In this document: positions 1 to 64,000 of the stretch, piece after piece
How the letters are laid out: each line of letters starts with the position of its first letter
How positions within the stretch are numbered: the first letter of the stretch is position 1
DNA from: Halovenus aranensis
GTDB taxonomy: Archaea; Halobacteriota; Halobacteria; Halobacteriales; Haloarculaceae
NCBI RefSeq assembly: GCF_900100385.1
Contig: NZ_FNFC01000010.1
Location: 1-64,000 of the forward strand
Length of the DNA: 64,000 nucleotides
Direction: 5' to 3'
Position numbers and translations under genes: made by a program
The notes under the pieces: generated by a model
What the model was told of the DNA's origin: nothing
What the model saw: the letters and a program-made list of their open reading frames with translations, nothing else
The model's database searches: none

Positions 1-679
<679 letters not shown>

Positions 680-756
680 CATTCATACGCATTGGCTCGG
701 TCAAACGAGTCCAGGCGCAATCTGGATCGCACGTACACACGGTTTCCCATCGACCA

Positions 757-809
757 CTGATTGCAGGTGCATCGGCTCACACCGATCGCGGTTCGAGTCC
801 GCGAATCAG
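757..809 (+). ncRNA. tRNA-like element in the 23S-5S spacer
   Basis: Six bases at 757-762 (CTGATT) pair perfectly with 804-809 (AATCAG), like an acceptor stem. Inside are a 5-bp stem with a 6-base loop (771-775/782-786) and a canonical T-arm: CGCGG 787-791, loop TTCGAGT 792-798, CCGCG 799-803. There is no D-arm and the anticodon-like loop (CTCACA) is one base short, so it cannot be a working tRNA. It ends two bases before 5S rRNA. The likely role, by inference, is as a substrate for tRNA-processing enzymes such as RNase Z that release the 5S 5' end. Confidence 0.65.
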
Positions 810-811
810 CG

Positions 812-933
812 TTAAGGCGGCCATAGCGGTGGGGTTACACCCGTACCCATCCCGAACACGGAAGTTAAGCCCACCAGCGTTCCGGTGAGTACTGGAGTAC
901 GAGAGTCTCTGGGAAACTCGGTTCGCCGCCTCC
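812..933 (+). rRNA. 5S ribosomal RNA
   Basis: A complete 5S rRNA of about 122 nt. The 5' end TTAAGGCGGCC pairs with the 3' end GCCGCCT, and the conserved internal segment CCCATCCCGAACACGG is present at about 845-860. It lies about 130 nt after 23S in the usual archaeal order. No tRNA-Cys, which often follows 5S in haloarchaeal rrn operons, is present here; a terminator follows directly. The ends are precise only to a few bases. Confidence 0.96.
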
Positions 934-948
934 ATTCATACTACTCGT

Positions 949-987
949 AGCCCACAACCAGTGACAACGCTGGTTGTGGGCTTTTTT
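949..987 (+). terminator. rrn operon terminator hairpin
   Basis: A perfect 13-bp inverted repeat (949-961 with 970-982) closes an 8-base loop and is followed by a T run to 987. It lies 15 nt after 5S rRNA and 35 nt before the 3' end of the convergent membrane-protein gene, so it probably ends the rrn transcript. Confidence 0.85.
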
Positions 988-1021
988 CATGTACGTCGCG
1001 CTTTCGAGGGCGACTGCCAGA

Positions 1022-2329
1022 TCAGTCGTTCTGGTCGGCAAGCGCCGCCAGGTCGTCGTTGATATCCGCACCGGAACTCTCGCCAGGAAGAATATCACCG
1101 AGCGCCGCACCGAAGGAGGCGACAGTCCAAACCACACTAACTCGCGCGAGCGCAACGACGGGGTCTTCCCAGGCGACACGGCCCCACATCGTCATGAGAG
1201 CGGCCGTCGTCAGGAGAGACACGAGCGCGATGCCGATGAGCCGTCGCGGAATAACTCCAAGCAGCGGTCGGTTGACTCGGACGTCCTGTGGACCTGCCCA
1301 GTAAACCAACGCCAGAATCATCAGCAACACGAAGACGGTGTTGAGCAGGAAAAACACGGGAAAGACGCCAACCTGGAAGGAGAGAAAGTACTCCGCGACG
1401 TCGAAGACACCATCCTCGACCAGGAACGGAATCGCGAAGAAGATGCTGCCGACGAACCCCTCAGCGATGTCTCGGGAGGTATACTTCTGGATGCGGTCGC
1501 CCAGTGTGTCTTCGACCGTCGCTTGGACCGAACGCTCACGGATGCGGTTTACGGCCTGTCGCTCGCCGGTGTCGTCGACGACAGATTCGAGATCGTCGAA
1601 CTGTTCGTGAAGTGCCGCAACGAGCGCACTGTCGCGCATCTCTCTAATCGCCTGTGGCCGCTTCGCAGCGACTGCTGGAGAGTCATCCAGTGTCGGTGAA
1701 GACGCCACCGCCGGTGCATCGTCGGCGAGGATATCTCCGAGCGCGGCGCCGAGCGACCCGACAGTCCAGATGACGTTGATGCGTGCAAGCGCCGCAAGGG
1801 GTGACTGCCAGCCGTCGACGCGACCCCAGACAGTCATCAGGGCAGTCGTGACGAGCAAGGAGACAGCCAGCGTCATCACAAGCCGGGCAGGGACGTGCCC
1901 GAACAGGAGAGCAGTCTCGTCGGTGTCTCGTCCTGTCCACTGGAGCAGTGCGTAGGTCATCACCACGACAAACAGCGTGTTCGCGAGCAGGAACACCGGG
2001 ACACCAGCGACCGCGACGTCGAACAGGTGGTCCGCAATATCGAAAATGCCATCCTCGACGAGAAGGGGGGAGGCGAAGATGACACTTCCGACCAACGCTT
2101 CGGCGGCGTCTCGTTGTCCCAGGTCTCGGACGCCCGATTCTATCAGGCCGCGCTCGTATGCTTCCAGCAACAGATGCTCGACATCTCGACGCTCTGCTTG
2201 GGTCTGGGCGTCGGCACGGTCCCCCGCAACCGTCTCCAAGTCGGCGAGCAACTCCTCGATTGTCGGGGCGGGCTCGCTGTCCGCTGTCGACGGCTTCGGC
2301 CCGGGCTGGTCTGTCATCAGTACAGACAC
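1022..2329 (-). CDS. DUF2391-type integral membrane protein, tandemly duplicated
   Basis: A 435-residue membrane protein made of two homologous halves, residues about 73-203 and 286-416. Both carry the same series of hydrophobic segments, including VEDG[IV]FD, the L(L/I)TTAALMT(V/M)WGRV segment, and ending in GAALGDIL. This resembles the family of predicted membrane proteins called DUF2391, which normally has one copy; the family name is from memory and moderately sure. The acidic linker at about 204-285 is probably cytoplasmic. A second Met at residue 5 is an equally plausible start. The gene lies 36 nt downstream of engB on the same strand, probably in one transcript. Function unknown. Confidence 0.8.
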   Translation of the reverse strand: MSVLMTDQPGPKPSTADSEPAPTIEELLADLETVAGDRADAQTQAERRDVEHLLLEAYERGLIESGVRDLGQRDAAEALVGSVIFASPLLVEDGIFDIADHLFDVAVAGVPVFLLANTLFVVVMTYALLQWTGRDTDETALLFGHVPARLVMTLAVSLLVTTALMTVWGRVDGWQSPLAALARINVIWTVGSLGAALGDILADDAPAVASSPTLDDSPAVAAKRPQAIREMRDSALVAALHEQFDDLESVVDDTGERQAVNRIRERSVQATVEDTLGDRIQKYTSRDIAEGFVGSIFFAIPFLVEDGVFDVAEYFLSFQVGVFPVFFLLNTVFVLLMILALVYWAGPQDVRVNRPLLGVIPRRLIGIALVSLLTTAALMTMWGRVAWEDPVVALARVSVVWTVASFGAALGDILPGESSGADINDDLAALADQND

Positions 2330-2365
2330 AGAATGCGAGCCAGATATAGATACGTCCCGGTGGCG

Positions 2366-2983
2366 CTAGAAGAACTTGAACAGGTCGTCGCGTTCGGCTT
2401 CGTGGAGGTGCGTTCGGACCGCCTCGTTGAGCGGGCCGATAGTTCCTCGCTTGGCACTGATTGGAGCAATCACGTCCTGCCACTGCTTCCAGGGCGGGAC
2501 GAGACCGAACCGCTCGGCGACCTCGTCGAGGCGGTCGTCGCGGTTGTCGACTTTGTCCATCTTGTTGACCGCAATAACGGCTGGAACACCGACGTCTCGT
2601 AAGAAGTGATACAGCTCGACGGTGTGTGGCACCTCGTCAGGACCGGAATGGCGGTCGATAATATCGACGGCTGCTTTCCCGTCGAGGACGAGGACACCCG
2701 CGAGGATGTTGTCGGCGTACTGCTCGATGTACTGGACGACGTCGGTCTTTATCTGTTCGCGAACCTCCTCTGGAGTCCCTTTCATGAACCCGAATCCGGG
2801 AAGGTCTGTTATCACGAAGTCTTCGCTGGCCCAGTCGTAGTGGTTGGGCTTGCGCGTGACACCGGGTCGCTGGCCCGTATCGAACGTATGTCCCGTTATC
2901 TCACGCATCAGCGTCGACTTCCCGACGTTCGACCGCCCCACCAACACGACTTCGCCTTCGCGGTCCGGCCGCGTTTCGAACAT
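2366..2983 (-). CDS. engB: GTP-binding protein EngB
   Basis: A 205-residue single-domain GTPase of the EngB/YihA family, which in bacteria acts in large-subunit ribosome assembly. The G motifs are complete: G1 GRSNVGKST at residues 16-24, G2 Thr in GVTRKP near 43, G3 DLPGFG at 60-65, G4 NKMD at 140-143 and G5 SAK at 176-178. Length is normal. A TATA-like box about 27 nt upstream suits a leaderless message starting at this ATG. It is probably co-transcribed with the downstream membrane-protein gene; no functional link is known to me. Confidence 0.93.
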
Positions 2984-3006
2984 ACCCGATGTTGTGTCGA
3001 ACAGCC

Positions 3007-3013
3007 GATAAAC
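3007..3013 (-). promoter_or_regulatory. TATA box of engB
   Basis: On the minus strand this reads as a GTTTATC-type box centred about 27 nt before the engB ATG, the spacing expected for a leaderless haloarchaeal transcript. Confidence 0.45.
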
Positions 3014-3064
3014 GTGTCTATCGGCCGTTTCCCGGACCGAACCTCGTCAACAGAATTAAGTAAG

Positions 3065-3103
3065 TGTGTAAAGTAGGCTTTACTGTAAAAGGGGCTTTAC
3101 ACA
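3065..3103 (+). promoter_or_regulatory. Nested palindromic operator ahead of a membrane protein/Xre operon
   Basis: Two inverted repeats with equal 4-base spacers stand side by side: GTAAAG-tagg-CTTTAC (3068-3083) and GTAAAA-gggg-CTTTAC (3085-3100). The outermost arms also form a perfect 9-bp pair, TGTGTAAAG (3065-3073) with CTTTACACA (3095-3103), ending on the A of the ATG. The placement over the transcription start suggests repression, most simply by the Xre regulator encoded as the second gene of the operon. That binding is inferred. Confidence 0.6.
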
Positions 3104-3558
3104 TGAACGAAGCAAAGACGCCGGACACGGACCTTTCGGAAGCACGGACCCAGCTACAGCGACGCAAACGATACAAGCGACTGTTCTACGGCATCCTCAC
3201 CGTGGGAATTGTCGGTTACTTTGCTTTAGTGACGGTCTGGAACCGCGTGGGTGGTGACGCGATTGCCGTCAGTGCAGTTGGCGTCTACTGGGGCGCAATC
3301 GTGCTCGGGCTGGGCGTCCTGCACTTCGGGCCAGATGGAATCGAAGACGAGCGCGAAGAGGAAATCAACGCGGAAGCGGCGGGACGAACGCTCGGTGTCG
3401 CCGGGTTCCTCCTGATACTCGGCGCGCCGGGGCTGGCCACGCTCGGACAGACGGGCGTCTACACGGCTCCGCCCTGGCTCAACGGCATGATATGGGGATA
3501 CGCGTCACTCTTTGGGATTTTCGCCGTCGCTCACTGGTACACCAAACGACAGTACTGA
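3103..3558 (+). CDS. Membrane protein, DUF2178-like
   Basis: A 151-residue protein starting at the ATG that abuts the operator. It has a basic N-terminal stretch (RRKRYKR), then four hydrophobic segments grouped in two pairs, separated by an acidic loop with the DEREEEI motif typical of DUF2178-type proteins. This assignment is from pattern memory. It is followed after two bases by an Xre regulator and then a serine hydrolase, so the three form an operon. Small membrane protein plus Xre gene pairs are common in archaea and bacteria, where the Xre protein usually regulates its own operon. The biochemical role is unknown. Confidence 0.75.
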   Translation: MNEAKTPDTDLSEARTQLQRRKRYKRLFYGILTVGIVGYFALVTVWNRVGGDAIAVSAVGVYWGAIVLGLGVLHFGPDGIEDEREEEINAEAAGRTLGVAGFLLILGAPGLATLGQTGVYTAPPWLNGMIWGYASLFGIFAVAHWYTKRQY

Positions 3559-3560
3559 CC

Positions 3561-3764
3561 ATGCAAAACAGCTTACCGGACCTCCGCGACCGGCACGACC
3601 TCTCGCAGGGAGACCTCGCGGCTGCTGTGGGGGTATCCCGGCAGACGATAAACGCCATCGAGCGCGAGCGCTATGATCCCTCGCTCGAACTGGCGTTCAA
3701 GCTCGCACAGTTTTTCGACTGCTATGTCGAAGACATCTTCGACCCTGACCTCACAGACACATGA
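3561..3764 (+). CDS. Xre-family helix-turn-helix regulator
   Basis: A 67-residue protein that is almost entirely one Cro/CI-type HTH domain. Residues about 14-40 (LSQGDLAAAVGVS, then RQTINAIER) form the helix-turn-helix, and the end FFDCYVEDIFDPD is typical of very short Xre regulators that dimerise. The start follows the membrane-protein stop by two bases, and the stop overlaps the ATG of the next gene (ATGA). It is the obvious candidate to bind the nested palindromes at the head of its operon. Confidence 0.88.
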   Translation: MQNSLPDLRDRHDLSQGDLAAAVGVSRQTINAIERERYDPSLELAFKLAQFFDCYVEDIFDPDLTDT

Positions 3765-5032
3765 CCGACGAATCACAGACCCAGAATCGTATCGACCGAC
3801 GGACGCTCCTTCGCACGGGCGCGGCTACCGGCGTGTTGACTCTCGCCGGCTGTCTCGGCGGCGACGGCGGGGGGTCGCCGACTACCACCGCGACAACGAC
3901 CGAGACGGCAACGCCAACACAAACAGAGACCGCTACGGACACGCCGACCGAAACCCCAACACAGCCGACCGACGAGATTCCAGTCTCCGGCGAGTCTGTT
4001 CCCGAGCTGCGACCGCTCGACGAGGCGACCGTCGAGTACATGACGGAGCTCGACTACGGCGCGGGGTCGCTCGCGCTCTATCGCGACGAGGAGATGGAAC
4101 TAGTTCGGGGGTATGGCTGGGGCGACCGCGAGCGAACCGAGCCGGTCGACCCTCAGGCGATGTACCGTATCGGAAGCATCTCCAAACTGTTTACCGCCGA
4201 CGCTGTCCTCCGCCTCGTCGAGGCCGGCGAACTCGCACTTGAGGACGAATTTTACCCGCTGTTGTCTGTCGACCCACCGGACGGTGAGCCGGCAGACGAG
4301 CGCATCCGCGAGGTCACTGTCGAGCAATTGCTGAACCACGCTGGCGGTTGGAATCGGTTCGAAAACGCGAATCCGCTGTTCAATCCGCTTGTCGTCGTCG
4401 AGTCACTCGGCCTCGACGATACACCCGCGCGCGACGACTTTGTCCGATACGTCCTCGACCAACCGCTGCAGTTCGACCCCGGCACGGACAACGTCTACTC
4501 GAACATTGGATACGTCATGCTGTCGCTGGTCGTCGAAGGCGTTACCGGCGAGTCCTTCGAGTCGGTCGTCTCGGCGAATCTCTTCGAGGCTGCGGATGCG
4601 ACAGATATCCACCTCGGCGCGACTCGACCGGAGAACCGACGGCCAGACGAAATCTGGTACGACGACTCAGAGCAGTGTGAGAACGTCTTTACCCGGGACG
4701 GGTCGGCAGCCTGTGCCGATTACGGAATAGTCCTCAGCGCGTTTAGCGGTGCCGGCGGGTTCGTCGCGCGCGCCCCTGACCTCGCCCGCGCACTCGATGA
4801 ACTCCAGTGGTTTTGGCTCAACGGCCAGCCCTACGAGTCTCTCGAATCGGTGTTCGAGCAGATTGACCAGTCGACGCTTGCGTGGTTCGGCTCAATCTAC
4901 GACTCCTTCGGGTACGCCGGTCGTCGTCCCGACGGGTGGGTCGTCACGTTGTTCAACGACCGCGACCTGCGCGGAAATCCCCAGCAGATTCACACGCAAC
5001 TCGACGAGGCGTTCAGCAGCATCGACAATTGA
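3761..5032 (+). CDS. Tat-exported serine hydrolase (beta-lactamase class C/PBP fold)
   Basis: A 423-residue lipoprotein. The Tat motif RR at 13-14 and lipobox LAGC at 28-31 are followed by a Thr-rich linker to about residue 70, which probably carries O-glycans. The hydrolase domain has the catalytic SxxK (Ser139-Ile-Ser-Lys142), an LLNHAGG segment and YSN at 246-248. The third motif (HTG/KTG) is not clear; FGYAGRR near residue 382 lies where it is expected. Archaea lack murein, so such enzymes act as esterases or peptidases on unknown substrates. Translationally coupled to the Xre gene. Confidence 0.85.
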   Translation: MTDESQTQNRIDRRTLLRTGAATGVLTLAGCLGGDGGGSPTTTATTTETATPTQTETATDTPTETPTQPTDEIPVSGESVPELRPLDEATVEYMTELDYGAGSLALYRDEEMELVRGYGWGDRERTEPVDPQAMYRIGSISKLFTADAVLRLVEAGELALEDEFYPLLSVDPPDGEPADERIREVTVEQLLNHAGGWNRFENANPLFNPLVVVESLGLDDTPARDDFVRYVLDQPLQFDPGTDNVYSNIGYVMLSLVVEGVTGESFESVVSANLFEAADATDIHLGATRPENRRPDEIWYDDSEQCENVFTRDGSAACADYGIVLSAFSGAGGFVARAPDLARALDELQWFWLNGQPYESLESVFEQIDQSTLAWFGSIYDSFGYAGRRPDGWVVTLFNDRDLRGNPQQIHTQLDEAFSSIDN

Positions 5033-5175
5033 GCCCTATCGCTACTGCCTTCTCTCGGTTGCCCTCAACCGTGACAACGGGCTATCGGTCGCTACCAGCA
5101 AATGACACGGACCGGATTGCCGTCCTCGCTCGCAGGTGTCGCCGGCGAAACCGCTCTATCCCGAGAGGCGACACG

Positions 5176-5221
5176 CTTAAATCTGTGTACGCATTTGTTC
5201 ATCGTATAACGAAAACGTACA
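5176..5221 (+). promoter_or_regulatory. trp operon promoter with inverted repeat
   Basis: A TATA-like CTTAAAT lies at 5176-5182, predicting a start near 5207 and a short leader before trpD. An inverted repeat TGTACG (5186-5191)/CGTACA (5216-5221) flanks the predicted start. TrpY of Methanothermobacter recognises TGTACA-type boxes; whether a similar protein acts here is unknown. Confidence 0.45.
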
Positions 5222-5235
5222 TCGGTGACTGATAA

Positions 5236-6249
5236 ATGAGTGAGCAGACGCTACAGACGTATATCGAACGCGTCGCCGACGGCGAGGACCTCACCCAGGC
5301 GGAGGCACGCGAAGCCTCTCGGCTGGTGTTCGGGGAGGCGACGGAGGCACAGATCGGTGCATTGCTCGCCGCGTTGCGCGGCAAGGGCGAGACCGAAACC
5401 GAAATCGCAGGCTTCGCCGAGGGGATGCGAGCCGTCGCGCGGACGATCGCGCCCGAGCGCGAGGGGATGGTCGACACCTGTGGGACCGGTGGCGACGACT
5501 ACGACACTATCAACGTCTCGACGACGAGCGCGCTCGTGGTCGCTGGCGCGGGTGTTCCGGTCGCCAAACACGGCAACTACTCGGTTTCGTCGTCGTCCGG
5601 GAGCGCGGACGTACTGGAGGAGGTCGGCGTTACAGTCGATGCGGAACCGCCCGCCGTCGAGGACGCTATCGAGGACGACGGCATCGGCTTCATGCTCGCG
5701 CCCGTGTTCCATCCGGCGATGAAAGCCGTCATCGGCCCGCGCCAGGAGCTTGGGATGCGGACCATCTTCAACGTCCTCGGCCCGCTCACGAATCCTGCGG
5801 GAGCCGAGGCACAGGTCGTCGGCGTCTATGACTCGGACCTCGTCCCGGTGCTCGCGCGAGCGCTCGCACAGATGGCTGTCGAACGCGCGCTGGTCGTTCA
5901 CGGCTCCGGACTCGACGAAATCGCCGTCCACGACGAGACGACCGTCGCCGAGGTCGACGGTGAGACGGTCACCGAATACACGCTGACACCCGCCGAGTTG
6001 GGGCTCGACCGCGCGCCAGTCAAGGCCATCGCAGGCGGTTCTCCCGAGTCGAACGCGGCGGACCTCCGAGGTATCGTCACCGGCGAGGTGGCCGGCCCGA
6101 AGCGAGACGTCATCCTCGCCAACGCTGGCGCGGCACTGTATGTCGCCGATGCTGCCGAGTCGATTGCCGACGGCGTCGAGCGCGCCCGCGAGAGTATCGA
6201 GTCCGGGCGGGCGGCAGCAAAACTCGACGAGTTGTGTGGGGCGGCCTGA
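5236..6249 (+). CDS. trpD: Anthranilate phosphoribosyltransferase
   Basis: A 337-residue enzyme that transfers phosphoribose from PRPP to anthranilate, the second step from chorismate to tryptophan. The PRPP-binding loop CGTGGD is at residues 82-87, followed by NVST at 93-96 and the KHGNYSVSSSSGSADVLE-type anthranilate site. Length is normal for the family. It is the first gene of a tight trpDFEG operon, four bases before trpF. In Haloferax the trp genes are likewise split into DFEG and CBA groups, so trpCBA should lie elsewhere. Confidence 0.96.
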   Translation: MSEQTLQTYIERVADGEDLTQAEAREASRLVFGEATEAQIGALLAALRGKGETETEIAGFAEGMRAVARTIAPEREGMVDTCGTGGDDYDTINVSTTSALVVAGAGVPVAKHGNYSVSSSSGSADVLEEVGVTVDAEPPAVEDAIEDDGIGFMLAPVFHPAMKAVIGPRQELGMRTIFNVLGPLTNPAGAEAQVVGVYDSDLVPVLARALAQMAVERALVVHGSGLDEIAVHDETTVAEVDGETVTEYTLTPAELGLDRAPVKAIAGGSPESNAADLRGIVTGEVAGPKRDVILANAGAALYVADAAESIADGVERARESIESGRAAAKLDELCGAA

Positions 6250-6253
6250 ACCG

Positions 6254-6913
6254 ATGACCGACGCCACCGCTGGCCGGACGCGGGTCAAAATCTGTGGGCT
6301 CACTACTCAGACCGATCGTGACGCCGCTGTCAGTGCCGGGGCCGACGCGCTCGGTTTCATCACCGACGTGCCGGTCGAGACGCCCAGAGAGGTTGCCGTC
6401 GACCAGGCGACGACCCTCGTTTCTGGTGCGCCGCCGTTCACTACGACGGTGTTGGTGACGATGCCCGACTCCGTCGCTGACGTCGTCACGCTGCAGGAAC
6501 GGGTCGGTGCCGACGCCGTGCAGGTACACAGCGGACTCGCTCCCACAGAGCTGGCACAGCTCGGTGAAGGCATCGACGCCAGCGTGATTGCAGCGGTCGA
6601 CGCGACAGACGACGACATAGCGGCGTACGCCGACAGTGCCAACGCCGTGTTAGTCGATTCGACCGACGACCAGGGTGGGGGCGGCACCGGCGAGACACAC
6701 GACTGGGAGCAGACACGCCGACTCGTCGAGCACACCGCGACGCCGGTCATCTTGGCGGGTGGACTAACCCCCGAGAACGTCGAGGCCGCCGTCGAGGCGG
6801 TCGACCCCTTTGCCGTCGACACCGCCACGGGCGTCGAACGCGAGGGCGGACGCAAGGACCACGACGCGGTCGCTGCGTTCGTCGCGGGCGCAACCGGGGT
6901 GTCGGCCCGATGA
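6254..6913 (+). CDS. trpF: Phosphoribosylanthranilate isomerase
   Basis: A 219-residue TIM-barrel enzyme catalysing the Amadori rearrangement of phosphoribosylanthranilate. The N-terminal KICGLT holds the catalytic Cys (residue 14), and LAGGLTPENV is the phosphate-binding end of the barrel. The start at 6254, four bases after the trpD stop, puts KICG where it normally lies; a longer upstream frame is excluded by overlap with trpD. The stop overlaps the trpE ATG by four bases (ATGA). Confidence 0.95.
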   Translation: MTDATAGRTRVKICGLTTQTDRDAAVSAGADALGFITDVPVETPREVAVDQATTLVSGAPPFTTTVLVTMPDSVADVVTLQERVGADAVQVHSGLAPTELAQLGEGIDASVIAAVDATDDDIAAYADSANAVLVDSTDDQGGGGTGETHDWEQTRRLVEHTATPVILAGGLTPENVEAAVEAVDPFAVDTATGVEREGGRKDHDAVAAFVAGATGVSAR

Positions 6914-8499
6914 CGGACGCGACCTTCGGTATCGACCGCGAGGAGTTTGTCGACCTCGCTGACACTGACGGACCGGCAGTCGTTCGGGTCGAGGCAGAGC
7001 TCGCCGTCGACGCGGACCCACTCGACGCGTACGCGGCGCTGACCGGACGGACGACCGAGGCCGACGCCGCCGACTACGGCTTCCTGCTCGAAAGCGCAGA
7101 GAAGGTGCCCTCGAGCGACCCCGACGGCGCGTTCGCGCCCGCGCCAGCGGAGCGCCACGCACGGTTTTCCTTTGTCGGATACGACCCGGCGGCCGTCGTC
7201 ACGGTCGACGGTGGCGAGGGGAGCGTCGAGGTGCTTGACGACCGCTACGACGGTCTGGTTACCACGAACGGGGGCGACACACTCGACACGCTCCGGGATG
7301 CGCTGCCGGATGTCTCCCTGCGCGGGATGCCCGACCGCGACCGCCAGCACCTCGACGGTGGGCTCGTGGGCTTTCTGGCCTACGACGCCGTCTACGACCT
7401 CCACCTCGCCGAGGTCGGGGTCGACCCGCCCGAGTCGGCCACCCCGGACGCACAGTTCGTCCTCACGACGCGGACGCTCGCCTTCGACCACGCCGAGGAT
7501 ACGCTCTCGCTGGTCTGTACGCCCGTGGTCCGTCCCGGAGACGACGCAGGCGCGCGCTACGACGACCTCGTGGCCGAACTCGGCCGCGTGACCGACCTGC
7601 TTACAGAGGCGGCGCCGCTCTCTACCGGCGGTTTCCGGCCCGAGCGCGAACGCGCGGGCGAGCGGGACCGTTACGAGGAGGCCGTCGAGACTGCCAAAGA
7701 GGCCGTCTTCGACGGCGAAATCTATCAGGGCGTCATCTCCCGTACCCGAGAGCTGTACGGCGACGTCGACTCGCTTGGCCTCTACGAGGCGCTGCGTGAC
7801 ATCAACCCCTCGCCGTACATGTACGTCCTCTCTTACGGCGACCGGACAATCGTCGGAGCGAGTCCGGAAACGCTGGTCTCGGTCGGCAACGAGCAGGTCG
7901 TCTCGAACCCGATTGCGGGCACCTGCCCGCGGGGGTCGAGTCCGGTCGAAGACCGCCGGCTGGCCGGCGAGATGCTCGCCGACGACAAGGAACGAGCCGA
8001 ACACACCATGCTGGTCGACCTGGCGCGCAACGACGTTCGCCGGGTGGCCGAACCCGGAAGCGTCCGCGTCCAGGAGTTCATGAACGTGCTCAAATACTCC
8101 CACGTCCAGCACATCGAGTCGACCGTGACGGGGACACTCGGGGCCGACAGCGACGCCTTCGACGCGGTGCGGGCCTCGTTCCCGGCGGGGACGCTCTCGG
8201 GTGCGCCGAAGATGCGGGCGATGGAACTCATCGACGATCTCGAGTCTTCGCCTCGTGGCGTCTACGGCGGCGGCGTCGGCTACGTCTCCTGGCAGGGCGA
8301 CGCCGACTTCGCTATCGTCATTCGGTCGGCTACCATCGAACCTGCTGGCGAGAGCGATTGTGTAACCGTCAGAGCAGGAGCGGGTGTCGTCGCAGACAGC
8401 GACCCGGTCGCGGAGTACGAGGAGACAGAGAAGAAGATGGACGGCGTCCTCTCTGCGCTTGACCGTATCGAGGAGACCGTCACCGAGGCTCGACAATGA
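6910..8499 (+). CDS. trpE: Anthranilate synthase component I
   Basis: A 529-residue chorismate-binding enzyme. Together with TrpG it converts chorismate and glutamine to anthranilate. The conserved PIAGTCPRG and DLARNDVRRV motifs and the C-terminal GGGVGYVSWQGD block of the family are present. In other TrpE proteins the residue after PIAGT is usually Arg; here it is Cys. ATGA overlaps with trpF on one side and trpG on the other imply coupled translation. Feedback inhibition by tryptophan is expected from the family but was not read from the sequence. Confidence 0.95.
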   Translation: MTDATFGIDREEFVDLADTDGPAVVRVEAELAVDADPLDAYAALTGRTTEADAADYGFLLESAEKVPSSDPDGAFAPAPAERHARFSFVGYDPAAVVTVDGGEGSVEVLDDRYDGLVTTNGGDTLDTLRDALPDVSLRGMPDRDRQHLDGGLVGFLAYDAVYDLHLAEVGVDPPESATPDAQFVLTTRTLAFDHAEDTLSLVCTPVVRPGDDAGARYDDLVAELGRVTDLLTEAAPLSTGGFRPERERAGERDRYEEAVETAKEAVFDGEIYQGVISRTRELYGDVDSLGLYEALRDINPSPYMYVLSYGDRTIVGASPETLVSVGNEQVVSNPIAGTCPRGSSPVEDRRLAGEMLADDKERAEHTMLVDLARNDVRRVAEPGSVRVQEFMNVLKYSHVQHIESTVTGTLGADSDAFDAVRASFPAGTLSGAPKMRAMELIDDLESSPRGVYGGGVGYVSWQGDADFAIVIRSATIEPAGESDCVTVRAGAGVVADSDPVAEYEETEKKMDGVLSALDRIEETVTEARQ

Positions 8500-9092
8500 G
8501 TACCATGACAACCGAGAGGCGAGTCCTATTCATCGACAACTTCGACTCGTTCACCTACAACCTCGTGGAGTATGTCAGCGAACACGCAGACACCGAGGTC
8601 GTCCGAAACACGGTCTCACTCGCGGACGTGCGCGCCACAGACCCCGACGCAATTGTCGTCTCGCCGGGACCGGGTCACCCGGCAAACGAGCGCGACGTGG
8701 GCGTCAGCACAGATGTCTTCCGCGAGATGAGCCCCGACGTGCCAACACTCGGCGTCTGTCTCGGCCTCGAAGCCGCCGTCTACGCCTACGGCGGCGAGGT
8801 CGGCCACGCGCCCGAGCCGATTCACGGCAAGGCGTTCCCTGTCGACCACGACGGCGAGGGCGTCTACCAGGGACTCGACCAGGGATTCCAGGGCGGGCGC
8901 TATCACTCGCTCGTCGCGACCGACGTGCCCGACTCCTTCGAAGTCACCGCGACCACCACCGTCGACGACCACGAACTCGTCATGGGAATCCGCCACCGCG
9001 AACATCCCATCTCGTGTGTACAGTTCCACCCCGAATCGGTGCTAACCGCCGTCGGGCACGACGTTATCCAGAACTTCCTCGAAAACATATAG
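8496..9092 (+). CDS. trpG: Anthranilate synthase component II (glutamine amidotransferase)
   Basis: A 198-residue class I glutamine amidotransferase that supplies ammonia to TrpE. The oxyanion region SPGPGHP, the nucleophile motif GVCLG and the catalytic VQFHPES are intact. FIDNFDSFTYN at the N terminus is typical. The ATG at 8496 overlaps the trpE stop; a second ATG four codons in (MTTERR) is a possible alternative. It lies next to trpE and ends the trp operon, so TrpG rather than PabA is the better name, although dual use is possible. Confidence 0.94.
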   Translation: MSTMTTERRVLFIDNFDSFTYNLVEYVSEHADTEVVRNTVSLADVRATDPDAIVVSPGPGHPANERDVGVSTDVFREMSPDVPTLGVCLGLEAAVYAYGGEVGHAPEPIHGKAFPVDHDGEGVYQGLDQGFQGGRYHSLVATDVPDSFEVTATTTVDDHELVMGIRHREHPISCVQFHPESVLTAVGHDVIQNFLENI

Positions 9093-9451
9093 ATTCCATC
9101 ATTTACGGCCGGCTGGTAGACGTTTGAGCGTGGTAGCGACGCCCTTGCCAGTGGTCCCACACCCGGGGTGACGCCAACACATCGGCTCACTATCTCCAGA
9201 CGAATCCCCCCATCTGTTCGGCTGGATAGACCGCCGCTGTCTGGCAAATTCGTCAGATACACTCTACTTTCACTCCGGTCTGACTAGGATTAATAGGGAG
9301 TCCCACCTGAGTATAAGCCAGCGAGTACACGCCAGCTAGCAGGGTGTCTCGCGGCGCAGTACAGGTGACAGTTACAACTGTAAAGAATAGAATAAGAAAT
9401 CCGGGACGGAAGCCTTATTGAGTCCCGACGCCAACACGACTTTCGTCACAA
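9093..9451 (+). other. Intergenic region upstream of the ribonucleotide reductase operon
   Basis: About 360 nt with no convincing gene. It has T/A-rich patches at about 9288-9296 (GATTAATAG) and 9383-9400, a perfect palindrome at 9368-9381 and a TATA-like box at 9414-9420. I searched for a cobalamin riboswitch because nrdJ is B12-dependent, and saw no B12-box-like core. The first 200 nt show nothing recognisable. Confidence 0.5.
9368..9420 (+). promoter_or_regulatory. Palindrome and TATA box ahead of the nrdJ operon
   Basis: ACAGTT (9368-9373) and AACTGT (9376-9381) form a perfect inverted repeat with a 2-base spacer. A TATA-like CTTATTG follows at 9414-9420, predicting a start near 9443, just before the small leader ORF. 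The palindrome lies upstream of TATA, a position where activators or competing repressors bind. The regulator is unknown. Confidence 0.4.
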
Positions 9452-9523
9452 ATGAGCGACCAGGGAACCACACACGCAGGGCGCATCACCCGTCAGACAC
9501 CACAGCGAGGTGACTCGGCATGA
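9452..9523 (+). CDS. 23-residue leader ORF coupled to nrdJ
   Basis: A very short reading frame, ATG at 9452 to TGA at 9521-9523, encoding a 23-residue peptide (begins MSDQGTTHAG, ends RGDSA). Its stop overlaps the nrdJ ATG (ATGA), the arrangement used for translational coupling in this genome. The predicted transcript start near 9443 makes this the first AUG. It may be a true microprotein, a coupling leader, or a chance frame; nothing about function can be read from it. Confidence 0.4.
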   Translation: MSDQGTTHAGRITRQTPQRGDSA

Positions 9524-12500
9524 GTCAGGAACTCGCGGCCGACGAACTCACACTCCCAATCAAGCGAACCGACGGCGACACGCTCGAAGAGCGACTTACC
9601 GGTAACGCCTACCACAACATTCTCCCGGCACGGTATCTCCGCAAGGACGCCGACGGGGCGGTTACCGAAGACCAGGAAGAACTCTTCGAGCGCGTCGCCG
9701 AGAACATCGCACTGGCCGAGGCCGTCTTCGAGGCGCGCAAGCAGGACGTCGAGGTGACGGTCACGCCAGGCCAACTCAAGCCCGACCACCCGCGTCGAGA
9801 CGAGCTTGCTGCCGAAGTCTTCGGGAAGGGGACGACGGCCGACGACGACGTCGAGACGACGCTGTCGGAGTACAACGTCAACAAGTTTGCCTACGACACG
9901 GTCGTCCCGGAACTGCCCGACGAGATTCGCGACCACGTCGAAGCGACGGCGGCGGAGTTCCAAGAGAGCATGGAAGATCTCTCCTTTATGCCCAATAGCC
10001 CGACGCTGATGAACGCGGGCGACGAACTCCAGCAGCTCTCGGCGTGTTTCGTCGACTCGCCGGCAGACGACATCGACGACATCCACCAGACGGCAAAAGA
10101 GGCCGCCCAGGTGTTCCAGTCCGGGGGCGGCATGGGGTATGCCTTCTGGCAGCTCCGGCCCTACGGCGACGCCGTCGGTTCGACCGGCGGTATCGCCTCC
10201 GGCCCGATTACGTTCATGCGCACGTACGACCAGATGTGTGAGACCATCGCCCAGGGTGGGGCACGGCGCGGCGCACAGATGGGCGTCATGCGCGTCTCAC
10301 ACCCCGACGTCATTCAGTTCATCCACGCGAAAAACAAGGACGTCTCGCTCGCCCACACCCTCCGACTCAACGACCCCGACGACTTCACGCACAACTCCTT
10401 CAAGGATGCCCTCGAGGAGGCTCGCGAACTCATCGACGACGAGGGACGCGTCCCGGAACACCTCCGCAACGCCGTCGAGGGTCACCTCTCGAATTTCAAC
10501 ATCTCGGTCGGCATCACCGACCGGTTCATGGAAGCGGTCAAACACGACGAGGAGTATACCTTCACCAACCCACGCACCGAAGAGCCCCACGTCGCGACCG
10601 AGGAGACTGTCGAACTCTACGAGATGTTCGGTCTCGGCGAGTACGTCGAGGCCGGCGAGGTCCTCTCGGTCCCGGCACGCGAGGTCTGGGACCGCATCGT
10701 CGAGGGCGCCCACGAGAACGGCGAACCGGGCGTCATCTACCTCGAACGCGTAAACAAGGAACACTCCTTCGACGTGGAGAAACATCCAGACCATCAGATT
10801 CTTGCCACAAATCCCTGCGGCGAGCAGCCCTTGGAAGAGTATGAAGCATGTAATCTAGGACACATCAACCTCTCGACACTCGCGGCCGAGGACGCTCCCG
10901 ACTGGCGTGTCTGGGCCGACGAACACGCCGAGGAGTTCGACACCGAGGCCGAGGCCATCGGCGCCTTCCTCCAAGAGGCCGTCGACTTCGAGGAGTTCGA
11001 CCGCCGCATCGAGATGGGGACGCGATTCCTCGAAAACGTCGTCACGATGTCGGATTTCCCGGTCGAGAAAATCGAACAGAAGGTCCGCGAGATGCGCAAA
11101 ATCGGGCTGGGTATCATGGGACTGGCCCAGCTTTACATCCAGCTCGGGCTGAAATACGGTAGCGACCCCGCAAACGAGGTTGCCCGCCAGCTGATGACCC
11201 ACATCAACCACCACTCCAAGTGGACGAGCCACGAACTCGCCGGCGAGCGGGGTACCTTCGCCGAGTGGGAGAACTCGAAGTTCGCCAACCCGACGGAGTA
11301 CCGCGAGTGGTTCGAGAAACAGACTGGGCTCGACGCCGACGGGTGGGAGGACGGCTTCGCTATCCGGAACCACAACACGACGACCATCGCGCCGACGGGA
11401 ACGACCAGCATGGTCGGCAACACGACCGGCGGCTGTGAGCCAATCTACAACGTCGCCTACTACAAGAACGTCTCCGACGACGTGCAGGGCGACGAGATGC
11501 TCGTCGAGTTCGACGACTACTTCCTCCGAACGCTAGAGGACAACGACATCGACGTCGAGGCCGTCAAACAGGAGGCCACCGAGCAGATGGCCAACAACGA
11601 GTTCGACGGCGTCGACGGGCTGGAGACGGTCCCGGACGCCGTCGGTGAGCTGTTCGTGACGACGGGTGACCTCTCGGCGAAAGAACACGCCGGCGTCCAG
11701 ACGGCGTGCCAGCACGGCGTCGACTCGGCCATCTCCAAGACTGTCAACGCCCCCAACGACTCGACGGTCGAGGACGCGAAGGAGGTCTTCGAGTACATCT
11801 ACGAGAACGGCGGCAAGGGCGTCACCTACTACCGCGACGGCACCCGCTCGAAGCAGGTGCTGACGACGCGCGCCCAGAACACCGAGTTCGCCGACGAAGA
11901 CGAGGCCGCAGAAGCCATCGTCGAGCAGATTCAGGAGACCTTCGGCGGCATCGAAGGCTTCCTCGACAACGAGGACGTTCGCGCCGAGCTCGAAGCCGAC
12001 CTGGACGACATCTTCGACGCTGGCACGCGCTACGCCGAAAAGAAGCCACGCCCCGACCAACTCCACGGTGTCACACAGCGCATCGACACCGGGTACGGCA
12101 AGCTGTACGTCACTATCAACGAGGACCCCAAAACGGGCGAACCGTTCGAGCTGTTCGCCAACACGGGCCATTCCGGTGGCTTCACCAACTCCTTTACCGA
12201 CGCGCTGGCGAAGACAATCTCCGTTGCGCTTCGCTCTGGTGTCGACCCCGACGAAATCGTCGACAAGCTTCAGGGCATCCGGTCGCCGAAAGTCGCCTGG
12301 GACAAAGGCGAGCAGATTAACTCCATCCCGGACGCCTTCGGGACGGCGCTGCGTCGTTACCTCGACGACGAGGTCGACAAGGCCTACCCCGACCAGGCAA
12401 CCCTCGAAGAGACCGCTACCGAGTCGCGCTCGGCCGAGACACGTGTCGACCCCAACGAACCCGAACCCGACGGCGGCGCGGTCAGCGCCGAGACCGTCGA

Positions 12501-12624
12501 GGCCGACCAGCAGACGATACTCGACGCCGGCGAGAGCCCCGAGTGCCCCGACTGTGGCTCGCTCTCGCTGTACTACGCCGAAGGCTGCAAGACCTGTGAG
12601 TCCTGTGGCTGGAGCGAGTGCTAA
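9520..12624 (+). CDS. nrdJ: Adenosylcobalamin-dependent ribonucleoside-diphosphate reductase
   Basis: A 1034-residue class II ribonucleotide reductase that makes deoxyribonucleotides using adenosylcobalamin. Family motifs include NSPTLMNAG, GGGMGYAF, the active-site NPCGEQPL (Cys433) and the GTTSMVGNTTGGCEP segment. A C-terminal four-Cys zinc ribbon (CPDCG and CESCGW) ends the protein; C-terminal Cys pairs in this family re-reduce the active site. There is no intein, but codons 426-446 around NPCGE use unusually A/T-rich choices. A 38-residue zinc-finger gene follows 17 nt downstream. Confidence 0.95.
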   Translation: MSQELAADELTLPIKRTDGDTLEERLTGNAYHNILPARYLRKDADGAVTEDQEELFERVAENIALAEAVFEARKQDVEVTVTPGQLKPDHPRRDELAAEVFGKGTTADDDVETTLSEYNVNKFAYDTVVPELPDEIRDHVEATAAEFQESMEDLSFMPNSPTLMNAGDELQQLSACFVDSPADDIDDIHQTAKEAAQVFQSGGGMGYAFWQLRPYGDAVGSTGGIASGPITFMRTYDQMCETIAQGGARRGAQMGVMRVSHPDVIQFIHAKNKDVSLAHTLRLNDPDDFTHNSFKDALEEARELIDDEGRVPEHLRNAVEGHLSNFNISVGITDRFMEAVKHDEEYTFTNPRTEEPHVATEETVELYEMFGLGEYVEAGEVLSVPAREVWDRIVEGAHENGEPGVIYLERVNKEHSFDVEKHPDHQILATNPCGEQPLEEYEACNLGHINLSTLAAEDAPDWRVWADEHAEEFDTEAEAIGAFLQEAVDFEEFDRRIEMGTRFLENVVTMSDFPVEKIEQKVREMRKIGLGIMGLAQLYIQLGLKYGSDPANEVARQLMTHINHHSKWTSHELAGERGTFAEWENSKFANPTEYREWFEKQTGLDADGWEDGFAIRNHNTTTIAPTGTTSMVGNTTGGCEPIYNVAYYKNVSDDVQGDEMLVEFDDYFLRTLEDNDIDVEAVKQEATEQMANNEFDGVDGLETVPDAVGELFVTTGDLSAKEHAGVQTACQHGVDSAISKTVNAPNDSTVEDAKEVFEYIYENGGKGVTYYRDGTRSKQVLTTRAQNTEFADEDEAAEAIVEQIQETFGGIEGFLDNEDVRAELEADLDDIFDAGTRYAEKKPRPDQLHGVTQRIDTGYGKLYVTINEDPKTGEPFELFANTGHSGGFTNSFTDALAKTISVALRSGVDPDEIVDKLQGIRSPKVAWDKGEQINSIPDAFGTALRRYLDDEVDKAYPDQATLEETATESRSAETRVDPNEPEPDGGAVSAETVEADQQTILDAGESPECPDCGSLSLYYAEGCKTCESCGWSEC

Positions 12625-12641
12625 GGAGACACTACGGAGCC

Positions 12642-12758
12642 ATGAACGACGGTGGCCGTCCCTGTCCGGTCTGTGACCGCCCGATGACCCACCGTCACTG
12701 CAAGTACGTCTGTCCGGAACACGGCGTCGTCTACGACTGTTCGGACACGTTCTACTGA
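12642..12758 (+). CDS. 38-residue zinc-finger microprotein
   Basis: A short gene encoding 38 residues with CPVC near the start, an HRHCKYVCPEH centre and a conserved-looking FY end (SDTFY). Five Cys and several His can form one or two small zinc sites. Haloarchaea carry many such microproteins, and I believe one annotated family (HVO_2523 type) looks like this; the name is uncertain. It lies 17 nt after nrdJ on the same strand, so it is co-transcribed and may serve the reductase or simply share its expression. GC-rich codon use matches the neighbours. Confidence 0.8.
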   Translation: MNDGGRPCPVCDRPMTHRHCKYVCPEHGVVYDCSDTFY

Positions 12759-12852
12759 CTGTCCGTTCGCTTTTGCATTCGCGACAGCACGCGCGAGCGT
12801 CTGGTGACAGCAAGCTTCTCGCCCGCGTGACAGTCGAGAAACGATGGTGGTA

Positions 12853-13515
12853 TCAGTCGCTGACAGCCTGTGGCTGCTTGAGTGTCCGGTAGAGCGGGCC
12901 AGCAAGGATGAGAATCGCCAGCCCAGCCAGCGCCACGACGAGTTCGGGACCCAGCGAGAACTCGGACACCGAGAGCGTCCGCATCGACGCGCCCGTCAGC
13001 ACAGTCACGAGCGCCCACGGCACTTCGCCGATGACCGTCCCGGCCAGAAACGGCTTCAGGGAGACGCCCGACAGTCCGGAACCGTACGAAATCGGGTCTC
13101 CCGGGACCGGCGAGAACCGCGCGGCGACGACGCCCCGAAACTCACCGACGGTCTCGACAAACTGTTCGCCGGAGCTACCGAGTGCGCCGAACAGCCCGAT
13201 ATCAGTCTTGGCGTACCGCCCGACAAGATAGGGCGGCAGTGCCGTCAGCGCCGCGCCCGCCAGTGCCAGCGGGAGCGCAACCGCCGTGCCATACAGAAAG
13301 CCGAGCACGAGTGCGACCGAGGAGACCGGCCACAACAGGAATGGACGGACGAGATAGACGGCGACGAGCGCGAGCCCGAACAACAGCGGGCGGGTCGCCA
13401 GTGCTTCGAGTTCGGCGATGACTGTCCCGGGCGAGAAGAGAAGCGCCGCGGCCGCAGCGAGACCGCCCAGTCCACCGAGACCGACGAGCTGGCGGACCGT
13501 CGCTCGTTTCATCAT
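12853..13515 (-). CDS. TVP38/TMEM64 (VTT domain) membrane protein
   Basis: A 220-residue membrane protein with several transmembrane segments and the VTT-family centre: a G.LYG turn, a loop ending in GRY, then the RFSPVPGDPISYGSGLSGV segment. Relatives are DedA/TVP38-type proteins, now linked to lipid scrambling or transport. I chose the ATG pair at 13510-13515 because the upstream frame reads through a divergent promoter. It is divergent from the small winged-helix gene. The substrate is unknown. Confidence 0.82.
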   Translation of the reverse strand: MMKRATVRQLVGLGGLGGLAAAAALLFSPGTVIAELEALATRPLLFGLALVAVYLVRPFLLWPVSSVALVLGFLYGTAVALPLALAGAALTALPPYLVGRYAKTDIGLFGALGSSGEQFVETVGEFRGVVAARFSPVPGDPISYGSGLSGVSLKPFLAGTVIGEVPWALVTVLTGASMRTLSVSEFSLGPELVVALAGLAILILAGPLYRTLKQPQAVSD

Positions 13516-13564
13516 CGGTATAACTTCGCGCCGGAGACAAACGCTTTGTGGTTGGACGAGTCGC

Positions 13565-13579
13565 GGTAAACACTTTACC
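13565..13579 (+). promoter_or_regulatory. Palindromic operator candidate GGTAAA-CAC-TTTACC
   Basis: A perfect 6-bp inverted repeat with a 3-base spacer, centred about 30 nt before the GTG start of the downstream gene and therefore covering its TATA position. It lies between divergent genes. It resembles, but is not identical to, the GTAAAG/CTTTAC repeats at 3065-3103. Confidence 0.45.
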
Positions 13580-13601
13580 GGGGCGGCCAAACGCTTCCGG
13601 T

Positions 13602-13973
13602 GTGTCCGGGGATGACCCGATTGCCGAGACGGTCGAACTCGGCGTGGCGTTGCTCGCTCACCTCGAAGACGGCGAGTTGTCGCTCAAGGAAGCTCTCGAC
13701 CGAGTCGAGACGGTTACGACCGACCCGGCGGTGACCCGCAAGATTCTCGACACCGCAGAGATGCGCGGCGTCATCGAGCGTGAGGATGGCGTTATCCGCC
13801 CACAGCGGGGCACATTCGTGAGCTTCGAAGCCGACGTTGTCTCACGAGACGGCGAGTTCTCGTGTCGACGCTGTGGGACGACCATCACCACCGGCTACTT
13901 CGTCGTCTTCGACGCTGGTGAACACGGCCCTTTCGGCTCCTCGTGTATCCGCAAGGTGACCGGCCGAGAATGA
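13602..13973 (+). CDS. Small winged-helix/zinc protein (DUF5830-like)
   Basis: A 123-residue protein from a GTG start; the frame extends further upstream but only across the divergent promoter. The N-terminal two thirds look like a winged helix (DPAVTRKILDTAEMRGVIER, then a wing with DGVIRPQ). The C-terminal part has CRRC followed by a GTTITTGYFV strand and a late Cys (SSCIRK), suggesting a metal site. I think haloarchaeal annotators call this DUF5830, at moderate confidence. With a palindrome over its promoter, an autoregulated DNA-binding role is plausible but unproven. Confidence 0.72.
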   Translation: MSGDDPIAETVELGVALLAHLEDGELSLKEALDRVETVTTDPAVTRKILDTAEMRGVIEREDGVIRPQRGTFVSFEADVVSRDGEFSCRRCGTTITTGYFVVFDAGEHGPFGSSCIRKVTGRE

Positions 13974-15089
13974 CTACCGCTGTCGTTTCAGCTCGTCGAC
14001 GAGCTGGGTTATCGTCTCCTGTTGCTGTTTGAGCAGTGCGTTCTGGCGCTTTGCGACCTCGGTCAGCGTGTCGAGCCGTGACTTCATCGCCTCGATATCG
14101 GCCGGGTCAACCTCCGGTGTCGCGGTGTCGGCCGACTGGTCGGTCGTCGTAGTCTGTGTCCCCGTGTCGACTGTGGCCGTGTGGTCGCGGTCGGTGTCGT
14201 CCGGTTCAGCGTCGGCGGCCACCGTCGAGGGCTCTGTGGTCTCGGCTGACGGTTCTGTTGTCTCGACCGGCGGCTCAGTCGTGTTTCTCGGCGACTCCGA
14301 GGTACTCCCGTTTGCGGGTTCGGTGGTCTCGGCTGGTGGCTCCGTGAGGTCGTCGACCGCTTCGTCGTCCGGCGTGACCAGCGGGTCGATAGTGTCGTCG
14401 AGTTCGATGTCCGAGGAGAGCGACCCGTTCGACTCGGTCGGCTCGGGGTCGGTCTCGCCGAGCGTGGCGTTTAGCTCGTCGAGGCTGTCGACTTCGTAGT
14501 ACGAAAAGAGCGCGGTCGTAAGCGCACGACGCAGGACTTCTGCCTCGCCGCTGGGGGCTTTGATACGCTGTGGTCTGCCGTCGACCGAGATGACGACGGA
14601 GGTAGCGACACTGCCTTCCTCGAAGTCGAGACCGGTTACCTGTGAGTAGGGGTACTCCTCGTAGTCGGGGTCCCACAGGTACGCGCCGATGTGTTTGACG
14701 ATGCGCCGGTCGGTGACCACCAGCGCCAGCTCGCTGAACCGGAAGACGCCCTCGATTGGTTCTTCACTCTCTATGACGCCGGCCGTCTCGAGGACGCCCG
14801 AGAGCAGTCGCTCCAGTACCGGCTCCGTCCGGTCGCGTGGGATGGTGAACCGCTGTTCACTGTCGACGTAGGTGAGCGTGAACGACGTCTTCCGTCGGCC
14901 TTCCGAGATGCCGAGGCGTTCGACATCGTGGTCGAACACCTCGAGGGACTCGTCGCTCAACAGCCCTTCTCCGCGATAGAGGAGTGTCCGGGACGGAGTA
15001 AAGCAGATGAGGTCCTCGTCCCCGAGGTTGACGGCGGATTCCAGCTCCTCGTCGCCGAGTTGCTGTACGATGGGGTCCGGTATCTCCAT
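13974..15089 (-). CDS. Acidic protein with PH-like repeats and C-terminal coiled coil
   Basis: A 371-residue soluble protein. Residues about 25-110 and 110-200 look like two related beta-rich domains (LLYRGEGLLSDESLEVFDHD; ALVVTDRRIVKHIGAYLWD) similar to the PH-like domains of bacterial SHOCT/YvbH-type proteins. A Ser/Thr/Glu/Pro linker of about 100 residues follows, with repeated TTEP units. The end (from about residue 333) is a heptad-rich coiled coil finishing KRQR. I recall a haloarchaeal domain name, DUF7115, but am unsure of it. It stands alone between convergent and divergent neighbours. No function is assigned. Confidence 0.75.
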   Translation of the reverse strand: MEIPDPIVQQLGDEELESAVNLGDEDLICFTPSRTLLYRGEGLLSDESLEVFDHDVERLGISEGRRKTSFTLTYVDSEQRFTIPRDRTEPVLERLLSGVLETAGVIESEEPIEGVFRFSELALVVTDRRIVKHIGAYLWDPDYEEYPYSQVTGLDFEEGSVATSVVISVDGRPQRIKAPSGEAEVLRRALTTALFSYYEVDSLDELNATLGETDPEPTESNGSLSSDIELDDTIDPLVTPDDEAVDDLTEPPAETTEPANGSTSESPRNTTEPPVETTEPSAETTEPSTVAADAEPDDTDRDHTATVDTGTQTTTTDQSADTATPEVDPADIEAMKSRLDTLTEVAKRQNALLKQQQETITQLVDELKRQR

Positions 15090-15145
15090 GCTGTGGATGT
15101 TCCGCCCTGAGAATATAAATCCGCGGGTACTCGGTCTCTGGCGCG

Positions 15146-17320
15146 TTACGACAGCGCGTCCGCGATTGTCGCGCGGTAGTCGGCGACCGTCTCGGCGTCG
15201 AGGTGGACGGTCATCCCCTCGACCGACAGCGAGAGCGTCCCCTCTGTCGTTGCGGCTCCGAGGCGGGTGACGGGCGCGACGCCGTCGAAGACTTCCTCGA
15301 CGGCCGCTGGGTCGGTCGTCTCGACGACGACACGGCCGGGCTGTTCGTGAAAGAGCAACTCCGTGGCGCTTGCTTCGCCGGTTATCTCGACGGTCGCTCC
15401 TGCCTCCTCGGTTACCATCTCTGCGAGCGCGACCGCCAGCCCGCCGTGACTCACGTCGTGTGTCGCGAGCGTCGAATCCGCATCTGCCACCTCGGCGACT
15501 GTCTCGACCAGTTCGCCGGGGTTGTCCGGCAGCGCCGGGAACGCATCCGTGCCGCCGAACTGCGAGAGCAGTTCGGAGCCACCCAGCCCCGGCGTCGTCT
15601 CGCCCGCGAGGGCACCGTCCCCGACGACCAGCAGTTCTCCCTCGCCGGACAGCGAGAGCGGCGGCGCGTCGTACCCCGCTTTGGTGCCAACGAGCGCGAG
15701 CGTTGGCGTCGGTGGAATCGGCCCGCTCGGGGAGTCGTTATACAGTGAGACGTTGCCGCCGACGACCGGCGTCTCCAGGTCAGAACACATGTCGGCGAGG
15801 CCGTCGACGATGTCGCCGAATCCGCCGTACACATCCGGTTTCTCGGGGTTGCCGCCGTTGAGACAGTTGACCGCCGCGAGTGGAGTCGCGCCCTTTGCCG
15901 CGACGTTTGTCGCGTTTTCGAGTGCGACCGCGCGCGCACCCTCGTAGGGCGCTGTGTCTGTCCAGTTGGGGTCTGCGCCAGACGAGAACGCGAGACCGGT
16001 GCCCGCCTCGTCTGCTGTGTCTTCGGGGAGAGTCTCTCTGATAGCGAGTACGGCGGCGTCGTCGCCGGGCCGGCGTTCGGTTCGCGTCTGGACCTCGTGG
16101 TCGTACTGGCGGTAGACCCATCGCTTCGAGGCGGTGTTTGGACTGCTTAGGACCGCCTCGACCCCCGATTTCGTGTCCACGTCAGGCAACTCGCGGGCAG
16201 GCTCGGTCGGTTCGTCCATCGCCAGGTCGTTCATCGGCGCACCTTCGCCGAGGAACTCTGCGTCCACCTCGACGAGTGTCTCGCCGTCGTAGGTACAGAC
16301 GTACTTCTCCTCTGTCACGTCGCCGATGACCGAACAGCCGAGGTCGTACCGGTCGGCGATTTCGGCGACGCGGTCGACGTTTGCGGGGTCGACCTCGTAA
16401 CACATCCGCTCTTGGGACTCCGAGAGGAGGATTTCGAGGCCGTTCATGTTCGGCTCGCGCTGGTGAACCTCGTCGAGGTCGATACGCGCCCCGAGTCCGC
16501 CCTTGGCGACTAGCTCGCTGCTTGCGCCGCCGAGGCCGGCAGCGCCCAAATCGCGTGCGGACTCGATGAGCCCCTCGTCGAGCAGTTGCTCGTTTGCCTC
16601 GATGAGGAGCTTCTCAGTGTAGGGGTCGCCGACCTGGACGGCCGGACGGTCTTCGGTTTCGGCGTCCTCGGAGAGGTCCTCACTGGCGAAGGACGCCCCG
16701 CCGAGGCCGTCCCGTCCCGTCGCGTTACCCACGAGGACGAGTTTGTTGCCTGGCTCCTGTGCTTCGGCGGTGACCATGCGCTCGGGGTCGTCGATGAGGC
16801 CAATACACGCTACGTTGACCAGCGGATTCCCCTCGTAATCGTCGTGGAAGGCGACGCTCCCGGTGACGGTGGGGACGCCGATACAGTTGCCGTAGTGACT
16901 GATGCCCTCGACGACGCCCTCGAAGAGATACCGGGAGTGTTCGCGCTCGAAGGCACCGAAATACAGCGAGTCCGCGAGCGCGATGGGGTAAGCACCCATC
17001 GAAAGCGTATCCCGGACGATGCCGCCGACACCCGTCGCTGCCCCGTCGAAGGGGTCGACGTACGAGGGGTGGTTGTGGCTCTCGATGCCCAGCGTGATGT
17101 AGGTGTCTTCCTCGCCCGGCAGTGCGACGACAGCGGCGTCGTCACCCGGTCCCACGACAACCTGCTCGCCTTCGGAGTCGAAGGCCGACAGCAGAGGTCG
17201 TGAGGAGCGATAGGCGCAGTGTTCGCTCCAGAGGTTCTCGAACAGCGCCGCCTCCGCGGGCGTCGGCTCGCGGCCGAGCTCCGCGACGACGAGTTCGTGG
17301 TCCGAATCGGCCAGTGGCAT
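15146..17320 (-). CDS. purL: Phosphoribosylformylglycinamidine synthase subunit PurL
   Basis: A 724-residue ATP-dependent synthetase for the fourth step of purine biosynthesis, of the small three-subunit type that needs PurS and PurQ, which are not in the window. Diagnostic segments are [13 protein letters not shown] at the N terminus, [23 protein letters not shown], and the second-half [13 protein letters not shown] and GGNVSLYND. Length is normal for small PurL. A TATA box 27 nt before the ATG suggests a leaderless transcript; the gene diverges from a DHH nuclease. Confidence 0.96.
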
Positions 17321-17344
17321 TGTCGGCTCCTTGCTCCAGGCGGG

Positions 17345-17392
17345 CTAAATCGCTTTCTATGCGTCGGGAGCGTTGACGACCGCAAGCTTAAG
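17345..17392. promoter_or_regulatory. Divergent purL/DHH-nuclease promoters
   Basis: CTAAAT at 17345-17350 read on the minus strand (ATTTAG) lies about 27 nt before the purL ATG. GCTTAAG at 17386-17392 lies about 29 nt before the ATG at 17419. Both spacings fit leaderless transcription. Confidence 0.5.
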
Positions 17393-17418
17393 TCCGAAGC
17401 CGGACCAACCCCGTCGTG

Positions 17419-18840
17419 ATGGGACCAGTCCCCGCCCTCGACGAGCGTGCGACGGCGTGTGCTCGCCGGCTCCAGGAGGCCGACCGGGTGTTGCTCGCCT
17501 CGCATATCGACGCCGACGGGCTGACGAGCGCCGCAATCGCCTCGACGGCGCTCGAACGCGCGTCGCTCCCCCACGAGGTCGTCTTCAAGAAACAGCTCGA
17601 CGAGACCGAAATCGCCTCGATTGCAGCCACCGAGTACGAGACGGTGTTGTTCACCGACTTCGGGAGCGGTCAGCTCGATGTCATCGCCGAGCACGAGCAG
17701 GCCGGCGCCTTCGAGGCGGTCATCGCCGACCACCACCAGCCGGCCGACGCGACCACCGAGTACCACCTCAACCCGCTTTTGGAGGATATCGACGGTGCCT
17801 CGGAACTCTCCGGGGCCGGCGCGAGCTACCTCCTCGCCCGCGCGCTCGCAGACACCGACGAGAGTACACCGACGGACAACCGTGACCTCGCGGCGCTCGC
17901 GGTCGTCGGCGCGGTCGGCGACATGCAGACTGTCGAGGGCGAACTTGTCGGCGCAAACGAGGCAATCGTCGCCGAGGGCGCCGAGGCGGGGGTCGTCGAG
18001 GAGGCGACCGACCTGACGCTGTATGGCACTCAGACCCGCCCGCTGCCGAAGCTGCTCGAATACGGTAACGACGTGCGGATTCCGGGCATCTCGAACGACG
18101 AACAGGGTGCGGTCGCCTTCCTGCAGGAGCTCGATGTCGACCTCCGGACCGAAGGCACGTGGCGTCGCTGGGTCGATTTGACCGCCGACGAGAAACAGAC
18201 CGTCACCAGCGCCTTGCTCCAGCGCGCGCTCGAACGCGGCGTCCCCTCCGAGAAGGCACAGCGCCTCGTCGGGACGACCTACCGCCTGCTTGGCGAGTCT
18301 GAGGGGTCCGAACTGCGCGATGCGAGCGAGTTCTCGACGCTTTTGAACGCCACCGCCCGCTACGAACGCGCCGACGTGGGGCTTGCCGTCTGTCTCGGCG
18401 ACCGCGACGAAGCACTCGACCGGGCGCGACACCTGCTCGAAACCCATCGCCGGAACCTCTCGGAGGGACTCGAAACGGTCAGCGAGCAGGGCGTCGAGGA
18501 GGCCGAGCACGTCCAGTATTTCGACGCCGGCGAGGAGATACGCGAGACAATCGTCGGCATCGTCGCCGGTATGGCGCTTGGTATCGACGGCGTCGACCCG
18601 AACCGGCCGATTATCGCCTTCGCACGGAAAAACGAGGAGGAGACGAAAGTCTCTGCCCGCGGAACGGGCCGCCTGGTGGGGCGCGGGCTCGACCTCTCTG
18701 CCGTGATGACGACGGCCTCGCGGGCGGTCGGCGGCGACGGCGGCGGCCACGACATCGCCGCCGGTGCGACCGTCCCCGCGGGCACCGAGTCGGAGTTTGT
18801 CGACGAAGCCGACACACTGGTAGGCGAACAACTCGGCTGA
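17419..18840 (+). CDS. RecJ/GAN-like DHH single-strand exonuclease
   Basis: A 473-residue DHH-superfamily phosphoesterase. The metal-binding motifs are DADG (31-34), the lone Asp80 in FTDFGSG, and DHH (104-106). The DHHA1 motif GGDGGGHD near the C terminus completes the active site. This matches archaeal RecJ-like/GAN nucleases that degrade single-stranded DNA or RNA, some tied to the GINS/CMG replisome. A GTG three bases upstream is in frame, but the ATG at 17419 is supported by the promoter spacing. Which RecJ paralogue it is cannot be decided from sequence alone. Confidence 0.87.
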   Translation: MGPVPALDERATACARRLQEADRVLLASHIDADGLTSAAIASTALERASLPHEVVFKKQLDETEIASIAATEYETVLFTDFGSGQLDVIAEHEQAGAFEAVIADHHQPADATTEYHLNPLLEDIDGASELSGAGASYLLARALADTDESTPTDNRDLAALAVVGAVGDMQTVEGELVGANEAIVAEGAEAGVVEEATDLTLYGTQTRPLPKLLEYGNDVRIPGISNDEQGAVAFLQELDVDLRTEGTWRRWVDLTADEKQTVTSALLQRALERGVPSEKAQRLVGTTYRLLGESEGSELRDASEFSTLLNATARYERADVGLAVCLGDRDEALDRARHLLETHRRNLSEGLETVSEQGVEEAEHVQYFDAGEEIRETIVGIVAGMALGIDGVDPNRPIIAFARKNEEETKVSARGTGRLVGRGLDLSAVMTTASRAVGGDGGGHDIAAGATVPAGTESEFVDEADTLVGEQLG

Positions 18841-18883
18841 CTGCCGTCGGCGTTGCTGTCACTGGGACGAACTGCCTGCAGTT

Positions 18884-19216
18884 ATGTGTCTCACCCGACG
18901 ACGGCAATCCGTGAGTCTCGAATCCATCGCCGTCGCCGCCGTCGTCATCGCACTCGGCGCGGCAATGCGCCTGTTCGGGTTGCCGTGGCTCGTCAGCGGC
19001 ATGGAACCGTTGGTTGCACCCGAGGTCGCTACCGAGTTCCTCGGCGATTTCCTCCTCGCCGTCGGGAGCGTGCTTGTGACTCTTGGTCTCGTCGACGAAC
19101 TGGTCGCTGTCCCCGAGGTCGTCTGGCTTGCGTTCGGCCTCGCCGTCGTGCTGTCGGTGGCAGCGACACCGAAACTCGCCGGCGTGTACGTCCGCGTCCG
19201 GGCGGGCGAGGTATGA
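18884..19216 (+). CDS. Small hydrophobic membrane protein
   Basis: A 110-residue protein with about three hydrophobic segments (AVAAVVIALGAAMRL, then two in VATEFLGDFLLAVGSVLVTLGLV and WLAFGLAVVLSVAA) and a short polar tail. A GTG at 18911 is an alternative start that would drop the basic MCLTRRRQSV lead and fits a weak TATA at about 18878-18885. It lies 43 nt after the nuclease gene, possibly in the same transcript. No family was recognised. Confidence 0.65.
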   Translation: MCLTRRRQSVSLESIAVAAVVIALGAAMRLFGLPWLVSGMEPLVAPEVATEFLGDFLLAVGSVLVTLGLVDELVAVPEVVWLAFGLAVVLSVAATPKLAGVYVRVRAGEV

Positions 19217-19245
19217 GCGGTGTCGTCGGGCGATTGCTACCCACT

Positions 19246-19252
19246 CTTATAT
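19246..19252 (+). promoter_or_regulatory. TATA box of the SDR gene
   Basis: CTTATAT centred 26 nt before the ATG at 19275. This supports that ATG as a leaderless start rather than the long upstream frame. Confidence 0.55.
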
Positions 19253-19274
19253 CCGTGGCCGTCGAAGCCAGCCT

Positions 19275-20141
19275 ATGAGTCTCGACAGACCCGACCTGAC
19301 GGGAAGTACCGCCTTCATTACCGGAACGACGCGCGGTATCGGCAAACAGATTGCGCTGGACCTTGCCGAACAGGGGTGTAACATCGTCTCGACCGGGAAG
19401 ACGAGCGAGGAGGGCGACGAGTACAGCGAGGACAAAGAGATAGAGGGGACCATCGAGCAGACCGCCCGCGAGGTCGAACAGCGCGGCCCGGAGGCACTGT
19501 CGATTCAGGTGGACGTTCGTGACGAAGACGCCGTCGATGCGGCCGCTCAGGAGGCCATCGACCACTTCGGCGAGGTCGATATCGTCATCAACAACGCGAG
19601 CGCGATACAGCTCTATGCGGTCGAAGACCTCCCGCCAAAGCGCTTCGATTTGATGACAGACGTGAACGTCCGAGGCACCTACCTCACTGCCCGGGCGTTC
19701 ATCGACCACCTCAAAACCGTCGACGACGCCTGGATTCTGGCCAACGCACCACCTGTCAGCATCGACCGCAAACCCGGGAGCGCGCCCTACACCTGGTCGA
19801 AGCTCGGTATGTCGTTTATCACCCTCTCGCTTGCCGACGAACTCGACGAGTACGACATCGGCTGTAACTCCTTCTGGCCGGTGACGGCAATCGACACGCG
19901 TGCAACCCGGTATTTCGGCCTCGGAACCGAGGACGACTGGCGCTCGCCCGATATCGTCTCCGATACCGTTCTCGAAATCCTCAGCCGCGACCCCGCGGAG
20001 TTCACCGGAAACGCCGTCTACGACGAGGAACTTCTCCGGGAGGCAGGCCTCGATGACTTCTCTGCGTACAATCTCACGCCGGGCGACCCGGCGCCGATGT
20101 CGGCACAGATGGCCGACCCAGAGTACAGTCGCTCGGAGTAG
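19275..20141 (+). CDS. HSDL2-like short-chain dehydrogenase/reductase
   Basis: A 288-residue SDR. The nucleotide-binding TGTTRGIG is at 16-23, NNAS at 106-109 and YTWSK (Tyr172, Lys176) is the catalytic pair. The stretch ILANAPPVS matches the ILNISPP segment of hydroxysteroid dehydrogenase-like protein 2, but the usual catalytic Ser is Ala here (residue 158). HSDL2 relatives are linked to lipid metabolism. Activity may be reduced or use a different residue. The stop abuts the convergent gene's stop with no gap. Confidence 0.85.
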   Translation: MSLDRPDLTGSTAFITGTTRGIGKQIALDLAEQGCNIVSTGKTSEEGDEYSEDKEIEGTIEQTAREVEQRGPEALSIQVDVRDEDAVDAAAQEAIDHFGEVDIVINNASAIQLYAVEDLPPKRFDLMTDVNVRGTYLTARAFIDHLKTVDDAWILANAPPVSIDRKPGSAPYTWSKLGMSFITLSLADELDEYDIGCNSFWPVTAIDTRATRYFGLGTEDDWRSPDIVSDTVLEILSRDPAEFTGNAVYDEELLREAGLDDFSAYNLTPGDPAPMSAQMADPEYSRSE

Positions 20142-20702
20142 TCACTGTAAGAGGAAAAACAACGCGAGCAGGACGCCCCCGACGACGACCAACGCCCCGC
20201 CGGCGACCAGCGGGTCCGCGATAGAGACCGCCGCGACGGTCGCCACGAGGACCGAAACGAGGGCGAGCCCGAGGACGAGCGCCGTGGGGTTTTCGACGAC
20301 TGGCTCGCTTTCCTGTGTCGTGTGCTGGGGCTGTGCGAGGGATTCGTCGACCTGTACCGACCGCTGTTCCGGGGCCGGTTCGGCGAGCTCGATATCAATC
20401 CAGCGCGTCTGTGCACCGTAGGCCGAGGCCACCTTGAGCTTCCCCAACAGCCCCTCGTCGGTCACCCGGTCGCGGTCGACGGTGACACGCACGAGCCGCT
20501 CGGAGTCGGCTTCGATGTAGTGGTTGCCCGCGTCGATATCGGCCACCTCCGACAGCGGGTCGTCGAGGTGGAGGTGGAGGTGGAGCGCCTCGGCGTGGTT
20601 GACTAGGCGAATATCGAACGAGCCCGTCGTCTCGAACGACGCCGGCACGTCGAGGGCGTGGAGTTCCTCCCGGCTGATGTGCACGGGCAACTCGTCTGTC
20701 AC
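20142..20702 (-). CDS. Hypothetical protein with a C-terminal membrane anchor
   Basis: A 186-residue protein. The first ~115 residues are acidic and beta-rich, with a His-rich LHLHLHLDD strand and repeated DxVxV patterns, looking like an immunoglobulin-type or adhesin-like fold. A Gln/Glu linker leads to two C-terminal transmembrane segments (from about residue 138), with only LLQ after the last one. No signal peptide is present, so the soluble domain is probably cytoplasmic. I recognise no family. Convergent with the SDR gene. Confidence 0.7.
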   Translation of the reverse strand: MTDELPVHISREELHALDVPASFETTGSFDIRLVNHAEALHLHLHLDDPLSEVADIDAGNHYIEADSERLVRVTVDRDRVTDEGLLGKLKVASAYGAQTRWIDIELAEPAPEQRSVQVDESLAQPQHTTQESEPVVENPTALVLGLALVSVLVATVAAVSIADPLVAGGALVVVGGVLLALFFLLQ

Positions 20703-20748
20703 GGTAACGTGTCGGGCGGGCTGGTAGAAAAATCTTCAGGCCGGTTCG

Positions 20749-20943
20749 TTAGGCTGGTGCTTCTTCGCGCATGTCTGGCGGCAGCATGTTCGGGATACCG
20801 TCCTCGATTGGGTAGACCTCGCCACATTCAGGACAGGTCAACGTCCCGGTGAGGATTTCGTCGTCGTCGCGGCTCTCGACGGCCAGTTCGAGTTCGTGTT
20901 TGTCGAGCGGACAGCACAGGATGTCCATCAGGTCCTCGTTCAT
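20749..20943 (-). CDS. Trm112-like zinc protein
   Basis: A 64-residue Trm112/UPF0434-type protein. Cys10, Cys11, Cys37 and Cys40 (ILCCP and TCPECG) form the zinc site, and YPIEDGIPNMLP is the family signature. Trm112 partners and activates SAM-dependent methyltransferases that modify tRNA, rRNA and translation factors; which partner is used here is unknown. I chose the ATG at 20943 (MNEDLMDIL) over one four codons upstream because it starts at the conserved domain edge. Confidence 0.9.
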   Translation of the reverse strand: MNEDLMDILCCPLDKHELELAVESRDDDEILTGTLTCPECGEVYPIEDGIPNMLPPDMREEAPA

Positions 20944-21025
20944 ATCCGATTCCACGAGCGGCCCGGCAAAAGCGTTTGTGCTTGTCGGACGAAGGTTTTT
21001 GCCGCGAGCCCTCTCCCTACCGATA

Positions 21026-22108
21026 ATGACAGACGCTCCAGCGCTGACGACGGACCTGGTTGCGATACCGAGCCACGAGGACGAGACCGCGGCGGGTGAC
21101 TACATCGAGAGCTGGCTCCGCGAGGAAACCGACGGCGCCGTCGAGCGCGACCGACACGGGAACGTCATCGCACGGAAGGGCAGCGGCGACACCTCCCTCG
21201 CCCTCGTGGGTCACCACGACGTCGTCCCGCCCGAAGAGTCACAGGTCGGTGACGACGGCTACCGCGTCACCGAACGCGACGGACGCATCTACGGGCGCGG
21301 GGCGGCCGACATGAAAGGCGCGGTCGCGGCTGCGATGTGTGCGTTTCGCGATGCTTCCCCTCTCTGTGAACTCGTTTTCGCCTCGTTCGTCGGCGAAGAA
21401 GTCGGCGGCACCGGTGCCCGTGGCGCAATCGAAGACGGCTTCTCGCCAGACTACGCCATCGTCGGCGAAGGGTCGACGAACTACTCACAACCCGGTGTCA
21501 CCGACGTGGCTATCGCCCACCGGGGCCGACGAGGCAGTACCATCCACGTCGAGGGGACCGCTGCCCACGCCAGCGAACCCGAGGCCGGCGAGAACGCTAT
21601 CTACCGCGCGACCGACGCTATCGACGTAGTGCGTGACCTCCCGTTCCCCGAGACGACGGTACTGGGCCAGACGATGGAGGGCTCGGTCGCCGTCACCGAA
21701 ATCGAGGGTGGGACAGCCTGGAACATGATTCCCGACGGCTGTACCGTCACCGTCGACGAGCGGACGGTGCCCGGCGAGCGCGCCCCGCTTGCCCACGTCG
21801 AAGATATTCCGGGGGTCTCCCTCGCAATCGACCAGGACCTCCCGCCGATGGCGTGTGCGGAGAGAGCGTTTGCCGATTTCGTCCACGAGACCGCGGGCGT
21901 CACACAGGACGGCTCCCCAGAGCAGGTGAAAAAACCACACGCCACCGACGCTGGCTGGCTCGCCGAGGCGGGGACGGCCTGTGTGGTGTGTGGCGCGGCC
22001 GAACCTGGGGAGGCACATACGGCCGACGAGAGTGTCTCGGCGGCTGTCCTCGACCGGTGTTACGACATCTATCGCCGGTGTGCCGAGGACTTCGAGGCGC
22101 TGGCGTAG
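21026..22108 (+). CDS. M20 family metallopeptidase/deacylase
   Basis: A 360-residue zinc hydrolase of the M20 (ArgE/DapE/LysK) group. Metal ligands are seen in GHHDVVPP, RGAADMKG (bridging Asp) and FVGEEVGGTGA (catalytic Glu-Glu), with a last His in AHTADES. The dimerisation domain sits between about 170 and 270. It could be a deacylase for acetyl-ornithine, succinyl-diaminopimelate or LysW-lysine, or a peptidase; no neighbour decides it. The start at 21026 is the first ATG after a divergent promoter. Confidence 0.88.
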   Translation: MTDAPALTTDLVAIPSHEDETAAGDYIESWLREETDGAVERDRHGNVIARKGSGDTSLALVGHHDVVPPEESQVGDDGYRVTERDGRIYGRGAADMKGAVAAAMCAFRDASPLCELVFASFVGEEVGGTGARGAIEDGFSPDYAIVGEGSTNYSQPGVTDVAIAHRGRRGSTIHVEGTAAHASEPEAGENAIYRATDAIDVVRDLPFPETTVLGQTMEGSVAVTEIEGGTAWNMIPDGCTVTVDERTVPGERAPLAHVEDIPGVSLAIDQDLPPMACAERAFADFVHETAGVTQDGSPEQVKKPHATDAGWLAEAGTACVVCGAAEPGEAHTADESVSAAVLDRCYDIYRRCAEDFEALA

Positions 22109-22171
22109 GCGCTGACGGCCACATCTGGGCGGAGCGATGCGTTCTTGGGGCTGGTCGCGTTACGTGCGTTC

Positions 22172-23671
22172 ATGTCACCGGAGGCACGGCAGACTGACGA
22201 AACCTACGAGGCGTTTCTGGAGCACGTGCGGACGTACAACTACGTCGGCGACGCGGCCGGTGTCCTGGGTTGGGACCAGCAGGTGACCATGCCCGAGGAG
22301 GGGACACCCGCCCGGTCGAAGCAGAGTTCGGCGCTGTCGACGCTACGCCACGACCTGCTCACCGACGACGACCTCGCGGCCTGGCTCGACGAACTCGACG
22401 GTGCTGTCGAGGACGAACGCCAGGCGGTCGTCCGAGAGGTCGAGCGCGCCCACGAGCGCGCAAGCGCGGTGCCCGAAGACCTCGTCAAGCGAATCTCCGA
22501 GGCGAGCTCGAACGCCCTCCCGGTCTGGGAGGGGGCAAAGGCCGACGCCGACTTCTCGCAGTTCGAGGAGACACTCCAAGAGTTGGTCGAACTCCGCCGG
22601 GAGTACGCCGCGGAAATCGACCCCGACCGCGACCCATACGAGGTGCTGTTCGAGAACTTCGAGCCGTACATCGACATCGAGACCGCGGAAGCGATTCTGA
22701 CCCGACTCCGCGAGGAACTGCCAGCCCTCATCGACGCTATCGCCGACAGCGACGTGGAGCCGGCCGACCCCTTCGAGGGCGAGTACGACCCGGCCGCCCA
22801 GGAGGACCTCGTCCGCGAGGCGCTCGACACGCTCGGCTACGACTGGGACCGCGGCCGTCTCGATACGGCTGCCCACCCCTTCTCGACGGGGACGCAGTTC
22901 GACGCACGCGTGACGACCCGGTTTGCCCCGGCGGACCCGATGGGCGCGGTCGGCTCGACTATCCACGAGTTCGGTCACGCCAGCTACACGCTCGGCCTCC
23001 CCGACGAGCACTACGGCACACCGCTGGGCGACAGCCGTGACATGACCGTCCACGAGTCCCAGTCCCGGCTCTGGGAGAACCACGTCGGCCGCTCGCTGCC
23101 GTTCTGGCGGCTGTTCGCGCCGGCCGTCGAGGACCACCTCGGCGTCGACGCCACCCCGCGTGCGCTGTACGAACACGCAAACGAGGTCTACGACGACAAC
23201 CTCATCCGGGTCGAGGCCGACGAGCTGACCTATCATATGCACATCGTCGTCCGGTTCGAAATCGAGCGCGACCTGATTCGGGGCGACCTCGAGGTGAGCG
23301 AGGTCCCCCAGGTCTGGAACGACAAATACGAGGAGTACCTCGGCGTGCGCCCCGAGAACGACGCCGAGGGCTGTCTCCAAGACATCCACTGGTCACACGG
23401 CAACTTCGGCTACTTCCCGACCTACTCGCTTGGCTCCGTGCTCGCCTCACAGCTGTTTGCCGCCGCCGAGCGCGAGCTGGGCGCCCTCGATGACGATATC
23501 GAGTCCGGCGAGTTCGACCGGCTGTACGGCTGGCTCAACGAGAACGTTCACGGACACGGCTGTCGGTACACCACCCCCGAGTTGATTCGGGAGGCCACCG
23601 GCGAGGAGTTCACCGCCGATTACTTCCTCGACTACGCGACCGAGAAGTACGGCGACCTTTATGACCTCTAG
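22172..23671 (+). CDS. M32 carboxypeptidase (Taq type)
   Basis: A 499-residue zinc carboxypeptidase. The HEFGH motif (in STIHEFGHASYTLG) and downstream SQSRLWENHVGRS Glu segment are family hallmarks, as is the C-terminal WSHGNFGYFPTYSLG. Length matches M32 enzymes, which trim C-terminal residues broadly except at Pro. A longer in-frame start nine codons upstream is less likely. It follows the M20 hydrolase by 63 nt, so the two may serve peptide turnover together. Confidence 0.93.
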   Translation: MSPEARQTDETYEAFLEHVRTYNYVGDAAGVLGWDQQVTMPEEGTPARSKQSSALSTLRHDLLTDDDLAAWLDELDGAVEDERQAVVREVERAHERASAVPEDLVKRISEASSNALPVWEGAKADADFSQFEETLQELVELRREYAAEIDPDRDPYEVLFENFEPYIDIETAEAILTRLREELPALIDAIADSDVEPADPFEGEYDPAAQEDLVREALDTLGYDWDRGRLDTAAHPFSTGTQFDARVTTRFAPADPMGAVGSTIHEFGHASYTLGLPDEHYGTPLGDSRDMTVHESQSRLWENHVGRSLPFWRLFAPAVEDHLGVDATPRALYEHANEVYDDNLIRVEADELTYHMHIVVRFEIERDLIRGDLEVSEVPQVWNDKYEEYLGVRPENDAEGCLQDIHWSHGNFGYFPTYSLGSVLASQLFAAAERELGALDDDIESGEFDRLYGWLNENVHGHGCRYTTPELIREATGEEFTADYFLDYATEKYGDLYDL

Positions 23672-24291
23672 TTGACGCCGCCGACGCCGCTCGTGGCGTC
23701 CGGGAGGTCGTAGGCCTCGGCCTCGATACCCAGTTCGTCCAGCGCAGCCGCGAGGTGTTCTGTCTTGGCGTACTCCGCACCGTCGGCGACCCGTTTCTCC
23801 TGTGTCTTCGCGAGAACCTCGCCCTTTCGGTCGTCGGGAATGTCGAACTTGTCGGCGGTCAGTTCGATGATGAGGCCGTCGTGGTCCCGGGTGTACAGCG
23901 AGAAAAAGATGCCCCGGTCGAAGACGTTGTACGACCGCCCGGCCTCCTCCAGCGCCTCGGCGACCGCCTCGAAGCGGTCGGGGTCGATGTTGAAACAGAG
24001 GTGATGAACACCGCCGACGCCGCTGCGCTGAGGGCGGGAGTTGGACTGGCGGTCGTCGCTGACGAAGAAGGTCAGAATCGTGCCGTCGCCGGTGTCGAAA
24101 AAGAGGTGTTCTTGCGAGGGGTCGTCGAGGTTCGGCTGGCGCAGTACCAGCGACATCCCCAGCAGGTCGCGGTAGTACTCGATTGTCGCCTCGGCGTTCG
24201 ACCCCCAGATGGTGATGTGGTCGGTCCCGAGTGTCTGAAACGGACTCTCTGGTGGCGCTGCCGTGACCGGTTCTGTCGTGTCGTCTGCCAT
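23668..24291 (-). CDS. VOC (glyoxalase/bleomycin resistance) protein
   Basis: A 207-residue metal-dependent VOC-fold protein. Two betaalphabetabetabeta modules can be seen: DHITIWGSNAEATIEYYRDLLGM with the Glu-bearing EHLFFDTGDG, then GVHHLCFNI followed by FFSLYTRDHDGLIIELT. The spacing of His and Glu suits a dioxygenase- or glyoxalase-like metal site. The last ~50 residues look like a separate tail. It lies 40 nt downstream of a sensor kinase on the same strand; a functional link is not evident. Confidence 0.83.
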   Translation of the reverse strand: MADDTTEPVTAAPPESPFQTLGTDHITIWGSNAEATIEYYRDLLGMSLVLRQPNLDDPSQEHLFFDTGDGTILTFFVSDDRQSNSRPQRSGVGGVHHLCFNIDPDRFEAVAEALEEAGRSYNVFDRGIFFSLYTRDHDGLIIELTADKFDIPDDRKGEVLAKTQEKRVADGAEYAKTEHLAAALDELGIEAEAYDLPDATSGVGGVN

Positions 24292-24331
24292 ACCCGTTCT
24301 AGAGGCTACACCACCGAATATCTGTGGTGAC

Positions 24332-26596
24332 TTAGATGTCACCGTCGTTTCCGCCCCAGTCGGGGAGGACGACCCGGACGGTCGTTCCCTCTGCCGTATC
24401 GAACGTCAGGGTACCGGCGAGCTTCTCGACGCCCCACTTGAGCTGCCAGAGCCCGAGCAGTCCCCGACTGTGCTGGAGTGTGGTCTCCGTTCCGGCATCG
24501 AGTGCCGCTATCTCGTCGGGCGGGATACCGGGACCGTCGTCCTCGACCGTGAGCACACAGCCCTCGGCAGTCTGCTCGGCGGTTATAGTCACGGTCGACT
24601 CTGCGTATCGCAGCGAGTTCGCCACCAGACTCTCTAAGATGGCTTCGAGAATCCACTCGTCGGTGACAAGGCTGTTGACGCCCGTGACGCGTGTCGTCAC
24701 AGTGACACTCTCTCGGCGTGGCTCGGCACCTGCCTGTACGCGTCCGAATAGCTCGGTGAGGTCGACCGTCGAGGGCTGGACCTCCCGGGAGATGATACGG
24801 TCGATAGTTCGGGCCCGGTTCCCGATGACCGAGAGACGGTCGGCCGAGTCCAGAATCTGGCTCACGTGCTGGTCCGCTGACCTGTCGCTCAACACCTCGG
24901 CGTGACTCTTGACCACGTCGGCCTGGTTTCGGATGTTGTGCCGGAGGACGCGGTTGAACACTTCGAGGCGCTGCTCGCGGTGTTTGCGCTCGGTCACGTC
25001 CCGGATGTTCACCAGGACTGCGGGCTCGCCGTCGCGCTCGATGCGGGCCATCGAGAGTTCGACCGTACGCCGGGTGCCGTCTCGCGTCTCGATGTCGGCC
25101 TCGAACTGGGTTGGGGCGGCGTCCTCGAGCCGTCGGTCGTAGCGTTCGCTGACGCGGTCACGGTCGCCCGGCACCACGAGGTCGATGAGCCGAGACTCGA
25201 CGAGGGTGTCGTGGTCGTAGCCGGTAATCTCGGCGAACTGGTCGTTTGCGAACACGCACCGGCCGTCCTGGACGACGACGACGCCGTCGCTGCTCTGTTC
25301 GACCAGCGTCGTGTACCGCTCGCGTTCGCGCTCTATCTCGGTGATGAACCGCTCCAGGTCGGTCTGCATCGCCGCCATCGCCTCGCCGACGCGGCCGGGA
25401 ATCTCCTCGTCCAGTACGTCGGCGTCGAACTCCTGGCGCGACAGCGCTTCGGACTGGCGGGTAATCGTCTCTATATACCGCTTGGTGTTACGGAAACTCC
25501 GCCTGAGGCGACCGACTTCGTCGATGCGACCCGTCTCCTCGATATCGACACTCAGGTCGCCCTCGGCGATGGCATCGGCCTGCCCGGCCAGGCGCTTGAT
25601 AGACCGAATCGGGCCGTACTGGATGACCGCACCGACGAGGAGAAAGCCCAGAAACATCGTTCCGACCAGCACCGTCAGGTCGGTCTGGACTCGGTCTGTC
25701 AGCGCCAACGCGTTCGCCCGCGGTGCCTCCTTGACTACGACCCAGTTGACGCCCTCGCCGGGCACGCTGTGATACCCTCGAACCTCGTCGTCGGCGATTT
25801 CCGAGCCGTTCAGCGGCGCGAACTGGTCCTCGCGGGCGAGAATCTGTGACCCGACCTCGGTCCGGTTTTGCTGTCCCTTGTAGGGCCGAAACTCGTTTGG
25901 ACTGTTCGCCTCGAACATCACGTACGCGCTCACGCCGCCGAGGACGACCGTTTCGGTCCCCTCGATGACGTGTGTCGACTCGCCGATTCGCACGCTTGGT
26001 TCGTACTCGCCGATGAGCACGTGTTCGCCGTCCGGGGTCGGCGACGCGATAGCGACGGACATGTTGCCGCTGTCGAGATACACCCACGAGACGAGAATGT
26101 CGTTCACGCTCTCGAAAGCGTACTGTATCTCTTCGCCGTCGGTGTCTTCACCCCAGTCGATGTTGGTTGCCGTGAGCGGGTCGCCTTCCAGCGTCTGGTT
26201 CGTGCTCACGACGACAGGCTCGGTAGTTCCGTTGGAGGGCTGGGTCCTCGCGCGCTCGGCGATGTGGAAGCTGACAACTTCCTCAGAGCGCTGTTCCAGC
26301 TCCGAATACAGCGTCTCTCGGGTCAGCGTCGGGTCGTCGAGGTCGATACCCTGGTGGGCCGAGAGCACGCGAATCGACTCCTGTTCGCCGTCGAACCAGC
26401 GGGCGAGCTGGTCGGCCTCGAGTTCGGCGTTGTTCTCTAGTGACTGGAGCTGCTGGTCTGTTACCTGGTCGGAGACCTGCAGCGCCATCACCGTGCCGAC
26501 TGTCCCGATGACGGCGACGATGAGCACCGCGATTGCGAACAGCTTGAACGCGTACCGCGAACGGAGCACGTCCGGAACCTTCTCTGTGAGACTCAT
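24332..26596 (-). CDS. Membrane sensor histidine kinase (Cache-HAMP-PAS-HK)
   Basis: A 754-residue sensor. TM1 is at about 16-38, an extracellular Cache-like sensor follows to about 300, TM2 at about 305-327, HAMP at about 330-380, a PAS domain at about 430-545 with the DVTERKHREQ exit, and the phosphoacceptor helix (VLRHNIRNQ, His near 552) of the haloarchaeal type. The ATPase has an N box (ESLVANSLRY) and a G box (EDDGPGIPP). The ligand is unknown. No response regulator lies nearby, so its output partner is elsewhere. Confidence 0.92.
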   Translation of the reverse strand: MSLTEKVPDVLRSRYAFKLFAIAVLIVAVIGTVGTVMALQVSDQVTDQQLQSLENNAELEADQLARWFDGEQESIRVLSAHQGIDLDDPTLTRETLYSELEQRSEEVVSFHIAERARTQPSNGTTEPVVVSTNQTLEGDPLTATNIDWGEDTDGEEIQYAFESVNDILVSWVYLDSGNMSVAIASPTPDGEHVLIGEYEPSVRIGESTHVIEGTETVVLGGVSAYVMFEANSPNEFRPYKGQQNRTEVGSQILAREDQFAPLNGSEIADDEVRGYHSVPGEGVNWVVVKEAPRANALALTDRVQTDLTVLVGTMFLGFLLVGAVIQYGPIRSIKRLAGQADAIAEGDLSVDIEETGRIDEVGRLRRSFRNTKRYIETITRQSEALSRQEFDADVLDEEIPGRVGEAMAAMQTDLERFITEIERERERYTTLVEQSSDGVVVVQDGRCVFANDQFAEITGYDHDTLVESRLIDLVVPGDRDRVSERYDRRLEDAAPTQFEADIETRDGTRRTVELSMARIERDGEPAVLVNIRDVTERKHREQRLEVFNRVLRHNIRNQADVVKSHAEVLSDRSADQHVSQILDSADRLSVIGNRARTIDRIISREVQPSTVDLTELFGRVQAGAEPRRESVTVTTRVTGVNSLVTDEWILEAILESLVANSLRYAESTVTITAEQTAEGCVLTVEDDGPGIPPDEIAALDAGTETTLQHSRGLLGLWQLKWGVEKLAGTLTFDTAEGTTVRVVLPDWGGNDGDI

Positions 26597-26745
26597 GATA
26601 TCTGCCGCCTGCGACGGGGGCCGCTGTGGATACCGAGGTGTTGGGTCATAAGACCATTGAGTGTTTGGGTCCGGTTCGCCGAGACGCCGCTCCGTGGCTC
26701 TCGCCGCCGAAACAACGATTCACCACGGGGTCAGGGTTCCCGTGT

Positions 26746-26752
26746 GTTTAAC
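26746..26752 (+). promoter_or_regulatory. TATA box of the thiolase gene
   Basis: GTTTAAC centred 28 nt before the ATG at 26777. This argues for that ATG over the in-frame ATG at 26753, which would lie almost on the box. Confidence 0.5.
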
Positions 26753-26776
26753 ATGCCGACCGTCGAAACGAGGTGT

Positions 26777-27916
26777 ATGTCAGCAAATACCCCAGTTATT
26801 GTCGAAGCGGTACGAACACCACAGGGTAAAGAAGACGGCGTCTTCGCCGACGTCCGCAGCGAGGACCTCTCGGTCCCGCTCATCGACGAGATGCTCGCCC
26901 GGACAGGGCTGACCGGCGAGGACGTCGACGACCTGCTCTGGGGCTGTGCCCAGCAACGAGACGAGCAGGGGAACAACCTCGCCCGCGTCATCGCGTTGCT
27001 CTCGGAACTTGGCGAGGCGACTCCAGCGAGTACGCTCAACCGCTGGTGTGCCTCCTCGGCAGAGGCCGTGATGCGGGCGGCCGACGCCATCGCGGCGGGA
27101 CAGCGCGACGTGCTCGTCGCCGGTGGCGTCGAGTCGATGAGTCGCGTCGAGATGGGGTCGAACACCCACAACGTCCACCCGGGCCTGAACGAGGAGTACA
27201 ACGTCGCGGAACTCGGCATGGGGATGACCGCCGAGAAGGTTGCCGAGGAGTTCGACATCAGCCGCGAACAGCAAGACGAGTACGCACTTCGGAGCCAGCA
27301 ACGGGCCGCCGCGGCCACCGAGGAAGGCCGCTTCGCCGAGGAGATTGTCCCAATCGAGACCGACGACGGCGTCGTCGAGGAAGACGAGGGTATCCGACCG
27401 GACACGTCGATGGAAGCCCTCTCCGGGCTCCCCTCGGTGTTCAAAGCCGACGGGACCGTCACACCGGGCAACGCCTCGCAGGTCTCTGACGGAGCCTCCG
27501 GGCTCCTGATTACCAGCCGAGAGTTCGCCGACGAGCGCGGCTTCGACGTACTGGCCGAAATCGGCGACCACAACGTCGCCGGCGTCGACCCGACCGTTAT
27601 GGGTGTCGGCCCGGTCCCCGCGGTTCGAGAACTCGCAGAGCGGACCGGCCGCGATATCGAGGATTACGACCTCGTCGAACTAAACGAGGCATTCGCCAGC
27701 CAGACGCTGTACTGCCGAGACGAACTCGGCTTCGACGACGACATGTTCAACGTCAACGGCGGCGCAATCGCTATTGGCCACCCGCTCGGAGCCTCTGGCG
27801 CACGTCTGCCCGTCACGCTCGCCCACGAGATGAACCGCCGCGGTGCAGACCTTGGACTGGCGACCGAGTGCGTCGGCTTCGGCCAGGGTGCGGCAATCGA
27901 ACTCCACCTGCCCTGA
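26777..27916 (+). CDS. Acetyl-CoA C-acyltransferase (thiolase)
   Basis: A 379-residue thiolase. The nucleophile is Cys91 ([10 protein letters not shown]), the catalytic His is His335 ([10 protein letters not shown]), and the second Cys is Cys365 in [10 protein letters not shown], where most homologues have CIGGGQG. This fits either beta-oxidation (3-ketoacyl-CoA cleavage) or acetoacetyl-CoA formation. Other acyl-CoA genes in the window (acyl-CoA dehydrogenase, methylmalonyl-CoA mutase) suggest fatty or branched acid catabolism. It is divergent from the sensor kinase. Confidence 0.93.
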
Positions 27917-27999
27917 GACGCGCCGACTGCCGGGGTCGGTGTGTCTAATCGTGTCATACCGAACGAACATCTTTTGTCCCGCGACCGAAATCACGTCGT

Positions 28000-28527
28000 A
28001 TGCCAGGCCCGGTGTTTCTCTCCGGCGACCGCGTCGAATTACGAACGATAGAGCGCGAAGACCTCGATTTCATGCAGCGGGCGGTCAACGACCCGACCGT
28101 CTGGCGTGCAATCGGCACCTCGACCCCCGTTAACGGCCCCCAGGAAGAGGCGTTCTTCGAAGAGGTCGTCTCCGAGGACGACCAGGTGAACCTCCTCGTG
28201 GCCGTCGACGGCGAAGCCACGGGGATGGTGACGCTGACGCCCAAAGCCACCCTCGACGATGCCATGGAGCTTGGCTACTGGATGGCCCCCGACTACCGCG
28301 AACAGGGGTACTGCAGCGAGGCCGTCGCCACGTTGACCGACTACGGCTTCAGACAGCGCGGACTACACCGCATCTCTGCCCGCGTCTTCGCATTCAACGA
28401 CGCCTCGCAGGCACTACTCGAATCACTCGGCTTTACCCACGAGGGGCGACACCGCGAGGCCGTCTTCGTCGACGGCGAGTACCACGACACCCACTGGTAC
28501 AGCGTACTCGCCGACGAGTGGAACTAG
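28000..28527 (+). CDS. GNAT N-acetyltransferase, RimJ/RimL type
   Basis: A 175-residue GNAT enzyme. VELRTIEREDLDFMQRAVNDPTVW at the start, YWMAPDYREQGYCSEAV (acetyl-CoA loop) and FNDASQALLESLGF are typical of the RimJ/RimL branch, which acetylates ribosomal proteins or small amines. The exact substrate cannot be told. The ATG at 28000 is the first in frame. Its last four bases overlap the 3' end of a tiny gene on the other strand. Confidence 0.88.
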   Translation: MPGPVFLSGDRVELRTIEREDLDFMQRAVNDPTVWRAIGTSTPVNGPQEEAFFEEVVSEDDQVNLLVAVDGEATGMVTLTPKATLDDAMELGYWMAPDYREQGYCSEAVATLTDYGFRQRGLHRISARVFAFNDASQALLESLGFTHEGRHREAVFVDGEYHDTHWYSVLADEWN

Positions 28528-28679
28528 AGGACGAACACCACGACGAGACCGAGCCCAACAAAGAGTGCCCCGTAGACGACGAGACCGACGAGTAACGACG
28601 CGATTTTGAACGGGAGAAAGAACAGGGCGACCGGAAGCGTGACCAGCTTCCAGAGCGCTTTGAGCACCGTTCCGAGCAT
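28524..28679 (-). CDS. 51-residue hydrophobic membrane microprotein
   Basis: A short minus-strand gene encoding 51 residues (begins MLGTVLKALWK) with two hydrophobic stretches separated by a basic turn, so probably a one- or two-pass membrane peptide. Codon use is GC-rich like the neighbours. Its stop overlaps the GNAT stop in the convergent direction by four bases. It lies 38 nt after the zinc-finger gene on the same strand. Function unknown. Confidence 0.65.
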   Translation of the reverse strand: MLGTVLKALWKLVTLPVALFFLPFKIASLLVGLVVYGALFVGLGLVVVFVL

Positions 28680-28717
28680 CGTCTCGCCTTTCGGCTCGCG
28701 TGGTAAAAAACTGGCCG

Positions 28718-28966
28718 CTACTGGGGGTCGACGCGTCGCGCGAGGCAGGCGTCGTCACAGAAGGTGTACTCTTCGAAGCCGTCGTCATCGGGCACGGTGA
28801 GACACTTGTGTTTGGCCTTCAGCTCGATGCTGTCGCCACACGCGTCACAGGTCGGGCGCGTGCCCGAGTCGAGTAAGACACGCGTGGATACGTCGCCTCG
28901 CTCTGGTTGTGGTTCGGCTGCGGTGCGGTCGGGGCGTCGGTTCGCTGGTGGGTTATGTGCAGACAT
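28718..28966 (-). CDS. Small zinc-finger protein
   Basis: An 82-residue protein with a disordered, charged N-terminal third and a C-terminal zinc domain: Cys40-Cys43 (CDAC), His53/Cys55, Cys70 and Cys74 (FCDDAC). This treble-clef-like pattern occurs in many haloarchaeal small proteins (I recall the domain name DUF7576 but am unsure). It may bind nucleic acid or protein. It is followed by a 51-residue membrane microprotein on the same strand. Confidence 0.75.
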   Translation of the reverse strand: MSAHNPPANRRPDRTAAEPQPERGDVSTRVLLDSGTRPTCDACGDSIELKAKHKCLTVPDDDGFEEYTFCDDACLARRVDPQ

Positions 28967-29206
28967 CTGTTGTGGGTGAGTGACAATCGTGAAACAGTAC
29001 AGCCGAGCGACCGGGTTCCCCCGGCAACTCGATTACCGTGCGCCGCGGGAGCGATGTCCCGGAACTGGCGCGATTACGCTGTGAAACGTGTAAAACGTTT
29101 AAAAAATGTGGAAAAAGCAGTACTGGCGGCGAAGACACTCTCGGGCTGTGCGCTGGGCGCAACGAGACAGTGGCCCGGCGAATTCATACTACTATACTCT
29201 TCGTAG

Positions 29207-29267
29207 AGGGTGATAACTTTTGTGATTGGAATCTGTTGTCATTCCACAAACTAGTTGTATTCACCCT
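29207..29267. repeat. AT-rich imperfect long hairpin at the 3' end of a lipoprotein gene
   Basis: AGGGTGA at 29207-29213 pairs with TCACCCT at 29261-29267, and inside GGAAT (29228-29232) pairs with ATTCC (29241-29245), with partial pairing between. The right arm overlaps the minus-strand stop codon at 29261. The stretch is clearly more A/T-rich than its surroundings. A terminator or stability element for the propeller lipoprotein message is the simplest reading. The 294 nt between 28966 and 29261 otherwise show no gene. Confidence 0.4.
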
Positions 29268-30463
29268 TTCGGTGCCAAATCTCCCAGTGCGGCGATGCCA
29301 TCGACTGTGTTGCTCAAAAAATACACCGCGCCGTCGGCGATAGCCGTCTGGCCCAGCGTCGGGTCGAAGGACTTGCCGACAGAGTAATACCACCGCGTCG
29401 AGCCGTCGGCGCGGTCGAACGCGGCGACACAGGGCCACATCGTGTCGAACTCGTCAGACCTGACGGAGACGACGACGCTTTCCTGGCCGACACAGATACC
29501 ATCGGCTAGCGGCTCGACCTCGGTCTGCCACTGTTGTGACCCGTCGGTCACAGAGACGGCGAACAGTCCCGCCGGCGAGAGGACAAATGCCGTCTCCCCG
29601 GCGACTGCTACTGCCTGTATCCGTCGCGACACCCTGTCCACTCTGTCGAGGTCGAGCAGCCTCCGGGACTCGTCTCCGGAGTGGCTGACTCTACGGAGCG
29701 TCCCCTCGTCGCTGATGAACACGCCGTTCGACGTGACGGCCGGTGGCGTCTCGGCGATGAGTTCCCGCTCCCAGGTTCGTGTCCCGTCTGTCAGGTCGTA
29801 GGCGCGAAGCACCTCGGTATCGTCCTGGCGGCGACCGGCCGCGTACACGCGGCCCTCGAAAACGGCTGGTGGGACCGTGTCGAGTCCGAAGCGCATCTGT
29901 ACTGTCCAGGCGATGGTTCCCGTCCCAACCTCGAGGGCGACGAGGTCGTCCCGCCCGCGGCGCTCGAACGGGACGAGCGCGAGTTCGCCGGCAGGGTCGA
30001 CAGTCACCGGCCCCGCTGCAGCCCCCTCTCTCGGTGTCTCCCACAACAGGTCGCCGCTGTCGCGCTCGACGGCAACCACACGTCCGGCGACGCCGAGTAT
30101 CACCGCCTCGGCGGTCACTGCAGGCGCGGTGGCATCTCCGGTTTCTGCGTCGAGGTCGACGCTCCAGCGCGTCTCGCCGGTCTGTGCGTCGAGTGCGTCT
30201 ATCTGCGTAGCGACCGAAAAGACGGTGTCGCCGGCCACGAGTGGCGGTATCTCCCAGGCGTCGCCACTCTCCCAGGCGAGGGTTCCGCGGTCGGGGACCG
30301 CTACCTCGGCGGCGCCGGTGTTCGCGGCGTCGTGTGCGAACTGGCCCCAGGTTCCCCTCGGCATTGCCGGAAGCGACCGGCTCGGGTCGTCGTCGAGACA
30401 GCCGGCCAGGGCCGTGCTGCCCGCGAGCGCACAGGCAATCACGCGTCTACGGGTCCAATCCAT
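29261..30463 (-). CDS. Tat lipoprotein with PQQ-like beta-propeller
   Basis: A 400-residue exported protein. RRR at 5-7 and lipobox LAGC at 19-22 indicate Tat export and lipid anchoring. The mature part has repeated blades of the LDAQTGETRWSVDLD, VERDSGDLLWET and YDLTDGTRTWERE kind, i.e. a PQQ/BamB-like propeller (about seven blades) without the residues needed to be sure of PQQ binding. Such haloarchaeal proteins may be scaffolds or quinone-dependent enzymes; no partner enzyme is adjacent. Confidence 0.88.
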   Translation of the reverse strand: MDWTRRRVIACALAGSTALAGCLDDDPSRSLPAMPRGTWGQFAHDAANTGAAEVAVPDRGTLAWESGDAWEIPPLVAGDTVFSVATQIDALDAQTGETRWSVDLDAETGDATAPAVTAEAVILGVAGRVVAVERDSGDLLWETPREGAAAGPVTVDPAGELALVPFERRGRDDLVALEVGTGTIAWTVQMRFGLDTVPPAVFEGRVYAAGRRQDDTEVLRAYDLTDGTRTWERELIAETPPAVTSNGVFISDEGTLRRVSHSGDESRRLLDLDRVDRVSRRIQAVAVAGETAFVLSPAGLFAVSVTDGSQQWQTEVEPLADGICVGQESVVVSVRSDEFDTMWPCVAAFDRADGSTRWYYSVGKSFDPTLGQTAIADGAVYFLSNTVDGIAALGDLAPKG

Positions 30464-30546
30464 ACTGCCGTTACCAAGGGGTCGTAGTTACCGGTCGGCC
30501 ACCAATTTCAGACAGAGAAAATGACCGACAGGCGGCCGCGGGTGTG

Positions 30547-30762
30547 TCATTCGCTGAACGAGGCGTCGTACCGGCGATACACGACGACGAACGCGAGAAA
30601 AACGACGAGTGCGCCCACGGCGACGCCTGCACCCTCGCCGTAGGGAATCCCAGTTTCGCCGACCATCTGGCCGGTGGCGCCGCCGCCGACCATCATCGCG
30701 AGTATCACACCGAGGCCGAGAATGAACCGGGTCACGACGTTCGCTTCGACCGGATTTGTCAT
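30547..30762 (-). CDS. Small two-pass membrane protein
   Basis: A 71-residue protein with two transmembrane segments (FILGLGVILAMMVGGGATG and VAVGALVVFLAFVVVY), a short polar loop and a basic YRRYD tail. A well-placed TATA box lies 27 nt before the ATG. No family is recognised. It sits alone between ileS and the propeller lipoprotein gene. Confidence 0.72.
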   Translation of the reverse strand: MTNPVEANVVTRFILGLGVILAMMVGGGATGQMVGETGIPYGEGAGVAVGALVVFLAFVVVYRRYDASFSE

Positions 30763-30786
30763 GTTACAGGCGTATGCTACGCCAGC

Positions 30787-30794
30787 GTATAAGT
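30787..30794 (-). promoter_or_regulatory. TATA box of the 71-residue membrane-protein gene
   Basis: On the minus strand ACTTATAC, centred about 28 nt before the ATG at 30762; leaderless spacing. Confidence 0.5.
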
Positions 30795-30810
30795 ACTCTC
30801 CTTGCCAGCG

Positions 30811-33800
30811 TCAGGCCGTCGACTCCTGGAGCGGCCTGATTGCGATTTCCATCTCGACGCCCTCGACGGTCCAGCTCTCGCGGTGGCCATCCTCAAGCGC
30901 GCCGAACTCGGCGGCTCGGACCTCCCGGCCGATGAGGCTCTCGTGGTTGCGAACCAGCGCGGCCACGCGGTCGTCTTTCACGTCGAGGTCGACCCGAATC
31001 TCTTCCTCGATGTCGAGGTCGAGTTCTTTGCGCATCTCCTGGACGCGGCGGATGACTTCGCGGGCGTACCCCTCGCTCTCGATGCCCTCGGTGAGTTCGG
31101 TATCGACGTAGACGACGCCCGTCGAGTCGAGTGCCTCGAACTCGGTCGCGGAGACACCCTCGGGTGTCTCGGTGACGATTTCGACCATCTCGTCGGTCAA
31201 CTCCACGTCCATGCCCGTCTCGGCTTCGACGGCCGCTTCGAGTGCGTCGAGTGTCGGCTCGTCGACGCGTGCCGCGTTGAGCGCGTTCATCACGGGGCCT
31301 GCGTCCTCGCCGAAGGCCGGGCCGAGTTTCGACATGTCCGCGGTCGCAGAGTAGCGAATCTCTCCCCACTCGTCGCCCGGACCGAGTACCCGCACCTCGC
31401 GAGCGTTGAGCCGCTCGGCGACGAGGTCGGCCTGCGTCTCGACGGCGTCGGCCAGCGTCTCGCTGCCCGTGTCGACGACGACTTCGGGAACGGGCCAGCG
31501 CAGCTTACGCTCTGCCTGCTGGCGGGCGTTCGAGCCGGCCTCTTCGACGGCGCGGACGGCCGTAATCTCTGCCTCGAGTTGCTCGTCTTGGAGTGTCGCG
31601 TCGCGGTCGGGCCAGTCGGCCATATGGACCGTCGGATGGCCGTCGTCGCCGGTCAACGCGCCGTACAGTTCCTCGGCGACCAGTGGAACGAAGGGGGCCA
31701 TCATCGTCACCGTGTCTTCGAGCACGCGGTACAACGTCGCGTAGGCCGCCCGCTTGGAGGGGGAGTCGGCCTCGTCCCACATGCGCTCACGGACTACTTG
31801 GACGTAGAATCGAGACACGTCCTCGACGATGAACTCCAGCAGCGCCTCGACCGCGTAGTCGTTGGCGAACGACTCGAGCTCCTCGGTGACCGTCTCGGCG
31901 GTCGTCGCGAGCCGCGAGAGAATCCACTCGTCGACGAGTTCGAGGTCGTCTTCGACCGCCTCGACGCTCGTCTCTCTCGGGTCGAAGCCGTCGGCCGCCA
32001 TGTACGGCAGCGGGAAGCGGACGACGTTCCAGAGGATGTTGAGCTGGCGTTGCATCTTCTCGGTCCCCTCCCAAGAGAACTGCATGTCCTCGCCGCGGGG
32101 ATTGACCGACAGCAAGAACAGCCGCAGGGGGTCGACGCCGTGTTCGTCGATAACGTCGTGAGGGTCGATGCGGATGTCCTTCGATTTCGACATCGCGCGA
32201 CCGTCGGGCATCAGCGCGTGACCGTGCATCAGCAGGTTCTCGTAGGGGACCTGGTCGACCGAGACCGTCCCCATGCCGAGCTGTGACCAGAACCAGCCAC
32301 GGGTCTGGTCGTGTGCCTCGATAACGAGGTCGGCCGGCCACAGTTCCTCGTGTTCGGACTCGTCGCTCGGGTAGCCAAGCGTCCCCCACGAGGCGACCGA
32401 GGAGTCGAGCCAGACGTCGAACACGTCGGGGACGCGCTCGTAGACGACACCGTCTTCGGTGATGGTGAGGTCGTCGACGGTCCCCTTGTGGAGGTCGACC
32501 GTTTCGGGGTCGATGTCTTGGTCGACGCGCTCGGCGAGCTCCTCGCGGGTGGGGACGACGATTGCATCGTCCATCTCGCCGCTCCAAGTCAGGCTCTCGC
32601 CGTCGGTTGTCTCGCCTGGCAGCCAGATGGGAATCGGAATCCCCCAGTAGCGCTGACGGGAGACGTTCCAGTCCGGTGCCTCCTCGACGAAATCCCGGAA
32701 CCGGTTCTCACGCGCCCACTGGGGGTGCCAGTCGCTGTCCTCGATGTTGTCGAGCAGGTCCTCTTTCACGTCGGTAACGGTGATGAACCACTGGTCGGTG
32801 ACCATCTGGACGATACCGGTGTCACAGCGCCAGCAGTGGCCGTAGCTGTGCTGGGTCTCGCCGGCGTGGAGCATCCGGCCCTCGGCTTCGAGGTCGGCGA
32901 TGATATCCTCGTTGGCATCGCGGACGAATTCGCCGGCGTATCGGCCGGCAGCGTCGGTGTAGACGCCGTCGCTCCCGACCGGACAGAACGCCTCCAGGCC
33001 GAGTTCGCGGCCGCGAGCGAAGTCCTCCTCACCGTGGCCGGGCGCGGAGTGGACCAGCCCCGTCCGGTCGGCCTCGACGTAGTCGGCGGTGTAGACCTGG
33101 CAGGCACCCTCGAAGTCGGGGTGGTCCGGGACCTCCTCGGCCAGCGGGTGGTCGTACTCCCAGCCGACCATCTCCGCGCCGGTCGTCTCGTCGACGACCT
33201 CGTACTCCTCGTATCCGCCCTGTTCGATTACCTCATCGACGCAGGCTTTCGCGACCCACAGGACCTCTTCCGAGCCGTCGGACGCACTCGCACGGACTGC
33301 CTGGTAAGACAGGTCGCCGTCGACGGCGACGAAGGTGTTCGCTGGAATCGTCCAGGGCGTCGTCGTCCAGATGACAAGCGAGCCCTCCCGCTCGGTGAGG
33401 TCGAATTTCACGTATATCGAGGGGTCGTGAACGTCCTCGTACTCGACTTCGTTGTTCGCGATGGCCGTCTCACACCGGGGACACTGCGTAATCGAGCGCT
33501 GGCCCTGCTCGACGAGGCCGCGGTCGTTCGCCTCTGCGAACCCCCACCAGGCGGCCTCCATGTACTCCGGCTCGACCGTCCGGTAGGGGTCGTCCCAGTC
33601 CATCCAGACGCCCATCGACTTGAAATCTTCCGTGAGCTGCTGGAGGCTGTCCTCGGCGAAGTCCCGACAGTCGTCGACGAAGTTATCGACGCCGTAGTTC
33701 TCGATGTCTTTCTTGTTCTGGAAGTCGAGTTCCTCCTCGACTTTCGTCTCGATTGGCAGGCCGTGCATGTCGTACCCCGGCCGGTCGTAAACATCGTGAC

Positions 33801-34053
33801 CCTGCATGCGCTTGAACCGGATGTAACAGTCTTTGAGGCTCTTGTTCAGGGCGTGACCCATGTGTGCAGACCCCGAGGTGTAGGGCGGCCCGTCGAGGAA
33901 ATAGTACGGCTCCTCGTCGGCCCGGTGCTCTTTCGTCCGCTCGTAGGCGTCGACGGCCTCCCAGTGGTCGAAGACGCGGTCCTCGACCGCATCTGGTTCG
34001 TACTGGTCGCCGACATCGCCGAACCGTCGTCCGTCCGGTGTGTCGTCGCTCAT
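30811..34053 (-). CDS. ileS: Isoleucyl-tRNA synthetase
   Basis: A 1080-residue class I synthetase that charges tRNA-Ile. GPPYTSGSAHMGH (residues 55-67) is the HIGH-type signature and MSKSK near residue 620 is the KMSKS loop. The intervening CP1 editing domain, the WNVSRQRYWG segment, and the anticodon-binding and C-terminal domains are all present at normal archaeal/eukaryal-type length. Strong acidity fits a halophile. A TATA box 28 nt before the ATG supports this start. Confidence 0.97.
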   Translation of the reverse strand: MSDDTPDGRRFGDVGDQYEPDAVEDRVFDHWEAVDAYERTKEHRADEEPYYFLDGPPYTSGSAHMGHALNKSLKDCYIRFKRMQGHDVYDRPGYDMHGLPIETKVEEELDFQNKKDIENYGVDNFVDDCRDFAEDSLQQLTEDFKSMGVWMDWDDPYRTVEPEYMEAAWWGFAEANDRGLVEQGQRSITQCPRCETAIANNEVEYEDVHDPSIYVKFDLTEREGSLVIWTTTPWTIPANTFVAVDGDLSYQAVRASASDGSEEVLWVAKACVDEVIEQGGYEEYEVVDETTGAEMVGWEYDHPLAEEVPDHPDFEGACQVYTADYVEADRTGLVHSAPGHGEEDFARGRELGLEAFCPVGSDGVYTDAAGRYAGEFVRDANEDIIADLEAEGRMLHAGETQHSYGHCWRCDTGIVQMVTDQWFITVTDVKEDLLDNIEDSDWHPQWARENRFRDFVEEAPDWNVSRQRYWGIPIPIWLPGETTDGESLTWSGEMDDAIVVPTREELAERVDQDIDPETVDLHKGTVDDLTITEDGVVYERVPDVFDVWLDSSVASWGTLGYPSDESEHEELWPADLVIEAHDQTRGWFWSQLGMGTVSVDQVPYENLLMHGHALMPDGRAMSKSKDIRIDPHDVIDEHGVDPLRLFLLSVNPRGEDMQFSWEGTEKMQRQLNILWNVVRFPLPYMAADGFDPRETSVEAVEDDLELVDEWILSRLATTAETVTEELESFANDYAVEALLEFIVEDVSRFYVQVVRERMWDEADSPSKRAAYATLYRVLEDTVTMMAPFVPLVAEELYGALTGDDGHPTVHMADWPDRDATLQDEQLEAEITAVRAVEEAGSNARQQAERKLRWPVPEVVVDTGSETLADAVETQADLVAERLNAREVRVLGPGDEWGEIRYSATADMSKLGPAFGEDAGPVMNALNAARVDEPTLDALEAAVEAETGMDVELTDEMVEIVTETPEGVSATEFEALDSTGVVYVDTELTEGIESEGYAREVIRRVQEMRKELDLDIEEEIRVDLDVKDDRVAALVRNHESLIGREVRAAEFGALEDGHRESWTVEGVEMEIAIRPLQESTA

Positions 34054-34077
34054 ATGTGTGCTAACCGTTCGCCGGGA

Positions 34078-34085
34078 TTAAAGGA
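34078..34085 (-). promoter_or_regulatory. TATA box of ileS
   Basis: Minus-strand CTTTAA element centred about 28 nt before the ileS ATG, giving a leaderless transcript. Confidence 0.45.
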
Positions 34086-34102
34086 GAATCGATTGTCCCG
34101 GC

Positions 34103-36070
34103 TCAGGGCTCGGTCAGCGCGTAGATAGCGCCGTCGTTGCTGCCGACGTAGACGGTGTTCGAGACGACGGCAGGTGAGGAGATGACATCGTTTCCCGTCT
34201 CGAAACGCCAGCGGACGGTCCCCTCAGTCGTATCCAGCGCGTAGACGGCGCCGTCGGTGCTGCCGACGTAGACGGTGTCCGAGGCAACAGCAGGCGAGGA
34301 GATGACCGCCGCACCGGTGTCGAACTCCCACTCTATCCCTCCCCGTTTGCTGTCGACCGCGTAGACCGAGCCGTCGTTACACCCGACGTAGACGGTGCCA
34401 CCGTTGTGGTCTGTGACGGCGGGCGAGGAGACGACCGGTGCGGTCGTATTGAACCGCCACTCCACCGTTCCCTCCTCACTGTCGAGTGCCACGAGGCCAT
34501 CCTCTTCGAGACCGACGTAGACGAGACCGTCGGCGACAGCGGGTGAAGAGCCGACAGTCGACCCCCCGTCGAAGGTCCAGCGTGTACTCCCGTCGGCCGT
34601 ATCGAGCGCAACGACTCCCCTGGTCTGTTCCTCCCAGGTTGTCTCGGACGTCTCGCGGGTCAGCGCGCCCACATACAGCGTGTCGTCGACGACGGCACCG
34701 GCGAGACTCGTCGTCGACAGGCCGGCAGCTTCCCACTCTCGCTCGCCGTCGGTGGTGAACGCGTACACGCCCTGGTTGCCGAAGGCGTACAGTCGCTCGT
34801 CGACGACGGTCGGCGTTCTAAGTGGACTTTCGACGGTCTCGTTCCGCCAGCGCTCGGCTCCGTCTGCGAGCGACCGGGCCGCGATAGCTGGCCCGTCACC
34901 CGAGCTGTCGGCGAAATACATGCGACCGTCGTCGAGTGCTGCCGTCACCGCACCGAACGCCTCGAGTGATGCACGCCAGCGCTCGCCTCCGTCCTGGGTC
35001 GCCAGCGCGTAGACGGAGCCGTCGCCGTCACTGACTAGAACTGTCTTCTCTGCGACGACCGGGGACGTTCGCACATCCGCGCCGAGTTCGACCGACCATG
35101 CCTCGGTTACGTCGGCGGTCGGGCCGGCCGACGCCGTCACGTGCCCCGTGTTCGCCGCATCGAACCGAAACTGCGGGAACCGCCCGCTCTTCGAGTCCTG
35201 CAGGTAGGTCGCCGTCGCCCAGGCACCGCCCGCGGCCGCGACAGCCGCGAGCCCGGCCGCACCGAGCACGGCTCGACGACCGACCGCCGTGCTGTCGTCG
35301 GTTGCCTCCACGTCGCCGCTGTCACTCGGCGGCCCCATTCCGGTTGGTGGCTCTGTGTCGCGGGCAGGGCGCTCCCCCTCATCGGGCGGGTCGGGAGTCG
35401 TGTGGCTCTCGAACAGGAGCGCGCGTTTGAACGCGTACGGCGAATCGTACCGCTCGTCAGCGTCTGTTGAGAGAGCAGTCTCGATGACGGCCGCGACGGC
35501 CGGTGGCACTGCGTCTTCGAGGGGCTGTTGTCCGTCGTCTGCGCCGGGTAGCTGACCCGTCACTGCGTAGTACGCCAGTCGGCCGAGTTGAGTGACCGCG
35601 GTATCGTCAGACGTGGTCGCTTCGTCCCGAGGCTGTATCGGCCAGTCAAGTGTCCCTCCGTCTGCCGTGACACGCACACTGGCCGGCGAAATCGTGGCCG
35701 GACTGTGGCCGGCAGCGGCCGCCGCTCGGAGGGCTTCGGCCACGTCGCCGACGACCGCCCGTGTCTGCTCGACCGACAGCGGGGCGGCTTCCGAAAGGGG
35801 TGTTCCCGCCGTGGTGACAGCGAGCCACGGGCGCGGGGTCGTCCCCCGTTCGTGGACGGTGCTGATACCGGGGCGTGAACTGAGCGACGCCCAGGCGTCG
35901 AGGCGGTCGGTCACTGCCGTCTGTTCCGCTGTCGTCGTGATGAGACGAACTGTGTCAGGGCCGTCTGTGAGGCGTGCGGCGTAGACCTGCACGGCACCGG
36001 TCTCGTCGCGGAGGTCGGCGGCCGCGATGCCTGTGGCGTCGCGGACGAAGTGGGCGGCGTCGTCTGCCAT
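34103..36070 (-). CDS. Pseudokinase fused to an exported PQQ-like beta-propeller
   Basis: A 655-residue protein from the ATG at 36070. Residues about 1-220 align with a protein-kinase fold: residues 124-132 (PATISPASV) correspond to HRDIKPENI of active kinases, with the catalytic Asp replaced by Thr and the following Lys and Asn by Ser; DFG is LDWP (141-144). No catalytic Lys is evident. After a Pro/Asp linker, RRAVLG at 265-270 begins a membrane anchor to about 289. From 290 a propeller has repeated AVDSKRG/ALDTTEG blades and SPAV...VYVGS turns. The kinase-like part should be inside the cell and the propeller outside. Confidence 0.82.
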   Translation of the reverse strand: MADDAAHFVRDATGIAAADLRDETGAVQVYAARLTDGPDTVRLITTTAEQTAVTDRLDAWASLSSRPGISTVHERGTTPRPWLAVTTAGTPLSEAAPLSVEQTRAVVGDVAEALRAAAAAGHSPATISPASVRVTADGGTLDWPIQPRDEATTSDDTAVTQLGRLAYYAVTGQLPGADDGQQPLEDAVPPAVAAVIETALSTDADERYDSPYAFKRALLFESHTTPDPPDEGERPARDTEPPTGMGPPSDSGDVEATDDSTAVGRRAVLGAAGLAAVAAAGGAWATATYLQDSKSGRFPQFRFDAANTGHVTASAGPTADVTEAWSVELGADVRTSPVVAEKTVLVSDGDGSVYALATQDGGERWRASLEAFGAVTAALDDGRMYFADSSGDGPAIAARSLADGAERWRNETVESPLRTPTVVDERLYAFGNQGVYAFTTDGEREWEAAGLSTTSLAGAVVDDTLYVGALTRETSETTWEEQTRGVVALDTADGSTRWTFDGGSTVGSSPAVADGLVYVGLEEDGLVALDSEEGTVEWRFNTTAPVVSSPAVTDHNGGTVYVGCNDGSVYAVDSKRGGIEWEFDTGAAVISSPAVASDTVYVGSTDGAVYALDTTEGTVRWRFETGNDVISSPAVVSNTVYVGSNDGAIYALTEP

Positions 36071-36181
36071 CGCTCGGTAGTACTGCCTGGGCACACAAAT
36101 ACAACCGGGGCCGCCTCGCGTGGGCCGCCGCCGGGCGTGTCGCGCCGAAAGCCCTTTTTGCCTGCCAGTGGATGCTCACGT

Positions 36182-36301
36182 ATGAACACGGTCATCGTCG
36201 TCTCGGTCCTCGCGCTCATCCTGCTGTTCGTCTTTTTCGTCTTCCTGCTGATACGGCGGAGCGCACAGGGATTCAAAGAGGGCATGGAACAGGGCCGCTG
36301 A
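36182..36301 (+). CDS. 39-residue single-pass membrane microprotein
   Basis: A short gene from ATG 36182 encoding one transmembrane helix (VVSVLALILLFVFFVFLLI) followed by a basic RR and a polar, Gly/Glu tail ending MEQGR. Codon use matches the genome. It diverges from the pseudokinase-propeller gene with 111 nt between starts. Similar tiny proteins recur in haloarchaea (possibly the family called DUF7859). Function unknown. Confidence 0.7.
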   Translation: MNTVIVVSVLALILLFVFFVFLLIRRSAQGFKEGMEQGR

Positions 36302-36451
36302 ACGCCGCGGCGTGGCTATCACAACTTGTCGTGTCGTCGTTCTGACGCTGATGTGATGTCTTGGTTATATTTGATGCCATCGAGCGCTATCCTCTCGGCG
36401 AGGACGACGCCGGGCCAACCTCGGTATTCCGGTCGATTTTACAATAGGTTT

Positions 36452-36458
36452 TATTTAA
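36452..36458 (+). promoter_or_regulatory. TATA box of the binding-protein gene
   Basis: TATTTAA inside an A/T-rich run, centred 29 nt before the ATG at 36484. It supports MHKKRRRD as the N terminus over the upstream in-frame Met. Confidence 0.55.
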
Positions 36459-36483
36459 CCCGGTGTGCTATAGTCTTTCAGGC

Positions 36484-37791
36484 ATGCACAAAAAACGACG
36501 GCGTGACTTACTCAAAGGCATTGGGGCAGCAGGCACTATCGGCTTAGCAGGCTGTATCGGCGGCGGTGACGACGGCGACGATGGAGACGACGGCGGCGAC
36601 AGCGACGGCGGCGACGGTGACGGCAGCGACGGTGACGGTGGTGACGGCGGTGACGTCGAGACTCGCGAGATAATGTACGGCGTGTTGATGCCCGAGACCG
36701 GTGACCTCGGCTCACTCGGTGGGCCGATTGGCGACGGTGCCAGACTCGTTGCCCGGCAACTCGAAAGCGAGACCGACTTCAGCTTCGACGTCAGCTCCAG
36801 CGACACCCAGACCAACCCACAGACCGGTATCAGCGAGGCGAACTCGCTCGTCGACGCCGGTTATCCCGCTGTCGTTGGCTCGGCGTCTTCGAACGTCAAC
36901 CTCCAGGTAACCCGACAGTCGTTCATCCCGAACGAAGTCGTCGGTATCTCGCCGTCGTCGACCGCACCGGCGGTTACCCAACTCGACGACAACGGGTACA
37001 TCTTCAGGACGGCCCCATCCGACGCGTTACAGGGCCCCGTTATCGCGCAGGTCGCAGTCGAGGAGTTCGACGCCAGTACTGTCTCGACGATGTTCCTCAA
37101 CGACAACTACGGGCAGGCCCTCGAAGAGTCGTTCGTCGAGGCATTCAGAAACGAGCACGACGGTGAGGCGCTCGAACGTGTCTCCTTCGAGCCAGAACAG
37201 GCCTCGTATGCCTCACAGCTGGACACGGCGATGAGCGCCGACCCTGACTTCCTGTGGATTGTTGGCTTCCCACAGTCGGGTATCCAACTGTTCCGTGACT
37301 TTTATAACAGTTTCAGTGAGGACTTCCCGATTATCGTTCCGGACGGTCTTATCGACGATACGCTCCCCGGCGAGGTCGGCAACCCGATGACAAACGTCTG
37401 GGGGACCGCTCCGGCGGCCGGCGGCGCCGGCGCAGAGCGGTTCGCTGAGCTCTATCAACAGGAGTGGGACCGTGAACCGGGCGTGTTCAACGCCCACGCG
37501 TACGACGCCGCCGCCTGTGTCGTCCTTGCAAACGCTCGGGCCGGCGAGAACGACGGCACCGCAATCCGTGATAACATGCGTGAAGTCGCCAACCCACCGG
37601 GAACGGAGATTACCGCAGACAACCTCGCGGAGGGGCTCCGAATGGCCGCCGCCGGCGAGGAAATCCAGTACACCGGCGCGTCGTCGGCAGTAGACTTCGA
37701 CGAGAACGGCGACATGAAGGCTGTCTCCTACGACGTCCTCCGGTACCAGGACGGCGAGGCACAGGTCCAACGAACTATCGACTTCAGCTAA
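36484..37791 (+). CDS. Branched-chain amino-acid-type ABC substrate-binding lipoprotein
   Basis: A 435-residue lipoprotein. KKRRRD with lipobox LAGC is a Tat-type lipoprotein signal. A long Gly/Asp/Ser linker (GGDDGDDGDDGG pattern) to about residue 60 precedes a type 1 periplasmic-binding fold (YGVLMPETGDLGSLG; VVGSASSN; FLNDNYGQALEESF). Relatives bind Leu/Ile/Val, amides or urea. No ATPase or permease gene lies within 15 kb on either side, so it is an orphan here. A Tat-exported solute receptor for chemotaxis or signalling is another possibility. Confidence 0.88.
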   Translation: MHKKRRRDLLKGIGAAGTIGLAGCIGGGDDGDDGDDGGDSDGGDGDGSDGDGGDGGDVETREIMYGVLMPETGDLGSLGGPIGDGARLVARQLESETDFSFDVSSSDTQTNPQTGISEANSLVDAGYPAVVGSASSNVNLQVTRQSFIPNEVVGISPSSTAPAVTQLDDNGYIFRTAPSDALQGPVIAQVAVEEFDASTVSTMFLNDNYGQALEESFVEAFRNEHDGEALERVSFEPEQASYASQLDTAMSADPDFLWIVGFPQSGIQLFRDFYNSFSEDFPIIVPDGLIDDTLPGEVGNPMTNVWGTAPAAGGAGAERFAELYQQEWDREPGVFNAHAYDAAACVVLANARAGENDGTAIRDNMREVANPPGTEITADNLAEGLRMAAAGEEIQYTGASSAVDFDENGDMKAVSYDVLRYQDGEAQVQRTIDFS

Positions 37792-37967
37792 CGACCGCCA
37801 CCGACTCGCTTTTTATCAATTTATATAGTGAACCTGTCTATTAGCCTTCTGCTTCCGAGGCTAACTCGGCCGTGTCGAGACGGGTGCTATGTGGCGAGTT
37901 TCTTCGAGACACAGACCAGTTGCGCGATACCGAACCGCTAAAGACCGTGCACCCGCCACTACAAATA

Positions 37968-38924
37968 ATGACACGTCTGGGTACGGCGCGTGCCGACCCT
38001 GGGGAGATGGCCACCGGTGAACTGGACGTCGGCGAGGCCCGCGACGGCAGCACGGTGTCGCTGCCCGTAGCGGTCGTCAACGGCACGAGCACGGGGAAGA
38101 CACTCTACATGCAGGCCGCAAGCGACGGCGACGAACTCAACGGCGTCGGCGCCCTCCAGCGGGTCGTTCCACGACTCGACCCGCGGGAACTCTCGGGGAC
38201 GATTCTGATTGTCGGCGTCGCCAACTACCACGCCTTCCAGCGCGGCGAGCACCGAAATCCAATCGACGATACGAAACTCAACCGGACCTATCCCGGTGAC
38301 GAGAACGGCACCTCGACCGAACGCATCGCCGCGGCGACGTTCGGTGCTGCCCGCCGGGCTGACCTGATTGTCGACCTGCATCAGGGCTCGACCTCGCGGA
38401 TGATAAACGAGGTGCGCGTCAGGTGTGGGCGGCGCCACCGGCTCCACGACGACTGTCTCGAACTCGCCAAGGTGTTTGGCTGTGGACACATCCTCGACCA
38501 GAAAGGCCCCGACGGCCAGCTCGCCCGTGTCGGTCCCGACGAAGGGATTCCGACTGTCGACCCGGAACTCGGCGGCGCCGTCGGGTTCGACGAGGAGAGC
38601 GTCCAGTACGGAGTCGAAGGGGTATTTAACGTCCTCCGGTATTACGACTTCCTCGACGGGCACGTCACGATGCGCTCACAGACCCGCGCCAGCGGGTTCG
38701 AACAGTACGGCTCACCCGTCGGCGGTATCGTCGACTTCCAGGTCGAACTCGGTGAGACGGTCTCGCGCGGGACGACGCTGTTTACCGTGACCGACGTCTT
38801 CGGAACCGTCAAGGCGGACATCACCGCCGATACCTCGGGCATCCTCTGGCGGACCCGGCGCCGCCCACCGGTCGCCTCCGGCGAGTACGTCTGTTCTGTC
38901 GGGACGGATATCGACACGTACTGA
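37968..38924 (+). CDS. Succinylglutamate desuccinylase/aspartoacylase-like deacylase
   Basis: A 318-residue M14-like zinc hydrolase of the AstE/AspA superfamily. In the first zinc motif, normally HGxE, this protein reads SDGDE (52-56), so Asp53 takes the His place while Glu56 is kept. The second His ligand in DLHQG (136-140) and the NRTYPG loop (residues 105-110) are present. A C-terminal beta domain follows (GGIVDFQVELGETVSRG). The substrate is unknown; DoeB-type ectoine degradation is one family role, but no other ectoine gene is nearby. Confidence 0.82.
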   Translation: MTRLGTARADPGEMATGELDVGEARDGSTVSLPVAVVNGTSTGKTLYMQAASDGDELNGVGALQRVVPRLDPRELSGTILIVGVANYHAFQRGEHRNPIDDTKLNRTYPGDENGTSTERIAAATFGAARRADLIVDLHQGSTSRMINEVRVRCGRRHRLHDDCLELAKVFGCGHILDQKGPDGQLARVGPDEGIPTVDPELGGAVGFDEESVQYGVEGVFNVLRYYDFLDGHVTMRSQTRASGFEQYGSPVGGIVDFQVELGETVSRGTTLFTVTDVFGTVKADITADTSGILWRTRRRPPVASGEYVCSVGTDIDTY

Positions 38925-39007
38925 TCGCAATTGCGCGGCTGTCTCGATTCCAATAGCCGCTACGAGTTCGGTACGCATTTTATGTCCGTTCGGGCGTTAT
39001 CGCGAGT

Positions 39008-39568
39008 ATGGACTGGCAGTCGGTAGTTCGCTCCCGCCGGGCGATTGCGGTCTCTCTGTGTCTCCTCGTCGGAAGCGTCGCCGGGGTCGCGTTCGTCGGC
39101 GCAAACGGCATTCCGGGCGAGGACCGGCTCCCGGCGTGGGACCGAGTCTATCCGTCTCTGGAACTCGACGAGGGGACGACCGAGACGCTCGTCCACGAGA
39201 AGGTAAACGACGCCCGCGCCGGGAGCAACCTGACACGACTGTCGAGAAATGACACCCTCAGCGCCGTCGCGCGCAACCACAGCCGAGATATGGCCGAGCG
39301 CGGCTTTTTCAACCACACGACTCCCGATGGTGTCGGCCCGAGCCAGCGGGTCGACCGCGCCGGGGTAGCCTGCCAGGCGGTCAGCGAGAATATTATCCGT
39401 TTACCACGACAGAACCACGAGGAGCCACTGGCAGAGACGGCCGTCGAATCGTGGCTCGAATCTGCGGGACACCTGATGAATATCGTGGCCGAGAACTGGT
39501 CACGAACAGGTGTCGGCGTCGTCGCCGACGAGGATACGGTCTACATCACGCAGGTATTCTGTTCGTAG
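39008..39568 (+). CDS. Membrane-anchored CAP/SCP domain protein
   Basis: A 186-residue protein with an N-terminal transmembrane anchor (AIAVSLCLLVGSVAGVAFV) and a CAP domain outside. The domain shows NHSRDMAERGFFNHTTPDG, SENI, and SAGHLMNIVAENWSRTGVGV, the usual CAP motifs with His and Glu of the central cleft. Two Cys (in VACQAV and at the C terminus) may pair outside the cell. CAP proteins bind lipids or act as proteases in other groups; the role in archaea is unknown. Confidence 0.87.
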   Translation: MDWQSVVRSRRAIAVSLCLLVGSVAGVAFVGANGIPGEDRLPAWDRVYPSLELDEGTTETLVHEKVNDARAGSNLTRLSRNDTLSAVARNHSRDMAERGFFNHTTPDGVGPSQRVDRAGVACQAVSENIIRLPRQNHEEPLAETAVESWLESAGHLMNIVAENWSRTGVGVVADEDTVYITQVFCS

Positions 39569-39610
39569 ACGGGAACGGTACGTCTTTAGGCGGCCACGCA
39601 AAGATGGAAT

Positions 39611-39784
39611 ATGGAAACCTGGCGACTGTTCGCCTGGACGACCGGGCTGTTGCTCATCTGGGGAACCTTGGTGTCGGTGCTCGGTTACGACCTCTCGCCG
39701 GTCTCTATCGTCTTCGCAGCGGCGTTCGGGATGCTGGGGTTTTACCTGAGCAACAGGCTGACCGACAGATTGAACGACGAGTAA
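39611..39784 (+). CDS. 57-residue two-pass membrane microprotein
   Basis: A short gene from ATG 39611 to TAA encoding two hydrophobic helices (FAWTTGLLLIWGTLVSVLGY and VSIVFAAAFGMLGFYL) and a charged tail (NRLTDRLNDE). It lies 42 nt after the CAP gene on the same strand and converges on another small membrane protein. No family recognised. Confidence 0.62.
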   Translation: METWRLFAWTTGLLLIWGTLVSVLGYDLSPVSIVFAAAFGMLGFYLSNRLTDRLNDE

Positions 39785-39800
39785 AACGCGACGCGGCCCT

Positions 39801-40058
39801 TCAAATCGAGTCTTTGACGTACTTCGCCTTGCTGAAGCTGTACGTGGCGTAGCTGGTGTACGCAACGAAAAACAGCGTTGTGATGGCGCCAGTGATGATG
39901 CCAAACGTGACGTCACCAGCGCCGACGGTGTCGTGAACCGTCCCGAATGCGATGGTCGTGACTGTGCCAACGATGTACGAAAGCGGCACCGACACCGTCG
40001 CTGCGAGCCCAGCAACGATGAACGCGAACAGGAGCGGTTTCTTGCTGTCGTCAATCAT
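39801..40058 (-). CDS. Small membrane protein
   Basis: An 85-residue protein with about two transmembrane segments (LLFAFIVAGLAATVSVPLSYIVG and FGIITGAITTLFFVAYTSYATY) and a Lys-rich C-terminal tail (SKAKYVKDSI). A TATA-like TTCTATAAA lies near 40081-40089 on the minus strand, a leaderless distance from the ATG. Its lower acidity is typical for a membrane protein. Function unknown. Confidence 0.7.
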   Translation of the reverse strand: MIDDSKKPLLFAFIVAGLAATVSVPLSYIVGTVTTIAFGTVHDTVGAGDVTFGIITGAITTLFFVAYTSYATYSFSKAKYVKDSI

Positions 40059-40179
40059 CGTTTGTATCTCTGCAGCACTGGTTTATAGAACTGTCGAAGC
40101 CAGCGACGTCCCTGTCTATGTACCTTGTGTGAGTGTGTCACCCACAATAATATCACTGCCTATCACTAAGCTGGCCTGT

Positions 40180-40560
40180 ATGAGAAAAGACGGGGAACAC
40201 TGGAGCCTCGAGTTCGTAGACGGAGTCGTCGTCGGTCACTTCGGTCAGGAGATGCCGCTCGAAGCCTTCGAAACCGAAGCGTATCCAGCCTTCGAGGCGA
40301 TAATCGGCGAGCACAAAGACGACATCGTGGGAACGGCCGACCTTGTCGAGGTCGACGACAGGCTCGGAAACGATGTCCTCGAGGTCTGGGAACAGGCAGC
40401 ACAGGAGTCCTCACAGCTGCCAAACTACGAACGCGGTGCGCTGGTCGCGGATGGTCTCAAACGGTTCGCACTCCAGAACAAGCTCGATGTTCCGGACGCA
40501 GAAATCAAGGCGTTCGAAGACCTCGATACGGCAATCGAGTGGGCACGGGGCGGCCGTTGA
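40180..40560 (+). CDS. Hypothetical 126-residue protein
   Basis: A soluble acidic protein (begins MRKDGEHWSLEF). A beta-hairpin start, then alternating helices, and a WEQAAQ helix are visible; the layout is loosely reminiscent of SpoIIAA/STAS-like domains but I cannot confirm it. A TATA-like AATAATATC at about 40146-40154 lies a leaderless distance before the ATG at 40180. It converges on the DUF3179 gene. Confidence 0.68.
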   Translation: MRKDGEHWSLEFVDGVVVGHFGQEMPLEAFETEAYPAFEAIIGEHKDDIVGTADLVEVDDRLGNDVLEVWEQAAQESSQLPNYERGALVADGLKRFALQNKLDVPDAEIKAFEDLDTAIEWARGGR

Positions 40561-40593
40561 CGACGCCTCCTCACAGCCGCGACGCCGACGCGC

Positions 40594-41526
40594 TCAGTAA
40601 AACGCTGCCGGGCCGTGGTCGTCTTGCCATGTGAACGCGAACAGCCGCCGGGCGGGGGCCCGTTCGAGCTGGCGACCGTCGGCGGCGACGCCGGTGGCCG
40701 GGTCCCACGTCGTGCCGTCGGCACCGAGTCGGCCGTCGACAACTGCGAAGTCGTAGCCGGGGTCCTCGAACGCGTGGAGGCCGTCGGCGGCGGTGACCAC
40801 CACGTCCATATCGCCGACTGTGTCGGTGACGACACCGCCCTCAGCGCGGAGGCGCGGCTCGGGGTAGCCGACGGACTCACCGCCGTGTTCGATTCCCAGT
40901 ACCAGCGTCTTCGGGCTGACATCCTCGCGGTCCCAAGAGCGCCCCTCGCCGGTGCGGTGTGCCTTCAGGCCGAACTCGTCTATCTCGAAGTACTCTTCGT
41001 AAGGGTCGTCGGTGTAATCGACCGGGGCCGGCTGGTCGTCGTCGCTGGCTGCCTCGCTTTTGATGTCTGGTGGCTGGAGTACGACACCGTCTGGATACTC
41101 CACACAGAACCGCTCCCACGTGATGATGCCCGCCGGCCGGACGGCCAACTCCGTCCCTTCGAAGGTGCCAGAGAGGCACTCGCCCCGGGACTGCTTCCAC
41201 TCGGAGTCGGTTTCGCGGTCGTACATTACGAGGTCGTCGTCGGCGAGTTTCCCCGAGACACCGAAGGTCAGCACCCGCTCGCCGACGGTCCGCTCGTAGA
41301 CGACGCCACTGGCACAGAGGGGACACCACGTCACCGCTACCGGGTCGCCGTCGATGCGGTCATTGACGATTTCGTGGAAGTTGAGGATGCGAATCGGGTA
41401 CGCCTTCGGGGGGTCCCCGTCGAGGACGAGGACCTCGTCGTCTGCACCGCCGACGAACTTCTCGCCGAACACGGGGTCATCGATGCTCGGAATGGCGTCT
41501 TTCTCGAGGACGTCTACGACGTTCAT
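40594..41526 (-). CDS. DUF3179 domain protein
   Basis: A 310-residue protein. The DUF3179 core is clear: NFHEIVND, then VTWCPLCASGVVYER with its Cys pair, TFGVSGKLADDDLVMYDRETDSEW, and a later TWERFC segment. I chose the ATG at 41526 because the upstream frame shows no domain. There is no signal peptide. The WCPLC pattern could be a redox or metal site, but the family's activity is unknown. The neighbour to the right is a VOC protein on the same strand, 64 nt away. Confidence 0.85.
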   Translation of the reverse strand: MNVVDVLEKDAIPSIDDPVFGEKFVGGADDEVLVLDGDPPKAYPIRILNFHEIVNDRIDGDPVAVTWCPLCASGVVYERTVGERVLTFGVSGKLADDDLVMYDRETDSEWKQSRGECLSGTFEGTELAVRPAGIITWERFCVEYPDGVVLQPPDIKSEAASDDDQPAPVDYTDDPYEEYFEIDEFGLKAHRTGEGRSWDREDVSPKTLVLGIEHGGESVGYPEPRLRAEGGVVTDTVGDMDVVVTAADGLHAFEDPGYDFAVVDGRLGADGTTWDPATGVAADGRQLERAPARRLFAFTWQDDHGPAAFY

Positions 41527-41590
41527 GGAGTTGGATTCACCTGTCTCAGGTAAGAATGTGTGCTGTGTGTGTGGCTCCGGAGACAGACCA

Positions 41591-41989
41591 CTAGTGGAGT
41601 TTGAGTTCGACCCGACGGCCGTCGGGGTCACGGACGTAGGCCGCCCACGCCCGGCCGTAGGCACCGTATCGCTTGTAGGGTTCGCCGTCCTCGACCTCGA
41701 CGCCGTGGTTTCGGAGGTCGGCCAGCATGTCGTCGAGTTCCTCCCGAGCGTCTACCGTCTCAGAGCGCACCAGCAGACAGAGGTGTTCGCCGCCGACCTC
41801 CACATCGTCGTCGGTCGGCACGAGGTGGATGTGTCGTCCACCGGCGACGACCGCGACGTAGGGAACCTCGCCCGCCTCGTAGCGGTCGCGGTCCCGGACC
41901 GGCAACCCCAACTGGTCGTGGTAGAACGACAGCGCGCGGTCGATGTCCGTCACCCGAATCGCCATATGGTCAATGTCGACAACGTCCAT
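41591..41989 (-). CDS. VOC family protein
   Basis: A 132-residue single VOC domain: IDHMAIRVTDIDRALSFYHDQLGLPV at the N terminus, HIHLVPTD in the middle, HLCLLVRSET at the start of the second module and YVRDPDGRRVELK at the end. His and Glu positions fit a metal-dependent lyase, isomerase or dioxygenase. It lies upstream of DUF3179 on the same strand and may be co-transcribed with it. Confidence 0.87.
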   Translation of the reverse strand: MDVVDIDHMAIRVTDIDRALSFYHDQLGLPVRDRDRYEAGEVPYVAVVAGGRHIHLVPTDDDVEVGGEHLCLLVRSETVDAREELDDMLADLRNHGVEVEDGEPYKRYGAYGRAWAAYVRDPDGRRVELKLH

Positions 41990-42073
41990 ACTCCCGGTTG
42001 GGGCCTGCGAGACTTATATTGGGGCACGCGAGAGAAACCAGATATTTCAGCCTCGGGTGACGACAGACGAACT

Positions 42074-43237
42074 ATGCCCTCCTACACACGCCGGCAGGCA
42101 CTCGCGGGTATCGTCGCGACCAGTATCGCTGGCTGTCTCTCCCGTCCCACGGGGACCGGCTCGCTGGACGACCTCGACGGGTCGTGGCCGGTCGCTGGCG
42201 GCAACGTAGGGCACTCGCGCACTGTCTCCGGAGTACCGAGCAACCCGGAGACGGTGTGGACGACAGAGCTACCGGACACCCGCTCGGTTGGCACCCCCGC
42301 AATCGTCGACGGCCAGGTGTACGTCCCGGTCGATTCGGTCTCCGAACAGGCGCGACACCGCTATGGGATACACGCTCTCTCAGGAGAAACCGGTACGGAG
42401 CGCTGGCAGGTCCCGCTCCGAGCAGAGCCAAACGGGCCGCCGGCAGTCACGGCAGGACGCATCCTCGCCAGCGGCAAGCGAAGCACTGAGCGAGGCCGAC
42501 TGGTCGCCTTCAGTGAGCCACACGGCGAGGAGGAGTGGCTGTACGATGTCGACGCCCGTGTGACCGCACCACCTACCTTCGACGTGACGACAGTGTTTCT
42601 CCCGGACTGGAGCGGGACTGTCCACGCGCTGTCGGCGGTCGACGGCTCGGTTCGGTGGGCTCGTCGCGTCGGCACCGCGGCCGGACAACGGACCTTCCCG
42701 CACGCGGCGGCAGTCGAAAACGGGCGACTGTATCTGGGGTCGAGTTCGGGCCAGACCGGCGTCGTCGCGGTCGACGCCGAAACCGGCGAGACCGACTGGT
42801 CGCGGTCGACGCCACGGGTGACCGCCGGCCCGGTCGTTCACGACGGGCTCGTGGTGGCACAGACCGGCTCGGTCGTCCGGGCCTTCGATACCGACGGCGG
42901 CGAGCTGTGGGCGGTGTCTCTGCCAAACCAGACGCCGCGCCGGCTACAGTCGGCTGTCGACGACAGCCACGTCTACGTCACCAGAGGCGCGACGACGTAC
43001 GCGCTCACACGAGAGGGCAAACAAGATTGGACCTACGACCACAACGCCGCGGCGAAGCGCCCACCGACGGTCGCCGGAGACGCAGTGCTCGTCCCCGAAG
43101 ACGACGCGATAACCGCCATCGACCGGACCGACGGGACGACACTGTGGCAGACGAAAACAGACGGGCAGGCCACACTCGTCACGGCGTCGAACGCCCTCCT
43201 CACAAGCAACTCCAGCACGGTGACCGCGCGCGGGTAA
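42074..43237 (+). CDS. Tat lipoprotein with PQQ-like beta-propeller (second copy type)
   Basis: A 387-residue exported propeller. RRQALAG and lipobox IAGC in the first 25 residues give a Tat lipoprotein signal. The start at 42074 follows a TATA-like CTTATATT near 42012. Blades of the ALSGETGTERWQVPL, ALSAVDGSVRWARR and AVDAETGETDWSRS kind recur. It resembles in design the lipoprotein at 29261-30463 and the propeller half at 34103-36070, but its sequence is not close enough to call a recent duplicate. Confidence 0.86.
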   Translation: MPSYTRRQALAGIVATSIAGCLSRPTGTGSLDDLDGSWPVAGGNVGHSRTVSGVPSNPETVWTTELPDTRSVGTPAIVDGQVYVPVDSVSEQARHRYGIHALSGETGTERWQVPLRAEPNGPPAVTAGRILASGKRSTERGRLVAFSEPHGEEEWLYDVDARVTAPPTFDVTTVFLPDWSGTVHALSAVDGSVRWARRVGTAAGQRTFPHAAAVENGRLYLGSSSGQTGVVAVDAETGETDWSRSTPRVTAGPVVHDGLVVAQTGSVVRAFDTDGGELWAVSLPNQTPRRLQSAVDDSHVYVTRGATTYALTREGKQDWTYDHNAAAKRPPTVAGDAVLVPEDDAITAIDRTDGTTLWQTKTDGQATLVTASNALLTSNSSTVTARG

Positions 43238-43255
43238 CAGACAGGTCAGAAGACA

Positions 43256-43262
43256 CTTTATC
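43256..43262 (+). promoter_or_regulatory. TATA box of the epimerase gene
   Basis: CTTTATC centred 24 nt before the ATG at 43283, consistent with a leaderless message. Confidence 0.45.
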
Positions 43263-43282
43263 GGCCGCTCACAGGGTCGGAT

Positions 43283-44209
43283 ATGAACCTCAGCGACAAG
43301 CGCCTCGTCGTCACCGGCGGCGCGGGCTTTGTGGGCTCGCATCTCGTCGAGCGACTTCTCAACGAAAACGACGTACTCGTCGTCGATGACTCCTCGAACG
43401 GCGACAAAACAGCAGTTCCAGATGAAGCGACGGTCCTCGAAGGCGACCTGACCGACCCGGACGTGGCCGCCGACGCGATTACAGCCGACGTAGACGGCGT
43501 GTTTCACCTCGCCGCTGCGAAGGCCGTCGATACCGACCGCCCGCGGGCACAGTTCGAGGACAACCAGACGATGACCTACAACGTCCTCGAACGGATGGAC
43601 GAGGTCGGCGTCGACAAACTTGCATTTACCTCCTCCTCGACGGTGTACGGCGAGGCACCGCGACCGACGCCGGAGGATTTCGCGCCCTTAGAGCCAATCA
43701 GCCCCTACGGCGCGGCCAAACTCGCCGAAGAGAGCATTATCTCGACGTATGCCCACAGCCACGGGATTCAGAGCTGGGTGTTCCGGTTTGCAAACATCGT
43801 CGGTCCACGGCTCCGCGGTGCGGTCGTTCCCGACTTTATCGAGAAGCTCCGCGAGGACCCCGAGCGGCTGGTCATCCTCGGCGACGGCCGCCAGGAAAAA
43901 TCATACATGCACATCACGGAGTGTCTCGATGCCATCAGCTTCGCTGTCGAGAACGCGGCCGACGACCTGAACGTCTTCAATCTCGGGACGCGGACCACCA
44001 CTTCGGTCGACCGAATCGCAGATATCGTGGCCGACGAACTCGGTGTCGACCCGACCTACGAACACACCGGCGGCGACCGGGGCTGGACCGGCGACGTACC
44101 ACGGATGCGCCTCTCCGTCGAGAAGCTTGCGGGGCTGGGCTGGGAGCCGTCACAGTCGAGTGACGACGCTGTCCGCCAGGCGACCCGAGAACTCGGCTCT
44201 GAACTGTAA
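43283..44209 (+). CDS. NAD-dependent nucleotide-sugar epimerase/dehydratase
   Basis: A 308-residue extended SDR. The NAD site is TGGAGFVGSHL (11-21), FTSSSTVYG at 115-123 holds the catalytic Thr/Ser, and YGAAK has Tyr142 and Lys146. The C-terminal substrate domain is complete. The family interconverts UDP-glucose/galactose or related sugars for surface glycans and N-glycosylation; no glycosyltransferase is adjacent, so the substrate cannot be named. Confidence 0.9.
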   Translation: MNLSDKRLVVTGGAGFVGSHLVERLLNENDVLVVDDSSNGDKTAVPDEATVLEGDLTDPDVAADAITADVDGVFHLAAAKAVDTDRPRAQFEDNQTMTYNVLERMDEVGVDKLAFTSSSTVYGEAPRPTPEDFAPLEPISPYGAAKLAEESIISTYAHSHGIQSWVFRFANIVGPRLRGAVVPDFIEKLREDPERLVILGDGRQEKSYMHITECLDAISFAVENAADDLNVFNLGTRTTTSVDRIADIVADELGVDPTYEHTGGDRGWTGDVPRMRLSVEKLAGLGWEPSQSSDDAVRQATRELGSEL

Positions 44210-44284
44210 GCCAGTCACTCTGTCACAGTGATTCCGTCCCGGTGGCTGCTCATCAGTGAGATACTGTGTCAATGTAAATGATAA

Positions 44285-44292
44285 CTTTTAAG
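44285..44292 (+). promoter_or_regulatory. TATA box of the CPxCG microprotein gene
   Basis: CTTTTAAG centred about 31 nt before the ATG at 44320, in an otherwise low-G+C patch (44265-44295). Confidence 0.5.
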
Positions 44293-44319
44293 ACGACTGC
44301 TCGCCACCGTACCAGAAAC

Positions 44320-44436
44320 ATGGACGACGTAGGGGGCCGCCTCCGTGACTGCCCCGACTGCGGGCGGACGTTCAACAAGCACATCAACAGCCGCTGTCCG
44401 GCGTGTGAAACAGAACTGGACGACGACTACACGTAG
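44320..44436 (+). CDS. 38-residue CPxCG zinc-finger microprotein
   Basis: A short gene encoding 38 residues with two Cys pairs, Cys11-Cys14 (CPDCG) and Cys26-Cys29 (CPAC), separated by 11 residues (GRTFNKHINSR). Together they form a single zinc ribbon, and an acidic tail ends it. Haloarchaea contain dozens of such proteins and several are linked to biofilm or motility traits. A clear TATA box precedes it. The gene stands alone, convergent with the S9 peptidase. Confidence 0.78.
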   Translation: MDDVGGRLRDCPDCGRTFNKHINSRCPACETELDDDYT

Positions 44437-44454
44437 GTCCGAAGACCAATCTAT

Positions 44455-46512
44455 TCACTCACTGCTCTCTGCTGTGTCTTCCTCATTACCCCCGGAGAGG
44501 CCAGCGTCTTCGTCGCGGTCGAGTGCCCGCTCTGTGTCGTGGTACTCGGAGTAGCCGTCGAACCACCGGACGATGCGTTCGATACGGTCGACGATGTGGC
44601 CGGGCTGGCCACTTCGCGAGAGTTCGTGTCCCTCACCCGGATATCTGACGAAACGAGTGTCGACGCCGTGTTTGCGGAGAATGCGATAGAACAGCTCTGC
44701 CGTGCAGGCTGGCGTCCGGTAGTCGTCGTCGCTGTGGAGGACCAGCGTCGGTGTCTCGACCTCGTGAGCGTGGCCGGTCGGCGACCGCTCCCAGAGGAAC
44801 TCAGGCTCCTCCCACGGCGTCGTGTCGAAATCGCCCTCGACGAGCGAGTAGGCACCGTCTGTCGAGCCATAGAAGCTCGTCAAGTCATAGACGCCGCGCT
44901 GTGAGACCGCCGCCTCGAATCGGTCGGTGTGGCCGACCATCCAGGCGGTCATGTAGCCGCCGAAGCTGCCGCCAGTGAGGAACAGTTGGTCGTCATCGAC
45001 GTACTCGCGGTCTGTCGCCGCCTCGATGCCCGCGGTCACGTCGCTCATCGTCACCGAGCCCCAGTCGCGCTCGATTGCTGTCATGAACTCCTCGCCGTAG
45101 CCCGCCGACCCCCGGGGGTTCGACCAGAAGACCACATACCCCCGCGCGGCGAGCGTCTGGAACTCGTGGAACATCGTCCCGCTCGTGGTCCACATCGCGT
45201 GTGGCCCGCCGTGGACCTCGACAGCGAGGGGGTAAGTCTCGTCGGGGTCGAAATCCGGGGGCGTGAGCAGCCACCCCTGCAGGTCGGTCCCGTCGTTCGT
45301 GTACGAGAGTTCCTCAGGTCGCGAGACTGCCCGGTCGTCGAGCAGGTCGGCGTTGATACGCGTGAGGCGGTGTTCCTCGGCCCCGCCGAGCGTCGAGACG
45401 AAGAGGTCGCCGGGGTGGTCCCACTCGCTACGGACGACGGCTACGAGGTCCTCGCCAATGTGGGCAGCGTCGAGGCTGCTCCAGTCTTCTCGCAACACGC
45501 GCTCCGGGTCAGTGTCCTCGTAGTCGACACGCCACAGTGACACGGCTCCCTCGTCGGGCGTCGTGAAAAAGAGGCGCTGTTCGTCGGGTCCCCACTGGGG
45601 CGCGGCGGCGTACCCCAGTGTCCGGTCGAGGTCGGCTGTCGGTCGGAACACGTCGCCCGTCTCGGCGTCGAGGACGTTCAACTCGACCTGGCGAAGCGTC
45701 GACTGGTCTTCCTCGTTGTAGAGGAAGGCGACGCGTCCGTCACTGGTGGCCGCCAGCCCCTGACTCCAGCCGGTCGTCGTGTGGACCGTCTCGCTCGTCT
45801 CCGTCTCGAGGTCGTGCTCGATAATCTCGTAGGTCTCGGAGTCGTCGGGGTCGTCGCCGATGCTTTTGGTGTAGTACAGTGTTCCCTCTTCGCCCCAGGA
45901 CGGGCTCGCGTAGTCGGCATCGCCGTCGGTGAGCCGCTGTATCGAATCGTCCTCGCCGGGGCGGTCGCCACCAAGGTCGACCGTGTAGACGTGGCTTCGT
46001 TTCCCGTCGAAGTACCGCTCCATCGAACGGTAGACCGTCCGGTCGATGACACGGGGGTCTGGGTCGTCGGGCTCGAACTCCTCGGGGACCTCGATGTCGC
46101 GCCCGGTGTCGCGGTCGTCCTCGTCCACGCTCTGGACGAGCGCAATCGTCGAGCCGTCGGGCGACCATTCGATTTCGCTGACACCGCCGACGACGTTCGT
46201 GACCTGCCGGGCCTCGCCGCCCGCTGTTGGCAGGACCCACAGCTGTGGGCGGTCGTCGCTCGCGCCGCGCGTCGAGACGAAAGCGAGCCGGTCGCCGCTC
46301 GGACTCCAGCGCGGCTGGCTGTCGACGCCCTCCTCGACGGTAAACCGTCGGAGGTCGTCGCCCCCAGTCGAGACGACGTAGATGGTAGCAGCGTAGGACG
46401 CCTCGTCCTCGGGCACCTTACGGACGAAGGCAACCGACTCGCCGTCAGGCGACACTCGTGGCTCCTCTATCTGCACGATGTCGTGGAAATCGACCGCCTC
46501 GATTCGCTCCAT
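44455..46512 (-). CDS. S9 prolyl oligopeptidase-family peptidase
   Basis: A 685-residue serine peptidase of the S9C (acylaminoacyl-peptidase) type. The N-terminal half is a propeller with PD40-like repeats (SPDGESVAFVRK; SPSGDRLAFVSTR; SPDGSTIALVQS). The C-terminal alpha/beta-hydrolase has GGSFGGY with the nucleophile Ser, Asp in HSDDDYRTP and His in GEGHELS. No signal peptide, so it is cytoplasmic and probably recycles peptides. I chose the ATG at 46512 because the upstream in-frame extension has no homology-like features. Confidence 0.92.
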   Translation of the reverse strand: MERIEAVDFHDIVQIEEPRVSPDGESVAFVRKVPEDEASYAATIYVVSTGGDDLRRFTVEEGVDSQPRWSPSGDRLAFVSTRGASDDRPQLWVLPTAGGEARQVTNVVGGVSEIEWSPDGSTIALVQSVDEDDRDTGRDIEVPEEFEPDDPDPRVIDRTVYRSMERYFDGKRSHVYTVDLGGDRPGEDDSIQRLTDGDADYASPSWGEEGTLYYTKSIGDDPDDSETYEIIEHDLETETSETVHTTTGWSQGLAATSDGRVAFLYNEEDQSTLRQVELNVLDAETGDVFRPTADLDRTLGYAAAPQWGPDEQRLFFTTPDEGAVSLWRVDYEDTDPERVLREDWSSLDAAHIGEDLVAVVRSEWDHPGDLFVSTLGGAEEHRLTRINADLLDDRAVSRPEELSYTNDGTDLQGWLLTPPDFDPDETYPLAVEVHGGPHAMWTTSGTMFHEFQTLAARGYVVFWSNPRGSAGYGEEFMTAIERDWGSVTMSDVTAGIEAATDREYVDDDQLFLTGGSFGGYMTAWMVGHTDRFEAAVSQRGVYDLTSFYGSTDGAYSLVEGDFDTTPWEEPEFLWERSPTGHAHEVETPTLVLHSDDDYRTPACTAELFYRILRKHGVDTRFVRYPGEGHELSRSGQPGHIVDRIERIVRWFDGYSEYHDTERALDRDEDAGLSGGNEEDTAESSE

Positions 46513-46648
46513 GCTCTCGGTGTGTTCTCCTGTTCCAAAGGGGGTTTCGGTTACGGAGCTGTCGCTCGTCTCACAGCTTCTACCGGCGAATTTCCGCGCC
46601 AGCAACGAGCCCTGGCGTACTTGTATCTGTAGCCGAAACTATCACCAA

Positions 46649-47137
46649 ATGGCATCACCTCGCGCATCGCTCAGCCGTCGACGCCTTCTCGGGGCCGGGG
46701 CAGGGGTGGTCACCGGGACGCTGGCCGGCTGTACGCGGCTCAGCGAGTTCGTCGCAGACTACGTCGTCGGCGAACTCAACCTATTTAATCTCTCGAAGGA
46801 CCGCCTTACCGGGCCGGTCACGCTCGTCGACCCCGATGGTGAGACGGTGCTCGACGAAGACGTGAACCTCGCGCCCGAATCGGGTGACAAAGACGGCGAG
46901 CCGTCAATCCTCTACGAGGACGTGCTGACGACTGCCGGTCGCTACGAGCTGACACTCGAACTCGATGCGGCCGGGCCGAGCGACCGCGCGGCAGTTACCG
47001 CTGCCAAGCGCCTCCAGATTACCGACCCCGACCCCGAGAAGATTGTCGTCTTCTTCAGCGAGCGCTGGACTGAGGAGTTTCTCACGATTCAGGCAATCGA
47101 GGACTTCGCCGAACTCGAAGACGACTTCGAGGACTAG
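46649..47137 (+). CDS. Tat lipoprotein, hypothetical
   Basis: A 162-residue exported protein. RRR at about 10-12 (SRRRLLGAG) and lipobox LAGC at 25-28 are a Tat lipoprotein signal. The mature part is acidic with beta-strand patterns (GPVTLVDPDGETVLDEDV; RYELTLELDA), like a small immunoglobulin-type domain. The stop overlaps the convergent gene's stop by four bases. No family recognised. Confidence 0.8.
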   Translation: MASPRASLSRRRLLGAGAGVVTGTLAGCTRLSEFVADYVVGELNLFNLSKDRLTGPVTLVDPDGETVLDEDVNLAPESGDKDGEPSILYEDVLTTAGRYELTLELDAAGPSDRAAVTAAKRLQITDPDPEKIVVFFSERWTEEFLTIQAIEDFAELEDDFED

Positions 47138-47595
47138 CGCTCCTCGAACCGGCGAATCCCCCGGTCGCCGTCCTCGAACAGCCAGAAAAAGACCGGCACG
47201 TAACAGAGCCAGGCGAGGACGTAGCCGAGTCCAATCAAGATGCTCCGGGTATCGCCGGCCGCAGCGGCTCCGTCGATAAGCCCGGCGAGTAACGCGATGC
47301 CAGCCAGCACTGCGACCGGCGGGTCATCGAGCCAGTCGTAGACGACGCCGATGAGCGAGCCGACGATATAACAGAGCGCGTACCGCCCGAGGGCCGCACC
47401 GCCAACGTACAGATAGAAGTACACCGTTACCGAGGGGCCGGGGTCGATGCCGGTCAACTCGATGAGTGAGACGAGTCGGCCCACGAACGACTCCTGGACC
47501 CTGAACAGACTGATAACGACGAGAAGCGCCGTCAACAGACCGACGACGCGGCCGGCTTTTACCCCCGCGTGAGCGGGGTCGTGCTGCTCGACCAT
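47134..47595 (-). CDS. Membrane protein, four segments
   Basis: A 153-residue protein with about four hydrophobic segments (VGLLTALLVVISLF; VTVYFYLYVGGAALGRYALCYIVGSLIGVV; VAVLAGIALLAGLIDGAAAAG; ILIGLGYVLAWLCYVPVFFWLF) and a charged C terminus (GIRRFEER). It lies 15 nt upstream-to-downstream from the YbjQ gene on the same strand, so the two are probably co-transcribed. Function unknown. Confidence 0.72.
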   Translation of the reverse strand: MVEQHDPAHAGVKAGRVVGLLTALLVVISLFRVQESFVGRLVSLIELTGIDPGPSVTVYFYLYVGGAALGRYALCYIVGSLIGVVYDWLDDPPVAVLAGIALLAGLIDGAAAAGDTRSILIGLGYVLAWLCYVPVFFWLFEDGDRGIRRFEER

Positions 47596-47609
47596 CTGGT
47601 ATGGCCGGA

Positions 47610-47924
47610 TTATTTCAGTCTGACCGCGGTGCCGTAGGCGAGTACTTCCGAGCCGCCCTGTGAGATTTCGGAGCTTTCGAGCCGGACGTTGACGACTGCG
47701 TCGGCACCCATCGACTCTGCGTCGGTGACCATCCGGTCGAGTGCCTCCTCGCGGGCTTTGGTCAACAGCTCGGAGTAGGCTTTGAGTTCACCACCCGTGA
47801 GGTTCCGGATACTCTGCGTGATATCACGCCCCACGTTGCGGGCCTCGACCGTGTTGCCCCGCGCGATACCAAGCGTCTCTGCAACCTCTTCGCCTGGAAT
47901 ACTGTCGGTGTTTACGACCTGCAT
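47610..47924 (-). CDS. YbjQ/UPF0145 family protein
   Basis: A 104-residue protein of the YbjQ family. The pattern VVNTDSIPG at the start, GNTVEARNVGRDI, and ADAVVNVRLESS near the end are diagnostic. Members form pentamers and are sometimes called heavy-metal-binding, without firm proof. It lies directly upstream of a membrane-protein gene. Confidence 0.88.
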   Translation of the reverse strand: MQVVNTDSIPGEEVAETLGIARGNTVEARNVGRDITQSIRNLTGGELKAYSELLTKAREEALDRMVTDAESMGADAVVNVRLESSEISQGGSEVLAYGTAVRLK

Positions 47925-48019
47925 ATCACGTCGTAGGACGTAGTGTCGTACAAAAGTGTTGCCTGTGTTTCACACCGAGCAACGATTGACCTTTGTGCCA
48001 GGACTCAATACGGTCGAAC

Positions 48020-48784
48020 GTGCAAGTCGTCGGCTACGAGACGGCTCCGGTCGGAAACACGGACGCGGCCGCGTTGCTGCTTGCGAGCGACGGCACTGTC
48101 TCCCGGGAGCCGTTGACGCCCGGGACCGACCTCACTTACCGACTCGGCGAGCGCCACTGCGCCGGCACTATCGAGGACGGCCGTCACACCGGCTGTTCGG
48201 CTATGTCGGCTCCGTACTGCGACCGTCACACCTCGCGATGGGCGTGTGCGCGGTGTACCGGCGACTGCGAAATGCCACTCGAGACCTGCCACGAGAAACA
48301 CGCACTCTATCTCGCGGCGTTTGCGCCCGCGACGTTCAAGGTCGGTGTCACTCGGTCGTGGCGTCTGGAGACCCGCCTGCGCGAACAGGGCGCAGACCGG
48401 GCCGCCCACCTCCGGACGCTCTCGAACGGCAGGGTCGCTAGACAGATAGAGGCCGATATTGCCACCGACGTTGGCGACCGAGTGCGCGTACCGACGAAGA
48501 TTGCGGGCCTCCACGAAGTCGTCGACGACGACGCCTGGGAGGAGTTGCTGGCCAAGTTCGACCCCCAAGAGACCTTTACGTTCGAGTACGGCCTCGACCT
48601 GACCGAGCGGCCGGTCGCCGAGACGATTGCAAGCGGGACCGTCCGCGGGGCACAGGGCCGGGTGCTCATCGTAGAATACAGCGGAAGCACCTACGCGGTC
48701 GACCTCCGGGACCTAGTCGGGTACGAACTCACGGAAGGAGAGCCAGACCGTTCCCTCCAGTCGAGTTTCGCGGCCTTCCAGTGA
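48020..48784 (+). CDS. DUF2797 domain protein
   Basis: A 254-residue protein beginning at GTG 48020; an alternative in-frame start lies nine codons upstream. It has a Cys-rich centre (HCAGT, GCSAMSAPYCDRHTSRWACARCTGDC) that can form zinc sites, followed by FKVGVTRSWRLETRLREQGADRA, which looks like a GIY-YIG-type core (the KVGVT and R residues). DUF2797 is thought to be a GIY-YIG-like family of unknown function. It stands alone. Confidence 0.82.
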   Translation: MQVVGYETAPVGNTDAAALLLASDGTVSREPLTPGTDLTYRLGERHCAGTIEDGRHTGCSAMSAPYCDRHTSRWACARCTGDCEMPLETCHEKHALYLAAFAPATFKVGVTRSWRLETRLREQGADRAAHLRTLSNGRVARQIEADIATDVGDRVRVPTKIAGLHEVVDDDAWEELLAKFDPQETFTFEYGLDLTERPVAETIASGTVRGAQGRVLIVEYSGSTYAVDLRDLVGYELTEGEPDRSLQSSFAAFQ

Positions 48785-48864
48785 CCGTCGTTTCAGCCGC
48801 CTGACCAGAATCTGTCGAAACAAGAGAGGCTAAGTGTGTCGGGAAAAAGCACACCACAACCCCG

Positions 48865-50106
48865 ATGAGTCTGACCGCCAACGACAGAGCGATCGCAGGG
48901 TTCACGATGACCGGCCACGCGCTCGTCCACTGGTTCGAGACCTCGATTCCAATCTTTCTGGTCGTCTGGCTCGCCGAGTTCGACGTTGCCGTCGGTCTGT
49001 TCGGAGTGATTGTCGCGCTCGGGTACGCGCCGTTTGGCCTCGGTGCGCTCCCCGGCGGCGTCCTCGCCGACCGGTACGGCACGAAGCGACTCATCGTCCT
49101 CTGTCTGGCGGGAATGAGCGTCGCATTCCTGTTGTTGTCGCTTGCGAACTCCATCTACGCCATCGGCGGCGGACTCGTCCTCTGGGGGGTCGCCGCCAGC
49201 GTGTATCATCCCGCCGGCCTCTCGCTCATCTCGACGGGCGTCAGCGATCGCGGGACGGTCTTTGCCTACCACGGTATCGCCGGCAACATCGGCATCGCGC
49301 TTGGACCGTTTGTCGCTGCGACGCTACTCATCTTCTACGACTGGGAACTCGTCGCCACAGGCCTGGCGGTGCCGGGGCTGCTCGCAGCCGCCTACGGCCT
49401 CTCTGCAGATTTCGACCCCGTCGCGGCCGCCGACGAACTCGACGAAGAGACCGAGGAGACACCCTCCTCGCTGACGGACATCCTCGCCAACTCGCGGGCG
49501 CTGTTTGCGAGTGCCTTCGCCGTCGTCTTTCTCATCGTCTCCTTCGAGGGGCTGTTCTACCGCGGGATGTTGACCTACCTGCCGGAAATTCTGCAGGACC
49601 TGCCCGCGCTCGTCAACTTCGACCCCGGACCCGGACTGGAGGGTATCGAGCCCGGCGACTACATCTACGTCGGCCTGCTCGTCGTCGGCATGGGCGGGCA
49701 GTACGTCGGCGGGAAAGCCACCGACCGGGTGAGTCCAGAGCGCGGTATCGTCGGCATCTTCGGGGTACTTGCTGCGCTTGCGCTGTTGTTCGTGCCAGTC
49801 TCCGAGCTCGGTCTCGGACCGCTTGTGGTGTTGTGTTGTATTCTCGGCTTTTTCCTGTTTGCCATCCAGCCGTTCTATCAGGAGGCCGTCGCAGTCTACA
49901 CCCCACCTGAGGGTCGGGGACTCTCGTATGGGTACACCTATCTCGGCGAGTTCGGCTTCGGCTCTGCGTCGATTGCAGTCGGCGGGTTCCTGCTCGGCTC
50001 CTTCGAGCTTGCGGTCTTCTTTACCGCGCTGTCTGCGTTTGCGCTGGTCGGTGCCGGGCTGGGGGCGTTTCTCTGGGTCCGGTATCAGGGAACTCCCTCG
50101 GAGTAA
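48865..50106 (+). CDS. MFS transporter
   Basis: A 413-residue major facilitator with 12 predicted transmembrane segments. The loop 2-3 motif appears as GVLADRYGTKRL, and the second-half equivalent as GGKATDRVSPERG. An extra loop after segment 6 is acidic (ADELDEETEET). The substrate is unknown; no regulator or enzyme is adjacent to hint at one. A TATA-like GCTAAG lies near 48829. Confidence 0.9.
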   Translation: MSLTANDRAIAGFTMTGHALVHWFETSIPIFLVVWLAEFDVAVGLFGVIVALGYAPFGLGALPGGVLADRYGTKRLIVLCLAGMSVAFLLLSLANSIYAIGGGLVLWGVAASVYHPAGLSLISTGVSDRGTVFAYHGIAGNIGIALGPFVAATLLIFYDWELVATGLAVPGLLAAAYGLSADFDPVAAADELDEETEETPSSLTDILANSRALFASAFAVVFLIVSFEGLFYRGMLTYLPEILQDLPALVNFDPGPGLEGIEPGDYIYVGLLVVGMGGQYVGGKATDRVSPERGIVGIFGVLAALALLFVPVSELGLGPLVVLCCILGFFLFAIQPFYQEAVAVYTPPEGRGLSYGYTYLGEFGFGSASIAVGGFLLGSFELAVFFTALSAFALVGAGLGAFLWVRYQGTPSE

Positions 50107-50159
50107 CTGTCTGCATCGCGCGCCAGAACTGCTTTCAGTAGTGTGGCCGAACTACGAGC

Positions 50160-50399
50160 ATGGTCAGCGTCGCCATCTCTTTTTCCGGCCCGTTCGCGCT
50201 CGTACTCGCGGCACTTGGTGCGGTCTGGATATATCAGGACGCCACAAAACGAGAGATGGAGACCGCAGACATGTGGGCCGTCGGATTCTTCGTCGGCTTC
50301 TTCGTTCCGCCACTAATCGGTGCCGTCGCCGTCCTCGTCTACTACATGCAGAAACGGGAGCCGAGATATCCGAACCCACAAAGTGTCCCCGGTCAGTGA
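50160..50399 (+). CDS. Small two-pass membrane protein
   Basis: A 79-residue protein with two transmembrane segments (FALVLAALGAVWIYQD and WAVGFFVGFFVPPLIGAVAVLVYY), a charged loop with DATKREMETADM and a proline-rich end. It follows the MFS gene by 53 nt and converges on the acyl-CoA dehydrogenase gene. Similar phospholipase-D-nuclease-like small membrane proteins exist, but I would not assign a function. Confidence 0.72.
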   Translation: MVSVAISFSGPFALVLAALGAVWIYQDATKREMETADMWAVGFFVGFFVPPLIGAVAVLVYYMQKREPRYPNPQSVPGQ

Positions 50400-50406
50400 G
50401 CCGTGA

Positions 50407-51531
50407 TTACTCGCCCAGGTGTCGGGCGATGATGTCTTTCTGAATTTCGGAGGTCCCCTCGTAGATGGTCGTAATCTTGGCGTCGCGGTAGTACCGTTCG
50501 ACGTCGAAGTCCTTGGTGAAGCCGTAGCCGCCGTGAATCTGGACGGCCTCGTCGGCCACGTCGACGGCGGTCTCGCTGGCAAAGTACTTCGCCATCGAGG
50601 CAGCCTGTGGCGCGACCGCTCCCTCGTTCTGTCTGGCGGCGTCCCGCGTGAGCAGACGGGCGGCCTGGACGTTCGTCTGCATGTCGGCGAGCTTGTGGGC
50701 GATTGCCTGGTGTTCGCCAATCTGCTTGCCGAACTGCTCGCGCTCGTGGGCGTACTCGATTGAGTCGTCAAGTGCCGCCTGTGCGAGGCCGACGGCCTGG
50801 CTGGCGATGGCGATGCGACCGCCGGTGAGAATCGAGAACGCGGCTTTTAGCCCGCGTCCGACCTCGGTCAGCCGGTACTCCGCAGGGATGTGGGCGTCCT
50901 CGAAGATGAGCGTCGTCGTATCGCTCGCTCGAAGCCCCAGCTTGTCCTCCTTTTTGCCCACCTCGACGCCCTCGGTATCCATCGGCACGAGGAACTGAGT
51001 GACCGTATCCGGGTCGTCCCGGTCGGTCTTCGCAAAGAGGATGACGACACCGGCGCGGGTGCCGTTTGTTATCCACTGCTTTTTGCCGTCGATGACGTAC
51101 TCGTCGCCCTCTCGTCGGGCCTCCGTCGTCATCGCGGCGGGGTTCGAGCCCGCGTGGGGCTCAGAGAGCGCGAACGCACCGACGGGACGGCCCTCGTTCA
51201 TCTCCGGCAGCCACTCCGCTTTGTGTTCCTCGGAGCCAAACTCCGCGATACAGGACGTTGCGAGACAGTGGACCGAGAGCGCGGTCGCAAGCGAGAGGTG
51301 CCCGCGGGCGAGTTCCTCGTTGATGATGCTGTAGGTGACTTCGTCGGCGTCGAATCCGCCGTACTCCTCGGGGACGGTTAGGCCGGCGAATCCGAGTTCC
51401 GCGAGTTCGTCCCAGACGCCCTCCGGGAACGTCTGTGTCTCGTCGGCTTCGTCGACCACGTCGGCGACCTCCGCCTCGACGAAGTCACGAATCGTCTCCT
51501 GAATCATCTCCTGTTCGGCGGTCAGTTCCAT
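50407..51531 (-). CDS. Acyl-CoA dehydrogenase
   Basis: A 374-residue flavoenzyme catalysing the first oxidation of acyl-CoA. ALSEPHAGSNPAAMTT and KQWITNGTRAGV are the FAD-binding segments, and the C-terminal QIHGGYGFTKDFDVERYYRDAKITTIYEGTSEIQ block contains the usual catalytic Glu (YEGTSE). Length is normal. Chain specificity cannot be told. Thiolase and methylmalonyl-CoA mutase elsewhere in the window fit a shared beta-oxidation or branched-chain pathway. Electrons should go to an ETF encoded elsewhere. Confidence 0.94.
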   Translation of the reverse strand: MELTAEQEMIQETIRDFVEAEVADVVDEADETQTFPEGVWDELAELGFAGLTVPEEYGGFDADEVTYSIINEELARGHLSLATALSVHCLATSCIAEFGSEEHKAEWLPEMNEGRPVGAFALSEPHAGSNPAAMTTEARREGDEYVIDGKKQWITNGTRAGVVILFAKTDRDDPDTVTQFLVPMDTEGVEVGKKEDKLGLRASDTTTLIFEDAHIPAEYRLTEVGRGLKAAFSILTGGRIAIASQAVGLAQAALDDSIEYAHEREQFGKQIGEHQAIAHKLADMQTNVQAARLLTRDAARQNEGAVAPQAASMAKYFASETAVDVADEAVQIHGGYGFTKDFDVERYYRDAKITTIYEGTSEIQKDIIARHLGE

Positions 51532-51591
51532 ACGAGACAGTAGGACGCCTGTGTAGTAAACGCTGTCAATTGTCGAGCGGACAGTGACCGG

Positions 51592-51915
51592 TCAGTCCTC
51601 GGCGAGTCCGAACACGTCCTGAAGTTCGGCCTCTATTTCGTCGAGATAGCGGTCGAGCGTGGCGTCGAGTTTCTCCTCGTCGACGACGACGCCCTGCAGT
51701 CGGTCGGCGGGGTTCTCTGGCAACTCGATACGGAACTGGCCGTTGCCCTCGTAGAACGGTTCGCTCTCGGCGAGAATCCCCTGGTCGATGGCGTGAATCA
51801 GCTCCGAGTCGTAGGCGTCGTTCATCGTCTCGAAGGCCTGTTTGTAGGCGCGCTGGAGTTCTGTGAAGTAGTTGGCGTACTTATCCTCGAATTTCTCGGG
51901 GTCGAAGTCGGTCAT
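51592..51915 (-). CDS. DUF5783-like small acidic protein
   Basis: A 107-residue acidic, helix-rich protein from the ATG at 51915 (MTDFDPEKFEDKYANYF). It has two long amphipathic helices and a short beta part (GQFRIELPENP). I believe the haloarchaeal family name DUF5783 applies. No cofactor or metal motifs are visible. It lies 60 nt before the acyl-CoA dehydrogenase start on the same strand. Confidence 0.78.
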   Translation of the reverse strand: MTDFDPEKFEDKYANYFTELQRAYKQAFETMNDAYDSELIHAIDQGILAESEPFYEGNGQFRIELPENPADRLQGVVVDEEKLDATLDRYLDEIEAELQDVFGLAED

Positions 51916-52174
51916 CGGGTGACGATAGCGGACCGACACCCAAATTCTTGCCGTTTGGACGAACGTATCACGTGACGATTCGACGGCTGTCTTGATACAG
52001 CGATCGAATCCGGGCGTGAATCGCGTAACCTCCGGTAAGAAACCGCCACGTTACGACTGGTCCTGCGTCTCCAACGTGTCGAGTCCTGCTTCTAACACCG
52101 CTGTCTAGGCTTCCGAGAACGCGACTAGGTTCGGAACAGAACCCTTGATCGGGCAGTCCGAGACTCGGAGTGTG

Positions 52175-52678
52175 TCACTCCTGGGTAACGGAACACTTTC
52201 CGGCGTAGCCGTCGTTGTCACAGCCTTCTCGAAGGGAAATGGAGAGGCGCTTCCCGTCGAGGAAATCCGAGGTGACATCGTAGTTTTCGTATTCGGCCTC
52301 TGCAACCACACACTCAACTCCTCTTTCTGCCGCGAACGCACTGACTGATTTCTCGGTCTCTTCCTCTCCGTCCCGACGGACACGAACAGAGTAATCACCG
52401 GACGTTCCTTTCCACGTGCACTCAGCGACGGCACCATCCATTGCCACGCCGGGGTCGGAGTATTCCGCTGCATCGACATCGTGTGACGATTCGTGAACGA
52501 CGTTTCCATCTCTCTCGACAATAAGCGTGAAAGTATGGCTGGATTTTGGATCGGCATTGTGGACACCGAACCAGCCGAGCTGGACCATCTGGCGGTTGGA
52601 ATCGCGTATCGATGCGAGACAACCAGCGCTACCTACGGTCATTCCAACAGTGGCGGAGAGGAGGGCACGACGACGCAT
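52175..52678 (-). CDS. Tat lipoprotein in a lower-G+C patch
   Basis: A 167-residue exported protein. RRR at 2-4 and a SAGC lipobox at about 17-20 form a Tat lipoprotein signal. The mature part looks like a beta-sandwich (HTFTLIVERDGNVVHESSH; GDYSVRVRRDG) similar to cupredoxin-like or Ig-like haloarchaeal lipoproteins, with several Cys (GVECVVAE, EGCDNDGYAGKC) that may form disulphides. Codon choice is clearly less G+C-rich than in the neighbouring genes, suggesting recent acquisition. Confidence 0.78.
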   Translation of the reverse strand: MRRRALLSATVGMTVGSAGCLASIRDSNRQMVQLGWFGVHNADPKSSHTFTLIVERDGNVVHESSHDVDAAEYSDPGVAMDGAVAECTWKGTSGDYSVRVRRDGEEETEKSVSAFAAERGVECVVAEAEYENYDVTSDFLDGKRLSISLREGCDNDGYAGKCSVTQE

Positions 52679-52919
52679 AACGACCACTGCTCATCCAACG
52701 GTCATATCCCTTTCGTTCAAGTGCCGTCTCCGAACGGCTCGTTCGTGTGGCTAGGCAACTCGACTAGCGTCGTTGAGCGTACCGGTCAGCGAATATTTTC
52801 TTTGGGTTGAGGACGTTGTTTGTGACAGCTAGCAGTAATACCGAGTACCGTCGTGTTACCTACATGAGTTGGGCCGACCGGAAAGCGTGTCAACCGCTTC
52901 CCATCACTGCGGTGGCCGG

Positions 52920-53144
52920 CTACGAGTTCTGTTTCTGCGGGAGATAGATGGTGATGTAGCTGAGGAAAAACACACCGAAGACGCCGCCGACGATGAGGTA
53001 ATATACCGGGTCGAGCTCCGTCACTGCGCCGACGAGGGCCTCGATAGTCGTGACACGGCCAGACCTGCTGGCCAGCGACTCGCGAGCGAGCGCGAGGCCG
53101 ACCAACACGACGAGGGCGATATCGAAGCCGTCACGCTCGTTCAT
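52920..53144 (-). CDS. Small membrane protein
   Basis: A 74-residue protein with one segment near the start (IALVVLVGLALA) and a strong one near the end (YYLIVGGVFGVFFLSYITIYL). No family recognised. It lies 24 nt before the upstream lower-G+C patch ends and 50 nt from the mutase gene's 3' end. About 240 nt between this gene and the lipoprotein at 52678 show nothing. Confidence 0.6.
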   Translation of the reverse strand: MNERDGFDIALVVLVGLALARESLASRSGRVTTIEALVGAVTELDPVYYLIVGGVFGVFFLSYITIYLPQKQNS

Positions 53145-53194
53145 CAGTCAGAGGCTGTCACCGACGGGCATTAGGCTTGCCGCATCGGGCCGAA

Positions 53195-54895
53195 TCAGGC
53201 GACGCTGAGTGTCTCCTGGTAGGAGCCGTACTGGTCCTCGAAGACGCCCATAATCTCGCCCATCGTCGCGTAGGCTTTCACCGCGTCGATAATCGGCGGG
53301 ACGACGTTGTCGCCGTTACGGATAGCGTCGTCGAGTTCGTCGAGCGTCGCCTCGACTACCTCCTCGTCGCGTTCGTCTTTGACCTGTGCGAGGCGGTCTT
53401 TCTGGCGGCGCTCGGTCTCCTTGTCGACCTGAAGCAGTTCCGGTTCGGTGTCCTCCTCGATTTCGTATTTGTTGACGCCGACGACGGTCTCCTCGCCGCG
53501 TTCGACACGCTCTTGATACTCGTAGGCCGACTCCTGAATCTCGCGCTGGAAGTAGCCGTCCTGAATGCCGCGCAAGACGCCGTCTTTCATCGAGCCGTCG
53601 CCCATCTCTTTGATTTCCTCGATGTATTCCATCGCCTCCTCCTCGACCTCGTTGGTGAGGGACTCGACGGCAAACGAGCCACCGAGTGGGTCCACGATAT
53701 CGGCCGCACCGGACTCCTCGGCGATAATCTGCTGGGTCCGCAGCGCCACCCGAACGGCCTCCTCACTTGGCAGGGCCAGCGCCTCGTCGTAGCTGTTGGT
53801 GTGAAGGCTCTGTGTGCCACCCAGCACTGCGGCCAGTGCCTGGATTGTCACGCGGGAGATGTTGTTCAGCGGCTGTTGTGCGGTCAAAGACTGGCCGGCC
53901 GTCTGGGTGTGGAACTTGAGCTTGCGGGCGGCCTCGGTTTCTGCGTCGTACCACTCTTCGGTGACCCGACCCCAGATGCGCCGCGCCGCGCGGAACTTCG
54001 CGATTTCCTCGAAAAAGGAGTTATGGGAGTTGAAGAAAAACGAAAGCGTCGGCCCGAACTCGTCGATATCCATCCCGCGGTCGAGGCAGTCCTCGACGTA
54101 GGCCATCCCATCAGCAAGGGTAAAGGCGAGCTCCTCGACGGCCGTCGAGCCGGCCTCGCGGATGTGATACCCCGAGATGGAGACGGGCTTGAACTTTGGC
54201 GTGTTCTCGGCGGAGAACTCGATGATGTCCGTGACGACACGCAGCGACGGCTCCGGGGGAACGACCCACTCTTTCTGTGCGATGAACTCTTTGAGCATGT
54301 CGTTTTGAAGCGTGCCCCGAATCTCCTCGCGTGGAACGTCCTGCTGGTCGGCCAGCGCGATGTACATGGCGTAGATGACCGCTGCGCTGGGATTGATGGT
54401 AAACGACGTCGAGACCTCTCCGAGGTCGATGCCGTCGAACAGAATCTCCATGTCCCGCAGCGTGTCGACCGCCACACCCTCCTTGCCGACCTCGCCCCGA
54501 CTCATCTTGTGGTCGGAGTCGATACCCATCAGCGTGGGCATGTCAAACGCCGTCGAGAGGCCGGTCTGGCCCTCGTCGATGAGATAATGGAACCGCTCGT
54601 TTGTCTCCTCGGCGGTCCCGAAGCCGGCGAACTGGCGCATCGTCCAGGTCCGGCCGCGGTGCATCGTCGGGTAGACGCCGCGCGTGTACGGCGGCTCGCC
54701 CGGGAAGCCGATATCCTCCTCGAAGTCCATGTCCTCGACGTCGTCGGGCGTATACAGTCGGTCGACCTCCAGGTTCGATACTGTGGCAAAGCGGTCCTGT
54801 CGTTCCCCGTAGGCGTCGAGCACCGGGTCGCGCCGCTCTGTCTCCCACTCGGCGGCCGACTCGCGGATTTTGTCGAGTTCGTCCTCGTCGAACAT
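53195..54895 (-). CDS. Methylmalonyl-CoA mutase, large (catalytic) subunit
   Basis: A 566-residue mutase catalytic domain, lacking the B12-binding domain, as expected for archaea that encode it as a separate small subunit. Family signatures include TRGVYPTMHRGRTWTMRQFAGFGTAEETN, the SDHKMSRGEVGKEGVAVDT block and HTNSYDEALALPSEEAV. It interconverts methylmalonyl-CoA and succinyl-CoA. The ATG at 54895 is supported by a TATA box 30 nt upstream; the frame runs further but only over the promoter. The small subunit is not in this window. Confidence 0.94.
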   Translation of the reverse strand: MFDEDELDKIRESAAEWETERRDPVLDAYGERQDRFATVSNLEVDRLYTPDDVEDMDFEEDIGFPGEPPYTRGVYPTMHRGRTWTMRQFAGFGTAEETNERFHYLIDEGQTGLSTAFDMPTLMGIDSDHKMSRGEVGKEGVAVDTLRDMEILFDGIDLGEVSTSFTINPSAAVIYAMYIALADQQDVPREEIRGTLQNDMLKEFIAQKEWVVPPEPSLRVVTDIIEFSAENTPKFKPVSISGYHIREAGSTAVEELAFTLADGMAYVEDCLDRGMDIDEFGPTLSFFFNSHNSFFEEIAKFRAARRIWGRVTEEWYDAETEAARKLKFHTQTAGQSLTAQQPLNNISRVTIQALAAVLGGTQSLHTNSYDEALALPSEEAVRVALRTQQIIAEESGAADIVDPLGGSFAVESLTNEVEEEAMEYIEEIKEMGDGSMKDGVLRGIQDGYFQREIQESAYEYQERVERGEETVVGVNKYEIEEDTEPELLQVDKETERRQKDRLAQVKDERDEEVVEATLDELDDAIRNGDNVVPPIIDAVKAYATMGEIMGVFEDQYGSYQETLSVA

Positions 54896-54920
54896 GTCAC
54901 CCAGTACGTGGGGCTCCCGC

Positions 54921-54929
54921 AATAAAATT
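54921..54929 (-). promoter_or_regulatory. TATA box of the methylmalonyl-CoA mutase gene
   Basis: Minus-strand AATTTTATT centred 30 nt before the ATG at 54895. Confidence 0.55.
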
Positions 54930-55063
54930 CCGGATAGAACAGTAGTATCCGACCAACTGCCGGGTCTCACGGTACAGCGGCCGCTGTCGACAGGACAACT
55001 GCCAGCAGACGAGGGGGTCGTCGTCGTTTACAGGCGGCCTAGGCGAATGCCTCGGGGTCGTAG

Positions 55064-55106
55064 GGAAGACGCAGTCTTCCGTGATGACGAGAGACGAAGT
55101 CTCTCG
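55064..55106. repeat. Tandem stem-loops with GAC/GTC stems
   Basis: Two perfect hairpins sit eight bases apart: GGAAGAC-gca-GTCTTCC (55064-55080) and CGAGAGAC-gaa-GTCTCTCG (55088-55106). Both stems end in GAC/GTC and both loops are 3 nt. They lie 3' of the CBS-ParB gene. This could be a repeated palindromic element family or a tandem terminator; no T run follows on either strand. Confidence 0.5.
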
Positions 55107-55128
55107 AACCACTTGACACCGAGGCGAT

Positions 55129-55923
55129 TCACTGCTCTTGGAGGCGCTGTGTCGTTTCGATGAGGGGGTGATGCGCGTAGTCGACAGCCTCGATATCGGC
55201 GATTGCGTCGAGATTCTCCTTTTCGGCGGTCTTTGCCATGCCGATGTCGACGGCCTCGTCGATGACGATAACGTAGGCGTCCATCGTCTCGATACCGAGG
55301 TCGCTGGCGGCCTTGACGCGGTGGTGGCCGTCCGCGAGCAGACAGTCCGCTGGCGTCTCGACGACGACCAGCGGCTCGGCCAGACCGCGTTCGAGTTCGT
55401 ATTTGCGGCCTTCGAGTTCGTCGGCGTACACCTTCCCCTGTGTGGGAGTCAACGCACGCAGGTCAATCTCGCGGCGCTCCTCACGGGCGGCGACGCCGTG
55501 GATGTTCTCCAGTGTCCGCATGAGTTTGTCGACTTTCCCAGGCGTGGCTCGCTCTATCTGACTGCGTATCACGTCGGCGTTCGAGATGATTCCCACGAGA
55601 TTGCCGGCGTCGTCGACCACGGGGAGGCGCTGGATGCCCGACCGGAGAATGACCCGGGCGGCGTCGTCGAGTTTCATCTCCGGGTGAGCGACCAGCAGGT
55701 CACGGGTCATAATCTTGAATATCGGCTCGCCGTCGTCGTGTAACAGGAGGTCGCGGGCGGCGACGAACCCCTCGACGTGGCGGCCGTCACAGACTGGGAA
55801 GCCGCTGTGTCCGTCACTCTCGGCGATGCGCCGGGCAACCTCGCCGACGGTCGCGTCCGGCGACACTGTCGCCACCTCTCGCGTCATGTAATCCTCGACG
55901 CTGGGCTTTCGGTCCGCTGTCAT
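55129..55923 (-). CDS. CBS-pair protein with ParB/SerK-like domain
   Basis: A 264-residue protein. Two CBS motifs (10-65 and 68-122; the LPVVDDAGNLVGIISNADVI strand-helix is clear) precede a ParB/sulfiredoxin-like domain (about 145-260) with DGHHR at 198-202. This DGHHR pattern is shared by ParB N-domains and by the archaeal ADP-dependent free-serine kinase SerK. A CBS pair usually binds adenine nucleotides, which would suit regulation of a serine kinase by energy state. A ParB-type DNA role is the alternative. I chose the ATG at 55923 over a GTG three codons upstream. Confidence 0.85.
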   Translation of the reverse strand: MTADRKPSVEDYMTREVATVSPDATVGEVARRIAESDGHSGFPVCDGRHVEGFVAARDLLLHDDGEPIFKIMTRDLLVAHPEMKLDDAARVILRSGIQRLPVVDDAGNLVGIISNADVIRSQIERATPGKVDKLMRTLENIHGVAAREERREIDLRALTPTQGKVYADELEGRKYELERGLAEPLVVVETPADCLLADGHHRVKAASDLGIETMDAYVIVIDEAVDIGMAKTAEKENLDAIADIEAVDYAHHPLIETTQRLQEQ

Positions 55924-55968
55924 TATACGCACCGACGGGGACGAAGGGCAAAAGCCTCTCGTCTGCCG

Positions 55969-57474
55969 CTATCTGTCCTCGTCCCGGGTGAACGCACCCG
56001 ACCCGATGGCTCGGTCGTCGTCTTGGACGAGATACCGGTCGCCCTCGAAGTGGTCGTCGACGGGCTGAGTCCGAAGCGTTGTCGTCGCCGCGATGGCATC
56101 GAGGAACCGTTCTTCGACGATGTCTTCGACAATCTCGACGAGCGAGGACTCCTGTTCCTCGACAGCGTCGAGGATGCCAAGCGAAATCTGTGCGCCCGCC
56201 ATGTCGACGTGGCCGCCCGCGCTCCCTATCGGGTCGAACGCCTCGCGCATCGTCTCGCCGATGTCGACTTCGACGCCGTGTGAGCGGGCGGATGCGTAAA
56301 TCGTCCCATCCTTGACGCCGTAGACGAGCGTCGCGGTGATAGATTCGAGCTGGAGCAGGCGGTCGGCCGCCTGCGCGAGCGCGTCTCGCTCGGCGAGGTC
56401 GCCGACACAGCTCATCAACACCTTCCCCTCGACACGGCGGCTTTGGATGGCGCTTGCGATAATGTCGAGTGTCTTCGAGGTCATCGACGGCGACTCGACA
56501 CGTTCGAGGACACCAAGGTCCGCTGCCGGCAGAACCGTCGCCGCCGCCTCGAAATCAGCTGGCGATACCTCACGGTTGAACCCCTTCGTGTCGACGTGGA
56601 TGCCAAACAGCAACGCGGTGGCGACGGTCGTATCCAACTCGGTGCCGAACAGGTCGAAATAGTCAACGAGCAGTGTGCTCGTCGCGCCGACGCCGCTGCG
56701 CAGGTCGACAAAGCGGGCGTCGACGGGCGCTCGCGGCGGGTGGTGGTCGATGACGATGTCGATATCGCTGTCGTCTGGAAGCTGGTTGTTGACACTGGGT
56801 CGAGCGTGGTCGACCAGCGCGATGCCGTCGAAGGCCGCGACGCCCTCTCCCGGGTCGAGCTGTCGCAGGTCCAAATCGAGGACGTTGACGAAGGCACGGT
56901 TTTCCTGATGGGTTATCTCGCCGTGATAACACACCTGCGGGTCACAGCCCGCCGAGGCGGCGAGCCTGGCGAGCGCGGTGCCACTGGCGATGGCATCCGG
57001 GTCGGGGTTGTCGTGTGCCACCACCGCGAGACGGTCGATGCTACGCAAGACGCGCTTGAGCTGTTGGAGTTGCTGTCCCGTCCCGCCGACACGGTCGAGG
57101 ACGTGAGACGCCGCCTGTCGGTAGGGGTTTGCTACCCGGTCGGCGACCGTACGGAGCTCGTCCTCGGCCGTGGGGGCGTCTCGGGCGACGTAGGCCAGCA
57201 GATACGTGTCGGGAAACGCTGTCCGGGCCGCACGCGCCGTCTCGACGGCCTGAGTCTGTCTCTCTTCGACCACGACGACCATCTCGGCCGTCAGGTCGGC
57301 GAGTGCCTCGGCGTCGGCTGGGTCACACGCCTCGACGACGGTTCCTTCGTTGCGAAGGGTCGTCGCCAGACTCTCTTCATCGGTGACGACACGAACCGAG
57401 CCGGACTGGTCCCGGAGCGCTCCGACCACTCGCTGCACGAGGGTCCCGCTGCCCAGGACCAGTCGGTCTATCAT
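55969..57474 (-). CDS. TrkA-N/DHH-DHHA1 phosphoesterase
   Basis: A 501-residue fusion. An N-terminal Rossmann domain resembling TrkA-N (LVLGSGTLVQRVV, then VVVVEE) occupies about 1-130, followed by a DHH domain (AHDNPDPDAIASG, DHARP, DHHPP) and a C-terminal DHHA1 part with GSAGGHVDMAG. DHH-DHHA1 proteins of this type act on cyclic dinucleotides, nanoRNA or polyphosphate; the exact substrate is unknown. A nucleotide-sensing NAD or AMP-binding role for the N domain is likely. A TATA-like CTTTTAGAG lies near 57506 on the minus strand. Confidence 0.9.
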   Translation of the reverse strand: MIDRLVLGSGTLVQRVVGALRDQSGSVRVVTDEESLATTLRNEGTVVEACDPADAEALADLTAEMVVVVEERQTQAVETARAARTAFPDTYLLAYVARDAPTAEDELRTVADRVANPYRQAASHVLDRVGGTGQQLQQLKRVLRSIDRLAVVAHDNPDPDAIASGTALARLAASAGCDPQVCYHGEITHQENRAFVNVLDLDLRQLDPGEGVAAFDGIALVDHARPSVNNQLPDDSDIDIVIDHHPPRAPVDARFVDLRSGVGATSTLLVDYFDLFGTELDTTVATALLFGIHVDTKGFNREVSPADFEAAATVLPAADLGVLERVESPSMTSKTLDIIASAIQSRRVEGKVLMSCVGDLAERDALAQAADRLLQLESITATLVYGVKDGTIYASARSHGVEVDIGETMREAFDPIGSAGGHVDMAGAQISLGILDAVEEQESSLVEIVEDIVEERFLDAIAATTTLRTQPVDDHFEGDRYLVQDDDRAIGSGAFTRDEDR

Positions 57475-57653
57475 ATCTGCTACTCTGTGACACTCCCTCT
57501 AAAAGCTCGTGTTTCCGTCACACCCGTCCATCGTAATCGTGACCAGCCCGCCGAGACCGAGCGTAGCGAGCGGTCACACTTCTCCGGACGTGCCGGCGTG
57601 GTGTGGCATCGGGTCGAGAAACGGAGGGCGTCGATGGCGACCGACTCGGGCGG

Positions 57654-58082
57654 TTACTTCAGCCGTTCCTGGAGGAACGATGGATGGGCCGCACTGACAC
57701 CCTCGAGTTTCATGATGTCTTCGTTGATTATCTCGCCGAGCGCGTCGCCGTCGGGAGCACGGATTTCGGCCATCAGCGTGTGGTCGCCACTGGAGGTATA
57801 CAGCGCCTCGATGGAGTCGAACCCCTTGAGTTCGCGGGTCACGTCGACGTAGCGTTCACTCTCGACGTCGACACCGACGAGTGCGATGGACTGACTGGAG
57901 AGTTTCTTCGGGTCGACATCGGCGGAGTAGCCCACGATGACTCCCTCCTCTTCGAGCTTCTGGATGTACTTGCGGACGGTGGGCTTCGAGACGTCGGCCC
58001 GTTCGGCTATCTCGGCGTACGACGCCTGCGCGTCCTCTTCGAGCACGGACAAGATTCGCTGTTCGGTCGCCTCGACGCTCAT
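57654..58082 (-). CDS. Lrp/AsnC-family transcription regulator
   Basis: A 142-residue regulator. The N-terminal HTH is at about 20-45 (SYAEIAERADVSKPTVRKYIQKL) and the C-terminal RAM domain (LVGVDVESERYVDVTREL; ALYTSSGDHTLMAEIRAPD) binds amino acids or other effectors. It lies directly downstream of korAB with its own promoter. A shared motif in both promoters suggests autoregulation and control of korAB; this is inference. Related haloarchaeal proteins LrpA1/A2 respond to nitrogen and amino-acid supply. Confidence 0.9.
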   Translation of the reverse strand: MSVEATEQRILSVLEEDAQASYAEIAERADVSKPTVRKYIQKLEEEGVIVGYSADVDPKKLSSQSIALVGVDVESERYVDVTRELKGFDSIEALYTSSGDHTLMAEIRAPDGDALGEIINEDIMKLEGVSAAHPSFLQERLK

Positions 58083-58093
58083 ATGGCTCCATC

Positions 58094-58115
58094 TTTACAC
58101 TATACAAAAAAATAT
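58094..58115 (-). promoter_or_regulatory. lrp promoter with putative self-operator
   Basis: The stretch contains a TATA-like A/T run at about 58106-58115 (28 nt before the ATG) and the element ACACTATACAA at 58097-58107, part of a near-symmetric TTT...AAA. The same core, ACACTATAACAA, occurs in the korA promoter. Here it lies between TATA and the start, the position for autorepression. Confidence 0.5.
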
Positions 58116-58186
58116 CTTCCGAAGTGGAAAAGTACGTTGAACGCGGGCGAGAGCGCCACGAGCGACCGTCAGACCGGCAATTTCGG

Positions 58187-59119
58187 CTACTTGTGGCGGT
58201 CGATGAGGTGGTCAGCGACGCGTTCGAACTCGGGGTCGTCCTCGAAGTACCGCTCGGCGAGGTGGTCCTCTGGCATCTCGCCGGTCGAGCGCTTCTCCTG
58301 GCCGTAGGAGGGGCGCTGTTCGTCGCGGTAGAACCGACCCGTCAGCACCTCGCCCTCGTGTAGCTTCGTCTCGGCTTCGTACATCATGTCGGCGGCCTCG
58401 CGTCGGTCGGTGCGGTCGAAGTCGTACTCGTCCTGTACGTCCGTGTACGGGACGTACTCCTTTGCGTCCTTGTTCCAGGTGGGACACTGGGTGAGGAAAT
58501 CGACGTGGGCGAAGCCATCGTGTTCGACTGCCTCGGCGATAATCTCCTGGGCCTGGCGCGGGTTCGTCGCCGCCGTCCGAGCGATGTACGACGCGCCGGA
58601 GGCCAGCGAGAGCGTCAGTGGCCGAACCGGGTCCTTCGCACTGCCCGAGGGCTGTGTCTTCGATTTGTGCCCCTTCGGGCTCGTCGGCGAGGTCTGGCCC
58701 TTCGTCAACCCGAAGATTTCGTTGTTGAACACGATGTAGGTCATGTCGTGGTTCTCGCGGGCTGTGTGCATGAAGTGGTTGCCGCCGATGCCGTAGCCGT
58801 CGCCGTCACCGCCGGCCGCGATGACTTCGAGACCGGGGTTGGCGAGCTTGCTGGCGCGGGCGACCGGCAGCGCGCGGCCGTGAATGGAGTGATAGCCGTA
58901 ACTCTCGAAGTAACTGGAGAGCTTGCCCGAGCAGCCGATGCCCGTCACGAGCATCACTTCTTCGGGCGAGCGGCCGAGTTCGGGCATCGCGCCCTTGAGC
59001 GCCTTCAGGACCGCGAAGTCGCCACAGCCCGGACACCACGTGGGCTGGGGTTCGACGCCGGGGGTGAAATCTTCCTTGTCCGATTCGTGCTCCTCGTGGA
59101 TTGCGGAGAATGCTGTCAT
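58187..59119 (-). CDS. korB: 2-oxoacid:ferredoxin oxidoreductase, beta subunit
   Basis: A 310-residue TPP- and Fe-S-binding subunit. CPGCGD at 29-34 and Cys63 (IGCSGK) with a later QCPTW give the cluster ligands. GDGDGYGIGGNH (104-115) is the thiamine-diphosphate site. It oxidises a 2-oxoacid, probably 2-oxoglutarate by analogy with other Halobacteria, with CoA and ferredoxin; pyruvate is possible. It lies 27 nt after korA on the same strand. Confidence 0.92.
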   Translation of the reverse strand: MTAFSAIHEEHESDKEDFTPGVEPQPTWCPGCGDFAVLKALKGAMPELGRSPEEVMLVTGIGCSGKLSSYFESYGYHSIHGRALPVARASKLANPGLEVIAAGGDGDGYGIGGNHFMHTARENHDMTYIVFNNEIFGLTKGQTSPTSPKGHKSKTQPSGSAKDPVRPLTLSLASGASYIARTAATNPRQAQEIIAEAVEHDGFAHVDFLTQCPTWNKDAKEYVPYTDVQDEYDFDRTDRREAADMMYEAETKLHEGEVLTGRFYRDEQRPSYGQEKRSTGEMPEDHLAERYFEDDPEFERVADHLIDRHK

Positions 59120-59146
59120 CGTGTGTCACCTCGTGTGTCAGCCACG

Positions 59147-61042
59147 TCAGTCACCTGCCGTGGGGACGAGCCGCATGTTGCCACCGGGGAGGTCGGTCTC
59201 CTCGATGCTCGCTTCGAAGCCCTCGACGACTTCGCTGGGCTCGAACGGTTCGCCGTCGTACTTGAGCAGGCTCGTCAGCTTCGGCCCGAACCGGCCAAGC
59301 TCCTTCTGGGTGAGACCGCGGAACTGTGCGGTCGCGTTCATCTCGACGACGAGGCACTCCTCGACGCTTTCGAGGAACGCAGTCACCTCCTCTTCGGGAT
59401 ACGGCATCAGGTCGCTGACGCCCAGGGCCTTGACCGAGCTGCCGCGGTCGTTGAGCCGGTCGACCGCCTCGAAGACGGTGTCCTGCTGGCTTCCCCAGAC
59501 GAGAACGCCGTAGTCGGCGTCGGCGGGGCCGTGGTAGGTCTGGTTCGACTCCTCGCCTTCGTCGAGGTCCTCGCGGATGGCCGACAGTTTCCCCAGCCGA
59601 CGGTCCATCTGTTTGGTCCGGATGTCGGGGTCCTCGTTGATGTGGCCGACCTCTTGGGACTCGTTGCCTGTCGCGAGGAAGCGTCCGCCCTCCTGACCGG
59701 GGACCGACCGCGGATTGACGACGTCGTCGCCCTCGTAGTCGAAGCGTTTGAACTTGCCGGCGGCGTCGTGGGCCGCTTCGGCCAGTTCGTCCTCGGTGAG
59801 CACCGCACCCGGGTCGGGGTCGGGTTCGCGGTCGAAGAACTCTGCCGGAACGTTGCGCATCTCCCCGCCGAGTTTCTGGTCGTACAGGACGATAGCGGGC
59901 AGGTGGTAGTCGTACGCGTACTTGAAGGCCTGCCGCGTCTGCTCGTATGCTTCCTGAACGTTGCCCGGCGCGAACACGACCCGACAGGAGTCGCCCTGAC
60001 TGGTGTAGAGAACGTGTTCGAGGTCGGCCTGTTCCGACTTGGTCGGCATTCCGGTCGATGGGCCGGCCCGCATCGCCTCGACCAAGACGACAGGCGTCTC
60101 GGTCATCTCCGCCAGACCCAGGGGCTCTGACATGAGCGCGAATCCGCCGCCAGAGGAGCCGGACATTGCCTTGACGCCGGTGTGTGAGGCACCGATTGCC
60201 AGCGACGCGGCGGCGATTTCGTCCTCGACCTGCTCGGCGATACCGCCAAAGCGAGGCAGATTCTGGGACATGATAGTGAACACGTCGGTCCAGGGCGTCA
60301 TCGGATACCCCGAAATGAACCGACAGCCAGCGTCCAGTGCGCCGTAAGCGATGGCGTCGCTCCCTGTGACCATCGCCTGCTCGCCGTCGTGGTCGCCTTC
60401 GGGAACCTCGAGGTCGTGGGTGTGGTCGAGTTCCTGGGCGTGGTCGTAGGCTGCGTTCAGCGTCTCGATGTTGGCCTCGGCGATGTCGCCGCCCATCACT
60501 TCCTGCATCAGTTCTTCGAAGTAGGTCGTGTCGATACCCAGCAGCGCTGCGCTGACGCCGACACCGGCGGTGTTGCGCATCACTTCCCGGCCGTGTTCGC
60601 GGGCGAGCCCGCGGAGGTCGACCGGGTAGACGTGCCAGTTGTTCTCTTCTGCGCGCTCGTGGAGGTCGATTGCCTCGACAGCCTCCTCGTCGATGAGTCC
60701 GCTGTCGTAGACGATGACGCCGCCCTCGTTGAGGTCGTCGAAATGCTCGTAGAGTGGCTTCAGCTCCTCTTCGCCGTAGTAGGCTTCGTCGTCGGGATTG
60801 CGGGCGAAGCTGTCACCGAGCGAGAGCAGGAAGTCGAATCCGTCGCCGCGCGAGCGAACGTCGTCGGGCCGGGCCCGAACTTCGACGTACGTGTGACCGC
60901 CGCGAATCCGCGAGGGATAGTGCCGGTGTGTAAACACGTCCAGCCCGGCACGCATCAGTGCCTTCGCAAAATTCTGACTCGTCGAGTCGATACCGTCGCC
61001 GGACCCGCCGGCGATACGCCACTTGAGTTCGTGGACAGTCAT
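59147..61042 (-). CDS. korA: 2-oxoacid:ferredoxin oxidoreductase, fused gamma-alpha subunit
   Basis: A 631-residue subunit. The N-terminal gamma domain (about 1-190) shows RIAGGSGDGIDSTSQNF and HYPSRIRGGHTYVEVR; the alpha part from about 220 starts with GSDAIAYGALDAGCRFISGYPMTPW. Together with KorB it makes the two-subunit enzyme typical of haloarchaea, which use ferredoxin instead of an NAD-linked dehydrogenase complex. I chose the ATG at 61042 (MTVHELKW), since the upstream extension has no domain. It is first in korAB. Confidence 0.94.
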   Translation of the reverse strand: MTVHELKWRIAGGSGDGIDSTSQNFAKALMRAGLDVFTHRHYPSRIRGGHTYVEVRARPDDVRSRGDGFDFLLSLGDSFARNPDDEAYYGEEELKPLYEHFDDLNEGGVIVYDSGLIDEEAVEAIDLHERAEENNWHVYPVDLRGLAREHGREVMRNTAGVGVSAALLGIDTTYFEELMQEVMGGDIAEANIETLNAAYDHAQELDHTHDLEVPEGDHDGEQAMVTGSDAIAYGALDAGCRFISGYPMTPWTDVFTIMSQNLPRFGGIAEQVEDEIAAASLAIGASHTGVKAMSGSSGGGFALMSEPLGLAEMTETPVVLVEAMRAGPSTGMPTKSEQADLEHVLYTSQGDSCRVVFAPGNVQEAYEQTRQAFKYAYDYHLPAIVLYDQKLGGEMRNVPAEFFDREPDPDPGAVLTEDELAEAAHDAAGKFKRFDYEGDDVVNPRSVPGQEGGRFLATGNESQEVGHINEDPDIRTKQMDRRLGKLSAIREDLDEGEESNQTYHGPADADYGVLVWGSQQDTVFEAVDRLNDRGSSVKALGVSDLMPYPEEEVTAFLESVEECLVVEMNATAQFRGLTQKELGRFGPKLTSLLKYDGEPFEPSEVVEGFEASIEETDLPGGNMRLVPTAGD

Positions 61043-61097
61043 CGGTACCACCTCGGCTCGGGTGTGTCTCCCATAGCTAGGCAAACGACCTTCACCA

Positions 61098-61122
61098 CTA
61101 AATACTTGTCACACTATAACAA
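61098..61122 (-). promoter_or_regulatory. korAB promoter with shared Lrp-type element
   Basis: A TATA-like GTATTTAG (minus strand, 61098-61105) predicts a start near 61074. Just upstream lies TTGT-N9-ACAA (61106-61122), containing ACACTATAACAA, nearly the same as the element in the lrp promoter. Upstream of TATA is the usual place for an activator. Confidence 0.5.
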
Positions 61123-61175
61123 TCCACATGTTTTATCACTAGGAATAGGCACACAACCGACCGACTGGAACCGAT

Positions 61176-61781
61176 TCAGGGCTCGATTTCCTGCATGAGG
61201 CTGACGAGTTCCTGGAGTTCGGGGAACGTGTAGACGGTGACGTTGATATCCTCTTCGAGAGCCTGGACGCGGGAGTCGAACATAAGCGCCATCTCGTCGT
61301 CGCGCTCGCCAACGAGGTCGTTGACCATGCTGGAGCCGGGGCCGTAGGTAAAGGTCGGCGTCGACATGTCGATTGTCGTCTCCAGTACGTTCGCCCAGCC
61401 GTCGATGAAGCCGCTGGTCATGATGTTGCCGATTTCCTGGATTGCCGACCGCTCCATGTCCGAGAATCCATCGTCGGATTCCTCGGCCCCCGCCATGTCG
61501 CCCATCATCCCGTGGGCGAGTTTCTTCGCATCAGGCGCGTTGAACAAAAAGAGAATATGTCCGTAGGGGCGCTCGACCATCTCGATACTGATGCCAATCT
61601 GCTTGTCATCGCCCACGTGGGCGCGGATATCAGGGATATCGATGAAGTTGATTTTCGTGATTTCCATCTCGGTCTCCATCCCCGTCATCTGGCTCAGATG
61701 GTCTGCGACGGTGTTTCCCCCTTCCTTGGCCATCTTGTTAAACAACCCGAGCTTTCGGATGTCTATCATCAACGAACTCAT
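61176..61781 (-). CDS. cheC: CheC-family CheY-phosphate phosphatase
   Basis: A 201-residue chemotaxis protein. CheC has two active-site helices: the second is complete (Ser112-Glu116-Asn119 in SAIQEIGN); the first has Glu20 and Asn23 but Lys where Asp/Ser is usual (KMAKEGGN). This fits CheC proteins that dephosphorylate CheY and bind CheD. I chose the ATG at 61781 (MSSLMID) because a TATA box lies about 36 nt upstream. Haloarchaea usually keep several CheC paralogues in che loci; this one is separate. Confidence 0.88.
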   Translation of the reverse strand: MSSLMIDIRKLGLFNKMAKEGGNTVADHLSQMTGMETEMEITKINFIDIPDIRAHVGDDKQIGISIEMVERPYGHILFLFNAPDAKKLAHGMMGDMAGAEESDDGFSDMERSAIQEIGNIMTSGFIDGWANVLETTIDMSTPTFTYGPGSSMVNDLVGERDDEMALMFDSRVQALEEDINVTVYTFPELQELVSLMQEIEP

Positions 61782-61812
61782 GAGTACGCGTTGCAGGTGT
61801 GTTGAGGCCGCG

Positions 61813-61822
61813 CCTATATAAT
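61813..61822 (-). promoter_or_regulatory. TATA box of cheC
   Basis: Minus-strand ATTATATAGG, a strong archaeal TATA, predicting a start near 61790 and a leader of about 9 nt. Confidence 0.55.
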
Positions 61823-61899
61823 ACGTGTCCCTCACACCCCAGCGACGCCTTGGGACGGAATGAGTGAGTTTTTTGATTGTGGGCTCCGAGTGAGTTGTC

Positions 61900-62217
61900 A
61901 TGAGTACGCATAGCACCGAAAACGCCGGGGCCGCGCGTCTGCCCGATGTCGTCCCCTTCGAACTCACACACGCCACGCAGCTGAGCTGGGAGTTGGGGAC
62001 GCGGGTCGTCGACGACGAGGAAGCGACCGTCCACAGCAGTTGGGAGCACGGAACTACTGCCTGGACACTCACAATTCACGACGTGACCAGCAACACGGTG
62101 GTGTTCTGTCTCCGGACACCCGTCGACCGCGAGCGGTTCTACGGCGCGACCAACGGAGAGGCGGAGTCTGCACTCGACGCCCTCGGCGAGGATGCCTCCT
62201 GGCAGCGGACGAACTGA
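61900..62217 (+). CDS. Hypothetical 105-residue protein
   Basis: A small acidic protein (begins MSTHSTENAG) with one beta-rich region (ATVHSSWEHGTTAWTLTIHD; TVVFCLRTPVD). A T-rich box near 61868-61874 lies a leaderless distance before the ATG. It is divergent from cheC and 51 nt upstream of rtcB. It does not match any family I know. Confidence 0.68.
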   Translation: MSTHSTENAGAARLPDVVPFELTHATQLSWELGTRVVDDEEATVHSSWEHGTTAWTLTIHDVTSNTVVFCLRTPVDRERFYGATNGEAESALDALGEDASWQRTN

Positions 62218-62267
62218 GTCCGGCTCGCACGGAAGCATTCTTGAGCGTTCGACGCGGACGCTCCTGT

Positions 62268-63728
62268 ATGACCGAGAAAACGTTCGACGCCGGAGATTTC
62301 ACCCTCGAACATGTCCGAGAACACGTCTGGGAGCTACCACAGGAGGGAGACATGCGCGTCCCCGCGCGCGTACTCGCAAACGAAGCGCTTCTCGAACAGA
62401 TATCTGACGACAAGACACTCGAGCAACTCCGTAACACGACCCACCTGCCGGGCATCCAGGAGTACGCCATCTGCATGCCGGACGGCCACCAGGGGTACGG
62501 GTTTCCTGTCGGCGGCGTCGCTGCCCTCGATGCCGAAGACGGCTGTATCAGTCCCGGAGCGGTCGGGTACGACATCAACTGCGGCGTCAGGATGGTGAAA
62601 ACGAACCTGACGTACGACGACATTCAGGGAAACGAGGAAGAACTCCTCAACAGCCTGTTTGCGAACGTGCCGACCGGGCTCGGCGGCGGGGCGGTCGTCG
62701 ACAACGCACCCGTCGAGGAGATTCTCGACCGGGGCGTCGAGTGGGCCGTCGAGGCAGGCTACGGTGTTGAGGCCGACCTCGCACACTGCGAAGACGAAGG
62801 GGTTCGCCCCGAGGCCGACCCACAGACGGTCTCACAGAAGGCCAAAGACCGCGGACGCAACCAGGCAGGCAGTCTCGGCAGCGGCAACCACTTCCTCGAA
62901 GTTCAGCGCGTGACTGACATCTACCGCGACGACGTGGCAGCGGAGTTTGGCCTCCGCGAGGACCAGATAGTCGTTCTCATCCACTGCGGTTCCCGCGGGC
63001 TCGGCCACCAGGTGTGTACCGACTACCTCCGTGATATCGAGCAGACCCACGAAGGCCTGCTCAACCAGCTTCCCAGCAAGGAACTCGCGGCGGCACCGGC
63101 CGGCTCACAGCTCGCCGAGGACTACTACGGCGCGATGTGTGCGGCCATCAACTTCGCGTGGACGAACCGCCAGCTCATCACCCACCAGACCAGACAGGTG
63201 TTCGAGCGCGTCTTTGACCGCTCCTGGGAGGAGATGGGAATGGAACTGCTGTACGACGTTTCACACAACATCGCCAAGAAGGAAGTCCACACTGTCGACG
63301 GCGAGGACAACGAGCTGTTCGTTCACCGGAAGGGGGCAACGCGTGCGTTCCCCGCCGGGCGACCGGAGCTTCCGCCGGCATACCGAGAGGTCGGCCAGCC
63401 GGTCATCATCCCCGGCAGCATGGGCGCAGGCAGCTACGTCCTCCGGGGCGGTGAACACTCGCTGGAGGAGACCTTCGGCTCGACCGCTCACGGTGCGGGC
63501 AGGCTGATGTCACGCACTCAGGCGAAAAACGAGTACTGGGGCGAAGACGTGATGGACGACCTGCGTGAGGACAATCAGATATACGTCAAGGCCGAAAGTG
63601 GTGCGACTGTCGCCGAAGAGGCCCCCGGCGTCTACAAAGATGTCGACGACGTCGTCTCGGTGTCGGACGCCCTCGGCATCGGTGATACGGTCGCCCGAAC
63701 GTACCCCGTCTGTAACATCAAAGGCTGA
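62268..63728 (+). CDS. rtcB: RtcB RNA ligase
   Basis: A 486-residue tRNA-splicing ligase that joins 2',3'-cyclic phosphate ends to 5'-OH ends using GTP and Mn. The metal/nucleotide ligands include Cys105 in GYDINCGVR, His74 in PDGHQGYG, GSLGSGNHFLE and the HGAGR motif with the guanylylated His. It is needed to splice archaeal tRNA and rRNA introns. Length is normal and no intein interrupts it. The ATG at 62268 matches the normal N terminus. Confidence 0.96.
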   Translation: MTEKTFDAGDFTLEHVREHVWELPQEGDMRVPARVLANEALLEQISDDKTLEQLRNTTHLPGIQEYAICMPDGHQGYGFPVGGVAALDAEDGCISPGAVGYDINCGVRMVKTNLTYDDIQGNEEELLNSLFANVPTGLGGGAVVDNAPVEEILDRGVEWAVEAGYGVEADLAHCEDEGVRPEADPQTVSQKAKDRGRNQAGSLGSGNHFLEVQRVTDIYRDDVAAEFGLREDQIVVLIHCGSRGLGHQVCTDYLRDIEQTHEGLLNQLPSKELAAAPAGSQLAEDYYGAMCAAINFAWTNRQLITHQTRQVFERVFDRSWEEMGMELLYDVSHNIAKKEVHTVDGEDNELFVHRKGATRAFPAGRPELPPAYREVGQPVIIPGSMGAGSYVLRGGEHSLEETFGSTAHGAGRLMSRTQAKNEYWGEDVMDDLREDNQIYVKAESGATVAEEAPGVYKDVDDVVSVSDALGIGDTVARTYPVCNIKG

Positions 63729-63729
63729 C

Positions 63730-64000
63730 TCAGGATTCGGGCGCCTCGACTGGGCCGTCCTCGCCGTCGCCTTCGCTTGGCTCGTTCCAGCTTGCAAGGA
63801 GGACGCTCTCTGCTTCCTCGAACGGGTCGTCGTTCTCCTCGTTTCGCTGCCCTTCCGGATAGTAGCGAATCTCGATGTAGTCTTCTTCGTTGACCTCAGC
63901 GCCGTAGGCGTTTCCCGGGGCCAGACGCGTCGGGAGGTTGTTCGGTTCGACTGTCTCGTTGGGCGCGAGGCCTTCAATCTGTGCCCACGTCACCTCGCCC
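63730..64000 (-). CDS. Hypothetical protein, cut by the window edge
   Basis: The C-terminal part (at least 87 residues) of a minus-strand gene. The frame is open to the last base, with a GTG at 63993 that could be a start but more likely is internal (WAQIEGLAPNE). The product is acidic with an E/N-rich end. No family can be named from this piece. It converges on rtcB with one base between the stops. Confidence 0.55.
   Translation of the reverse strand, partial: GEVTWAQIEGLAPNETVEPNNLPTRLAPGNAYGAEVNEEDYIEIRYYPEGQRNEENDDPFEEAESVLLASWNEPSEGDGEDGPVEAPES

Follow-up and report, generated by a model that had tools for sequence, protein, structure and literature searches.

The gene at 34103..36070 on the minus strand of the window, that is, the whole 64,000-nt stretch of the Halovenus aranensis contig NZ_FNFC01000010.1 that was analysed, encodes a protein of 655 aa (hereafter P0001) whose reading frame comprises a pseudokinase domain, a linker, a twin-arginine helix and a propeller, and which probably acts as a single-pass receptor pseudokinase, relaying the state of its propeller to a cytoplasmic partner without phosphotransfer. 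The gene is complete, in a genome with a completeness of 99.7%. Its frame is open over 34103-36094(-), and a Met at 36070 gives the 655-residue product, which begins with MADDAAHF. This start Met is conserved in the orthologue of Halovenus salina (L045), 63% identical to P0001 across the whole length, and the coordinates of the original prediction are therefore right.

The N-terminal domain (residues 1-222; 35405..36070, minus strand) is firmly assigned to the protein kinase superfamily (PknB-type Ser/Thr fold) by homology, an assignment drawn from hhalign, a profile match to PknB, a residue table and dN/dS. In Pfam, this domain has no Pkinase match at the curated cut-off, and the best PDB match of P0001 in a single-sequence phmmer search, PknE, is weak (E=0.19). 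For homology, however, the missing Pkinase match is outweighed by the positive profile comparisons. A profile of 16 homologous domains (A1) matches PknB at E=3.6e-35, and 12 of these 16 relatives individually match Pkinase in Pfam at E<=1. As such a profile could be carried by its less degenerate members, P0001 and its three closest orthologues were compared separately with the active haloarchaeal kinase clade, which resulted in an hhalign probability of 99.5% (E=1.5e-22) and 230 columns in register, from the N-lobe through helix I. P0001 alone reached a probability of 98.4% and a score of 99 against the active haloarchaeal kinases, whereas 30 column-shuffled versions of the four-orthologue alignment, used as a control, gave a top score of 17.6, which rules out a chance resemblance to kinases. 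The kinase layout anticipated by the original prediction is thus borne out by both the score of 99 and the PknB profile match.

Most of the catalytic residues have nevertheless been replaced or lost. According to a MAFFT alignment to PknB, the beta3 Lys40 corresponds to I44 in P0001, the alphaC Glu59 to R56, the His and Asp138 of the HRD motif to P124 and T126, and the catalytic-loop Lys140 and Asn143 to S128 and S131, respectively. The loss of the catalytic Asp and Lys had been correctly anticipated, but the DFG-type Asp, also thought to be gone, is present as D142 within D142-W143-P144. The haloarchaeal kinase family carries a DWG motif in place of DFG, and the Gly is gone from the DWP of P0001. 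Moreover, the activation segment is mostly missing, APE included, with about 17 residues between the DFG-type Asp and helix F versus about 37 in the complete relative L020, a deletion of some 20 residues, and R207 of helix I is retained. This erosion is graded among the orthologues: the layout is entire in L020 and L021, apart from a missing catalytic Asp, and mostly preserved in L019, and the activation segment is much reduced or lost in L017, L018 and P0001. With I44, T126 and D142 at the positions of the beta3 Lys, HRD Asp and DFG Asp that together define an active Ser/Thr kinase, P0001 falls among the pseudokinases, understood as proteins with kinase homology and at least one catalytic motif gone. 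An active site hidden elsewhere was ruled out, as the alignment shows no alternative Lys/Asp set. The domain would be incompetent for phosphotransfer, and a weak binding of nucleotides or metals may persist given the retention of D142.

AF2 predictions of the full-length protein, based on two sequences, were confident only over much of the second half of the propeller (block means of about 70-93), with the pseudokinase at a pLDDT at or under about 50. A model of the pseudokinase obtained from nine sequences follows the canonical order of elements (alphaC-beta4-beta5-alphaE-beta6-8-alphaF-alphaH-alphaI), and has PknB and other mycobacterial kinases as top matches and MviN (3otv) further down. 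This second model is of low confidence (mean pLDDT of 49, pTM of 0.45) and its alignment was biased by the canonical kinases in it, so that its matches to PknB carry little weight.

The C-terminal part (residues 298-655; 34106..35179, minus strand) corresponds to an 8-bladed BamB/PQQ-like beta-propeller, matched in Pfam by PQQ_2 (E=6e-42) and Beta-prop_ACSF4, and its AF2 model is matched in Foldseek by BamB (TMt of about 0.8) and the designed 8-bladed Cake8. The PQQ_2 and BamB matches confirm the PQQ-like propeller that was foreseen across the helix, its location outside the cell being predicted. The NCBIfam models for specific propeller proteins stay below their cut-offs, with 134.9 bits versus 285.2 for BamB (TIGR03300), 59 versus 480 for PQQ dehydrogenase (TIGR03075), and 109.4 versus 1300 for AfsK (NF053615), the latter through the propeller part only. 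The genome encodes several other PQQ-type propeller proteins with no kinase domain, and besides the gene of P0001 the window itself holds two kinase-less PQQ_2 propeller genes (29261-30463 and 41354-43237). The PDB entries 7eq5 and 7dxn were set aside as close kinase relatives, since the propeller alone matches. Their PDB name, 'Membrane associated protein kinase with beta-propeller', is misleading, the protein given for 7eq5 being YxaL from Bacillus velezensis.

Between both domains, a fast-evolving, acidic and Pro/Asp/Gly-rich juxtamembrane linker (residues 223-262; 35285..35404, minus strand) leads to a Tat-like (twin-arginine) internal signal-anchor (residues 263-290; 35201..35284, minus strand; VGRRAVLGAAGLAAVAAAGGAWATATYL). 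The membrane helix proper, at about 267-290, bears out the anchor of the original prediction and is headed by R265-R266. As in Tat substrates, the motif G-R265-R266-A-V-L precedes a weakly hydrophobic helix, with a mean hydropathy of 1.53. Among 14 relatives in which the domain is N-terminal and just one helix comes after it, 13 show [GST]RR or RRR at the helix start, with a mean hydropathy of about 1.3-2.2, although these sequences share ancestry and do not amount to 13 independent events; in the remaining one (L051), the helix lacks RR and is more hydrophobic. The twin arginine at the helix, together with the normally extracytoplasmic location of sensor domains, supports an arrangement with the pseudokinase inside and the propeller outside, and P0001 is probably exported via Tat through this internal twin-arginine anchor. 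AxA motifs are present in the helix of P0001 and some relatives, which makes cleavage and release of the propeller possible; they are absent from most relatives, so that an uncleaved anchor seems likelier. Known internal Tat helices come after Sec-inserted helices (PMC5449189), whereas the predicted Tat signal of P0001 would act mid-chain, behind a soluble stretch of some 260 residues and without any membrane helix before it.

A comparison of P0001 with its H. salina orthologue by the Nei-Gojobori method gave a dN/dS of 0.31 in both the pseudokinase and the propeller, and of 0.34 in the helix. A decaying pseudogene domain is thereby ruled out, and the equal values for pseudokinase and propeller indicate that the degenerate domain is maintained and functional. 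The linker shows 27% identity and a dN/dS above 1 between these orthologues, calculated over just 33 aligned codons. About 50 bp downstream of the gene, on the same strand, lies ileS, coding for an isoleucyl-tRNA synthetase (30811..34053, minus strand; NCBIfam TIGR00392), which is probably co-transcribed with the pseudokinase gene and is separate from the receptor, forming no part of it. A spacing of 50-54 bp to ileS recurs in H. salina and in one more genome (G099), and is absent from four other Halovenus orthologue loci. Among the orthologue loci compared, no partner gene is consistently linked to the pseudokinase gene; with ileS adjacent in three of seven loci and a Peripla_BP_6 neighbour in two of seven, no operon partner with a functional link is claimed.

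P0001 belongs to a haloarchaeal family, with relatives in 77 of the 146 genomes of its taxonomic family and in 144 of the 391 sampled genomes of its class. Of the 79 non-redundant domains sampled, 15 combine the beta3 Lys, the HRD Asp and the DFG-type Asp. Phylogenetic analysis groups P0001 with the haloarchaeal domains against a PknB outgroup, within a clade of 36 sampled haloarchaeal domains (SH-aLRT of 100%) that has no active members, and within a nested subclade of 12 N-terminal, receptor-type inactive domains (SH-aLRT of 98%; 98 and 99 for the nested sets). The C-terminal parts found in this subclade are diverse: the propeller in P0001 and its Halovenus orthologues, SBP_bac_5 (L022), Peripla_BP_6 (L023, which keeps HxDLKPDN without the beta3 Lys), a PBP_like_2/PstS-like domain (L025), a weakly DUF7282-like one (L053) and a polytopic region (L024). 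P0001 shows the order of domain, single twin-arginine helix and extracytoplasmic sensor, to which L051, for its lack of RR, and the polytopic L024 are the exceptions in the clade. The presence of different sensors on one domain type is in keeping with a shared cytoplasmic output. Outside the subclade, three active relatives (L069, L074 and L108) have all their catalytic motifs intact (K, E, HxDxKxxN and DWG); an internal twin-arginine helix like that of P0001 links them to a plastocyanin-type copper domain, and they could possibly be copper or redox receptor kinases. The reverse order occurs in L076-L078, where an exported Tat-type PQQ propeller and a membrane helix precede a kinase-like domain at the C-terminus; that of L078 is active, and those of L076 and L077 are degenerate. 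A scan of viral contigs found no close relatives of P0001.

Kinase-like genes cluster with those of a large Tubulin_2 protein, a membrane protein and a Pfam-less protein at L076 (6946-12828) and L080 (3084-8928), in identical gene order in two genomes. The Halomicrobium mukohataei plasmid pHmuk01 holds about seven kinase-annotated genes within 31 kb (L125, 76076-106717), accompanied by one gene with a PP2C domain and one for a PQQ propeller, and tblastn finds 12 matching places in this plasmid.

As for the signalling repertoire of the genome, a profile of the active clade (A2) matched only P0001 and one other protein, C55:112744 (L081; G000:C55:110500-116000, 1681-3027), of 448-454 aa, whose C-terminal domain is likewise a pseudokinase to judge from its key-site residues (L-A-V-G-L-N) and whose N-terminal region matches nothing in Pfam. 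No active kinase of the P0001 family was thus detected with this profile, and neither PP2C_2 nor FHA was found in the genome. Control searches for PP2C_2 and FHA in Haloferax volcanii likewise gave no match, so that their absence may be common in haloarchaea. Atypical kinase-like proteins are represented by an ABC1-type kinase (L002) and one further weak match. In two other genomes carrying orthologues (G100 and G108), the active-kinase profile also matches pseudokinase-type proteins only, and other Halovenus genomes encode family kinases that score high and have every catalytic residue in place, such as L092 and L093.

With the active site gone, the domain under purifying selection, and no active family kinase, PP2C_2 or FHA detected in the genome, P0001 is most economically read as a non-catalytic relay. 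The propeller would be exported to face the outside, and the degenerate kinase domain would stay cytoplasmic and serve for docking. Once the propeller had bound a ligand or an envelope component, a change of conformation or of oligomeric state would pass through the helix, and the pseudokinase would bind or release a cytoplasmic partner, transmitting the signal. In this scheme, we infer the topology, the Tat export, the lack of ATP binding, the ligand, the partner and the direction of the signal. Signalling by conformational change, as first proposed, agrees with the relay as far as the lack of catalysis is concerned, the conformational step being the conjectural part; the 'inside-out' label does not hold, as a relay of the surface state would run outside-in.

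Pseudokinases commonly act as allosteric partners of kinases, as do HER3 and STRAD in eukaryotes, and P0001 could similarly pair with a kinase, be it active or atypical (ABC1, RIO or Bud32), and couple the propeller to phosphorylation. The ABC1-type protein of the genome could be such a partner, and the active DWG kinases with internal Tat-like anchors among the relatives (L069, L074 and L108), like the complete family kinases of other Halovenus genomes, speak for this mode of action, but the restriction of profile matches to pseudokinase types in the H. aranensis genome, G100 and G108, as well as the lack of PP2C_2 and FHA matches in the first of these, make it unlikely. Pseudokinase-type proteins may also perform other transfers, SelO and SidJ being examples. 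A residual or unorthodox catalysis in P0001, or the sensing of ATP, another nucleotide or a metal as a switch, would fit the retained D142 of the DWG motif, the HxDLKPDN of L023 and the pseudokinases of altered chemistry already described (PMC12599244). Such an activity is nonetheless distinctly improbable in a domain where the beta3 Lys, alphaC Glu and HRD Asp, and the Lys and Asn of the catalytic loop, are replaced, a Pro stands in for the DWG Gly and the activation segment is largely gone. Finally, the kinase-like domain might merely help anchoring or assembly and leave the real work to the surface propeller, for instance as a BamB-like envelope scaffold, in keeping with the BamB-like fold and the kinase-less PQQ-type propellers of the same genome; a pseudokinase as conserved as the propeller, and of a type fused to quite different sensors, renders this highly improbable.

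Beyond P0001, the non-catalytic relay opens the tentative possibility, rather doubtful at present, of a haloarchaeal class of transmembrane receptors signalling without phosphotransfer, in which dead-kinase outputs would be combined with interchangeable sensors (propeller, peptide-, amino-acid- and phosphate-type) through an internal Tat anchor behind a soluble domain, and which would work even without a canonical active Ser/Thr kinase, PP2C or FHA. It is in eukaryotes, and at the sequence level in bacteria, that receptor pseudokinases are best known. The open-access literature searched yielded no description of this haloarchaeal receptor-pseudokinase family nor of any archaeal receptor pseudokinase, and the family of receptor-like dead kinases is apparently undescribed so far. 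The combination of a dead kinase under selection, swapped sensors and no detectable active family kinase would make a stand-alone role for a receptor pseudokinase directly testable.

The original prediction knew of no described function; the order of kinase and propeller does have precedents. PknD of Mycobacterium tuberculosis shares the domain order of P0001, with a cytoplasmic kinase, a helix and an extracytoplasmic propeller, whereas its kinase is active and its propeller is 6-bladed and of the NHL type. AfsK and the kinase-TM-PQQ proteins of Streptomyces also place the kinase before the propeller; one of the latter (P0002, WP_168723486.1) has one membrane helix with basic residues before it and, unlike P0001, a full catalytic set (ALK, HRDLKPAN and DFG). 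PQQ repeats in bacterial kinases were already noted in 2005 (PMC1262709), and in Deinococcus radiodurans RqkA (DR2518) likewise joins a kinase-type domain and a PQQ-type propeller in one protein, but is an active kinase that responds to stimulation by PQQ and by DNA ends (PMC11007091), in contrast to the lost active site of P0001. Membrane-linked pseudokinases are also known, such as MviN (Rv3910), whose pseudokinase domain binds neither ATP nor magnesium, and EssB/YukC, in which the Gly-loop is degraded and the activation loop strongly reduced (PMC12599244); these function in peptidoglycan synthesis and type VII secretion, and differ from P0001 in their partners and architecture, with no propeller. 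The internal, uncleaved twin-arginine helix of the dual Sec-Tat Rieske proteins of Actinobacteria inserts an extracytoplasmic domain (PMC5449189, PMC7317946), although it follows Sec-inserted helices and not, as in P0001, a soluble domain alone. A further likeness is found in ActPs1, a group of Act1-related actinobacterial pseudokinases with all three canonical catalytic residues substituted, many of which carry a C-terminal PQQ_2 domain like that of P0001 (O'Boyle et al. 2025; PMC12599244). Judged by the published description of ActPs1, P0001 is set apart by its DFG-type Asp (D142), its haloarchaeal clade, the twin-arginine helix between its two parts and the swapping of sensors among its relatives.
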